Assembly: GCF_000002425.4 (NCBI RefSeq) | Contig: NC_037261.1 | Span: 2,723,426 to 2,787,425, forward strand | Reading direction: 5' to 3' | Source: Physcomitrium patens | Taxonomy: Eukaryota; Streptophyta; Bryopsida; Funariales; Funariaceae | DNA length: 64,000 nt | Shown: one piece after another, positions 1 to 64,000 of the stretch | Numbering within the stretch: the stretch's first letter is position 1 | How the letters are laid out: every line of letters starts with the position of its first letter | Program-made: the position numbers and the translations under genes | Notes under the pieces: generated by a model | Database searches by the model: none | The model's input: the letters and a program-made list of their open reading frames with translations, nothing else | What the model was told of the DNA's origin: nothing

Positions 1-1288
1 CTTTAATAGAATCATATATAAAATATAATTAAAGCTTAATAAATAGAATCAAATATTGATTAAGTCTAAATAAATTTTAAAATAGATTATAAAAGAAATA
101 AAAAAAATTCTAAGTGAATTTTAATTGAACCTCAAACAAATCTTAGACAAATCCTAGACAAACCTTGGACAAATCTTAATCAAATTCTAGAAAATTTCTA
201 ATCAAATCCTAAATAAATTCTAAATCTTAAATAAATCCTATGACACATTAAAACCTTTGTAATTAACAATCAAACTATTGATTTCAACTCAAATTTTTCA
301 TATCTTTCAACAAATAACCTAGCAATAAGTATAAATATTTTTAAGACAATCAAACTTATCAAATAAAAGATGAACTCTAAAATCTACTCATATGTTGGCT
401 AGCTTCCTTGTCTAATCTTAATGCCAACCTTTCTAAGTCAAAATTTCTTAATTCTACCATTAAATATCCATCAAAATTCACATATATGTTGAAAATCAAG
501 TCTACTATCTATACACATAAATTTCACTTCAATCTAACTAGCAAATTGCTAAAGATCTTAAAAACCCTTGCTAACCTTCAAAACTCCATGTTTGAGACTT
601 CCAATCCACTTGAATTTCAATTAACTTTAATCTAATCATTCAATCATATTCAAATTTATTATATGCATTAAAAACAACTATAAACACCAACCGAAAAATT
701 TTCATCCATAGATCTACTACCAAACTTATAAAATTCTTTCAAATGTATTATTATTTTTAATTTTAATTTTTTTTATTTCACAAAACTAGATTCATCAAAA
801 CAACCTTGACTTTACTAAGCTCTTACAAAGTCATTACAAACTCAAATTACTTAAAATTCTTGCTTAAAAAAATCTTGTGAAGTCTTCTCTCAAATTTTGC
901 TCTTTGATTTGGAAAAGAATCTTGGAGTTGTTGTAAGTATTGAATTTTGTGCCTAGGGATCTGATTTCAATCCTAATTGGCAACTGGTCTTTTTTGGATA
1001 TCAATTCTTATTTTCTTGATGTAATTTTTGCTAAAATCAATTCCTAACTTCTTTTTACATATTCATATATTCTTTATTTTTCTTATCTACCTTATTTTGC
1101 CTTATTATGGCCCCATAAAATAAGCAGAAGCCCCCTTTTCAAAAAGGCATTATTTGTACTTTTAATTTTACTACCTTTTAACTATTATTTATATTTCTTA
1201 AATAATTTGCTATAATATTTTTGAAATAAGATCTTCTATAATAAAATATTTTTTTCATACTTTCACCTATTAGCTATCTTATATCACA
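1..1288 (-). repeat. LTR-like repeat unit, copy A (cut by window edge)
   Basis: This is one of four copies of a 1.3-1.5 kb AT-rich repeat unit. Read on the minus strand it starts at 1288 with TGTGATATAAGATAGC. It matches copy B (2328-3802) along its whole length in inverted orientation: the first bases of the window match the complement of 3740-3795, and 1150-1288 match the complement of 2328-2480. Landmarks shared with copies B and C include a tract near 910-1010 (ttggagttg, then tggatatcaat). The other end lies just left of the window. The TG...CA ends seen in the complete copies are typical of LTRs, but a long Helitron leader is the alternative. I see no coding potential in it. Confidence 0.6.
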
Positions 1289-2327
1289 AAATCAAGCAGA
1301 TCTTGGTGGTAATATCTTATATGTTCTCACAAGAGAACATAAAGAATAGTGTTAGATGAAGTATGGATATTTATTCCAAAAAAATATAGATAAAGAATGT
1401 TATTCTTTAATTAAAAATAAAATTCTACAACTTGTCAAATCTTTAAATATATCTTTTAAAATAAAATTACTTTGATGGTTATTTGACATGTTTTATAGCT
1501 TGTAATATATATATATATATATATATAATAGGAATCCATGGCATTGGCCACAAAAAGGTTGCAAAATCTTAATTTGTTGTTGCTAAGTTAAAAATTGGCC
1601 ACTTTTAAATAAAACATTGATTTAAAAAAATAAAAATAAAAAGAATTTAAGCATAATAATAAAATCATATATGTTTCTTTATTTTAATAAAAAAATAAGA
1701 TTTTTCATATTCCATGCAAATATTAAATAAAACATCTAAGTTGAAAGAACTTCAAGATAAATTACATTCATGGTGGTAATTTTTGTCTTTATTATTTTTA
1801 GGATAAAAAATCTTTATCATATTTAGATAAGTACATTGTGAAAGGAAAATATACAACTAACTATGAGCAAATATGGAGATTCTAATATCTATTCTTACTT
1901 TCTATAATAATTATCTTTGAAATTTATTAATGGTTATTGTAAATCATATCTTTATTGGATATTGCCTTTTTTGCAATTTAAAGAAAATCTTTGTAGATGA
2001 TAGGCATAATGTGATCTTTAGAAGAAAAGCCAATTATCCCTTGTAGTCTCCAAATAAAAGTCTAGTATCTATAATTCAATTAATTAGTTGCATAATGACC
2101 AAACATGATTTATTGTAAAATCCTTGACACAAAGCAATATTTTGCAATAACATAATAAAACATTTAATCTTGAGTTCTAAGCTAAATGGTAGAAATAAAA
2201 ATAGACTTAAGCTTTTCAAATAATTGGTTGGATAATAATTCCCTTATTTAGACCATCTCTCATAATTTCTTCATCTATACTAAAATTAATATATGAAACT
2301 CTAAGAATCCTTTGTATATGAGACTGT
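1289..2327. other. AT-rich spacer between inverted repeat copies A and B
   Basis: This 1.04 kb stretch separates two inverted copies of the repeat unit, so it would form the loop of a large imperfect palindrome. It contains a (TA)n microsatellite at about 1504-1530. I find no open reading frame, RNA gene or recognisable element in it. Confidence 0.5.
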
Positions 2328-3802
2328 TGTGATATAATATAGCTAATAGGTGAAAGATCAAAAAAATATTATATTATAAAATATCTTATTTCAAAATATT
2401 TTATCAAATTATCTTAGAAATATAGATAATAATCAAAGGATAATAAACTAAAAATGTTAATACTATCTCTTTGCAAAAAAGACTTCTATTTACTTTGTAA
2501 GATCATAATTAAAATAAGATAAGATAAATTAAAAAAATAAAAGATATAAGAATATGTATAAAAGATTTAGAAGTTGATTTTAGCAAAAATTACTTCAAAA
2601 AACCTAAAATTGATATCCAAAGAGGACTAATTGTAAACCTAGGTCGAAATTAGATCCTAAAGAAGAATATTGTGCACCTATAGTGAGTTCTATGTTCTTT
2701 TATAAATCAAAGAGCAAGATCTAGGAGAAGACTTTATGAGGTTTTTTTGATCATTACTTTTGAGTGATTCAAGTTTTTAATGACTTTTTAAGAACTTTGC
2801 AAAGTTAAGGTTGTTTTAGATAATTGTGGATTTTGTGAAAAAAAGAAAGGCTCTACAATTTGGGTAATTTCATGAGATTTGAAATAGATCTACAAGTAAA
2901 AATTTGTAGAGTTGTATGTATGGTTGTGCTAAATATATTTTGTAAATTTGAGCTTAATTAGATGGTTGGATTGTAGATTATTGAAGATTAAATTCATTAG
3001 AATTTCAAAAATTAGATTTTTAGGTTTAATAAGGTCATTCAAAGTTTTGCAAGAATTTGCCAATTAGATTGAGGTGATTTTTATTGAAGCTAATATTTTA
3101 TTTGATTTCCACCACTTATAAAAAATTTGAGAGTAAGTTAATAGAATAGGATTTATTGATGCTAGAAGATCAATATTAAGATCAAAGATGGAGGTCAACT
3201 AATACCTCAGTGGATTATGATGTTTTTTTCTTATTTTGTAAGTTTAATTTTCTTCAAATTTGTTCTGCTTATTATTGAGTAAGAGATTTAAAGGTATATA
3301 AAATTTTTAGAAAGATCAATGATTTAGTCAATAGATATTTAAGTTTTAAACTACCTTAAAATTGGTTTGAATTGATTAAGTTTTAATTGGGATTTGTTTA
3401 GAAATTGATTAGGATTTGATCAGGATTGATTTAGGATTTAGGATCTAATGAGGGTTGATTTAGGATTTAATATTTCTTTGGAATTCTTTAAGATTTCTTT
3501 AGAATTTTGTTAGGATTTCTTTTATATTTATTTTGAATTGCTTAAAGTTTTCTTTTGGATTTTTAAGGATTTTATAAGGAATTTATTAAGATTCTTGTGG
3601 ATTTCTTTTAATTTTTAAAGATTTTTTTAGGATTTTTTTATTATTTCTTTATGATTTTTTAGAATTTCTTTACAATTTTTTATATTCTATTAGAATTTCT
3701 ATAAAAATTTAATTGAATTTGATCAATGATTGATTATGTTTATTAGGTTTAATTATATTTTATATATAATTCTATTAGAATTATTAGGAATTATTGTTGC
3801 AA
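2328..3802 (+). repeat. LTR-like repeat unit, copy B
   Basis: This is a complete copy in plus orientation. It starts TGTGATATAATATAGC and ends ...ATTATTGTTGCA, about 1.48 kb. It is the inverted partner of copy A and matches copies C and D in the opposite orientation. About 45 bases beyond its CA end (3803-3850, ttaccttcca...tttcaagcaag) are also shared with the flanks of C and D, so the true repeat boundary may lie further right. No clear target-site duplication is visible. It is heavily diverged and therefore old. Confidence 0.6.
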
Positions 3803-3849
3803 TTTTCTTTTACCTTCCATAGCTAGGTATCCAATGCCATTTCAAGCAA

Positions 3850-5148
3850 GATTTCACATTATACAACAATGCTTATTTGATCATCAATATTATAATTTCA
3901 AGCAAATAAAATAGATTTATTTATGAAATATTCATCTCCAAGCATCTTATCATCATCAAATTTCAAATAAATAGCTTGAATTAAATTATTTGATGTTGGT
4001 CTTACTTTCATATGTTCTAGCAGTATCACAATATTTTTTTAATTTATCTATAATTATTAATTCATTTCTAATTTTTGTATATAAATTATTCTTAAATTTA
4101 TTAAATATAAATATTATATCATAAAAAGACTTTGAAAAGTAACAGTCTTATATAATCCATACCTTTAAGAACTCTTCAATAAATTATTGATATCATTAGA
4201 TATACCTTCTACATGCATATTTTTGGTCAACTTACATACTTTAATATTAGACCAAATATTTTATTATTATAAAGAAGCATCAACAATCTCTTATCTTAAG
4301 TCTTTAATAATAACATAAAGAATTTACCAAAAATCTCAATTAAAGACTATAATAATTTTGCCAAATAACTTGTTAGTACTATTTATGTCTTAAATTATTC
4401 TATTGATTGTCTTAATACAATGATAAGGTTATATTGGTTTATCATTTCAAATAATAAGAATTTTATTTTTTAGCATATATATATGTATATATACTGCATT
4501 CTTTGTAATATTTCAAAACAAAGATTTATCAAGGTGGAGTAGAATTTTAAATATAAAGTGTGTATTCCATCTACCACTTAAAAATTGGACTATAATTTCA
4601 GAAGAAGTAACATATAAAACAATTATTTAATCACTTTGGAACTTCATTACTATAATTTTGAAGAAAAATATTTTTCTACTTTCTAATAGATATTTTAAAA
4701 AATATATCTTTTTAAGATTGTTATCTACTGAAGCAAGGATATCTAAATATATAGTTTATTATTTATCATTTAATTTTAGTGCATTCTTCTACCATTCATT
4801 TTAGCTCATCACAATCCCCTGGCATATGCTCCATAAACATTTGATTTGTAGGATTATTATTTCAATTCTTTTTTACAACGATATTAATGGAAAATCACCA
4901 AATATTTTGTTTAATTCTAAGTAATGTTTCTATACTTTGTCTTCCTTCAAAAATTCCATTTGTAAGTATGCACTTCTAAAAATTTGATTGAAGCATTTCA
5001 TTTATAGTATACATATCTTCAAATGAATATGATCTAAGTACCATTGTTAGTAGAAGTCAAAGATAGAAGCTTTCTCTCATAATAAGACCAACAAAATATA
5101 ACCTTTTAATTACAAATCCATGTTTTTTTTTTTATTATCCACTTTTTA

Positions 5149-5193
<45 letters not shown>

Positions 5194-6545
5194 TAAAATA
5201 ATATGAAAATTCTTCATACATGTATTGTCAAGTAATCTCTATAGATTCATAAATTTCAAAAAATATTGTTGAAGTTTTTTTTTATGTCTCTCAAGAGGCT
5301 AAGATTTCACCTACATCATTTTTTGGATCCAAAATTACTTGATGTATTGGGAAAAAATCCAATGCCAAAAAAACCACATTTAGATATTTTTTATGTATTT
5401 TTATTCTAAAAAAAGGCTATATTGCCTTTAAAACCCTAAAAAATTGGGCACCATTATATTGCTTCATTTCATCCTATTCATTTCTAATTGGTATTGTTGT
5501 ACAATCATGCCCTTCATGGATATATTTATAAATATATTTCATAGCACAAACTAAAGTACAAACGTCAATGTTGATATAAAAGTTATACTTTGTGCTAAGA
5601 GTAGGATTTTATGGAAGAATATCTTAGTTGTCAATAACATGATTGCAAATGTTGAAAAATCTTCTATTATTTTTTTCTATGATATTGATAATAGCCATCA
5701 CTATCCATTGATGTTATTTTTTAATATTCTTTTGGATATTTCTTTTGGCATAATCCATCCTTGATGCATAGAGCTTGTATATTTTAAGGTCTACATGAAC
5801 TATGAACCATGCATGTGATTTTTATCTCAAATAAAAATGGATATTTTTTATTAATAAAAAACTCTACACAAATAATCCTATTGACATTGGCAAGATCTAT
5901 TACCTTATTATTTTATTCAAAAAATATTAAGAATTGCATGTACAAAGATCTTGCTTTTGAACTCAATAGTATAAACTTTTATAAGTGCATGTCTTAAAAT
6001 GTTATACTTATAAAAATCTTCAATTAATATATAATACTTGAGTTCAAATACTCTTGCTACCTAGTTAAGACAATCTTTAGCGAGTTATCTCCAAAAGAGT
6101 TAATTTGAAATCTTTAGCCATTGCATATTTGCAATCATTGTATCAAATATATTTGGATGTTGAAAGTATCAAAAAATAGCCATAGAATCTTAAAAAATCT
6201 TAGATGAGATTTTTATACTTCTTATATGAGACAATAGAAGAATTTCCTTCTATCTTAGATATTGTATATTAATTTTGTATATTTTCAAAAATATTTTTCA
6301 ATCTTTGATATATACTTTTATATAATCTATTTTGATTTATACTAAAGTATCTCAATTAATTGAGCTTTGTTGCTGCATAAGCATCTACAATAAATTCTTA
6401 TAATAACTTTCTACCTCATAAGATAATTGAATATTTTTTATATTATAAAAAATATCAATTTAAAAAAAAATCTATTTAAGTAATATATAAAATCCATTGT
6501 CATATTACGTGTCTCCTTATTTGAAAATGTACTAGGCACTTGGCT
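3850..6545 (-). mobile_element. Helitron Rep/helicase coding remnant, piece 1
   Basis: Decayed coding sequence of a plant Helitron Rep-helicase lies on the minus strand, read from right to left. Around 6440-6350 it encodes a block with EFIVDAYAATKLN and INQNRL, as in the Helitron-like N domain (GGRLFQQ..VDAYA..E..RL). Around 6000-5800 it encodes VYTIEFKSK and a following CMVH-like block. Around 5605-5475 it encodes NPTLSTKYNFYINIDVC then KYIYKYIHEGHD, the Rep signature. Around 4300-4190 it encodes KIWSNIKVCKLTKNM, the PIF1 helicase motif LTxNMR. The blocks lie in different frames with many stops, so the protein is dead. The extreme N-terminus and the C-terminal helicase end are missing. A poly-T run interrupts it at 5151-5190. 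Helitrons are rolling-circle DNA transposons; I could not find the TC and CTRR ends. Confidence 0.75.
5151..5190. repeat. Poly-T run (40 bp)
   Basis: This is a homopolymer inside Helitron piece 1 (poly-A on the coding strand). Other long A/T runs lie at 9838-9864, 20732-20764, 52861-52887 and 54771-54799. Confidence 0.95.
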
Positions 6546-6566
6546 GTAGAAAGTGAAGTCATATAT

Positions 6567-7828
6567 TGTAATTATTTAAGAAATTATTATAGGTTTCAAC
6601 CATTAAAAAGAAAGCAATTTGAATTTCAATGCAAAGGGCTCAAAGCCAATACAAAGTACTCAAAAATACTCTATTTAATTACTTCAAGCAAATACAAACC
6701 CTAATTGTCTCATTATTTGCCTATTTTTTGTAACTTCTAATTTTTTAATCAAATCCTAATTCTAATCAATGAGCTTCAACTAGCTTTAATTCTTGATCTA
6801 ATTATCCAATTGATCCAGAAAATTTCATATTAATAAAATAATACATCTTTTATATATTTAATTTTTTTAATCCAATCTAATTTACAAATTATAAGAAAAA
6901 TACAAAAGAACCATGTGGGTGTCTCTTGGCTGCCAACTTAAAGAATATTTATGAATTTTGAGCAATAATTTCACCATCTCCAATTGTTAACTTTAGTTCT
7001 CAATTAACGTATAGCTTGATATATCAATCTTCTAAAATCATGCCAAATTTCTCCTTGTTCCAATAAGTAGATCTTTAGATATTGCAAAAATCCTATCCAA
7101 TCCTAAATTGTCAATTTTTAGTACCTCTTTGCACTAACAACTAAATATCTCTCTATTTTATTCTTAAAATAATACAAAAATTGACACACAATTAGCACAT
7201 CTATTCAACTATGTGCTAACAAATTTTGAATTGTAGATATTATACACATCTCAAAAACCAATTAATAGTGCTAGCTCTAATTTTATTACATAAATCTAAA
7301 GTCACCAATAAAAATCCTGAATTTTCACAACAATTGTAAAGTCCTTTCAAAACCTATGAAAACAAACTTTATAATTCTACAAGAAGCTTAAAGCTAGCTC
7401 TCTGATTCCATTCTTTAATCTCTAAAATCACCCCTTCTTTGCCCTAAGTGGCCATTTTAGTAGTTGAAGGTCTTATTTTGACCCCAATCCAAAAAAGATT
7501 GTTTCTTGGATATCAATCCAATCTTTCTTAGAAATATTTCAGTACAATCTTATTCTTAACTTCATTCTAGAGTTGATTATATTTAATATTTACTTAATCT
7601 ATTTTATTTTTATTAATTTATGGCCTTATAAGAGTTTTTTATAACCTAGAAGCTAAATTTTTTAATCAACCTTTAATCTATTAGCTATTAAAACAAGAAA
7701 ATAAACTAAGAGGCTTATATAAAAGCCTTTTTTAAATATCTAGAATTATTATTGAACCAAGTTGATAGATTATAAATTATAATATTATTTTTGTTCATAT
7801 TTTCACCATGTAGTCATATTATAACACA
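6567..7828 (-). repeat. LTR-like repeat unit, copy D
   Basis: This is the third copy of the repeat unit, minus orientation, about 1.26 kb. On the minus strand it starts TGTGTTATAATATGACTAC and ends ...AATTACA. It matches copies A-C best at its two ends and in the 7440-7540 tract (tattttgaccccaatcc, then tggatatcaatcc), and is the most diverged copy. It sits exactly between Helitron pieces 1 and 2. Those pieces overlap in protein content by roughly 70 residues, so it is not a simple insertion into a single Helitron. Confidence 0.5.
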
Positions 7829-7839
7829 ATACCACATAC

Positions 7840-9832
7840 TATTACTTCCATCTTCACTAGCATTTATATTTCTATGTTTCATTTGATCATGCCATCTAAG
7901 CTCTTCTTATAGAAAAAAAAATAATGTAGTAGAGTAGCAAGTATACAAAATATCTTTTATGAATTTGTTGCAATACACTTCCTCTCTATTGAGCAATCAT
8001 ATCTCTCATTTTTTTTGCCTTTGTTCTATTATGTCATAATAATAGTAACCTTATCAGAAGTTGAAAGATTATAATATTTTTTTTGGCATCTTTATTAAAG
8101 TGAAAATGTATGTATATATCATCACCATTTTTTTTTATCTTTTTCTTATTTTAGAAAATATTTAATGAAATTTTTTATAAATTAAAATAAATACATGATG
8201 TTCTCTCAATTATTCTTAAAGCTCTTACATTTTTTGAATTGACAAATTACCTTTATGTGCCATCTTATCTTGATGTGCAATATCAGGATGATAAATGCAA
8301 AGTTACATATAACTTACATCTATACCTTGTTTCAATAAAAGAATATCCATTTGATGCCAATACTTTTGAAGTATGCAAAAGCTATATGGACTATATCCTT
8401 GCATGATAATATTATCAACTTTTGTACCAAGTAGTATAAATATATGTATAGGATTATATTATTAAAATAGTCTTCTTAAACTCTTTGTTTTTTCATCTTA
8501 TCCATCAAGTAGTTGTCTAATTAATAATATGGCATTTTCAAGAAGCAAAAGGTCAATCTTTCCATGAAGATAATATGTACCAAATTATGAATTTATTTTT
8601 TTCGGTGGTATGGTTTGCTTATCCATTTAAAAGAGTGCTTTGCAATGTAGGCATTAAACGTCCATATTTCCAATAGTATAATGGCCTTCTAATCTTTTTC
8701 TTTTATTGTGATTTTTATAAAGAAGTTTCTCCACTTGTTCACCAATTTTTTTCCATATATCATATTTCTTTACTTCTTCTTCTTCTTGTGCATGTAAGAT
8801 TGTTTACTCATATGAACTTTGCATTGGTTGTGCATTTTCTTAAAAATTCATAAGTTGAGAAATTTCTCTATCATCACCATCATTTCTATTTATTGTAGTC
8901 CTATATCCTTCTATCTCTTATTCATTCCATTATCTATATTCTTCACCATGTTCATGTGTCTTTTGTCTTAATTATCCAATTACACAATAATTGCATATAT
9001 GCACAATATTCTTTAAGTCATTTCTATGTCCATCTAAGATATTAAATCCTCTTCTTCCTTATTCTTTATGTGCTTGCACATATCATTCACTATATTTGTG
9101 TGCTCTTTGTCTTTTTTGTATAATAGCTTGACAATTGACAATTGATATTTTGATAATTAAGAAAGTAAAAAAATCACCTTTTAATAATATCTTCTAATAA
9201 TAATACCTTCTAGTATTAATATATTTTGATGATAATAATAATTTTAGGTAATAATAATTTATTTTGATAATAATAATAATAATAATACATTTTGATAATT
9301 TTTGAAAGTCACACAATAACATATATATAAACTCGTCTTTTAAATCATTCATGTTTGTATTTATATTCATATTTGCTAATAAAACTTTATTATGATTTTA
9401 TTTAAATGTAAATTACACCAACAAAATAGATCACTATTATAGAAGAACTACATTTTTAGGCCTATTAATTGTAAATGAGAAAAAATATTAGGAATATATG
9501 TAAACACTATTTATGAAAAAATACATTGATTTATGAATAATATTTTTGAAGTTATAAATACTTCTAGAATAGATAAGAGTATGTTATATTTTTTCATGAC
9601 ATTGCATAGGTTTTATAACTGAATATCATATAAACTTATTTAAAAGGTATAACCAATCAATATTGGTTTTACAATAATGGTGAGAAATCAACACCAAAAC
9701 AATTGGTGTGTATCTTATATATAATGATGTATTATATATGCACTCATTTATTTACTTATACTCTAAATATTCCAACTATCTGTTACAATTTCTTACTTAT
9801 ATCCTACATATTCCAATTATATACTACATAAA

Positions 9833-9869
<37 letters not shown>

Positions 9870-10218
9870 GATCTAACAAAGAATAACTAAATATATCATT
9901 GTCTTTGGCAATAAGTTTGACTTTGTGATAATTTTGTTTGTTATGCTACAAAAGTAATGACAAACAATAAACTATATGTGAACTTTTACCACAAAAGCTT
10001 AGCCAATTTGTAAATGGACAATTGAAGAAACAACAAAGAAAAAATAAAAATATACTTATCTGAATCATTAAATATAATACATCTATTTGAAATTTTATTA
10101 TGCAACCTTTCACAACCAAATGTAATACATTGGCCTTCAAGTTGAATATAATAATAATATATGAAACATACAATCTTTCAAATTTAAATGAATATAATAA
10201 AAATAAAATTAAGATCTT

Positions 10219-10254
<36 letters not shown>

Positions 10255-10330
10255 CTTCACGGATATTATTCTAGAAGAATTCAAAAAATAAAAACTCTAC
10301 TACAGCTCATCCTAGTATTTGCACAAATTG
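7840..10330 (-). mobile_element. Helitron Rep N-terminal remnant, piece 2
   Basis: This is a second minus-strand Helitron Rep block covering the N-terminal part of the protein. Around 10110-10090 it encodes KGCIIKF. Around 9920-9880 it encodes a stretch with NYHKV and AKDNDI that resembles the QNYHKIGSLIPKDND region of these proteins. Around 8090-7940 it encodes GYYYYDIIEQ and later VYCNKFIKDI, equivalent to YYAYRL and GRLFQQYIVD. Frames change and stops are frequent. The block ends about 40 residues after GRLFQQ, at repeat copy D. Microsatellite (AT)n and poly-A tracts interrupt it. It is a separate copy from piece 1, because both contain the GRLFQQ region. Confidence 0.55.
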
Positions 10331-10401
10331 TTCTTTGTTGTTTTACATGTGTTTTTGCTTGAGAAAGTACCAAACATCTAGTTGTGGAAGGTAAGTAGAA
10401 A

Positions 10402-11892
10402 TGTAACAACAATCCTACCAAGTATAATAGAATTTTAATAAAATTAAAGTAATCTTTAATAATCCTAATCAAACTTTAATCAATCCAAAATAAATTTAAA
10501 AGAAGTTACAAAAAAATACAAAGAAGTCATAAATTAATCTCAAAAAAATATTACTAAAAAACTCTTAAAGAAATATAAAAATAAACCTTTAAAGAAATAA
10601 AAATAATCTTAAAGAAATACTAGAAATAAAAACCTTTAACAAAAATAAAAATTATTTTAAAAATTTAAAAATATAAGCTATATGTAAATCCTAAATAAAT
10701 TCTAATTAAATCTTAATAAATCTTAACCAAATTCTAAATCAAATCCTAATGAAATTCTAATGAAATCTTAAATTTTTAATAAATCCTAAATAAATCTTAA
10801 AAAAATCTTAGATTCTAAACCGATCCTAATCAATCTTTAATTAAATTCTAAATCTTAAAGAAATCTTAATAAATCCTATTGTTGCTAAAAAATTCAATAA
10901 TTAGTGATTGAACTATTCATTTTTATTCAAAATTTTTACACCTTGTAACAACTAAGTTAGCAACAAGTACAAAAATTTTTGAAGAAGATTAAATATACCA
11001 AATAGATAATAATTCCAAAAATCTACTTGGATGTTGGCTAACCTCCTTCTATAACCTTAATGTTGATATCTCCAAGCTACAATCTCTTAATTTCACCATT
11101 CAATTTACTCCAATTTTTTCAATTGCTAAAAATCAAGCTAGCTATCTTTAAAAAAAATTGTATTTCAAACTAACTAGTGGATTGAAAGATATCTTAGAGA
11201 TCTTCACTAGTCTTCTAAATCCCAATTTTTAAGACCATAATCTACAAAAATCCTTACATGCTTCAATGTAATCGCTTGATTGAGTTTAAATTTCTCACAT
11301 TTATAACAAGTACAACAACAAACTTTTTTAATTTTTATCCATAAAAATACTACAAAACTCACAAAATCCTAAAAATAATATAAACTTGTTTTCATTTTTC
11401 AAAATCCAAATCCACCAAGTATATCACTTATTTTGAAAATTTCTCAAAATCTTGATATTAATTCAAATGACATAAAATTAATATTTAAAATTCTCTCTTC
11501 AAGTTTTCTTTCAAATTATATTCTCTATTTTACAAAAGAACCTTGGAGTTGCTGTAGGTGCATGGTTTTATATCTTGGAATTTGATTTCGACCCAGGTTG
11601 ACAACTAGTCCTCTTTGGATATCAATTTTTGGTAATTTGAGGTAATTTTTTCTTTAACCTATTGTCAACTCTCTTCTAAATATGCTTATATTAATTTCCT
11701 CTCATTTACTTTGATTTGGCTTATTTATGTCTCTACAAAGTAAATAGAAGTTCTTTCTACAAAAGGCAGCATTAAGACTAATTTTTTTACTATCTTTCTA
11801 TCATTTATTTTTATTTTTTTACATCTTTCTACCAGGCTCTTTTATAATAACATCCATATTTTTATTTATCATTATGTAGTTGTGTTACTACA
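10402..11892 (-). repeat. LTR-like repeat unit, copy C
   Basis: This is a complete copy, minus orientation, about 1.49 kb. On the minus strand it runs from TGTAGTAACACAACTAC at 11892 to ...GGATTGTTGTTACA at 10402. It shares with copy A the tract ttggagttg...ttgatttc...tttggatatcaat (11545-11630 here, 917-1000 in A). It lies directly upstream of Helitron piece 2 in the same orientation. No target-site duplication is evident. Confidence 0.6.
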
Positions 11893-12299
11893 TGACATTG
11901 CATGCATATGAAAAGCATGCACATATATCAACATAATAGCACAAATATTAATGAAAAAATATCAAATAATAGTAGGTAGCTTATTCTAAAAGCTTCCTCT
12001 AATGAAGTATGCGCATGTATAAGTATAATTTCTATTTCACACATGTATCAACTGAACTAATAATATGAAGAATATCAATTGAATTTTTGGATGAAGAGAA
12101 ACTTTAGCAAAACAGATCTATACAATTTGAAAAAAGAAAAGAAAAGAAAAAAAAAATCAAAATTTAAGAATAATGTGTTCATGCTGTCAAATTTGCAATT
12201 CACAACATTGATGTTGCTGAGATGCATTGGCATTGAATCAAAGTTTACACTTTTTTTTAGAAGCTATTATTTAAGATTTATAAATTAGTATCATTTATT
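11893..12299. other. AT-rich intergenic stretch
   Basis: The stretch contains an A-rich tract at 12130-12160 and a 69-codon opening on the plus strand that is mostly Lys/Asn/Phe, as expected by chance in AT-rich DNA. I see no supported gene. Confidence 0.4.
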
Positions 12300-12399
12300 A
12301 GGTACATTGCTTAAGTAATAAACATAACTACATTCGCAGCAAACCACACCCTACTTCAAAAAAGAGAAAGATACAAAACAATAACAAAATAAGATATAC

Positions 12400-13615
12400 A
12401 AAGAACTACCTACAAGATTTGAGCTTTGAGAAACTGCTGAAGACAGGCTACGACAAATAAAAAGCAAATCACAATGTCTGATTTCACATCTAAAAGCTTT
12501 GATGTAATTTCTTCAATGTTAATAGCATTCGAAAAAATCAATAAAGTCAATGTTCTCTAAGTTTGTTTTTGAAAAATCAATGTTGTTCTTATCCTCGTCC
12601 TTATAAAACTGCACGTTTTTCAAAAGCAATATGTCGCTCTCATGTTATTTTTTCTACATTCATCGCTAATCTCATCAATTTATACCATTCCAACTGGACG
12701 TTTATTTTCTTGCCTTCTCGCACAAATAAGTCTCTGATCATCTAATTAATAGCCTTATCTCAGTTGTCATGCATCTAATGATGTTAATTTCAAGAATTTA
12801 GGATAATAACCAAAAATCCGCCTCAGAAACGACAGTGTGCATTGCAAGCGCCCACTTGAATATACTCCATTCAATGTGCTTGTTCGTAATAGCAGCAGAT
12901 GCGGCAGTCAGGAGTCAAATGGATGATATAAATGAAACAAACTAGGGGTAATGATTGTGTATTTAACAACAATGTTGTATCTGTACCAAAAAACACAAAA
13001 TTTTAGTTAGATCAAATCTACTCAATAATTTTTTAAGTACCCATTATTTCCAAAAGACACAAACAAAAACAAAATTAAAAATAAAATCATGAAAAATCCT
13101 ACCTACAAGAAATCCTACCCCATACGCTACAAGCCTTTGAGCTTCAAGAAACGACTCCTTACTCTTTTTGTTACTCCAATCAACCAAGAATTTCAACTTT
13201 TGTTTGCTAAATCTCCTTGTTAATAATGTAGTTTCTTCTTCACCAGATCTGAAATAAACTTTGCCCACAGTGCATCACATAAGTATCCATCTGCTATGCA
13301 TTGTGTTGTAGTGCTCTTTGTTTGCACTGGTATTAGATGCTGCAGCCTCTTCAACTAACATACAAAATCACAACCACACCTGGAGTGGCAGATCACAACT
13401 TTTGTCAACATATGCTTTGCACATGAAATAACTGTCACTTCCAAAATGACTCCAAAATGCTCAAGGTAGCTACATATAATGTCTCGCACTTTAATTAGGT
13501 TGCATGCAATCTTGGAGGACAATCCTGGCCGGCAAAGAAACCTTTTTTCAAATCCTAACTCCAATAACCCTAAATACTTTGTATTTTCTAAGTTCTTAGA
13601 ATTCTCTCTCAACAA
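12400..13615 (-). pseudogene. Unrecognised gene-like fragments, possible pseudogene or short multi-exon gene
   Basis: GC content rises here relative to both sides, and several minus-strand stretches read like real protein. At 13615-13355 an opening includes LGLLELGFEKRFLCRPGL and KVRDIICSYLEHFGVILE. Just downstream another frame gives RLQHLIPVQTKS. At 13268-13105 an opening contains TLLTRRFSKQKLKFLVDW and ends near a possible donor (TTGTAG/GTAGG). At 12745-12650 another encodes RDLFVREGKKINVQLEWYKL. They are in the same order and strand but I cannot join them by convincing introns throughout, and stops occur between them. I do not recognise the family. Decayed member of a moss multigene family is a guess. 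Confidence 0.3.
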
Positions 13616-13649
13616 CCAATCAAATTATATTTTTGTATCTTTATCTTAT

Positions 13650-15100
13650 ACCCAAACTGATTTTTTTTTATATATATATATATATATTAAGACTCATTTA
13701 TTTTTATTACTTTCATTTCATTAAATTCTTAATTTAAAAATTATTATTACTACCAACAATATAACATAATTATTTGAATGTTGATACCTAATTTTTTATA
13801 CCCAATTTTTAATTTTCTATATTCCTATCTACCACCAAAATTCATTTTATAGAATAGTTGTATATAGCCAACAACAATGAAAATTAGTATATTGTTGGAT
13901 TATAAATTTAACTTGATTAAATAAATAAAACCATAGAATCATTTTAAAATAAAATGATTAAACACATGTTTAGTATTTTAATTAAATCTAACATGACTAC
14001 GTAAAATCCATCTTTGTATAGTATAAAATGGATGTGTAGTATATTTAACAATGAAGTTAAGATTTACTTATATCTAACTAATAACCAATAAATCAAATTC
14101 TCTATAAGCAAGATATTAGAACATAGAATACTTGGTTACTTATAGTTGATAAGACCAAATATTTTCTATCAGTTTTCTTACTCCATTCATGTCTTGAATA
14201 AATCTAAATATATCATCTAGACTTAAAAGAACCGCATAATATGGTCTCATATATAGTGTATATTTTATTTATTACAATTTTATTCATATACAATTGGATG
14301 GATGTCAATTGAATTGGCAATGCTAATATACAAAAATTACATTATAATATTGTTATTTATTTATATATTTATGTTTGATTTTTTGGCAAAGTTGAAAAGA
14401 ATCAACTATTGTTCTTTTTATCTATTGAAACTACGTATACAACTGCAACTATAACTACAAAAGAACCTTCTTTTTTTGTTTTTTTCACTTCAGTAACCGA
14501 GTTACTTCTCCCAGATTCTCAATCTAGTTTTCTATGACAACATGTCATGTATAGCCATGACTAAGAACCCCAATTTTTACAACTGTTCAAAACACAGTGA
14601 CCACCAACATCATTTTCTAATGCCAAACAGACAAGTGCAAAATCTAATAACAAGGAATATACTCTCAACATGCTCCGCCACGTGGACTGATGTCTTCACA
14701 AAAATTAGAACATCAAACTTGTTTTTTTTTTTAAGACGATTGATGATACCGATTCTATTCATTCAAATCGTCAGAGGACAAACCGAAGGGTATAGTTATA
14801 TTTTTCTCATAAGCATAGGGTTTTCTTTGTAGCTCAAGATTTCAGCTATTCTGACGAAGGTGGAGGGAGTGTTAGTATTACAGTGTTAGCATATCCATTC
14901 TACTCTCTGTCGGACCCACAACCCAGTAAGTAATCTGGCCCAGGTGCGAAACTAGTTTCTCAATGTGCTAGATAAGCCTTTCTGATTTAAAAAACGTACT
15001 CATGAACTGATCTAAACAATGCACAGTCCACGAGCATTTCATCGACAAAGTCAGTCAGTCGCTGGTCTCCAGATTTCCTGTGTGCATGCTTCCAATCGTC
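13650..15100. other. Intergenic region with no supported gene
   Basis: This region contains a short (TA)n run at about 13670-13688 and long AT-rich tracts to about 14.5 kb. It then rises in GC towards the 3' end of the repeat-protein gene. Short openings on either strand show no domain or conserved motif. Confidence 0.4.
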
Positions 15101-15180
15101 CTAAATCGTATCCTGCTGCTGATTGCAAACGGTGGGAAAATGGCATCAGATGCTTGAGGGGGAGATTCGAAGGTTTTCCA

Positions 15181-16314
15181 TTACGACAGGACTGCAGTGT
15201 TCCTTGAGTAGCCGCCGTCAATGGCCGGGCCTTCGGGCCGCAAGTCGCCATGCGGGAGGACTAGAATACTCTGAAACTGAGGAGATGAACCAGATGCTTC
15301 CGCGCTTCCAGTGGAGCTCGAGTCAGGCGTCGGTTCTTCGTCACGCGACGGATTTGAGGTCGCAATGGCAGGCGCTGTTGGAGTTCGCTTGTGCCCGCAA
15401 TGGACTCCCGATTTCTGACCCTGGGTATCGCTTGTTGGGAGTTTCTCACTCCCTTGCATGGGAGACCTGCTCTGAGTAGAGGGGTTAGACGCACAAGCCG
15501 ACGATGGTTGCGCATCCCGGGGGGTGCTGTCAATTGGCGACGATAGTTGTGCATACCCGGGGGTGCTGTCAACTGCCGACGATGGTTGTGCATTCCCTGG
15601 GGTGCTGTCAATTGGCGACGATGGTTGTGCATTTCCGGGGGTGCTGTCAATTGGCGACGATAGTTGTGCATTCCCTGGGGTGCTGTCAACTGGCGAAGAC
15701 GGTTGTGGATTCCCGGGGGTGCGGTCAACTGGCGATGATGGTTGTGCATTCCCGGGGGTGCTCTCAACTGGCGACGATGGTTGTGCATTCCCTGGGGTGC
15801 TGTCAACTGACGACGATGGTTGTGCATTCCCGGGGGTGCTGTCAACTGGCGACGATGGTTGTACATTCGCAGGGGTGCTGCCAATTGGCGACGATAGGTT
15901 TGCGTTCGCGGGGGTGCTCTCAACTGGCGACGATAGTTGTGCAATTCCAGGGGTGCTATCAATTGGCGACGATGGTTGTGCATTCCCAGGTGTGCTATCA
16001 ATTGGCGATGATGGATGTGCATTCGCGGGGGTGCTGCCAATTGGCGACGAAGGTTGTGCATTCGCGGGGGTGCTGCCAATTGGTGACGAAGGTTGTGCAT
16101 TGGCGGGGGTGCTCTCAACAGACGTCGATTTTGCCCAAAGCCCAGTTGTGGACGGAATGATATGGGCGGGAGTGCCATGGGGAATGGCATTGACCGGTGT
16201 GACGAATCTTGTGGCGAGAATTCGACCTTCGGCCGCACGGTGAAGTGAGACCATAACACCCAAGAGCAACCAAAAGCTGAGCAATTTGGCGGGCGTTGCA
16301 GCAGTTCGCTCCAT
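15181..16314 (-). CDS. Secreted Pro/Ser/Thr-rich tandem-repeat protein
   Basis: I chose the second in-frame Met (16314) because it places a good signal peptide at the N-terminus: a short basic start, then a hydrophobic core LLSFWLLLGVMVSL, then HRAAEGR. The result is 377 residues. After about 80 residues come sixteen tandem 13-residue repeats of the form STPGNAQPSSPVD (39 bp period, roughly 15500-16120). A basic then acidic Ser-rich tail follows and ends GGYSRNTAVLS. The repeated TP and SP dipeptides resemble hydroxyproline/arabinogalactan-type cell-wall glycoproteins, so an extracellular role is likely by inference. No catalytic domain is present. Because the 39-bp unit lacks stops in several frames, other frames are open too; only this one has a signal peptide. 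The tail could also be a processed secreted peptide, but it matches no family I know. An intron inside it is not excluded. Confidence 0.6.
   Translation of the reverse strand: MERTAATPAKLLSFWLLLGVMVSLHRAAEGRILATRFVTPVNAIPHGTPAHIIPSTTGLWAKSTSVESTPANAQPSSPIGSTPANAQPSSPIGSTPANAHPSSPIDSTPGNAQPSSPIDSTPGIAQLSSPVESTPANANLSSPIGSTPANVQPSSPVDSTPGNAQPSSSVDSTPGNAQPSSPVESTPGNAQPSSPVDRTPGNPQPSSPVDSTPGNAQLSSPIDSTPGNAQPSSPIDSTPGNAQPSSAVDSTPGYAQLSSPIDSTPRDAQPSSACASNPSTQSRSPMQGSEKLPTSDTQGQKSGVHCGHKRTPTAPAIATSNPSRDEEPTPDSSSTGSAEASGSSPQFQSILVLPHGDLRPEGPAIDGGYSRNTAVLS
15500..16130. repeat. 39-bp tandem repeat array (about 16 units)
   Basis: The plus-strand unit reads roughly GGTGCTGTCAACTGGCGACG followed by ATGGTTGTGCATTCCCGGG. 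Units differ by scattered substitutions, many at third positions of the minus-strand reading frame (for example gacgatggttg versus gatgatggttg). It is the coding minisatellite of the secreted repeat protein. Confidence 0.9.
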
Positions 16315-16320
16315 TGCGAT

Positions 16321-17010
16321 TACCTCCACAAATTTCAGAGATACACAACATGAGCACAAGCTTTCACGGGCTACCTCTGAATTATTTGAAGCGAGGATTA
16401 CCTAATCAATTAGACAGAAGTGCAGAATTTACACTCACCAGAAGCCAATGAAGGGCCTCGACGCCTAATGATGAGAAAATGAAGAAAGAACGTCCAATGC
16501 TACCTCCGCAAATTTCAGAGATTCATAATATGAGCTCGGGCCTACACCAGCTACCATCGAATTATGGAAAGCAAGTGAAATATACAGTTCAACCGACATC
16601 GGAAACAATATGGACACGATAAACCGGCCATGTCACCATGGTTGCAACCGTTTGACCAATTACTCATGCACTCGCCACTCTGATGGTGAAAAATGTGATC
16701 CAATCGAATGATTTGTGATATACACAGCAAGGACTTAACTTTAATTGAAAAAATGAATGATCCGGAGCTAGACCGGTGTTGCACACTGGCATTTATTTCT
16801 ACCGTTTGAAGAGAGTACAGGCTGCGAAGCCTCTAGATTTTAAGCAATTCAGGTCGACGCCGTACATCACCTGAGCTGTTCACAAGCGAAGACAGTGACG
16901 GAGACCAAATCAGGAGAAAGTAAGTGCAGAATCTGTACTCACCAGAAGCCGATGAAGGGCCTCAGCGACTAGTGAAGAGCAAATGTGGGGAATAGCGTCC
17001 AATGCCAGAG
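16321..17010 (-). promoter_or_regulatory. Duplicated upstream/5' leader segment of the repeat-protein gene
   Basis: A segment just upstream of the start codon occurs twice. Copy 1 (16321-16500) begins tacctccacaaatttcagag and ends cgtccaatgc. Copy 2 begins at 16501 with tacctccgcaaatttcagag, then is split by about 330 bp of other sequence, and resumes at about 16921 (agtgcagaatctgtactcac) to about 17010. Both copies contain, on the minus strand, CTTCTG/GTGAGT, a good splice donor, so they look like a duplicated 5' untranslated exon with its intron. A run of 15 C residues lies further upstream at 17074-17088. Confidence 0.5.
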
Positions 17011-18725
17011 CAGTAAGAGCGAAGTGCAGGGACAGAGACGGACCCTGCCAGTTTTATACAGAATTGAAAAACACCCCCCCCCCCCCCCTTCCGTCCATCA
17101 CAGAGGCGAGAAGGTGCTGTCGAAGAAGGAAAAAGAGGGCAAAATCTTGGGAACCTTAGCCCTTGCCCAGCACTTTCTCCTAGAAATCCATCGACCGAGT
17201 GCCGTTACTTTTGTGTTCAAATGTTCTATCCTTCTGTCTAGATGATTCCAAAGGAGTGGATGTATGATTCGTCAAAATTGCCATGATTTGTGCGTAAAGC
17301 TTTCACCAATGCACTGGGTGGGATCTTTTTATGTAACAAGAGCAGGACTTGGTCAGCGCATCACACACACCATCGCATGGGACTATTGAAGTGCATCTCA
17401 GAGTGAGTCCAGGTTCAGATGTATCTGAAGATGCTGGAATAACCACATGTCATGCTTGAAGATGAAAAGATATGCACTGATACTATTCATGTTGCATGGA
17501 TTGGAAATGTGGCCCAATCTAGTTGATTTGATACTACTGTTCGGAGATGGTCACATTTATAGATTTATGTGAAGCATAAATCATCTGACATTTAATTGAT
17601 TGTCTTGGATGTTAAACAGACCCAAGTTTTTACAAAATTGTCCCACCCATCCTAACCATTATAAAAAAAAATAAATTCCCTTTTATATATATATATATAT
17701 ATATATACATAATTTTGTATATATGTATATATTATTCTCATGTGTTCTGCACTTTCTAGTATTTGCATGACAAATCAATTGTACTTATTCAAGAAAAATT
17801 CTAACTTACTCACCGTAACTAATTCTGTCGTTGGCTGAGTTTGTTGGAATTTTTATCATGCAATTGACTGAGTAAATGCATGATAAATTGAAAATAGAAT
17901 TACGATGGTGACACAGTTGGTGGGTGGAATTGGGATTCTGTATCGAAGAAGAATGCACTGAACATGTGATAGGATCTTAAATGTGGATTATATATTGACA
18001 AACCCTGTAAACACTTATTTTTATATTAAACATGACTTAAAGAAATTATATGCGGTGAAGGCAGGTAGTTCCTAGAATCATTTCCTCGGAGATGCTTTCC
18101 TCCGACCCCATCCAAATGGGCATACCTAATAAAGTTTTTTTTTTTAAATGCACTTTTTCAAGGTCTTCGTTGTATGTGTTCTTGCAGCAATACTGTCACA
18201 GCGTTGAGTCGATGGATCAGGACTCCAAATCTAACTGATTATTATTAGTACTTCAACATCCAGGACGGCTACCTCATGGAGTATCCTCCGCAAACAATCC
18301 TTGTGACTCAACCCACACTTCATCGATCTCTTGCAGCATTTTTTTCCTTCTTGTGTCATTTCAGTCTAGAAACTACCTGGACCACGGTTCTGAGCAAACC
18401 GTCGATGTGGAACCTGCACGTGCATGCATGGAACCTGCAATATCACGTGTATATTACAGCCCTAGTTGTGTTTGAGGCGCTGCAACTTACTTAGCTACTA
18501 CAGTGTGGTCATTGGCAACTGTTAGCAAAAAACCTCAAATTCTGTGCAGCACGGGAACATTACCCACCAGTGAAGACAACGTAAAACAACAGATGGACAC
18601 TTCCGTAATCTTCCTTTGAGCTGAAAATTTGTAAATTCTGAAGAACCCAGCACAGGTAGCTTTGAGTAGAGCAGTATTTCTATATAGGAAGCGCTAGTGG
18701 CAGTTCGAGTTATTAATAGTTTTGA

Positions 18726-18760
<35 letters not shown>

Positions 18761-18780
18761 CGCTCGAACTCTTGAAATGG
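17011..18780. other. Intergenic region, no supported gene
   Basis: This region is of mixed composition. It holds (TA)n runs at about 17684-17706 and 18729-18761. Short openings (for example 18276-18494) show no recognisable domains. The part nearest 17.0 kb is probably the promoter of the minus-strand repeat-protein gene. Confidence 0.4.
17074..17088. repeat. Poly-C run (15 bp)
   Basis: This is an uninterrupted run of C upstream of the secreted repeat-protein gene, notable in an otherwise AT-rich genome. Confidence 0.9.
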
Positions 18781-18799
18781 TTGTCAGGTGATAATATAT

Positions 18800-20730
18800 T
18801 TAACCTTTTTAAAATAAAAATATCTGATTTATCTATTTATATTTTGGAAATTGATCCTTGTTAGCATTTGTGTGCTTTATCGTTGTGATTTTATTTCTCT
18901 CTAATATCGTATGAAAATTTTTAAATGTAAAAAAATATACTACAAAACGTGTTTTTTATGCTTAAAATAAATAAATAAAATTTGCAGAGTAAAAGCTAAA
19001 TAATTAATTATATTAATTTTTATATTATTCTCTAATATGATATAGTAAAATAAAAGTAATTTGAATTTATTTATGTTTATATTTAATATTCATTTAGACT
19101 TTAAATTAAAAAATCCTTAAGATTTTTGTAAAACCTTATAAAAAAATCAATAGTTTTTATTATATCCACTATTCCATCAATTAGTGCATTTTTTTTTAGA
19201 ATTTTTGGCATAGCCTTATTGTTATTTCTATTTTTATTACCTGTCTTCATCTTAATGAACATAGATTAAATATCTTAGTCTAAAAATAAAAAATTATCTT
19301 TTCCACTCTAAAATCATTATTAAAGAAAAAAAATCTTTTTTTATTTTGTTTTAAAACATAATCAAATTATTCTTTGTTCTTTATCACCTTAAAACTTCTT
19401 TTATTGCTGATGTCCTCTTCATTTTTACTACCTTATCTTTGTCAAATTTTTATTTTTATTTATTATCATTGGATTTAGCTGTATTTATAAAAAGCATTGT
19501 ATTTATCTATACTAAATGAATATCTTTGAAACTTGGTGCAAATTGTTGTTTTTACTTCATTGCTACAAAAAGCATTATTTTTTATAATTCTTTGAGAACT
19601 ATTCTATAGTTCTTAAAAAGTTCTAGATTTGTATTTTTTATTCATTCACAATAAATAATAACTATGTTAAATACTAATCAAATATAGCTTATTGGCAAGT
19701 TTTATTATTCTTATATTTGTATCCTATAAGATACTATTCATGTTCAAAAGAATCATTTTTAATTATTTTATTTTTTACTAAAATCAATGTAAGATAATTA
19801 AACATATAGCCCTCAAAAATCATTAAAAAAGAGTAATTATAAATATGATTTATCCTGCAACAAAAGCTTATCCAAAATGTCAATACCATTTGCAATCGTA
19901 ATTTAAGGAAGGCTAAATATGAGCAGTTCTACCAAATATTAATCAAATGTAAGAATGATCTTACTTATTTATACAATTTATACTTCAAAGTAGTGAGTAT
20001 TGCATCTGTATATTATTATATGTTAGAATTTGTCAAATAATTTTAAAATTTTATTTTTTTTGTACATTTTCTATTTATTTTAATCAATGTCATTGTATAA
20101 AATTGTTTGAATTAAATATAGATTTTTTGATTTATTGATAGAGAGATGATTGGTGCTAGTTCTTTTAAACAACACACTCTACAAGATTGACAATATTGCT
20201 CTCCAATTCTACAATAAATACGTACTAACACTTATTTCTAGTACTTTTCTCTTCAAAATCATCTATAAATATTTTTTATTCAATTATCTTCTTTGTCATT
20301 ATTATTATCATTATTATTACCAAAAAATTTAATTCCATCTTTAGTTTTATCTTTAAATTTTTTTATTATTGTCAAATTTCTTGTCATGTTTAATACTTGC
20401 ATAATAGTTAATAATATATTTTTTAATTTTTTAATAAAACCAATGTAATAAATGAGAACAATGGTGCATTATTACAAAACACATTTCTAATAGTTTCTTT
20501 AAAAAAATATATTTATTATTCTTAATTAAAACTGAAAATTTAAATTTCTTGCCTAATGGCCAAATTTTGTTTTTATATTTATATATTTAAATCTAAAGTC
20601 TTTTTTAAATCTAATCTTCAATTTTTTTTTTCTTTTTTTCATATACAAAGAAAAGTATGTATTAATAATGCAATTAAAACTTAATTCTTATAGTAGATAA
20701 ATGATTGTTGATCTAATCAAATTACAAGCA

Positions 20731-20767
<37 letters not shown>

Positions 20768-22500
20768 AGAATTCACTATATAATCTTGTTAGTTTACAGA
20801 TTTTTTCATTAAGAATTCATCATATTTTGTCTTTTGTTTAATATTAAAAGCCAAAAAATTTAACTTGTATTACTTTGCTAAAGCCTCTCTGTGAATACAA
20901 GACATGTAAGTATCTTTACTATAAGGTAAATTATTGATATGATTATAAATTTTAGGCAATCATAGTAAAGAAGAATTTAAATTTTAGTGTATCTTTCTTC
21001 AAATAACCTTCATTAATAATATGCATTATTATCTAAGCTTTATATGTTACAAACTACAAGATGGTGGGAAAAAAAATCTCTTTTGTCCTATACTTTATTT
21101 TAAATCTTAGCTTTTACTCCATGTAATAATTTAATAAATTGATCGAATTTTAATAATTGAATCTTCTCCAAAGAAATAATATCATCTTCTATTGGTTATA
21201 AAATATAAATATCTTCTTTAGCAAAACAGTCTGTTAAAGAATCTTTTACAAAACCATGTTTACAATTCTAGATTTTTGTTATTTTTATAATGTACAGCGT
21301 TTATTTGAGTTTGACTAAAATCTACTTCTAATTTAATGTCTTTTGCAAGAGTATTAATCACCACACTAGTTTCAATAATATCACTATAACTATCTAATGC
21401 TACTTGCTTATTTGTCAACATTGTTTTTTTAATCTTTAAATTAAACATTGTTAAAGGATTCTTCTTCTGTTAACTTTGCTTTTTAAATTCTCTACAAGAC
21501 TACTAATAAAACTCACAACGTTTGTTTAATAAAATAATATTAAAAAAATCTACATGTAAGTTCTTTTTAGATGAATTCTCTATCTAATCAAATTTTTACT
21601 TTCTTTTTGCAAATATCACTATACTACTTTTAAATATGTTAACAACCAATTTGTTTACTACCAAGTTTTAAGCAATGTCCATTTATTGTCAATTAAATTT
21701 TTATTTGATTAGAATATATAAATTCTAATTATTTAAACATTATATTATTGTTTAAGTTATGTTTGTACATAATATTATTTTTAAAAAATATTTTTTATGA
21801 ATATTTTATCTTGAATCTTTTATTATTTTAAAAAATTAAATAAAAAATATTTAATTTAAAATTTATATATGTGTAGATATTTATATATACACATGTTAAT
21901 TTAATTTTGTATTCTTAAGTAAATTCTTAGGTAGCTTATAATAGTGCCATAAGATATAAGAGCTCCATTGAATTTGTATTAATCCATGCTTTCATTGGTA
22001 TTTTATAATAAAAACATATTTATGTGAGATATTAGTGAAGGATTATTCTTTTGCAAATACTTGGATCTAAAAATTATGATTTTTTCAAGGAAAATAAAAG
22101 TATTTTATTGTTTGTAAAATATTTTACTTGACAAAAAATAGTGCATAATTGATTATTATTCTTTACTAAATTAACTTTATTTTAAAAATGTAACTTAAAA
22201 ATAAGAATCATAGCACTGATAATATCATATTAATATGGCACCAACCTTTTAAGTGTTCCAGTCCACTTGCATGTGTTAAAGTGTTGTACTAAACATTTGC
22301 ATTTAAATTATAAGACAAGAATGCTATTAATAAATAAATAACATCTTTGATTGCATACAAAGCAAATAGCATAACAATCAAAAAAGTTGGTTTTTTTTAA
22401 CTATAGATATACCTATTTAAACAACCAATATTAATGAGAAAATTAAAAGATAGTAGAAGTGCCAAAATTGAATTAAAGACTTCAAACCTTTGAAATAAAT
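18800..22500 (-). mobile_element. Degraded Ty1/copia-type fossil in AT-rich DNA
   Basis: The stretch is extremely AT-rich and broken in many places. On the minus strand around 20.0-19.6 kb there is a weak but ordered resemblance to the C-terminal part of copia integrase, including an FIGY-like block followed by an FxVNE-like block. An unassigned 62-codon opening lies at 21448-21260, where gag would be expected for this orientation. I could not identify LTRs or ends, so the limits given are those of the AT-rich tract. A poly-A run lies at 20732-20764. The element is very old and the rest is unassigned. Confidence 0.35.
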
Positions 22501-23686
22501 TGTTAATAGTTTTTGGTCAAATCATAAAAAAAACATATAGACTGTTGTTTTTGTTGTAGTAGGTGTTCTTTGTGGGCAGAATGAAATAAGCTACATTAAA
22601 AATTCTACTGGCAAATTACTTGTACATCAACCTGATACATCCGAAACACCACACAAGAATTTGAAAATGGTTACCAACCTATTCAAATTCACATATCTAG
22701 GACTTCAGTCGTGAGAGCACCATGAAAATTTTGAAATTCCGTAGATTTTCTTTGTAAAGGCGGGTTCGTCTACCAATTCGGCACTGGACTTCAGAATTGT
22801 AGCCACACCGACAAATCGCCACCTCCAGTACCACTCAACAGAAGGTGGAACTGAACACTAAAATATTAACTTTTCGTGACCTCAATTATGTGCAGTCTGG
22901 AGGTATTATGGAGAATGCATGAAGCACATCGCTGAGCTCAAGTGTGGCGGATGTCACAGGGAATACCTCTATCAAATTTGCAAGAAAAGAACCGCTAAAC
23001 CAGGCAGGGAAAAGAACGAACTTGCCAATGATACATGAGATAGGTTAATGCCACAATACAGCACATCTATAGCAAATCCATTCACAACTCCACGTGTATT
23101 ATCATTGTAACTAACACCACATCGACTTGAGAGAACTTGTAAACAATATGTAGAAACTAATCAACAAAAGCAAAATTGATATAATTATGAGTGGAACATT
23201 ACAAGTAGTTCTTGACTTGCGAATTAACTACCCAGGAAAATGTTGGTATAACCTCATCGTAGAATCCAGCATGGCGAATCACTGGCATATCACTTCCCAC
23301 CTAGCAGGCTCTCAAAATGATTTTAAGTAAAGCACACAAGATGCAATTGCAGCAGAAGGCAGAATCAATGGATGTACAAAAATACATACGGAGTAACAAA
23401 AGACTACCTCACTATAGCAAGAATACTCCTCTAAGGAGATGACATGGAAAGACGAGATGTATAGACAAAGAACTGCATGTACAAGACCAAGAACAGTTCC
23501 GACTCAAGGGTAGCACTCCAGAATTTCCTGATTGAGAAAAAACCCATCACTTCGAAATTCATCCAGACTCGACATCTGGCTTGTTAGACCAAATAAGGGT
23601 CACGGACGGGTACGCTGCCTCGTCGAACGCCTACAGAGTGCTTCTGCTAGTGAACTTGGAATGTAAACAGCACAGAGCTCCAAATA
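22500..23686. other. RAPTOR downstream region, probable 3' UTR and spacer
   Basis: Composition returns to genic levels directly downstream of the RAPTOR stop codon at 23687. No RAPTOR coding similarity continues here. A plus-strand opening at about 22890-23040 encodes a CxxC stretch (KCGGCHREY) but has no supported start or neighbouring exon. Most likely this is 3' UTR plus spacer. Confidence 0.45.
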
Positions 23687-26600
23687 TCATCTTCCTTGAA
23701 TGCTTTCCCCGGAATAGATGGAAATCATAGAGTCACTGGCTCCCGCAGCCAGCAACACGTTATACGAGTGGAAGTGCAACGAGCTAACTGGGCCGATTCT
23801 TTGGCCCAAGAAGCTGTTGTGGTAACGGACAGAACTCAGCAGTTCCCCACTTGAACTGAAGGTTTTTATCAACTGCTTGCCTGATCCTGTGGCAATCACG
23901 TCAGCGTACCGATGAACAGCTACGGAGGTGAGATTTCCCTTGTGCGCATCTACTTCAAGATAAGGTGCGCTCTTTCTCAAGTCAAGAAACTTAAGATCAC
24001 CAACCTGTGATGCTGAGATTATCTGCAAAACAAACGAACTTGAGTCAAGGGACAAGCAGGAACATAAGTACAAAAAATACAAAAAAAACAGCTGATTGAA
24101 GTATAAGCTATAGACAGTCGTAGCATTAACCTCGTTGTTGCCACCTGCACAGTATGGAATGAGAAATTTAATAACCAAATAGAATCTCCACAGAATACCC
24201 TTCAAGAAATAGTGAAGAATGACCTTAGTGAAATCTGATCCAGGTTGGAAGTCGAGACCAACAACTTTCGTGGTGTGTGGTTTCATTGCACACACAAGCC
24301 TGCGTACACGTGAATGAGGGATTAGTGGCAAATAAAACAGTGGTATGGAACTAAATTTTCAACTTGGGCAAAAATGAATCACTTAAAGTAGAAATTTGGG
24401 GTACGCATTCCATTCAACTAAAACTGAAGCGCTTACATCTCGCGCGATCGTAGGTCATAAATCTTGACAGAGCCATCTCCAGATCCCGTAATCACATGTG
24501 CATGATGCGTCTGACAAGCAGCCTGACATGCAACCAGCTGTAAACTTAGTCTGCATACAAATAAAAAAATCGGGAAGGGACAGTCATCTTCGGCATAGAA
24601 AAAGCACAAATGAAAAAATTCCAGAATTCCCGATCATACTCGGACAGCCACTTACATTACTAGAGTATGCTGTATGCAAACTTTTCACTTTCCTACAAAG
24701 TACGAGGGTCACATCCAACTCACCAGAGCAGAAACATAGCTATCTGAGGGAGAAGGTATCCTAGAGACTAGCTGCTCACGATCAAGATCCCAAGCCATGA
24801 TGAAGGAAATTTGACCTGATGCATACTGGAACACGCATAACACAACACAGACGATGGAGTAAAGGAATTGCCACTTTGATATGAATCAAGTTACTAAAGC
24901 AATCGTAACACTATCTGGCATAGAAGTGGGTTTTTGAACAATAAGTTCCAAAATAAAATAATGAAGACTCTGACTCATACCGAACTCATCCATCAAGACT
25001 CCATTTTTGCCCCTTATCTTCACCAGGACATAGAAAGTTAAGATAGGAATGGAGACACAAGTCATACCGAGCAAGCCAAAATACTACCAAAAGGAATGAT
25101 TATGGAAGAGTTGGTGCGAAGAATTACCAGGTAACCTGTCATTTGTTGCCAATCTACCACAGCACTGACACCTCGGGCACCAGGTCTATGTCCTTGCACA
25201 GCCTGCCATGATGTTGCCAGGCGATGCTTATCCTTCTGTGTGTAGTCTTTCCACACCCTCACACTTCCATCGCCTGCAATAAAACGCAGTTGAAGGATGT
25301 AAAATCTTAGCACATCCAGGATGACGCTGAAAATTTATATCTCAACACTGAAAATCAAAAACATAAACGAAAACTGCATTCAAAAAAAAGAGAAGCACTA
25401 TCGAGAAAAATTAAGTGGGAACGTGTTATAAATAAAAAAGAACAGCTCATACATATTCCTCAATTATTACAGTGAAAGATGGATGTTAGTAGCAAAGTCA
25501 CTCGTTAGTGTCTACAACTAAAAAATTACTAAAAATCACAAGGAGTAAATGATCCAAAAGCAGCAGTAAACAATGCACCTGCTTAAAAAATCATAATTGA
25601 ACCAAAAAACAACAAATAACTTACTTGAACCAACAAGTAGAAGGCTATCATCCAACTCATTCAGCAAGCAAAGCTTGGAAATCCCTTTGTCAGGGTTAAT
25701 ATGATTCTCAAAGGTGTTAATAACTTCATTTGCATCATAATCCCATATCCTGCAAAACCATGCCCAAAATGGCCCCATCACAAAGGTACACCAATCAACT
25801 GGAGTTGAGCCCTAGACATGGAAAACATATTCAAAGCTCATGAGCAATGAGATCGCTATTTATGCACTGCTGAAAAAGTATTCGAACTTAATTTATACCA
25901 TTCAGTCAGGCCAAGCACTGCAATTAAGATCGGAGCAGAAGAATCGTCAAAAACGACTTATCTTCATGGACCCCATCTCCAGCACACAGTTGAATTTAAT
26001 AAGGAGACATAAAGCAATTCTTCACATTGAAATCACTACATAAATTAACGCCACAAAAGTAGAAAACAGTACCTGATAGTCTCGTTCTCATCTGCACTAC
26101 AGACCAAGGGTTTGAATGGATGCAGAAGCACTGCTTTAGTTCCGACATCGGATTGAGTATCCAAACTGCCAATCTGATCACTCACTTTACTCACACCTGC
26201 TCCAAATGTGACAAACCTCAACCAGCGTAAAAATACAAATTTAACTTCCACTATCTGTATTAACACGAAAACTGGGTTCTACAGCAATTTAGACTACAGA
26301 GAAAATATGATAAGACTAGATAAAACGCAATATAAAGGAGCTGAATTATTAATGTTCAAGGATAAAAATTTGGTCACACGCACATTTGACCCTCTGTAAA
26401 CGAAAAGAAACGTTCATAACGTGCTAAGTTACTCACTTGAATGTTGACATCTTTCGATCCCTTTCAAAGCCAGTTTTTCTCTCATTTCCCGCCGAGCTAT
26501 AATCTCCTCTTCATCGTCGTGCGAGGGTTCCAACAATGGTCGAGAAAAATGTCCACAACTCCACTTATAAATTGTTGACTCTGGCAACAAAGTGGCGATT

Positions 26601-29600
26601 GAAGCTGCATCCGGACTCACCGCTGAGAGCCCGGAAGTAGTCATCCCAGCTGCATCAGCTAGACCAGATGTCAGTGTGCTAAGAATTGGAGACGAGGGAT
26701 AAGTGACAATATCACCAGCTATTCGTACTGCAGGTCTGGAAGCATCCCAAGCTCCAGCCAATGCTGCAGAAATATCCATAGATGCCACACGTCTAAGGCT
26801 GCTGGTAGAACCTGCAAGAAATGCCGGTCGAGTAGGTGGGCTGGGAGGAGGTGTTGTGATACGCCACGTGCTAGCAAGGGTACCTATCCAAAGTAACCAC
26901 GAAAAAACATAAAAATGTGTTCTATCTGAAGGCCAGGTTATGAGGCAGAAAACAGCAATTTTTTCTCGAAAACAACAAACCTATCAAGGCAAAAGATGTT
27001 CTAAAAGTTGCTAACCTGAAGAAGAAGCCACCCAAGATGTAGACCTATGCAATACCCCAGCCATAGCCGGGGTAGGAGGAAGTGCGGATACAGATGGATT
27101 TCGCGGATAACCTACAACACCACCACCAGCCCTCGACGATACCATAACTTGAGCAGAATCAGCTCCACCTATCCTCAAAACCTTTCGACCCAGACTAGCC
27201 ACACGAGGAAAAGAATCTCTAGCCAATGCATACGCAGCCATTATGCACTGCACATACATGTTGCATTCTTCAGATCGTTTCCATTGTCTGCTGCCCCCGT
27301 TGCTGGAAGCATTACCACCAGATTCTCCAAGTACCGGATTGTCAGACAAAGGAGAGTTTCCAGAAGAACCTGAAAACCAATCCACAATGAAGAGTTAAGT
27401 CACACTCACAAACAAAAAAGAGAAACACAAACACACACACAAAAAACTACCAAGCACCACAGAATTCATATATCTTCCAGATTCACATAACAGTTTGACC
27501 ATCGTGGTGCCAGTAAAATATATCACATGTAATCCTTACTACCAAACTCCAATCATTAACACACTACAGAATTGTTGTCAAAGTTCCATGGCATGACCAG
27601 TACCTGGAGAGCCTGACAAAGACCCGCTACTCCGGACAATACGCATAACCGAACGGTAGGGCGTCCCTCCATCCAGAGTTTGAAGCCCCTGATCAGAATC
27701 TGATTGTAGACCAGCATAAGTGAATTGCGAAGAGTAAGGATACCCTGGATTTCTGTAGCCTGTTCCGTAAGGCACAACAGCTGAGTGGGATGGCGGTTTC
27801 AAATAAGCTGCAGCAGCCTGACGAAACATCCTATTGTGGCTGAATGCAAGCCGTGCTAGAGCTAAAATGAACACACAGCCCAACAACGTTGTGTATTAGT
27901 AACATATGTAATCAACAGGAGCCAAAAAGATCAACTGAATAATATTAAGAGGATTGCCACACAAAATGAAGACAAGTAATTGAGCATAAGACTTCGGTGT
28001 TATGAGATTCTACAGCTCATACCCTAATCTCAAGAACCAAGAACCCATTATTTCATGAACTTCAAGCCCACACAGAGGTCCTGAGAAAATGATGGACAAC
28101 TGGACCAGAAATCAAGAAGATCAAGTCCTGACACGAATGTGGAGGATAAGCATCATTCAAAAATTCAAGAGATTCATACGATGCAGCTAGAGATAGAACT
28201 CTAAGAAACATAACCTAGCTGACACTTCAAGAACTAACGGATACGTAACACTCGATGTATTGAGGAAGTAACGAGTGTCTCAAATCTTTACTGCGCAATA
28301 CATGTGTAGATGCTTTGAACCTCAGATGACACAAAAATGATTGTCTCACCTACAGCAAGCTCGGCTCGTACAAGTGGACTTCCATCCCACAACACCGTTA
28401 GTAGGAGATTTGCAATTCTTTGTTCCGCAGCTGACGTGTCTTCATCCATATCATTGTCAGCTCCTTCTGAAGAAGTTCCGTCCGCTCGAACTTTAAGAAG
28501 AGTCCCTAGCGCAAACACGGCCGCAGCACGAACCTGAAAGAAATAACGGCACAAGATCTTCATAAGTCCATTCACATCCACAATCCTAGAAGGTACTCGA
28601 CCAGTTGTGCAGTATCCTGGGCAGGAATGCATGTCGCACTCGAGGAAAGAAAAGGCACTATCTTTGCTTTGTATTGAAATAATCTGCAAGAAGCTCCATA
28701 ATAAAACAAGGAACGAACCGCAGGGAAGTGACCGCTTCACAGATCGAGCCATTTCCCTTCAAAACTTATTTGGTTAACGGCTGTCAGCGCTCACCTCAGG
28801 CTGCGGCTCAGAAAGAACCTTCCCAAGAATTGCTGGTGCATCATCATGCAATGCAATGGATACTCCCTCTACAACTCCATCCCAAAGCTTCCCCAGACAC
28901 AGACAGAGCCACTGCAGAAGTTGGGGTTCAGTCTGTCCATCTAGAGCATTTGGTGCGGCTTGTATATGTGAGAGACAGATGCCGATTAGGCCAGCTTGTA
29001 TACAAGCGTGCTGGCCCTGCTGGTGGCCGTCAACAATAACTGCCAGTACATATGCAGCCATGGCCCTTTGTTCCGCGTGAATGTCAGGATTCTCCAGAAA
29101 GTGGATGAAGTACGAGTGACCACCATCTTTGACAAGATCAACTTGACATGACTGCATTCCACATCATTTTTAAACCTCAGAAGCGTGTATCCTCCAAAGA
29201 AATCTCCAGTCCACAAAAGCAGACTTACCCTGTGGAAAGCTCAATACCCAGATCGTTGGGACTATTGACATACTACCGTCGCTTGCTAAGTAAACCTACC
29301 ATTGCAATGTAGGGATTCAAACATGCGAAAGCAACATAAGGATTACAAAGGCACAAGGCACGACACTGATAAGCAGCCATTAGGATATTTTATTGATGCA
29401 AACGGGAAGAACTTCATGTCATGCAAGACCGAAAGGAAATTATCATAAATCGAAAAGAGTATTTAAGCAAAAATAATAATAAATAAATAAATAAATAAAT
29501 AAAAACTCAGAATGAGGATGTTACCTTGTCAAGAGCTAAAATCTTCGTCCAGATAAACACAAGAATCTGCCGCAAATCAGTAGCTGTTGTTTGCAGCAGC

Positions 29601-32600
29601 TTAAGAACGTATGGAAATATTCCTACAGATAAAGCCTGACCAAACAAGAACACAACACCAAATTAGAATGATCTGTAATTCCCATTGGAACCAACATCTT
29701 AAAAGTCCCTCCAATAGAATGATCCAATCATAAAGAACAAATATATGCAGAGTGACTTCCTCATCTGAACTTTACATTAATTGAACTGATAAGACATCGG
29801 ATTCACAATGAACAGGAATTAACAAAAAGACGCTAATTACCAAATCCACTGCCCAAGCCCCCATATCCAAGAACCGGCCCAAGAGCACCAGAGCACGAAA
29901 TCTGTGAGATTGGCTGAGTAAAACCTGCAAAACCACGCAAGAAAGAACCTCTCGTGTTACAGGGCATAATCATTCTAACCGGATTACAGTTCACATTACT
30001 TTGGACTTCGATCACGTTGAAAATCAGAATTTCTGGTAAATTTTGATCTCATTATACAGCCTGGAATGAAAGTACAAGGGCAACCTCTTCAATACATACA
30101 TATCATACAGTACATGTAGGCAAATAATAGCCAAATCCGGTTCGTATAATACTTAATGCTTTGCACAATAGGGAACATAGTCAACGACGCAAACTAAACC
30201 CTCCAAAAAACTCCTACATAGGTACCTGAATCTGAGTACTACTTATTGGCACAGTACTACATCACACTATACCTGCAGAACGATAGGGAGCTGCTCTGGT
30301 GGCTTCTTCCGCTCAGAACCATGGTCCAACCACACTTCAAAGGCTGTCAATTGCTCTGTGAAAAAAGGACTAGGCTGCAATAAGAAGGAAAAAACAGTAA
30401 GTAGTATCCAGAGAATGCTACTAGCATTCAAAAAAAAATTACATGGATAAAAACAAAGAAACATCAAGACAACAAAGAAGAAGGAAACAAATACGAATGT
30501 AAGAACACTCCATGTCAATGAGTCCCATAAGAGGTGCAACAGAAACTTCATAAATAAGCCCCATAACAGATGTAACCAGGATCTAGAGTGAAGCTTTAAG
30601 TTATTCTGAAATTATGTACACTGAGATGTGGCACACACATATATTCACAGGCTCGTTCATAACCTGTTCAACCGATACATGTGAGGATTGCAAGTCAATC
30701 AGATACCTGAAACTCAGCATTTGGATCATCCACCAATGCAGGCAACTGTGAAAGACAAATTTCAGCAGCCATATCCCATGCATGCCTGCAAAAGCAACAC
30801 ACAGAATGTGTTCTATCAGAGAAGATTCGGGTAGACGAAGCAATTTCATTCGTATTATAAATTAGGAAATTCTTCATAACCTAAACACAAAAAGACCGAG
30901 AGAGGTAAAGAGGAAAATATATTTCAAGAAAAGGGGGAATGAAAAGGAGGAAGCAAGAAAGTATGAGAGAACAAGCGTACCACATAGGGTGCTGATGTGT
31001 GGGAGGTAGCCGAGGATATGACACCGGGCAGCAGTTTGCAGCCCTCATGATGCGTTCAGCTAATAAGAAGTTACGAAACAAACTAGCCACAAGAAGATCT
31101 TGCCGAAACAAACGCTGAAATAGTTCTGCGTCGTCCAAGTGCAAGATGCTAACTGAGATCGTAATTATCACACCACATCCAAAATGACCATTTTATGTTC
31201 CAAGCTTTCAACTTTACGTTATACCTCTAACTTAAATTTTCAAACAAAAAAGATCCGAACATGAAAAACAACAGCTGACCTCGCGGCAGCACATTCCACG
31301 CAATTGTATCTGTTATAGCTGTGAATATCCAATTCAGCTCCCCCAAGGGAGTCTTCCGATCGTTTTGACGACCTGGTATTCTGTCTATTAGGTCGGAATC
31401 TAGTTGAAGTAAAGAACGTGGACAAAACCTGAAACAAGAAGAGCTTCAACTTAAAACCAACGTATGCACAAAACCGGAGTAATCGTTCAGGCGGCTCGGA
31501 ACCTCAAAATTGCTTTCAACCTACTACAAAACTAACATATTCTAAAAATTTCGCCCAGAAAAACCATTTCACGAACCAAAATTAAGTCAAGACAAAAGAA
31601 TTGCTCGAGAGCCAAGAATCATCAAGTTCCGAATGAAAAAAATTAAGAATTAAAAATAGTAATAATAATAATAAATAAATAAATAAATAAAACCTCTCAA
31701 TACACTGATGCAATTCAAAATAGTGCTCTTTTGTTCTACAAGAAAGTCAATAAATAACCTAGATCACTAAGAAGGAACCTTTCAGAGTACGGCTCCACAA
31801 ATTTTGAATATGAAAGTTACCATCTTAAAGCGATTTTGATTGGAGTCGTAAGACAGGACGTGAAGACATCAGCTGGCAGCTCACTATTCTGAGGAAGTGT
31901 TTCATTTGCTCCACAGGCGGCTAATAGTATGCATTCCTTCATTGCAGAAGTCAGGGAACCAGAAGAAGCACCTCCAGAACCCCACTCAGACCGCTGTTAA
32001 ATTTCATACGAATGCACAAATTCAGTTTCTAAAAGCACGAGCTGGAATACACTACAAAGCCCTCGTACCCGAGAAATTCAACCTGAATTGAAGTGAGCAA
32101 ATTCGATCATATCATTTATAAAACCACGACTCAAAAAGGTAGTAACCTCTTGTGGCATCACAAGTCACCCAGGTGACAAGACATTTCAGTCGAATCCTAA
32201 GATGCTCATCGCCAATGAAATAGAGAGTGCGTACCTCGCAGAATGCATTCACAATCATGCCAGCCGCTGAGCAATCGAATACATATATAGATGGATTTCC
32301 AAGCCACAATTCCAAGTCGTAGACCGAAAGTGGAATGTACTGAGTAAAATTCTGCAGGAAGGATGACACAAATTTAGACGCTCAAGACAAGAGCTCTTCT
32401 TTTGTCCTTGAAAAGAATGAGGAGTGGTCTTTAGTACAAAGTACATGGATTGATGCAAATCCTGTCGCAAAAGTTATTGCAGAAAAGCTTAACTCGACAT
32501 CACCATCCACGATCTCTCTAGAAAACAACTCATCGGCTTTCACACGATGTGGAAAACTTGGTATACAATGCAGCGCACTTCCTTCAAAATGAAGACCAGC

Positions 32601-34449
32601 GTGTGAGAGCTTAGGTAGTGACCTCTCCTAACACCATTACATGTTTGAATAATGCCTACAAGCCCTAAATGTTGACACACAGTCTTCGGGCACTCCATCC
32701 AAGACGACAAAAGCAAGAGGAAAGGATACCAACCTTGTTGAACACCCAAATTTCTCCATTAACCGTTGGTTTTGGGACACCATGGCCGTTGTAATGAAAT
32801 AGAACCCTTTCACCCTTCGCATTTTTTCGACAACTTAGACACAGCTTTTTTACATCTTCAACGGTGGGATCTAAACTGACCTTATATCGAGCCTGCAGCA
32901 CAGCAAAAGATAAGGAATAAAATGGCTTCTGTCGGACAAGCAATGAACATCAAGGACGCCTCAATCAACATAACTATAACCAGCGCAGTTTCCGTTACTG
33001 ATAATGCAGAAATAATGATTGTAATAAAGACCACGAAGAACAGCACAAACATAAAACTTGTTTGGTACAAGTGCTACTAGAGCTACCGAATCGGCAAATA
33101 CAGGAGTGGTCATCTTGTCAGTGGCGCACACGTTACATCAACAAAGTCGAATAATATGGAATAGGCATGAAATGTAAAGACTTTCATCGACCAACACAAT
33201 CCGTTTGATACAACGTATTCACGAAAAGGCTTACTAATTTCAAACATCGACAGATACAGTCCTTGGCTTCTAAGGACTTAGTCCGGAGACACCTGTGTGG
33301 ATTTGATAAGAACATAAGAGTTAAAACTGGAAGCAGAGATATCAAAGAACACAACTTACCCTGGGTTGCCAACGCTCGTACTGAGTTTGTAGGTTTTTTG
33401 CTATTGCTTCTAAAGCTTTGACAGATGCAGTTGAGAATGGATCTGTCATGAAAAGAGATGAGTTTGAAGATAATCTTCTGCAACAATTCTGTTCGTATTC
33501 GAAAAAGTTTCAAGCAACAAAAAGACAACCAAAAGTATGCACCCTACAACTGTAGGAACATAAGGGATAGTTATCATATGATTGTTCAAAGATCATGAAA
33601 CATCGAAATTTGCCCAAAATCCAAAGATTCATCAAGATAACATGAATGTGATCGAAAAATCCTACTTACCTATCCAGCATTCCAATCGGGCGCATGGCGA
33701 TATTTTGATGACATCTGGCGGGTCCACCCCAATGTTTAAGCACATACATAACGCCACCCATCCTGTTTTCATCTGCAGTTCAACACACATGATAAAGAAT
33801 ACAATCTGTCAATTACAACAAAAGCCCACACAGCAGCTTCGAAGCTTTGACATCTAACCGATGGCTGAAGAGTATCACTTGAAGATGGCAGCCACAGAGC
33901 GTACATTTGGCTGAGAAAACTCATCGTCCACCAAATATTACAAACATTCAATTCACAGCCCTTACCATGAAATCCCCAAAAATATAAATACATGGGTTAC
34001 GAAAAATACATTGATCATTCGGGCAAGATGGGGGGAAACAATACAAATCACTCGCAATTGTTGTGAGCTTCATTGAAGCAATTCATACAAGCAACGGAAA
34101 TCATCGCCATTGAATCGAGTAAGATTCTTACTCTATCCTTCATCCGCCATCTTGAAACAACTCCAGGTTCAGACACCGCCACAGTAGCTTCATGAGCATC
34201 ATGCCGCAAGTCACAAAGGTACGAAGTGTTGGGAAGAAACGTTGCCCCAGACTCATTAGTGCAGCTACTGTCTTCTTCTGCTGCTGCAAGGTGATGCGCA
34301 TCCTCGACCTGGTTCCTCCTACTCAAATCATCTATCAGCTCTAGAGGGAGGTTTGAAGCAAGATGCGACAAACCAGGTGGACTTAAGTGTCCTCCTCCCA
34401 TACTATTCATGGACCGCTGCCTACAAAGTACTATATCACCCAACGCCAT
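23687..34449 (-). CDS. RAPTOR1: RAPTOR, TORC1 scaffold (regulatory-associated protein of TOR)
   Basis: RAPTOR recruits substrates to the TOR kinase in the cytosolic TORC1 complex. I place 24 coding exons, all GT-AG and phase-consistent, giving 1407 residues (Arabidopsis RAPTOR1 is about 1340): 34449-34132, 33772-33670, 33442-33360, 32892-32734, 32351-32235, 31984-31821, 31428-31280, 31125-30981, 30785-30707, 30374-30273, 29924-29841, 29635-29525, 29151-28795, 28533-28350, 27861-27604, 27369-27016, 26883-26437, 26196-26073, 25749-25625, 25273-25128, 24825-24724, 24537-24437, 24299-24224, 24022-23687. It starts MALGD, as in other plants. The caspase-like RNC domain (about 85-260) has [14 protein letters not shown] and [16 protein letters not shown]. 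The HEAT-like middle has [20 protein letters not shown] and [19 protein letters not shown] Ser/Pro-rich, less conserved stretch (about 735-1000) precedes [12 protein letters not shown] and a C-terminal WD40 propeller (about 1070-1407: [36 protein letters not shown]). The gene appears intact. Exon edges could be a few bases off. Confidence 0.95.
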
Positions 34450-36090
34450 GTTATTTTGGTTGAAAACACCATATCACACTTCTTGCGCATCTACGTCGGA
34501 CTTTCAAATTGTTCGTCGCATGTGCCACGTCCCAAAAGCTCAAAGCTATGCCTCCACTTCTCTGGGCAGCGAAACGGATGAGAACCCTGAGCTCCTCTGG
34601 AAAGGTCATTCAACTCGCTGAGAAGGACTAGGAGTGCCTACAGCATTTCCATTCCGTGAATACTAGTCTTCTTACCGAGAAACCGTGAAATCAGGCGGGC
34701 GCCATGGTACAAACGAACAGACGAGACAAGGCGCCCGTAGCTCTAGAGGTTCAAACATTTCTCCGTTCCAGCATTAGAGATTATCACTCTCTCCCCACTC
34801 AGCTTGATTACAGCTCCTTGGCAAAAGTGAGATTCTCCGGGGTGGGACCAGGCAGTTCGAATTAACAGCTACCAAGATGAACAATTGTTACTTAAATAAA
34901 TTTTTAAAACGAAAAAAGCTAAAATAACTAAACTATTAGAAATGAACAACTACAAACTACTGTCGAATCATGCAACAGCACCACTCCAAACAACTAGCCA
35001 ACATTTGATTACGACCAGAGTGAATGCAGGATTGTTACGATTACCAAACACAAACCACTGAAGGGGTCTAAAATTCTATATTCTAAGACGACCCTCGATC
35101 CGCAACAGCTTCCAACAACAGATTCAGATGCCGAAACCGCAATTACTGAACTGCAACCCCCTACGACTCAAAACATCCAAACACGCCCCTACGCAACCCG
35201 GAATGCAAGCTCACAAAGGAAGATTGCAATAGCACTATTCCTCCGTTAGCGTCAACCACACAAAAACCCGAAACTACTTCAGGAAAACACGTGGAAACAA
35301 AGATGAATTCCTCGACCTCCAGGAGAAGACCACACTTACTACACCTGCCTTTCAAATTCTAGGGCAAACGCATCAAAATCGGAGACGCAACACTACGGCC
35401 CCTTCGACTACCCTTGGAACCCTCTCGTAAATCATCCTTCACTCACCACACCCTCGCCCAATCACAAACTAGACCTCCGCTGAAGCTCAAACACGACTGC
35501 CAGCCCCAGCTCCCCTCACCTGGCCACTGCGACCACAGACACAAGGAAATCACGTGTATACTCGAGCAAATCCCGTACAACGAAAACCTGCTAAACTTCC
35601 GCGTAAGCAGCCATGCGAAACGAACGAAGCTGAGAGACGACGCGGCGAGACGAGCAGAGTACGAGGCTTCAGGGTTTGGAAGCGCAGAGGTTTGGAGGCA
35701 CCATAGCCAGACCACACACAGGCGAGGAAGAGAGATTCAGTTCTGGTGCTTGAAAGGGAGCGGGGGAGGGAGGGAGGGCGAGCAGCAGAGGGAGGCGGAG
35801 GAGGACCTGCCCTCCCTCCCGTCACCACAGCCAACACGTCGACGGCACTATGCGACTGCCGTTGACGCCAGAGGACTGCGCCGTCGGGAAGGCCACGGTG
35901 ACCCAATCACCCGCAAGAAGGTTCCATCTGCGGCAACCAAACACCGACACCCGTTGGGCTACGTGACGCCAACGCTCGTCCGCGTCATGACGCGTACTCG
36001 CGGCTGTCTGGACGGCTGCTTGGCGGCCTGCCGTCTCTTTAGCCAGTGAGCGAGTGGCTTGGTCGAAGCTTCTCTAGTAGAATTTCATTA
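34450..36090 (-). promoter_or_regulatory. RAPTOR 5' leader and promoter region (GC-rich upstream end)
   Basis: This region lies upstream of the RAPTOR ATG and is unusually GC-rich for the window at 35.4-36.05 kb, with purine-rich (GGGAGGGAGGG-like) tracts at 35760-35820. A good minus-strand splice donor, TTTCTCG/GTAAGA, lies near 34675, so the leader may contain an intron. Openings on both strands at 35.4-36.05 kb are compositional. I did not locate a transcription start. Confidence 0.45.
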
Positions 36091-36099
36091 GTTAATTAA

Positions 36100-36333
36100 G
36101 GGAATGCTAAATAGAACCAGGTGATTACTAAATCGACCTACTTAATAATTAAGCTGAAAAATATGGTAATCACAATGAATGTGGTTGGTTTTCATTGGTT
36201 TTGGATCCAATAATGGAGAAATAAATTTAGAGGTCATTTATTATTTATTTTTTTATGATAGTTAAGTTAAGTTGGTCAATTTAGTAAGAGCTTGGGTCTA
36301 TTTGGGTCTATTTGGGTCTATTTAACATTCCCC
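36100..36333. mobile_element. MITE with long terminal inverted repeats
   Basis: The left end GGGAATGCTAAATAGAACC and the complement of the right end GGGGAATGTTAAATAGACCC are inverted repeats. They continue inward through TTACTAAATCGACCTACTTAA (left) and TTACTAAATTGACCAACTTAA (right complement), so each arm is about 70-85 bp. Both sides are flanked by TTAA, extending to TTAATTAA (left) and TTAATTGA (right), so the target duplication is 4 bp or an imperfect 8 bp and the superfamily stays open. The right arm carries about three copies of the 10-bp unit GGGTCTATTT (36294-36323) where the left arm has one. There is no coding capacity. It lies just upstream of the RAPTOR promoter. Confidence 0.7.
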
Positions 36334-36438
36334 TTAATTGATGGGCCTAATTAATATCCTCTGTTTTCCCAACTCACATGCCATCAATAAATGCAAGGGC
36401 ACATTTTGCAATTTCAATGTGCTTATTACAAACAGACC

Positions 36439-36444
<6 letters not shown>

Positions 36445-36476
<32 letters not shown>
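36445..36476. repeat. (AT)n microsatellite
   Basis: This is an uninterrupted AT dinucleotide run between the MITE and the gypsy element. Similar runs lie near 1504, 10221, 17684, 18729, 52043, 55120 and 55835. Confidence 0.95.
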
Positions 36477-36481
<5 letters not shown>

Positions 36482-36731
36482 ATTTTATATTTAATATCAT
36501 AATAATATATATTAGGATGCATAATAATAAAATATTTTATGTATCTATATTAGATTTAGAACATTTAGGTGTTAGTTCAATTAATATGTTCTTTCTAACA
36601 TCTTTTCTTAGCATTCATAGTTTTTTAGGACTTCATTTTTATATATCAAAACTAAAAATATAATATTCATATTATGGTCTATGAGTCATAGACAAGAATC
36701 ATAACAAAACTCTTAAGAAGCAACACACTCT

Positions 36732-39700
36732 TGTGATATTAAAATGATAAAATTAGACAAATCAAAAATAGATATATGATGGAAATTAAGATAACTATTA
36801 CCAGATACAAAAAAACTATAGATCCTTTAGTTAAGACAAGAACAAAAGAAAGGCATTGACAAGAGTGAGTAAGACCTTACTTTTATCTTTATATATACTA
36901 TCCAATTAAAGAGCTATGTGGTAAAGTTTTATACATCATGCAATATGTGTGTAACTTGGAAGATACATGTTGAACTTACAAACTAAGTATTTTAAGTATA
37001 TAATACATGACGAATTTGGTGGCCACGTTTTTAACCTACCAAATTCTTACAAACACTTCAAAAGTCAATCTTCTAGCTTTGAAGCTTATATAAATCTTTT
37101 CTATAAGATATTATCAAATTTACTTATTTTTACTTCTACCTAATTTCTCAAATTGTTGTAATTATTAATGTCAATGATGAGATATGTGACTATACTTTTC
37201 CTTCTAAAGACAAATTCTATGCAAAGTAAAGATTTTATGTTGAGGAATTCCAAATTGCAATAAATTTTATTAGCCATACATTTTGATCTTTATTCTCTTT
37301 GAAGGTAGATAATAGGTCTTCTCAACTATTGTTAATGTTTCATACCAAGGCAACAAGACTACCTTACTATTTGATTATTTTTTAGGCTTTTATAATTTTA
37401 TTTAAATAAAAAATTAAAATACCATCAAAAATGGTTCTTACCTTCAAAAATATTGTTAAATATTAATGATCTCTTTCAAGATTGTGATACCAAATAAATA
37501 ATATTTTCCATCTATTTAAATAAAAATACATCATTCTTAAGAATCTTTATCTCTTTTTTGACTTCTTAAAGGTTGTAAAAATCTCAATGTAAAAAAAGAT
37601 ATTGAGTTAAATCTATTGATTATTAATCCTTCATCTCTTTAATGCTACAAATACACAAAAACCACAAACAAAGACAAAAGATAGAATATAATCTTTATTG
37701 AACATATTTTTTTATATAATAAAAAAACATTTCTTCTTCCTATTGGTTTTGATGGATGTTATTGATGAAATGAATCAACTTTTTCTATTGCATTTGTAAC
37801 ATTCTTAGATGAATCCTATGAAAATTTATTAATGTCATAACTATGCCAACATATAAGATATTCCAATCTATTTCTACGATGCTTTAAATCTAACACTGCA
37901 TTTACCTCAAATTATTAATTATTATCTGCTTTTTTTAAAGAATATTATATTTGTATTCTTCTTGATATATTCTTTATTTAAAATGGCTCAAGAAAAAATA
38001 TACAAAATATAAGATAGAACTTTATAGACTCTAATAAGTATAATTAAAATACAATTGTTAGATTTGTTTAAAACTAAGAAATGGTTAGAATCTACAATAA
38101 TTTAATTTGTTAGAAGGACAAGTACTTTTGATATTACAATACAAAAACCATACCATTACCAACCAAGAATTAAGATTGGTCCTTGCAATAGACATTTGAA
38201 TTTTTATTTTTTTATTTATGCACTTTACTTGATTATGCTTTTATTATTGCATATAGCTTTCATAAATATTTTTTCAAATCTTTTGCAACTTAAAATTATC
38301 AATTTTTCAAAAATAAAAAGTATCAAATAATAAATTTTAATCATAATTAATATAAGAAGATAATTCTTAATTAAAATATTGTATCTTATTATAATACAAA
38401 ACTTTGTCAATAACAAAAGAGTTGTTTAATCATATTAATGATAGTTAATAGCATACCACAGCTATTGCTCCAATACTTAATTCATCTATTTTATTTGTCT
38501 ATTAGTTTGAGAATAAAAAATCAAAGATAGTTTTATGTCCACCTTCAAAATCCTAAAAAGAGTTTTTCAAAATGTAGATACTAATTAAGTTTATGTAATT
38601 GACATAATATTTATTGGAAATCCATGAAAGCAATAAATAATATAAATAAACAATCTAGTTATTTCTTTACATAAGATAGTTTTTGTGCAAGGTAAAAAAA
38701 TGCCATCTTAGTGAAATAATTTATTATTACAATTATAGAGTTATAATAGCTTAAGATATAAAGATCCATGATGAAACCCATAAAAATAAATTGCCATTGT
38801 TGTTTTGATATAAGTAGTGGTTAAAAAATTTTGCATGGTCAATAAAGAGGAGTATTGATCTTGAACAAATATCATATGATTATAAAAGCTTTTAATTGCC
38901 TTCCAAATTTGAGAACACCAAAAATCTTTTGAGGTTCATTCTAATATCTTGTTGTCTCTAAAATATCTTATAATTAGAAAATCATGAAGAATTTAAAAAA
39001 TAAATAATTATGTTTTGTCTTTTAGAATATATATACATCTTTTAAAATAGAGAAGATTTTTTTGAATTCAAAATTAGAAATATCATGCAATATTAAAGAA
39101 TTATTCTTAATATCATTTATAAGAATATTTGAAATCATATTTAATTTTATTTGAATAAAAAATATTAATTTTATTTCTTAAAGATGAAATTTCTTTAGTT
39201 TCAAAAGAAATATATGTTATTTATCAAAAGATTTTTTTTTATTTTGATATAAGATAAGAATTTTTGAATATGGTACTTGATAAGTATTTTTAATTTTTTG
39301 GCTAATAGAAAATATTAAATACATATCCTATTAAAAACATGTTTTAATAGGCTTGGCAATGATTCAAAATGTAAGTTGACATAAAATAATCAAAGTTCTT
39401 GTATTAATGGATACTAGACTTAAAGTGCCTTCTACATAATCATGTCATTCTTAAAATTAATTTATAATTTCAATAAGCTCTTTATTGTGGATATTGAAAC
39501 TAATCATGGCTACTAAAAAAAATTCTTCAATAAAAAGCTATAGCATGAAGTATATCATTTGTTTCTAATTGCTACAACATTATGTCCAAAACAAAAATTT
39601 AATGCATCTATTTCTATAAATAATATCTTAAAAAATTCAATACAATATTAAATTATTTTTAGAATAAAAGATTATCTTTAAAGCTTCAAATACTGCTTCA

Positions 39701-42110
39701 ACTTCTTTAATCTATCTAAGTTTTTCTTTATAAGTCAAACATGACGTAGAGGTATAATTTGAAATTTTAATCTTAATAAAGATTCAATAGTAATTAATTA
39801 AATTTAAAAAAATATAAGAGATATTTTAATATTATAAAAATCTTCCAATTTACATCTATAAATAAAGTTTGATTGTATAAGACTTATGATTTTTCTTTGA
39901 TTAGCAAAAGACTTTGTTTTTCAATAGAAAAATTGAGATTACAAGAAATCTAATTTATCCAATAGTTATATTTTTATAATCATAATAAAAGCCTATATTA
40001 AATGTATAAGAGATAAATTTAATGATATTAAATATCATTAATCTATAATGATCATTTGTTCCTACTTACACAGGGATAATTTCATGGATAATTTCATGGA
40101 TAATTTCTTTAGAAGATAAAAAATGGCCTTCTATAACTTCTATATAAACAAACTTTGATTTCTTTACTAAGAGTATATTATTTCTTTTAATACATTCCTT
40201 TTCTTTAAAAATATGTTAAGGCTCATAAGTCTTTATTGATTTCATTAGCAATCATGATCCTTATTTTGTGGTTACGTTGCTTCATTGGATAATGTTAAGC
40301 AATAGAATTTAATTCTCCACAATATAAGCACAATCTTTCTTATGATGTTAAATCACTTCTTACTTAGTAAGAAGTTTAAAATATATTACATCAATTTATA
40401 AAGGTTCCAAACTTAATAAAAAAAGTTTGTAAAAACTTATAATATGTTGCAATAACTTGTTTCATTCTTCTTAAATCAAATCTTTGTTCTTGGTATTTAA
40501 AAAAAATAAAAAATAAAAAAATGTATATATTGGCTTGAATAATAAAAAAATTTAATGAGTATTTTTTTAACATCATTAATAATGAATTTTTGAAACTATC
40601 TTTTAATCTACTTCATAATTAGTTAAAAAAGGTTTTATTGTTTCAATCTATATTATATGCAAAGCATTAGAATATTATAGCATTTTTTGAAGATTTTTTG
40701 ATTTTTATCAAATAAAAAAAAGTTTTTTTCTTTGGCTACTTTCTTTCAATTATTCTCTCCAAATATAACTATAAACACTTCCAAGTATGAATATAAATTT
40801 TAAAAAGTCGTAATTTTTTTCTATGAAGTATAAAAATAAAATAAAATAAAATAAAATAAAACCATCTTAAAAATTAGTACATCTAAAAATCCAACTTGAA
40901 TAAGTCCATTAAAAAAATGGAAGAAATATATTCTTAAATAGAATTTAATTTGTTGTAAAAATCTTTAAAAGTTTCATCTTGATTTTTCAAAATTCTTTTG
41001 CATATTAATCTTTGTCTCTTTCATGTTTCTAGTTGCAAGGCTTTATAAATTTACTTCTAAAATTGATATGTTTGTTTCCTTTAATTATACAATTTCATAA
41101 CAAAAGACATTAGATTTTTTCTTTAATATCTTTTATAAGTATAGGAATAATAATTCTATGGTAGATATTGATAGTATATGAAATTTTCGTCCTAAGAATG
41201 TTAAAAATTCATAAAGATCTATAAGACTTATAAATTTATTTTTACTTCCACCAAATGTAGCATCTATAGATTTTTTACCTTCAATTTCTATAAAGAGAAC
41301 TTAAACAAATCTAGAAATCAAATTAAAGGAGCTAATTGGAAACCTCTAATATCAAAGAACAATTCTTCAAAAAAGCTAATCCACTTTTTTCAAGAAACAA
41401 ATTAATGTTAGAAAACAAAAAAAATGTTAGTTTGAAGGTAGATAGTCCACAACTTTTAAAATAAAATAATAAAAAGAGAGGTAATTCACTTACTTCTAAA
41501 ATAAAACAAAAACAACAAATTAGTATTCTTGTCAAATTGTCAATGACATAAATCATGAAAAAAAACTTTAGAGAAGTAGTATACTCTAGTGGCACTCAAA
41601 ATGAGGAAGTAAATAAATTAAAGATAGAGATAAGATAGAAACTTGAAAGGCTATTGCCAAATACAAAGAAATTAGATATTCTTCACCTAAAATAAGAACT
41701 AAAGAAAGGCATTTATAAGAGTGAAGAAGGCCTCACTCTTACTTCTATATAAATAATATAACTAAAGAGCTACATAATTATGTTTTATAGGTCATCTAAT
41801 ATATATCTAACTTGCAAAGCAAGTTTTTCAAATATGTAGCACTTGTCTAATTTGGGCCACAAATAGCCAACATATATAAAATTCAGTCAACTTATAAAAT
41901 AAATAATCAATACATGTAATAGAAAGATAACTTCTTAGCTAAGTTTTTAACTTATCAATCACCTACAAATACTGGTAAAATCAAATCTATGTCTTTGAAG
42001 TTTCTAAAAAATTTCTCCCTAAGATATTATTAAACTTACTTACTTATACTTCTATATAATTCTTATTATCATCCTAAATATTAATGCCAATGTTGATGTC
42101 CATGATACCA
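36732..42110 (-). mobile_element. Ty3/gypsy LTR retrotransposon fossil
   Basis: Two direct repeats mark the LTRs. The left LTR is 36732 to about 37200, starting TGTGATATTAAAATGA. The right LTR is about 41590-42110, starting TGGCACTCAAAATGAG and ending CCATGATACCA. They share ordered landmarks such as ccagatacaaa/ccaaatacaaa, gaactaaagaaaggcat, gagtgaag, and the 3' attaatgycaatg tract. About 4.4 kb lies between them. On the minus strand at about 38800-38450 is a gypsy integrase core (short motifs FIMDL, NSIIVI, FTKMAFF). The element therefore reads right to left with its 5' LTR at the right, and integrase falls near the 3' LTR as expected for this family. It is broken in very many places. The LTRs have diverged strongly, so the insertion is old. 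No clean target duplication is seen. Confidence 0.75.
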
Positions 42111-43450
42111 TATAATAATCTATATGAAGTAGATACTTACTTTGACATAAAAAATACTTTCTAAAAATTCTACAAAATGTACAAATAAATTATATTTTGT
42201 AAAATTTTTAAACTACCATTGATAGTAACTACTACTAAAACCATTCATATATACATAGTTATTATGTAATTAATTGAAATATATTTTTAGTATATTCTAA
42301 AAGTAAAAATATTATTTATTTATTTTTATTGTCAATTATTTTTTAATAATTTTGAAATTAATGTTCGAATTTAATTCCTTAGAGAATATTATATTACAAG
42401 ATGATAATTCTTATGTAGAAATAAAGATATAAGATTCAACACTCATGTCATATCAAACTTTAAATTATTTTTGCAAAACTTTCAAATTATACAAGTAAAA
42501 ATTCCAAGTAAAATATAACAAAAAAGAAATGTATAAATATACAAAATATGATTGAATTGATATTATATATAATTTAATAATTAATTATTTATCCATTACA
42601 CTCTTATATAATAGTAACATCAACATTCTTCACTATAATCGTCAAACAATAAATGACTAACACACAATTATGCCATAAAATACTATGTACCATTCTTACA
42701 ATTTTTTACATGTTTCAAGCTATAATTGTACATCTGTTGAATTAGTGGACAAGAGGTATCATGAAAGTATAAAACTATATTTTTCAACAATGAAGCACAA
42801 AACCTTAGTGATGGTTTCTGCATTCTCAGTGTAAATTTTAATGTGGAGACAAATTAAAGTTTTGGAGTTGGAGAATAAATCAAAACAATGTGATATTAAA
42901 CTACTACATTTTGAACCCAACTGATTTCACACTTCTAGAATTGTCTGCACGTCCAAGCAATGTGCAAATTGATAATATATTAGTCACTACATTGATGTTT
43001 TAATATTATTGTAAATGAAATTCTAAGAACATGCAATTTTTGGAAGTATTTGCCCACTAGAGTCAAGAAAGCAAAACAAAACCAAACAACACAACTGAAA
43101 AGTGACAATCCAAGACTTTAGTCAGGTAACAAGTAATTCTTCTTCAAAATATATATATGAATGAAATGTTAGGTATAAAACAAAGACCTACAGAATCATT
43201 TTCAGTGGGCAAAATCAAAGAAATTGTTAATTAGTAGTAAGCCCTACATAATCTACAAAAATACCTCCAATTTACTATTTGCATAGCAAGTAATTTTACA
43301 ACTTTTTTGTGCCTGACTGCATGGGTTTCTGCTAGTATACATATGTACAGAGAGAGATTATGAACTCAATGTGTTGTTCATTGAGAGAACACAACTGAAA
43401 CCTTAACAAACAAACCTCACATCATGATACAACTGTAATCTCACAATTCA
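42111..43450. other. AT-rich intergenic stretch
   Basis: Apart from simple AT-rich sequence and a short (TA)n run at 43150, I see no gene, RNA or element. Confidence 0.4.
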
Positions 43451-46400
43451 AGGCATGCCACAAACGTGCCCCATCTCAAGCAAGAATCTCACACAGCATC
43501 TACAACCCAGTTCATACATTTTCCCCCATTTGTTGTATTTTTAATATGTATCAAAGGAAACCACCTGACCATTGTTAGAGCATCACTTTCAATAATATTT
43601 TTTTTTGTTCTCATCAGGCAAGTTTCTCATGCTCATTACCACCAAAACAAAAAAAAATCTTTTCTGCGCAAGTTGTGCACTTTAAAGTCACTCGTGAACT
43701 TTCCCAAATGGGGCCAAGGCATCAACATGATCCTTTATTTACCGACATAGGAATCTGACACAAAGAGGGAGGTGAGCGGCAAGTCCTAATTCCAAGACAG
43801 GGAAAGTGTGAACACGTCGAATGACAAGGTAGGGCCCATTTCGAGGTCCTGAGAATGAGTTTTAGTCATCCCGTGGAGAGCAAGGGCAGTGCCGGGCCGG
43901 GTCGTACACGGCCTGGCACAGCCCGGCCCAGCTGGTATGGTGTGCCAGCAGGGCAAGGATCCAAGGAGCCAGCTGGGACAGAACGTGGGGTCCAGAATGA
44001 CGTTGCAATCGAGTCTGACCAATGGGATGCACATCTCGCACACGTCCAGATCACTGGAGCCAGTCATTCAGTAACGGCAATGAATCCTCAGCAAATTCCT
44101 ACCCCTCGTCCTTATTGTGGCCAACGCTCCCATAGTTCCCCGGTTTGCCAATCATGGGGAACAAAGTTCTAGATTGGGGAACACCGTCACTTTTGTGGGG
44201 AACGAACGAAGCTTCTGCTGACGTGGTACCCGCGATCCCCGTGGTGGACCGATTCCCACCGCCGCACGTTGGAATTAGGGTTTTGGCTTTTCCACGTCCC
44301 GTGCTTTGCTTCCGAAAAAGCATATCCTGAAACACGGCCCGTGAATTGAGATTTGTCTTTGCAAATTGAGTAGCATATTAAATTTATTTGAAAAATAATG
44401 AAAGAATTCTACTTTCATTTTAATTATTTAACGCTGAGGTTGAGTTGGTAGTTTGTTTGAGGTGAAACAAAATCTGATCGTGAAAATCTGATCTTTATCG
44501 TCAATAGTGGGTGTATTGGGTAGCCTGAATTTGTCGTGGTTGGATTAGTCCACATTATTTTGCATATTTTATTTTCTTCACCTATTTGTACATTGTTATT
44601 TATATGACAAAAAAATCTTAGAGGATTTGCAGATTAACTCTACTGAATATTTCTGTATTATTTATATGTAATAATGCCTGTTACAAAATAAAATAACATT
44701 CATCAAATAATTGTTGAATAGATGCACATATATTATATCTAAGAAAAATTAAATGTTTGTCACTAATATTATTTTGTTGCTATGAATTACTTCTTTTTAT
44801 TGGTTTTATCAACCAAAGATAGCTTACATCTTCATATTAAATAATATTTAAAGTAATGTCTGCTGTTTGGATTTGAAAGTTTCAAATTATAATTTTTTTT
44901 TGTTGCAAAGTCTACATATGTGACGATTCCAAGTTTTAAAAAATCTAACAATAATCACATCAAAAACAAATTCAAACAGAGTGATATAAATTTCAGCTTT
45001 CTTCAAGAATAAGATTACGTAGCCTCAACAATGTACAATATTTTATATGTTGTATATATTTATACTTTTTATCTTCTTTTTTCATTATTTTATAAAAGTT
45101 ACTACGTGAGTTTTAAACATATACTTACACTTGTATTTCTAATACAAAAAGTGAACACAAAATCCAAATTATGTGATGAGCAAAAGCATAGTATTTATGA
45201 TGATTTAAAAAAAAATTAAAGTCCTTGTCTACATATCATTTAATATTATTTAATAATAATAACTGTTATATTTTTTCAAAAGACATATATCTGGGTTGTA
45301 AAAAAAAGCATAAAGGTTACTAATAATGAAATAAATAGCACAATGATGTCAAAATGATAAAGACCTTTAAACTATGTCCTAGATCCACGCTCTTATTAAG
45401 GTACTCTACTTCCACACAAATACACACATTTTTACTTTTTTGAAAGTTGTTGTCTGTAAGAATGGCAGAAAACCCAGAGGTCTTGCTCTAGACTCAGCCC
45501 ATAATGTATGATCTAGATATCAAATACTATTTCGTCACATTGTCCTGTAAATTCAATTGGAGGGAGTGTGGATTATAGGCGTAGCTCAGTTTCAATCCCT
45601 TCACCGAAACATGAGCTTGAATCAAAAAGTTAAAAGAAGAGAACAGGCACTCAAAATCCCACCAAATTCCATTGCAATCCAACTTTGCTACCTCTCCCCT
45701 GTTCATTCATTTTTTGATATTATAATGAAAAGTTTTAGGTCCTCCTCTATATTTACTCACAGTGTACTACCTGGTTTTCACAACTGTGTAGCAGTACAAT
45801 TTACAGTGTCTGAGAGTGCATGTATTGATGAAGTACGTTCAATGCCTCCTCTGCCCCCATGAGGAGGATGTGGCTGGATCTAGCACCACAGAATTTTCAA
45901 AGTTTTCCTTTTTCTTATTATTTAAAATTGGGGGATCAGTTGACACGATTTGGGGCAAAATCCATCTACACTATTTCATCACAAAGGTTAATGTTGGCTC
46001 AAACCCTAAAACTGCCATATCATGAATAAGTTACCAGGTGGCTGCTCATTTGCTTGTCATAATAGGATTTATTTTGTTGTGGACAACCCATTAACCAAAT
46101 TGAGTTGTGAAAAGCAGGTTTTCTACGATGCTCTTTTGCTGTTGGTGTGCAATTGATTCTGTGGGGGGTGAGAGAAAAATTTAAGCTTGACTATGAAGCT
46201 GTTTCAAATTTGTGGAGGATCATTGATTGGGTGTGCGTGAATAAATATGTCAAACATTATCACAAAATTTTGTAATTTTTTCTACAGTTAGTGGTGCATG
46301 GCTTAAGTCATCATTTGAATTCGTTTGATAAAAATAAAGTCATAGTATACAGGTTTATCTTTTGCTTAAAATGTTTACCGCATGTGTGTGACAAACAATG

Positions 46401-46790
46401 AAGAAACATTAATGGACACTTTCTACAGGTGCTAGCAAGTGCAAGTGATTAGATGGATGAATAATTCATTGTATTCATCGTTGAAGACGATTGACACAAG
46501 CTTTGTGTTGGATGGGGTGAATGAAACTACTAGTTCCATGATCTATATATACTGGTTGTAACCTTTTGCACGTAAAGTATGACCCTGCGCATATCAAACG
46601 CATTGAATTATCACCAACTTATTTATTATACTTTTTGAACTAAACCATCAACTAAAAGACCCCCCAAATGGAAAATATCAACTAGAGTTGTCAGAAATTG
46701 TCTCCACAGTGATAGATTAACTACAATTTACAGCAACTGTGACAGTCACAAATTTCCCATTGCTGTGTCAGACCACGGTCTTACACATCA
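43451..46790. other. Intergenic region with a GC-rich island at 43.78-44.34 kb
   Basis: The island at 43.78-44.34 kb has C/G-rich inverted motifs (ccgggccgggtcg, cacggcctgg, cagcccggcccagctgg). Openings on both strands, longest 105 codons, share no domain and look compositional. The rest is AT-rich. A promoter-like CpG-rich segment is possible but I cannot tie it to a gene. Confidence 0.35.
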
Positions 46791-48214
46791 GTACCTTTCA
46801 CCGTGTAACTGAACCAGTCCGAGGTGGTTATAGCAATCCCGCGGGTACAGGTCTGCAGTGAAACCGTCGATTAGGGTTTCGGCTCCGTTGTGATTCACCG
46901 CAGCCACAATCGGGAATTAGGGCGGCACGCCGAGCGCGGATTTCTTCGTAGGGTTTCTCATCTTTTTGAAACCCTCCCTGTTGTGCATGCCTTCGATCGG
47001 GATATGGTCTCAATCGCTTACCCCGCTTGTGGATTTCCGACCACTTAACACCTTCGCCAGCAACGTTGCTCCTTCCTGTACACTCTGTTGATTGCGTCTT
47101 GCGGGCTTCTAGGTCGAAAGCCTCTCTGAAGATTCTTCCCGAATTTCACTCCCCCGATGCTGATGCTAATGACTGTTATTGTGAAGGTTTACTGAATCTG
47201 TCAACGAGCAACCTGTACAAGTTTTCTCTGCACTGGCAATTTGGCGGTGTCTCGGCCGAGGGAGTTGGACATCCGGGCATGTCGAAACAACGGCGAGGAT
47301 TTTCTGAATCGTGCTACGGTCGAATATTTTGTCAGTGTGATTGTCGTTTCTGACGGTGCAAGGATGCCGCAGTTCTTCCTATTTCCGTATCAATAGACTC
47401 ATTCAAGATCTAGTCTATGTTGATAAGCGTGATTGTGGTATCTTCAGAGGCTTTAACATCGGGTTCTTGTTCTTTCGTCTTGATTACGCTACCTTCCCAC
47501 GACTCGGTCTCCACGATAGACTGGCATAAGAGTGGTATGGCTGCTCACTCTTGTGTTTTATTCTTTCCTGTGTTGTGTATATGGCTTTTGGTCTTCGATT
47601 AGTTCAGTTTTGATTTTTTCTGCCCATGAGTAATCTGCATGAATCGATGAAGGCGCTAGGGGAATCTTCCGATGAAGAGCGGGTATCTGCGCAGCGCAGC
47701 GCAACGCTTAGACTTCGTGTGAGTTTTTTGCGATGCCTTTGTTGCTATGGTTTGGGTTGCAATGGACAGCGATGTAGCACTGTTATGATATTTTTCTGCT
47801 GGTGAGGAAGGTCTTCATTTTGAACACAACTTCTCCGACTGTTTATTTTGATTTTCTTTGGTTGATCAGTCAACCCATTCCGTGTGAAGTCATTGTCACT
47901 GTCTGGGGACAAGAGTAGTATGTCCGCTTAGGTTACTCCTTGCGCTTATACTTGTGGTAGGGCCTGTATGAGTGAGTCAGACAGGGTGCCCCACGTTGAG
48001 TTACCTGGCACGACATTCAACTAATAATTTGTGCTTTCTTTGGTTACGATTACTTCCATACTTGTGCGGCACAAGTTCTAGCAAGGCATCAGAGGTTCTA
48101 AGTTCTTCCGTGCATGGCTTCCAGCTTGTGTAGGTTGGTTTTGCATGTGACATGGAAATATATTCCTTTCTTGGATTCTGGGGAGCGGATCCAGTTGAAA
48201 GTCATGAAAATAAT

Positions 48215-48459
48215 ATGTTGCAAATATTTCCAGTGATGTGAACTATAACCTGGTAACCAAGTTGGTCTAGAGTGGTGACGGACACTCCCTTTCTTCCTTC
48301 TTTCTCACCATCCTGTCTCGATGTCTTCTAATCAATCGTCTCTGTCCTCCTCTCTCTCACACCTCGTCCACTGCAGCTACGTATGCAGTTTGAGGCAATG
48401 TCCGTCGTTAAGCCACCGCTGATGCTTTAGCTATGAGAGCTGAGGATATATTGCAACAT
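48215..48459 (+). ncRNA. Structured RNA, box C/D-like, copy 1
   Basis: The 5' end ATGTTGCAAATATTTCC pairs with the 3' end GGATATATTGCAACAT to close a terminal stem. Just inside are GTGATGT (48233-48239, like snoRNA box C) and CTGA (48440-48443, like box D). Internally, CTAGAGTGGTGACGGACACT (48267-48286) pairs with TGTCCGTC and CCA...CTTTAG on the 3' side (48399-48430), and ACTGCA/TGCAGT (48370-48389) forms a small hairpin. The loop is CU-rich. At about 245 nt it is long for a guide snoRNA. I do not recognise it as U3, RNase P/MRP or telomerase RNA. The strand is inferred from the C/D order. Confidence 0.5.
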
Positions 48460-49074
48460 GGACTGTCGCTCGAAAATGGAAGCATTGGTAATGTGGTCGT
48501 GGTTTTAAGGCACACGGCTTACTAAGTTCTGAAGAGAGTCGTTTTGTGCGAGAGTGAGGTTCGATGACTGGAAATATTACAGGAATAATTCAGTCGAAGA
48601 ACGGTCGCTTTGTGTACTGTTCGTGTTTTCATCTAACTTGTTCGCATGAGTCTGAGTCTCCTATTGGGAACTTACCGATTCATTTGTTCCTAGACAGGAC
48701 CGCATTCCTCATTTTCAAATTTATTGATGTATGAATGGAGAATTATTCGAGTAATATGATTAGTATTTGTGATTCATTTTGTGAATGCATGGCGGAAGCT
48801 TCATCGAAGGTCACTCTGAATTTCTTCATGTGTGTTTTCCTTTCAGTTATGATTGTAGCCTAGTGATAGTCCAGGTTGATTCTTTTCTTTGAATGGCCAG
48901 TTGATCATGCCCTGAGTTTACTGCATTCCACTGTTTTTAGTCCTGTTTGAATGCCAGACCTACTTATTAGGATTGGTTTGACGTTAAATCTTGTTCCTTA
49001 CGATTTGTAACGCTCGGGATACTGATGTATATCCAAATGTTTGTGAGAACTTTGGCGTCTCAAAAATGGACCTT

Positions 49075-49298
49075 GGTGCACTGTCCAGTGATGTTAATAA
49101 CGTACTGTCGATCATGTTGATCTAGAGTGGTGGCGGATACTCCCTTTCTGATGTCTTTTTTCATCCCTCTGTCTCAATCTCTCTTACTACCCTATCCGTA
49201 TTCTTTCTCTACTGCACGACCCTTTGCAGTGTGAGGTAGTATCTGCCATTTAACCACCGCTGATGCTGTAGCTATGAGAGCTGAGGACAATTTGCACC
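49075..49298 (+). ncRNA. Structured RNA, box C/D-like, copy 2
   Basis: This is the second copy, starting 860 bp downstream in the same orientation. The terminal stem GGTGCACTGTCC/GGACAATTTGCACC differs in sequence from copy 1 but still pairs. Box C-like GTGATGT is at 49088-49094 and box D-like CTGA at 49281-49284. The internal stem changed from GACGGACACT to GGCGGATACT on one side and from TGTCCGTC to AGTATCTGCC on the other, so pairing is kept. The hairpin ACTGC/GCAGT is kept (49211-49230). The 3' block CCACCGCTGATGCT...TAGCTATGAGAGCTGAGGA is almost identical in both copies. Confidence 0.5.
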
Positions 49299-51000
49299 TA
49301 TGAGACTTGCTGTTTTGTCTGCACGTCTTGGTTACCTTTCTGGATGACGGTCACTGTTTGCCCATGAACCTTGGTTTACCAACATGAAATTAGTTACAAA
49401 GCACGTGGATTTTAAGTTCTGGCACATTCTGCCAAGTCACGTTAATGCGACGTTAGCCTCTGATAATGCTTGGGTGAAACAGAAGTATCTGCCCTTCTGA
49501 TTTCAACAGTTACCAAAACATCAGTGTTAGTAACACTGCAGTTCTGTAATTGTTACACATTGTTGTGTCCTGTCGGGTCCTACATGTTCCACAATTTCAA
49601 CAGAGTGCCAAGTTCTTGTTTGAGACTGATATTTGATAGTTCGTGGTGCTCTGTATGAGCTTTGCTTTAGCGCACAAGCTTTCACTATGTAACCCACTTC
49701 TGTTGGAATATATGGCAACTGTTGACAGGGCCTGGTGTTTTTTATCTGCGACTAAATGTAATCCTATTTCTTGCATGCCACTTCTACATCTTGGGTCAAA
49801 GCTCATCGCAGCCCATGTATCATCTCCTGTTTTTTTCTCTCGCAACCATTTTTTGTCCACTGGTTTTTCGATTGCGACTGCTGCTGTTATATGCTAGAAC
49901 CAGCTCCTGGTCAATTTAGGTACCAATTCTGACTGTTCTTTCATTCACTTAGAAGAGAAACATTTCCTCGAACTCTCGCACAGATCTCATATTTCATTGG
50001 CAGGTAACGAGGTGGTTGCACTTACAATTTGACCGTTAGAGCTGATTTTTTTCTACGACGTGTGCTGTTAATACTCTCGCTTGTTGCATCAATATGTTCT
50101 GTGCATTACCCCTGGTTTGGAGTATCTATTGCTTTGTATTGCCCTTTTGGTTTCTGTGATATGACATGAAGCAGACGAATTTCCTCATCACACGTGAGTT
50201 TGATGCACCTCATCTGAAAACGATATGCTGCGATGGACTGGTCTTTTTGCGCCACATTCAATGGCTAAGGATTTCATGCTTTCATTGGTGTTAGCATCAC
50301 AATATCTGTTAAAACACTGCTATCAACTTGTTGGAGTAAGGAGGAAAATGACGGTCCAATGCTGATAATAGCAGCTAACCAGAATTGTGAGGTGTGAGTG
50401 AATGAATGCGTACTTGCTTCATACAATATATCTGAGAAGCTGCAATTTTTTTTCTATGGAAGTTGCTCCCCTGTAGGGTTTGTCAGTTTCACACCGTACA
50501 CGAGAAAAAAAAATCATGACAGTTACCAACCAAATTCGGTTTGGATCATCGTCACTCACCTAGCATAAGATAAAGATGTGGATGAATTATGCTCTGGATT
50601 GTAATGAATGATTCAGTAGCAGCAAATTACATTGCTGTTCTGAAGAGGTATATTCACTATCGGTGCAACTTGTGCGCGGGTTCCCAGTTTAATTATCCAT
50701 CGAGCTGTGATACTGTTGTGTGTGGAAGTTCATAGCATGTATTGTACTCCTGACAAATACACGTTGTTTCCTTGTGTATCAGAGCTGAAGTTTGGAGAAA
50801 CCTCTCATGGAGACAAACAAAAGTGCGAAACAAAAGTAAACTGGTTGAATTTGTTTGTCCATTTACCCTTTTACTGCTTGCAATTCCAAAACCCAAACAA
50901 GTGCAACATGTGCATTTGTACACGTATTGATCTGCGCAAGGTCAACCGACTGCTACCCTGGACATCAAGTCATGTAAGTACTTGCTGGTATGAATCTGAA

Positions 51001-54000
51001 CCTGGTTATACTGATCTTAGATCATCCACGTTTAACTGAATGATACAAAAAAATCGTATATGCCTTTGCTATACACATTACATAACCACGTAAAGAAACA
51101 GCGTTTCCACAAGAAACCAGATAGTACATAAGTAAAGTCTCACGACTGAAATGAACATCACATGCTCGTAACTCGCGCAATATTACATCAACATCTACTC
51201 TAAGCCCTGAAATCAAGCTGCCGAAACAACAATATGAATTGAGCACTACATCACTCTGTTTAGGAATCTGACTTACGAACAATAGAAAAGCAAGCCATTT
51301 AAAAAAGTTTACAACCTTTTATTGTCCCGCACTTTACACAGCTGAAATAAAATTCAAAACAAAAACGAACTAATCCTACGGAAATATCCGAAAGAGGGCG
51401 GGGTGAGTTCCTTTGGTACACGTCACCGTCCACGTCAGCCTGCTAGCTGGCCCGTTAATTCCCATGCCTACTATTTTGACTCGGTGCGTCTGGACGCCCC
51501 ACGATCAAAGGACCCCACTCGTCATCCCCCCGGTCATGGCCCAAAAAAGCAAACCGTGGGTTCCACCTATTGACACGACAGATGCGGCGTGTTTCCATGG
51601 AATCCTCCGAATCCACTCCTCATGTTCCCTTTAAAACTGCCTGGTGTAGAGTTTTCACTTTGGATATAAATTTTTAAAACCCGCACTATTTTTTTATCAT
51701 TTTTTAATGGTCCTAGTTTCTTGATTGGGTGGCGAAATTCTAGTCTCTTTTTCAACAAAATGAGTAGGAAAAGCAAATAAAGTGGGGGAAGGGAAGTGTA
51801 ATGTAGCAAATTTCATTATGCAATTTAGTGAAGAAAAGGAGTGTTTGCATGCTCGTGGTGTTGACTTGTTAGAAGATGTTTGTGCATAAGACAACATGAA
51901 ACATGGACATGATATTGAATCCAGGGAAAAAAGTTTTGAAAAGTTGTGTAGAATGCTGTTGTCATTTCAACTTACATAGTTCATGTGGTGTGCATATGAG
52001 TTAATTACCTATATTTGTCAAAGCATGTAATACTCTTTACAATATATATATATATATATATATATATACTAAATTTCACTTCTATTTTATTAGTTTATAT
52101 AAAACTGTTCACATATGTGTTGATTTGATTTGATTTGATTATTTTAAAATTGCATAGTTAATAATCCAAGAGCACAAGCCTTTGTAAAATATTTATACAC
52201 ACTAAGAATATATATATATATACATATATATACCTTGTAGTCCCTAAGGATAATGCAAGATGTCTTTTTATACACATATTAAAAAGTTAACCATCCTTTT
52301 GAGATAGAGTTGAAATGTGAATCCACAATAAAACATAAAAGGAGAAAAGTAAAAATAAAAAAGGAAAACTAAGTTGTATGATGAGACAATTTGCTTAATT
52401 ATACTTTATTTTAAAAATTATTTACAATAGTACAGATACATCAGAATTCCATATTCATTAATGCGTTTTAATAAAGGTGACATGCATAAAATTAAAAATA
52501 AAGAAAACCTTAATGTTGAACCTAATGGTTATGAAAAACTTGATGTAGAATAACATTTAGGCATATAAATTGAAAAATCCAATAAATACATTGAAACACA
52601 AATGCAAAAATAAATAAATAAATAAATAATCATTATACTAATGCAATTATGAAATCAGTTAGTGCACACAATATTTTAAATCAGAACTGGCTGATGAAAC
52701 GTAAAGATTACAATACTTATACATGAAAAAACCATTTAAATTCTTTAATTTAACTTTGAAATAGATCATATTAAGTCAATTATATAATTTCAGATCCGTC
52801 TACAATGTCTTCCATTTCAAAAGTTTCTGACTTGATTTCTGTTTTTTCTTTTTTCTTTCTTTTTTTTTTTTTTTTTTTTTTTTTTTTGTGTGTTTCTTTT
52901 AAGTAGTTCGTTGGGCTTTTAACTATGTAAAAGACAGCAGACATTTGACATAAATATAAGACAGTAGACATTCAGTAAATCATTCTTTGATAAAATAATT
53001 CAAATGTTAAAAATGGTTGTCAAATGTTGCCGTAATATAAATTAATTAGCGACACAGTACCATTCAAATTTCTAAAAATAGCAACAAAAATAGAACACCG
53101 GATGTGTATTTTACAAAAAGATGCATTTAGAAATAAACAAAGTAAAATAGGCAACTGTATTATTTTCAACTTGAAGAATATTTTGTTGCAGAAAAAATGA
53201 TATAATGGGTATATATTTCTAGATCTTCGAAGAAATTTTCTGTCTCCAGTATTATTTATAGATTATCTACGTTCTTTCCAGATGCATTTGAGAATATATA
53301 AATGAATAAATATAGCTGAGGAGGTAGACTTTCCTGAGTAGAATATTGTGTGTTTATATAAAAAGTAAAAATACATTTCAAAACATATCATTTTTCAGAA
53401 ATCCACAATTTTCATGTATTGGTAATTTGAAAGAAAACATCGTAGATAGAAAAAATACTGAGTATTACATGTATGATGCCTCTGAAATGTGATGACACTG
53501 GCAATATTGTAGTTAACAGTTATATTCAGCATTTAAAAACATTTTTTTTAAAATTAAAATTGTTAACAACCATTTTATTGATGACATTATCTCAAAGAGG
53601 TCATTTTATTTATTGGTGAATAACAGACCCTATTACTCAATAATATATAGGAAACACTAATTTTATGAATAATATATACGAAACACTAATTTCACAAATT
53701 CTGATTGGTCAAAATACTTCTATTTAACAAAATGACTTTAATATATTTAATTTTTTATTGATCTTGTTTGTTCAGAAGTGCCAAAACAATTACACTGTAA
53801 CACATTTATTCATTATACGACATGCTTTATTCAATCCTTTGATTGTTGCTTGTTACTGCAAAAAGCTGATATATTTATAATTTAAGGGTAATTAGTTTTT
53901 TTGGTATTATCTTACAGATGTATTTTTCCAGGACTTACATTCTTTCTCTACGTACAATACTTCAAATAAATTTTTATCGTCGTGAACCTTTTTAATTACT

Positions 54001-54300
54001 GAGTTAGGCAAAAACAAAAACAAAAACATATGTGATGATGTTCAATTTCCTGCATATTCAATAATATATAATAGTACAAATAATAAACAAAAGAACTTGT
54101 ATGGCATTTCAATCATTCACAATGATATTTAAAGTGTACAAACAATGAAAAGGACAATATTAATAGTATTGATAGTACCATAAAAGAATGTAAATTTTAT
54201 AGTAAGTACACATACATGCTTACCTAATATTTGGATTCTCACATTATCTCTTATTTTATCAAATTATGGCTCAAATTCATTATAAGCACACTTTTTTCTC
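51001..54300. other. Intergenic region, mostly AT-rich
   Basis: A higher-GC segment at 51.38-51.63 kb has openings that share no domain. Beyond 51.9 kb the region is AT-rich with (TA)n runs at 52040-52069 and 52207-52232 and a poly-T run at 52861-52887. At 53640-53700 there is a tandem duplication of about 29 bp (aatatatasgaaacactaattt). No gene is supported. Confidence 0.4.
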
Positions 54301-54685
54301 CTTGCGATCTTCAAAAAGGACATGAAAATGATATGGACTGTTAAATTTAAGATGGGGCTCCACTTGTTCCTATTGTACACACCCACCATCAAAGATTTGA
54401 TACATCTCCAACGGCAACACACACCAAATCAGGCTAAACTCAAATGCCACATCACCATTCCAAGTGCCAAGTCAGCATCATTGACCCATGCCACAAAACT
54501 ATGCAACCCCCCCCCAAGTAGTGAATGACACATGCCATGGCCACACTTGCCCAAACCCCATTCACATTCTCTCATGCACAGGATATGCACTTCAACACTT
54601 GTCAAGGTAGGAAGGAAGGAAGGTGGGGGCCTCCAAAACACATAACCCAAATGGACGACAATGATGCCACACATACCCATCAAAA

Positions 54686-54716
<31 letters not shown>

Positions 54717-55123
54717 ATTAGGGTTTCATCCATGATTTCTACCCATCATTGCTTTGTTTCGTTTTGCTCTGTTTTTTTTTTTTTTTTTTTTTTTTTTTTG
54801 TTATATCACATATTCAATGCCCACAGAAACTCACATGGATTTTATGAATGTGGGTTATTGGGGTGATGATATGCAAGATCTCAGGCAGTGGGTGGCTTTA
54901 TTCCTTCAGAGTTGTAGGGGGGTCTTGACACTTGGCTTCATGCTGGCCAAGTCTTTCACAGGGTTTGAAAAACTGATGAGTGTTGCTTCAGCTAATGTAA
55001 GCTTGAAAGGGGGGCTGCATTCCCAAGTGTATTGAACCATTTCCCAGGGTGGGACTGAGGTGGATTTGAATGAGTTCTGTACCTTAGAACTTGACAAGTG
55101 GAGGCCTATTTTATATATTTTCA

Positions 55124-55156
<33 letters not shown>

Positions 55157-56850
55157 TTTAAGATGTTTCATTATCTGCATTTGAAGGCAAAGTTCACTTG
55201 GGTGTCCAGCATGACAGGTATTGAATTCAGGAAAACCACAAAACTGGGTGTGTCCCTTGGGACAAAATTTGCCATGTGTGCAGATGTGGGGTTAATTGTA
55301 CAGTGTTGAAAAAGGTAAAAAAAGTCATTCATTCATACATTCATTCATTGAATTCAGCAACTGGGAGATGAATGTTTGGTGGAATGGAAGTGGGTTTGTT
55401 TGTTTACCTGGGAGATCCTTTATCATGTTGTGGACTTTGTCCACACCTCAGAAAGTGGACAACTCAGTTTTCCTTTATAGCTTTGCCAGGTATGCAAGGG
55501 AATGATCATGTAGACTGTTTTTAATTGTCTCACAATTCAAATTGGAGTGTGCATATTGCTGATCAACTCTCATATGACTAAGAGATATTATATATATACA
55601 CATATAGTTGTTTATTTTGCATGATTGTTGTGTGTCTATTGCCAATGAACCATAAGTGTGTTCCATTGAGGATTTCAATGCTACTTGTCTTTGTAGCAAC
55701 TTTTTAATACAAAAAACTTCATCATGATCCATGTGTGATGGATCTTCAGATAAAGAGACTGATTCCCAATTACTAAAATTGTAAATTTGTAATTTTGATA
55801 ATTTGAGGATTATTTTTAAATAAATAAATAAATAAATATATATATATATATATATATATATGCTTACATGAACACATTATAGGGAAAGAAAAAATAAAAT
55901 AAAATAAAATAAATCAAACAGTTTAATTGGCATGAGGTAAGGTAAAAAAATTTATGGTGGGGATTTGAAATAACCAACCTGGATAGTCCAATTTTTGTCA
56001 TAGGGAGTAATTTAAAATAGTATATATTAATTGGCCTGAATGAAACAGATGACATTTAAGATAGAAGTGAAAGTGGCCTGCAAATTTAGAAGGGGGTTCA
56101 CAACAAACACACAACCACACAAACACACATTATTTACACAAAGATAAACATTTTAAATTTGTGTGTGCCTGTGTGCAGCCCTGTTTGCAGGAGCAAAGTC
56201 CAAGTGACTTGCAAGTTGCACAGAACTGGACACCCAGCCAAATCCTGTATGCATTTTTCTAGGCTGCTATGCCCTCACATTTCCAGATGTGACGAATGGG
56301 TCACTGTGTGAACTTGCTATATTTTAGAAAATGGGAGCAGACCCATTGTTTATTGCAAGTTGGAGATGACTTGTTCTGAATTTAGTGGATACAGTGATTC
56401 CCACATACACACACACAACACAGCCCCTTCTCCAAATAAATATTATTATTTTATCAGTATTTTTTTGTTTTTATTTTTAAAAGAAATTCTCACATAGATG
56501 TTCTAAGTCGGTGCTTGCATGGGGTGATTAAGTTGAACCTCATTAAGGATAACTCATACTACTTGTGCTGGTCAACTTAGCTGGCAAACAAGATAAGAAA
56601 AAACAGTACTTTTCATAAAAAGAATAAAGAATGAACTACAGATTGACTATGAAATGCAGGCAGGTTCTGCACAACACATAACAAAGGATGAATACCACCA
56701 GATTTCAATTACTTATCCTCAAAAGCAATCTTGACATAAAAGTTTACAGTCATGTATACATGTAAACACATACAAATCTAAACAGGTGTGGTATTTAAAA
56801 GATAGCAACTGCATGACTTTTCTGGAATTACACTAAATTTCTGACATTAA
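54301..56850. other. Intergenic region with one doubtful small ORF
   Basis: It contains an (AAAT)n microsatellite at 54683-54718, a poly-T run at 54771-54799 and a (TA)n run at 55120-55150. A plus-strand opening starting MPTETHMDFMNVGYWGDDMQ at 54820 runs 72 codons to 55035. It has balanced composition but no relatives I recognise and no neighbouring exons. Confidence 0.3.
54683..54718. repeat. (AAAT)n microsatellite
   Basis: This holds about nine tandem AAAT units. A similar shorter run is at 29480-29503 inside a RAPTOR intron. Confidence 0.95.
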
Positions 56851-58557
56851 AACGGACATCTTTGCAAGGCTTTCAATCGCGATGAAGCGATTGAAGGGGG
56901 GTTGTTGTGCGTTATCTCATGTGCACAACTGGGCAAATGTCCTACTTTGTGAACCAAATGAAACTAGGTGGTAGAGTCGGCCCTTGGAATGACCGCCACA
57001 CTGTGTAAACCCCCTCTCTATTAATAACACAACTCCACATGCAACGGAGTGTCATTCCACAAGCAAACAACCTATACCGCTTCTGAAGGCTCCAGCTAGA
57101 GTTGAGTTTACACCCTACTTGTGGTTTTTGCACAAGAAACACCCCATTCAACGGCATGTCGATGAAAACGTGCATGGAGATCACTGCAGCATCTGTCTGA
57201 GACACATCGACGAGCGCCGAATGCTCGCGTGGAGCAGAGCAGAGAGGGTACCACACATCCCACTTCACCACCCCTAGAGTCATCCATTAACCGGTGACAC
57301 CAAAAAGAACGAGGGGGCGACAGTGAAAATGGGAAGAAAAGAACAAAAGTTTGAGTATCTCTCTAATGCCGAATATCTAATCGGGGAGTCGCAGCTGGAC
57401 TCTGCAGAGTTCCGCTCGATGGAGTCTGGGCGCTCACGCAGGCCCCACCATTGGGTAAAAGCGCAGCAGTGGGGTCCATGTCCATGTGGGTGAGGATCTA
57501 TATTCTGGCAAGGTGCAAGTTCTTCCTGGCGGAGGCTTTCGGGAGGCGTGGCATCAGCACAACGCTGGAGTTGCTCGCACTGGAACAGCCCAACGCCATC
57601 GCTAGATTGTGTTACGAGCGAGCCAAGTAAGCGGAGAGGGGTAGGAGAGAGAGAGAGGGGACTAACTTGCCGTGTACATGATCGATCTGAGCTCGACGAC
57701 TTGGGGATCGTGGGGGTATTGGGTGATCGGTGATCGGGTCCTGCGCCGGAGAGACGATCGGTGTGCGGCCGCATCGCTAGAGTGGGTGCTGTGCAAGTGA
57801 TTCTGTGCGGCATGACATCTTGGTGATGATGGCCCGAGGGTTCTGTTGAGAAGTTGGAGGTAGAGTGTTGTTCAGGGACGCGGGTGGGGGTGAGGCTGGA
57901 GATCATCGCAGCTTTCGGGGTGGAGACCGGAGGAATATGCGAAGTAGCGGTTTTGGTGGGTTTGCGATCGAGGTAGGTGGCGCTATGCATGCGCGACACT
58001 CACTTCCCGTTGCACTGAGACGATGTGCTTTGACACGATGAAACCTTCGTTTCTAGTTCTGGAGTTGATCGATCGCAACCGACAAAGCTGGTTGACTGGT
58101 ACGGGGTCCTGGAAGGGGTTGCAGCGGGGTGAGCAGCAAGTGGTTGGGGAAGTTTGGGTCTTAGGTTAGTCGGAGTTCGGGATCTTGAGATGTTGTGTGA
58201 GGAGGTAGCCCGTCGAGAGATTCGGCGTTTTCGATTGACGGTGAGTTGGGCTAGGGCGTGCAGACGCAAGGGCGTCACTTGATACTGGCCACACTACAGC
58301 CTGTGTCTGCGTTTGGCATTTAGTCCGATTATGGGTCTTGTCTGTGAGAAAGTCGAATCGCTGTTTGAAGTTTGGAGTGCATTCGACCTTGTGGAGGGTA
58401 GACAGATGGCAATGAACCGAAGGGAATGGATACTTTTGGTACGACCACAGAAGACAGGGTGTGAATCGGTAGTGCATTGGATGTCGCCGGGTGATTTAAG
58501 AGAATAATTTGGAAGATAGGACGTTGAGCGGAGATCTTCGGACAATCGCAGATTGGG
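56851..58557 (+). promoter_or_regulatory. Promoter and long 5' leader of the hybrid histidine kinase gene
   Basis: A GC-rich stretch runs directly up to the kinase start codon, in contrast to the AT-rich DNA before 56.8 kb. It has short plus-strand upstream openings (for example at 57548 and 58313) and a 239-codon minus-strand opening that I take as compositional, because it is low-complexity Ser/Pro/His without a domain. The transcription start is not resolved. Confidence 0.4.
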
Positions 58558-61500
58558 ATGCTGGATCCGCACCCGAAGAAAAATGAAGAGGAGGAGCAGC
58601 AGTGTTCGGAGACGGGTTTTGAGAAATATGTGCTTATCGTCAAGGAAGACGTAGCGTGTCCCACGAAGATGAATCCTCCGTCGCACGGGAGGGGCTCGGT
58701 AGGGGTAAACGTCGAAGATCGTGCACCGGCAAGAAGCAACAGATCTTGGTACGAAACCCACGCCAGAGGTCTCTTCCAGTCCTCAAGGGCATTCTTTGAA
58801 TTCTGCATTGACACAATTGTGCAAATATGGAGAGACCGGCCTCGGGACGCCAGGGATATCTACCGCTGTGTTCGACGCAATGTCCTTACCATTTTGCTGG
58901 TTCTGTTGAGCGGGATCATCACCTGGGAGAGCTCTGTGGAAAGTCTTCAAGCCCAAGTCCATGTGTCCATCGTGTTTCCGTTTTATCTACCGCATGCTGT
59001 CGCGCTCGCTTTAGCCTCGGTCTGGAAGCACGGAATCCTGCCAGGGAGTACATTAGGCCTTTACGCAGCGAGGATGTACATGACATGGCGCGGGTCAGGG
59101 TTGACGAGCGTCAACACGACGATCATGGTGCTCGTTGCGATTCTCGCAGCGATGCAGAGCCATGTTGGGGCGCATTACCTCCGCAAGTGTTTGTGTACTG
59201 GCCAGGAGAAGGAAATTCCCACCATAGATTCAGTGACGGATGCGGTCTGGTACCTCCTCGTTGTCACCCTGACATCCTTTGTTTTCTGCTCCATCATCTC
59301 GGTGTGTATCGCTCTTACCCCCATGGTCATTTGGGCGGAATACTGGAGCTTCTGGGGGACGTGGTGGTTGGGTGTACTGGCGGCGATGATCACCGTTACG
59401 CCACTAATCATCCATTTGTGGGCGTGGAAATGTTGCCCTTCTTTCAAGCGGCCTGCGAAGCTGCTCGAGTGTGCGGTGACTGGTATGGTGACCGTCGGGA
59501 TTTTGATCACCATCTTCTTCTTCAACGTTCAGTTCTTCCGGCCATTACCGTATTTTTGTTTTCCTCTCATCACGTTTACGGCCTTCCGGTTTAACCGCGT
59601 AGGATGGGCATTTACGGTTTTTGTTGTTGCGTTTTCGTGCGCCACGGGGAGTATTCGCAAGCGTGGGGCGATGTACGCCATGACGGGACGACCCTCACCT
59701 TCTGCCACAAGTTTCATTCTTCAGGTAAAGCCGAGGGCTTCGTTTCTCACAACGGCATGCTTTCAAGGATTTAGGGCATGCAGTTTGCTTTCTTGATTTT
59801 TTTTTTTAAATTTTAAGCTATGCATCTGAGAGACGTTGTTTTCATGCATTATGCAGATCCAGCTGTTCAGCATTGTAATGGGTGTGGTAAGCATCACACT
59901 TGCTGCGGCAGTGCGGGAGAAGAAGATGCTGACCTGGACCCTTCATCACATGAACGTAGAACTCGAGAACAAGGTGGACAGGAGGACACTTGAGCTCCGC
60001 AAAGCAAATGAAGAGCTTCAAACCTCACAGAAAAGGGCGGAAATGGCGAGCCATGCAAAGTCCGATTTCCTAGCCAATATGAGTCACGAGATTCGGACGC
60101 CGATCCATGGAATTCTAGGGCTGATTGCGTTGCTTCTGGAGTCTGAGCTTACTGTCGACCAGAAAGAGAGTCTTGCATCAGTAAAAGAATGTGCCGATCT
60201 TTTGCTTCACATCATCAACAGCGTTCTCGACCTTGCGAAAATCGAGGCTGGTCGTTTGGAGGTCGAGAGAGTTTCGTTTAATATACGTAAAATGGTGTCT
60301 AGTACATTTCGGATGCTGCAAGCTAGAGCTCAAGAGCGTGGTTTGAAGCTGTTTTGGGAAGTAGACAGGAATGTACCGCATTCGCTTGTTGGAGACGTCG
60401 GCAAGCTCCAACAATGCTTGTTGAACTTAGGTTGGGAATCATTCTTCATCAGTCTGTCTCGTGTTTACATGTTTACGTTTCTCTCTTACTTTTTCTTCAT
60501 TTATTATTCGATCTTCTGAATGATTTTGTTCTTCGGTGCCTTTGATTTCAATTGAAAGCTAATCTATGTTTGAAGGTGCTGTTATTCCTTACTATAGCAA
60601 TTTCTGGTTTTCGATTGCAGTCGGTAACGCACTGAAGTTCACCCACGAAGGATCTGTGTCTGTACACGTCCGAGTGGCTTCCGACAATCTGAAGGCTTCA
60701 CTGATGAAAGCAGGCCACAGTTTCACTGCACCTGACGGTAAGAATTCAAAGTTAACGCATCTCAAGCTGCAAAGCATTCTGTATAATCTATTTGATCTTG
60801 AACCAAACAATGAAAATTAGTATAGTAATAAAATAAAGAAGCCGTCTTATCTTACAATCCTGCATGGTTGTCAACCAGGAATCAGCAACAGAATGGGTGT
60901 AGCGACAGCTGACAAGCTTTCTGCTGACAGATCCACCTTGGTTCATGCTCCTGAGAACGTGCTCATTCACTTCGAGGTCTGTGACACTGGAATAGGAATC
61001 AACCCGGATAAATTGAAGGACATGTTCAAGCCCTTCACTCAAGCCGATGCGTCCACTTCTCGCCTCTATGGTGGTACTGGTCTGGGCCTCTGTATAGTTC
61101 ATAGGTTCGTGGAGCTTTTAGGTGGCACAATCTGGGTTGAAAGTGAATTGGGGAAGGGGAGTACCTTCCAGTTTTGCTTGCCCCTATCCCTCAACAATCC
61201 CATTCCTAAAGAGGGCTCAGCGGAAGCATCTCCAAAAGTGAGATCTCCAGGTTTGTTTGCAATAACCATGATTCTAATTCCATGATGCTGTATTATTTAT
61301 ATATACTGCAGACATGGTCAGAGTTATTACGTGACAGTACATGCGTTTCCTTTTTCATTTAGTCCTCTTTTGCGCTAAAATTTGATAGTTTGTATCAAAC
61401 TTATTGCGCGCCAGGTATGTTTACTGAGACATTTTTACTTTTGCAGGGAGGGTAGCTAGTCATAAATCCTGGACCCTCATGGGGGGTTTGATGTTCAACC

Positions 61501-63054
61501 ACCCTGGTTCAGACTATAGTATGGGAGCAGTGCATCCCGATTCTGAACCTCCGAGTCGCACCTCGAAGAATGTGTCTAGAGTGCAATCTGCGAATGACCT
61601 AGCAATGTGGAAGGGAGCAGACAGCACTGTGATTTCTATAGAGGATCTTTCGATGTTAAGCGATGCTATTTCTAAACAAAGAGAAAACTCGTACTCTCTA
61701 CACAACGGGACCTGTAGATCACCCTGTGTTCAAGGATTAACGCAGATAGATGGTGATGGTCCTCGGCCACGGGGAGCTTTAGACTCAGACTACGATGCAT
61801 ACAAAGAATCACAAAATGCGAAGAATCACTTCGATCACGGAAACTCAAGAGCACACCTCATTCAGGTCCACGAGGTTCCAAACTGGGACTGTAAAGAGAA
61901 TGACAAAGCCCTGAGCGATGAAGTCATTGCACCGGTTCCCAAAATTGCTCAAACCAAAGGCGACACGCTGGAGGTTCTCTCCTTGCAGAGTTTGGATCTG
62001 CTGCCTTTGAAAACCACGAGACCTCTTGACGGCTTCGAAATGGTTGCTCTATATGAAGACCCCTCCAAGCTCAAATCACCACTTGGAGACACTCAAGCAA
62101 TGGACACATTCCCATGCAGATCACAACAGAATCCACCAGAAGGTGCATCTACAACACCTTCAGACCTTAGTAGGGAATCCTCGACAGAGATGGAGAAATT
62201 ACTAGACAGCAAACTTCATCTGAAGATCCTCTTGGCGGAAGACAATGCCATAAACCAGAAAGTTGCGAGCCGGCAGCTTGAAAAACACGGCCATATTGTG
62301 AGGATTGTTGGTGATGGACAGCAAGCTCTAGACGTCATTTGTGCTCAGCATGACGAGTTTGACCTCGTCCTCATGGACGTGCAGGTACGCAGTTGCTTTC
62401 TATTTGAACGGTGATGTCTTCAGCATGAGCGAAAATATTCTTGCATAGTGTGGGCTGTGAAGCACCTGAGTGTCAGTGCTTTGCGTAACATTAAACCTCA
62501 AACACATGGTTTCCAGATATTAGTCGGCCATGGTTTCACAATCATCAGATGCTCATTGTGGCCTCGATTTTGTTTATGTGAGGTTCAACATGGTCTCATT
62601 GGGTCAGTTTTTCTTAAGAAGTAGACGTCGTTTTGGTTTGTTACGAAACATAGCAAGATGCTATTGAAGAATGAGGAGACATCTTCTGATATACAACCTG
62701 AGCATTACATGTAGTGCGTAAGATTTCTGGACAGGTTCCAGTTTCCGCAGTTGTTGAGATTCACCCAACTCAGTTTGTGCCTGCTTTTTGAGATTGTACA
62801 ACTGATGAAGGGGAGATGTGCTGCAGATGCCAATAATGGATGGATTATGTGCAACCGAGAAAATTCGCAAAGCGGAGCTGGAGTGTGGCTGGTCAAGGGT
62901 GCCCATTTTAGGATTAACAGCGCATGCCATTCAAGGATACCAAGACACTTGCTTAACTCATGGTATGGATGGCTACCTTGGGAAGCCTTTCGACATTCAG
63001 CAGCTACTGAAAACCATAGGCCATATATTACCCCGAGACAAGTTGGTTCAATAG
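58558..63054 (+). CDS. MASE1-domain hybrid sensor histidine kinase
   Basis: This is a membrane sensor kinase that should autophosphorylate on His and pass phosphate to its own receiver Asp, then to a His-phosphotransfer protein. Six phase-consistent exons give 1131 residues: 58558-59724, 59857-60430, 60621-60737, 60879-61250, 61447-62384, 62827-63054. Residues about 105-389 form a multi-pass MASE1 domain ([20 protein letters not shown] and [11 protein letters not shown] are the diagnostic parts). A coiled-coil linker ([20 protein letters not shown]) follows. The DHp domain has the H-box SHEIRTP with His466. The ATPase domain has the N-box LLNLVGNALKF (Asn583), [14 protein letters not shown] and GGTGLGL. 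A domain-free linker of about 255 residues precedes the receiver (about 1003-1131) with AEDN, LMDVQMP (Asp1054), T in LTAH and K in GKPF. All key residues are present. It has no CHASE, PAS, GAF or ethylene-binding domain, so it is not a cytokinin or ethylene receptor type. Start choice: first ATG after an in-frame stop; Met at 58672 is an alternative. Confidence 0.93.
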
Positions 63055-64000
63055 AGATAGCTTTTTATATACTTGTACAATACATGTAGGACCATTTATT
63101 TTCAAACTTAGAAAATCGACAATCATCTCATCTCTGCACTCACATGTACATTTTGTATCTTCTGCTTGGCAATGCTTTGTCTGTGTACATGGGTTCACTT
63201 ATCTATCCTCCAGAACAGTAGAGTGTTGTCATCTTGCCGTTTTGTTGTCTAAACTCCATTTGAATGCCATCAATTTAGATAGATCTCGTCTCACTTAATT
63301 AGACCCATTGCTTAATGAAGTACCCAAGTGAAAATTACATTACATTGGTTTGTGTCGGTATATGGTTTGAGAATTGATACCCTATTATGTATGTATTGAG
63401 CTGCTACAAGGAAAAATGCCCTGGAAGAATCAAGCCATAGCCATGGGGGATGGTCTTGAAGCAACTTTGTGATCTGGTTTTTAAAGTCATTACGTTACAA
63501 GACTGGGCTATTTCTTGTTGATACTGTGAAGTTTGAAGTGTAGCCAGTTTGATATATTTACGGAAGCCCAATAACAAAAGTACATCAATATTTTTTATCC
63601 TTGATTGTTATGATTACAACAAAATATTTCTATTATTCACTTAAGTAAATACTACACATACCAATTCTATAGTTAGTTGTATGACTACTTTATTTATGTC
63701 ACAACTAAAAAAATACATCTTCAAGTTTGATAGTTATTTGAATTAAGGTCTTGACATGATTTTTATTTTAAAATTCTACCCTGAAATCATTCAACTTTTT
63801 ATCCTTAATGATTTCAGTTTTGATGCCAGATTCTAGAAAAACACTTTTAATGATTTTTTTTACAAAACCTTAAATTGAACATCACTTACAATTATAAGCT
63901 AATTGTTTTTGAAAATTTAACAGAGACATATGCAAATAAATTAAAACTCATTAAAAATAAGTAAATTTTGTCGAATAAAAGTCATAAAAAAGTAAAAACA
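63055..64000. other. Kinase 3' UTR and AT-rich downstream sequence
   Basis: The first 200-500 bases are the likely 3' UTR. From about 63.55 kb the sequence becomes AT-rich like the other mobile-element regions, but nothing is recognisable before the window ends. Confidence 0.4.

Follow-up and report, generated by a model that had tools for sequence, protein, structure and literature searches.

Two related candidate box C/D guide RNAs of Physcomitrium patens and their predicted pairing with C34 of unspliced elongator tRNA-Met

A 64,000-nucleotide stretch of the Physcomitrium patens genome (contig C9, 2723426–2787425; hereafter, the window) carries two related plus-strand segments, at 48217–48457 (copy 1) and 49075–49298 (copy 2), which probably encode guide RNAs of the box C/D class akin to SNORD97 and SCARNA97. 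Judged from their sequence and computed pairing, the guides very likely direct 2′-O-methylation of C34 in elongator tRNA-Met, and we lean toward the intron-containing pre-tRNA as their preferred substrate. The wider reading for plant Cm34 guides, in which the tRNA intron forms part of the snoRNA target, Cm34 precedes splicing, and the paralogous guides co-evolve with the intron variants, is offered as a tentative proposal that may well turn out to be wrong.

A search of the 470-Mb, 101-contig assembly with copy 1, in which only the best candidates were scored and very common words were skipped, returned two places: the query itself and copy 2 (E 6.5e-17, 71% identity). The copies lie about 855 bp apart within one stretch and differ by one base from CCACC to beyond box D, while their middle parts diverge. 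An earlier reading of this DNA from its letters alone (the sequence-only reading) had described two related segments that share GTGATGT near the 5′ end and a 3′ block ending in CTGA; the segments were recovered at the coordinates given above, with GTGATGT at 48233 and 49088 and D boxes ending at 48443 and 49284. It had also raised a match to a transposon family, for which the assembly search gave copy 2 as the only place other than the query. That the copies are fragments of a repeat or transposon is a practically negligible prospect: although relatives of the 16-nt guide word TAGCTATGAAAGCTGA occur at 618 places with up to two mismatches versus 90 for a reversed control, similarity to the copies extends over at most about 20–30 nt at the 10 such places examined, 9 of which share a context of their own. 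In these nine loci the resemblance to the guide word covers about 20 nt within a repeated context containing TTTTAGCTATGAAAGCTGAAAA..., which, judged by eye, is probably coding sequence of a retroelement. Without mismatches, the 16-nt word of guide plus box D is confined to the two copies in this assembly.

In 5′-to-3′ order, each copy has a terminal stem and box C, then a variable stretch, the hexamer TCTAGA, and an internal helix; a pyrimidine-rich tract and a small hairpin precede the helix's 3′ strand, after which come a C′-like CTGATG and a 13-nt guide. A single base separates the guide from box D (CTGA), and the terminal stem's 3′ arm closes the unit. All elements of both copies lie on the plus strand. 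In copy 1 the 5′ arm of the terminal stem (48217–48231) pairs within 48444–48457 and encloses box C GTGATGT (48233–48239) and box D (48440–48443), and in copy 2 the corresponding arm (49075–49086) pairs within 49285–49298 around box C (49088–49094) and box D (49281–49284). Both copies thus show the arrangement that defines box C/D RNAs, an RUGAUGA C box and a CUGA D box joined by a terminal stem, with one departure in the C box, whose final base is U. This supports the earlier suggestion of a C/D particle that combines a terminal stem with a structured arm. The hexamer TCTAGA, identical in both copies (48266–48271 and 49121–49126), may represent a non-canonical D′ region ahead of the internal helix, the 5′ strand of which (48272–48286) pairs with 48397–48406 and 48413–48416 in copy 1 and (49127–49141) with 49238–49247 and 49254–49257 in copy 2; the CTGATG elements at 48419–48424 and 49260–49265 would serve as C′ boxes. 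In copy 1, folding places the small hairpin ACTGCA...TGCAGT at 48370–48389. The longest stretches with at least 80% C/T measure 92 nt in copy 1 (48283–48374, 80% C/T) and 86 nt in copy 2 (49140–49225, 80% C/T), which bears out the CU-rich middle noticed before; of all 80-nt windows between 46.8 and 51 kb, 57 of 4120 reach 75% pyrimidine, and all 57 fall inside the copies. The C/D scan, which covered 46001–51500, gave as a third candidate a further pair of C and D boxes between the copies (ATGATTA ... CTGA, 5-bp stem, 48756–48915, plus strand) that may be due to chance. Copy 1 moreover contains at 48388–48399 (plus strand) the sense word GTTTGAGGCAAT, which we take to be a word of plant 18S rRNA and which is not kept in copy 2.

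Comparison of the two copies also bears on their structure. In the internal stem, 6 of 10 pairs are invariant, 2 are changed on both sides, 1 is changed on one side, and 1 is unpaired in copy 1, and the paired changes that the sequence-only reading had seen there are thus real. Its description of the terminal stem as completely different in sequence was overstated: 9 of 11 paired columns are identical, another shows a compensatory change (U-A to G-C), and in the last one copy 1 has a U-U mismatch, the difference between the copies lying in the length and the unpaired part. Over the whole 31-pair structure, 60 of 62 cells of the two-copy alignment are standard pairs, and three pairs (two in the internal helix, one in the terminal stem) have changed on both sides. 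Six slid controls yielded 0, 0, 0, 0, 0, and 1 such changes, yet 56 of 500 shuffles equal the observed number. Because of these shuffles and because only two sequences are compared, the covariation is suggestive only and no proof of structure. The folding z-scores are −1.49 for copy 1, which 15 of 200 shuffles equal or better, and −2.65 for copy 2, which 2 of 200 do. The same features argue about decay. An imperfect box C that lacks the final A and the inner mismatch in the terminal stem of copy 1 would fit the idea that one or both are decayed, unexpressed copies of a guide RNA; the near-identity from CCACC to beyond box D next to a diverging middle, and the two compensatory pairs among the helix changes, speak against such decay, which we regard as improbable.

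Read as a D-box guide, the stretch upstream of box D, TTTAGCTATGAGA in copy 1 (48426–48438) and TGTAGCTATGAGA in copy 2 (49267–49279), is complementary to UCUCAUAGCU, which we take to be the anticodon and intron start of plant elongator tRNA-Met genes. Plant elongator tRNA-Met genes carry an intron. A search of the same assembly with a 14-base word gave 17 places: 5 are not tRNAs, and the other 12 are tRNA-Met genes in which a 10-nt intron follows A37; the word ends in GC, so that any genes with other intron starts would be missed. Four intron variants occur in the 12 genes: GCTACGAGAA in six, and GCTACGAGGA, GCTGAGAGGA, and GCCAAGAGAA in two each. The first two begin with GCTACG, GCTGAGAGGA with GCTGAG, and GCCAAGAGAA with GCCAAG. 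The exons are alike except for one base, GGTTAGC in place of GGCTAGC, in the two GCTGAGAGGA genes. ARAGORN, with introns allowed, identified four of these genes as tRNA-Met(CAT) and gave a shifted tRNA-Ser solution at the other 8, each with a 10-nt intron, and an Rfam scan called a tRNA in all five of these loci that were submitted. On contigs C1, C4, and C9 the genes occur as near neighbors on opposite strands whose introns are identical (for example, C9:3562528 and 3564106), a pattern that resembles inverted duplication, and contig C6 holds five genes spread over both strands.

Counting back from box D, the fifth base (−5) of either copy lies opposite C34, which is the D+5 register that SNORD97 and SCARNA97 use for C34 of elongator tRNA-Met, here found with target genes from the same assembly. 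Counted from guide base −2, as base −1 is mismatched, the guide of copy 1 forms 13 contiguous pairs with GCTGAGAGGA genes, 11 with GCTACGAGAA and GCTACGAGGA genes, and 9 with GCCAAGAGAA genes, and that of copy 2 forms 13 with GCTACGAGAA and GCTACGAGGA, 11 with GCTGAGAGGA, and 9 with GCCAAGAGAA; among the 13 pairs, 12 (copy 2) and 11 (copy 1) are Watson–Crick pairs. With the spliced tRNA either copy forms 7 contiguous pairs, compared with these 9 to 13 across the exon–intron junction. The in-register energies follow the same order: −18.8 kcal/mol for copy 2 and −16.8 kcal/mol for copy 1 with the best intron partner, −14.9 and −15.2 kcal/mol, respectively, with the other set of GCT introns, −12.3 kcal/mol with GCCAAG, and −6.3 kcal/mol with the spliced tRNA. 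As free duplexes, copy 2 reaches −21.5 with both GCTACG introns, −18.1 with GCTGAG, −15.3 with GCCAAG, and −10.4 kcal/mol with the spliced tRNA, and copy 1 reaches −19.1 with each of the three GCT introns, −16.5 with GCCAAG, and −14.2 kcal/mol with the spliced tRNA, in the last case by two blocks of 7 pairs around an asymmetric loop. The free-duplex energies of both copies favor the pre-tRNA over the spliced tRNA; copy 1 favors its own intron only in contiguous pairing, as its free-duplex energy is the same for all GCT introns.

These numbers also weigh on a rival explanation that accepts the guide and C34 but lets the RNP act on the mature tRNA through the 7-bp core UAUGAGA:UCUCAUA, with the intron match as an incidental or ancestral leftover. 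The core and the D+5 register are indeed present on the spliced tRNA, and copy 1 can add its second block of 7 pairs there. Moreover, intron positions 1 and 2 fit guide bases −9 and −10 in all 12 genes, a fit that is partly built in because the search word required GC. Intron position 3, which the word left free, nevertheless fits guide base −11 in 10 of the 12 genes, and guide bases −9 and −11 are both mismatched with the spliced tRNA. The in-register energy of −6.3 kcal/mol on the spliced tRNA, as against −14.9 to −18.8 kcal/mol with GCT introns and −12.3 kcal/mol with GCCAAGAGAA, points in the same direction, as does the fact that the sole base by which the guides differ faces a variable intron position. 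We consider action on the mature tRNA unlikely, though the most serious of the alternatives. In the preferred reading, with the pre-tRNA as substrate, that sole differing base, −13 (U in copy 1, G in copy 2), lies opposite the fifth intron base: an A in 4 of the 12 genes (GCTGA, GCCAA), fitting copy 1, and a C in 8 (GCTAC), fitting copy 2. Because the 3′ blocks of the copies differ only at this base, we propose that each copy may prefer one set of tRNA-Met genes; this is a single event and could be luck.

How readily such a pairing arises by chance was gauged in two ways. Among 20,000 shuffled guides, 13 for copy 1 and 4 for copy 2 pair as well anywhere on five tRNA sequences, C34 not being required, a test that is post hoc with respect to the choice of target. 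Of 351 22-mers adjacent to CTGA in the window, 7 form at least 10 pairs and 3 at least 11, the latter being both copies and one unrelated 22-mer with 12. A different target, with the copies acting as 18S cytidine-acetylation guides like snR4, snR45, and U13 or as methylation guides for rRNA or snRNA, appears very improbable. The bulk of the moss RNAs does form a helical, variable arm flanked by D′- and C′-like regions, as described for the likewise long C/D RNAs snR4 and snR45 in the portions of PMC5464676 cited here, which also report a conserved 5′ guide, complementary to 18S, ahead of box C. In the moss copies, however, the stretch before box C is the terminal stem and holds no conserved block of guide length, and because this guide is absent the snR4/snR45/U13 acetylation-guide family was rejected. 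The longest pairing of either D guide with a 912-nt partial 18S sequence is 10, includes 4 G-U pairs, and starts at −6. The putative D′ guide before TCTAGA pairs over at most 9 with the same 18S sequence and 7 with tRNA-Met, and because these pairings are short no second target is claimed. A scan of viral contigs found one contig with partial 18S and none with a 25S word; a tRNA-Met-like word occurs in 7 contigs, in none of which a tRNA gene lies at the word, and the guide word occurs in 9, which we read as chance. One genome-contig scan gave no match.

Both copies share what is probably a T-rich, non-coding host transcription unit at 46860–51300 (plus strand), the limits and promoter of which are putative. 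The longest stop-to-stop frame on its strand comprises 131 aa, and the two plus-strand frames above 110 aa (127 and 131 aa) have no Pfam match. Telobox-like words stand at 46871 (TTAGGGTTT) and 46949 (TAGGGTTT). Elsewhere in the window, open frames at 58528–62414 (plus strand) with matches to MASE1 (28.0 bits, cut-off 29.8), HisKA, and HATPase_c are probably exons of a sensor histidine kinase gene. Open frames at 23687–29163 (minus strand), one of which (23690–24358) has WD40/beta-propeller matches, appear RAPTOR-like by eye. A further frame at 15181–16401 (minus strand) contains many tandem STPGNAQPSSPID-like repeats and has no Pfam match, and the opposite strand also has long open frames there.

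Taken as a mechanism, the host transcript would be processed into two C/D RNAs, whose terminal stem and C and D boxes would assemble a standard C/D particle with fibrillarin. The RNP would open the anticodon–intron region of pre-tRNA-Met, and C34 would receive its 2′-O-methyl group at the position that the computed pairing assigns to it by the D+5 rule. The unspliced pre-tRNA is the likely substrate because the paired stretch spans U31 to A37 and continues into the intron start; the duplex would thereby cover the 5′ splice site. Since 9 to 13 pairs form with the unspliced and 7 with the spliced tRNA, methylation before splicing is suggested, and the RNP would release the tRNA to the splicing endonuclease after methylating C34. 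The pyrimidine-rich arm may, by analogy with human SCARNA97, serve as a Cajal-body address. If this is true, the intron of plant tRNA-Met genes gets a job, and a testable reason is offered for the retention of a short intron in plant elongator tRNA-Met genes. It would also name the likely target of a pair of guide RNAs outside every Rfam family, and a separately encoded eukaryotic snoRNA that bridges a pre-tRNA splice junction would, as far as the literature covered here shows, be without precedent. The open-licence literature, in the portions covered, offered no example of a guide pairing with a tRNA intron in plants.

Among known RNA families, Rfam gave no match at the gathering cut-off in the whole window; SNORD97 is presumably an Rfam family. 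With a threshold of E 10, the region 47700–49800 gave four weak, unrelated matches (DdR4 once, CRISPR-DR8 twice, TP73-AS1 once). Dictyostelium DdR4 (RF01572) aligns weakly from box C of copy 2, and identity with it was rejected, as its score of 21.5 bits (E 3.4) stays below the cut-off of 70 and is not a match; the literature on plant and Dictyostelium snoRNAs, as far as covered, held no counterpart.

The closest parallel is found in human cells, where, in the parts of the report cited here, SNORD97 and SCARNA97 are jointly responsible for Cm34 of elongator tRNA-Met, a mark that shields the tRNA from angiogenin and is abolished by a SNORD97/SCARNA97 double knockout (Vitali & Kiss 2019, PMC6601510). 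Like them, the moss RNAs are two paralogues per genome with a D-box guide whose fifth base faces C34. SCARNA97 is 216 nt long and contains a 93-nt pyrimidine-rich tract that is needed for its Cajal-body location (PMC6601510), and the moss copies have tracts of 92 and 86 nt. The length that had seemed unusual and the family that had not been recognized at first sight thus find an explanation, as length, pyrimidine-rich part, and guide fit the SNORD97/SCARNA97 kind as that report portrays it. There are also differences: in the cited parts the human pairing is described with the anticodon stem-loop region and with no mention of a tRNA intron, whereas the moss guide fits the exon–intron junction, and the human copies reside in introns of EIF4G2 and LARP4, whereas the moss copies share one apparently non-coding unit. 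The same source names one homologue candidate each in Arabidopsis and rape, which are plant RNAs with presumably the same target but single, while moss has two copies; the likeness is drawn from their description. C34 is also methylated by C/D guides in archaea, as cited in PMC6601510, and plant tRNA splicing is given as nuclear in the consulted parts of PMC11408192 and PMC4090602, the latter adding a contrary report. In the same portions of these two reviews of tRNA introns, intron-linked 2′-O-methylation is that of archaeal tRNA-Trp, whose guide is encoded inside the intron itself (PMC7994747, PMC11408192, PMC4090602), whereas the moss RNAs would be separate snoRNAs that pair across the junction. 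A further archaeal parallel is a box C/D RNA of Haloferax cited for the wobble position in elongator pre-tRNA-Met (Joardar et al. 2011); both archaeal guides share with the predicted moss guides the wobble C34 as target and the pre-tRNA as substrate.
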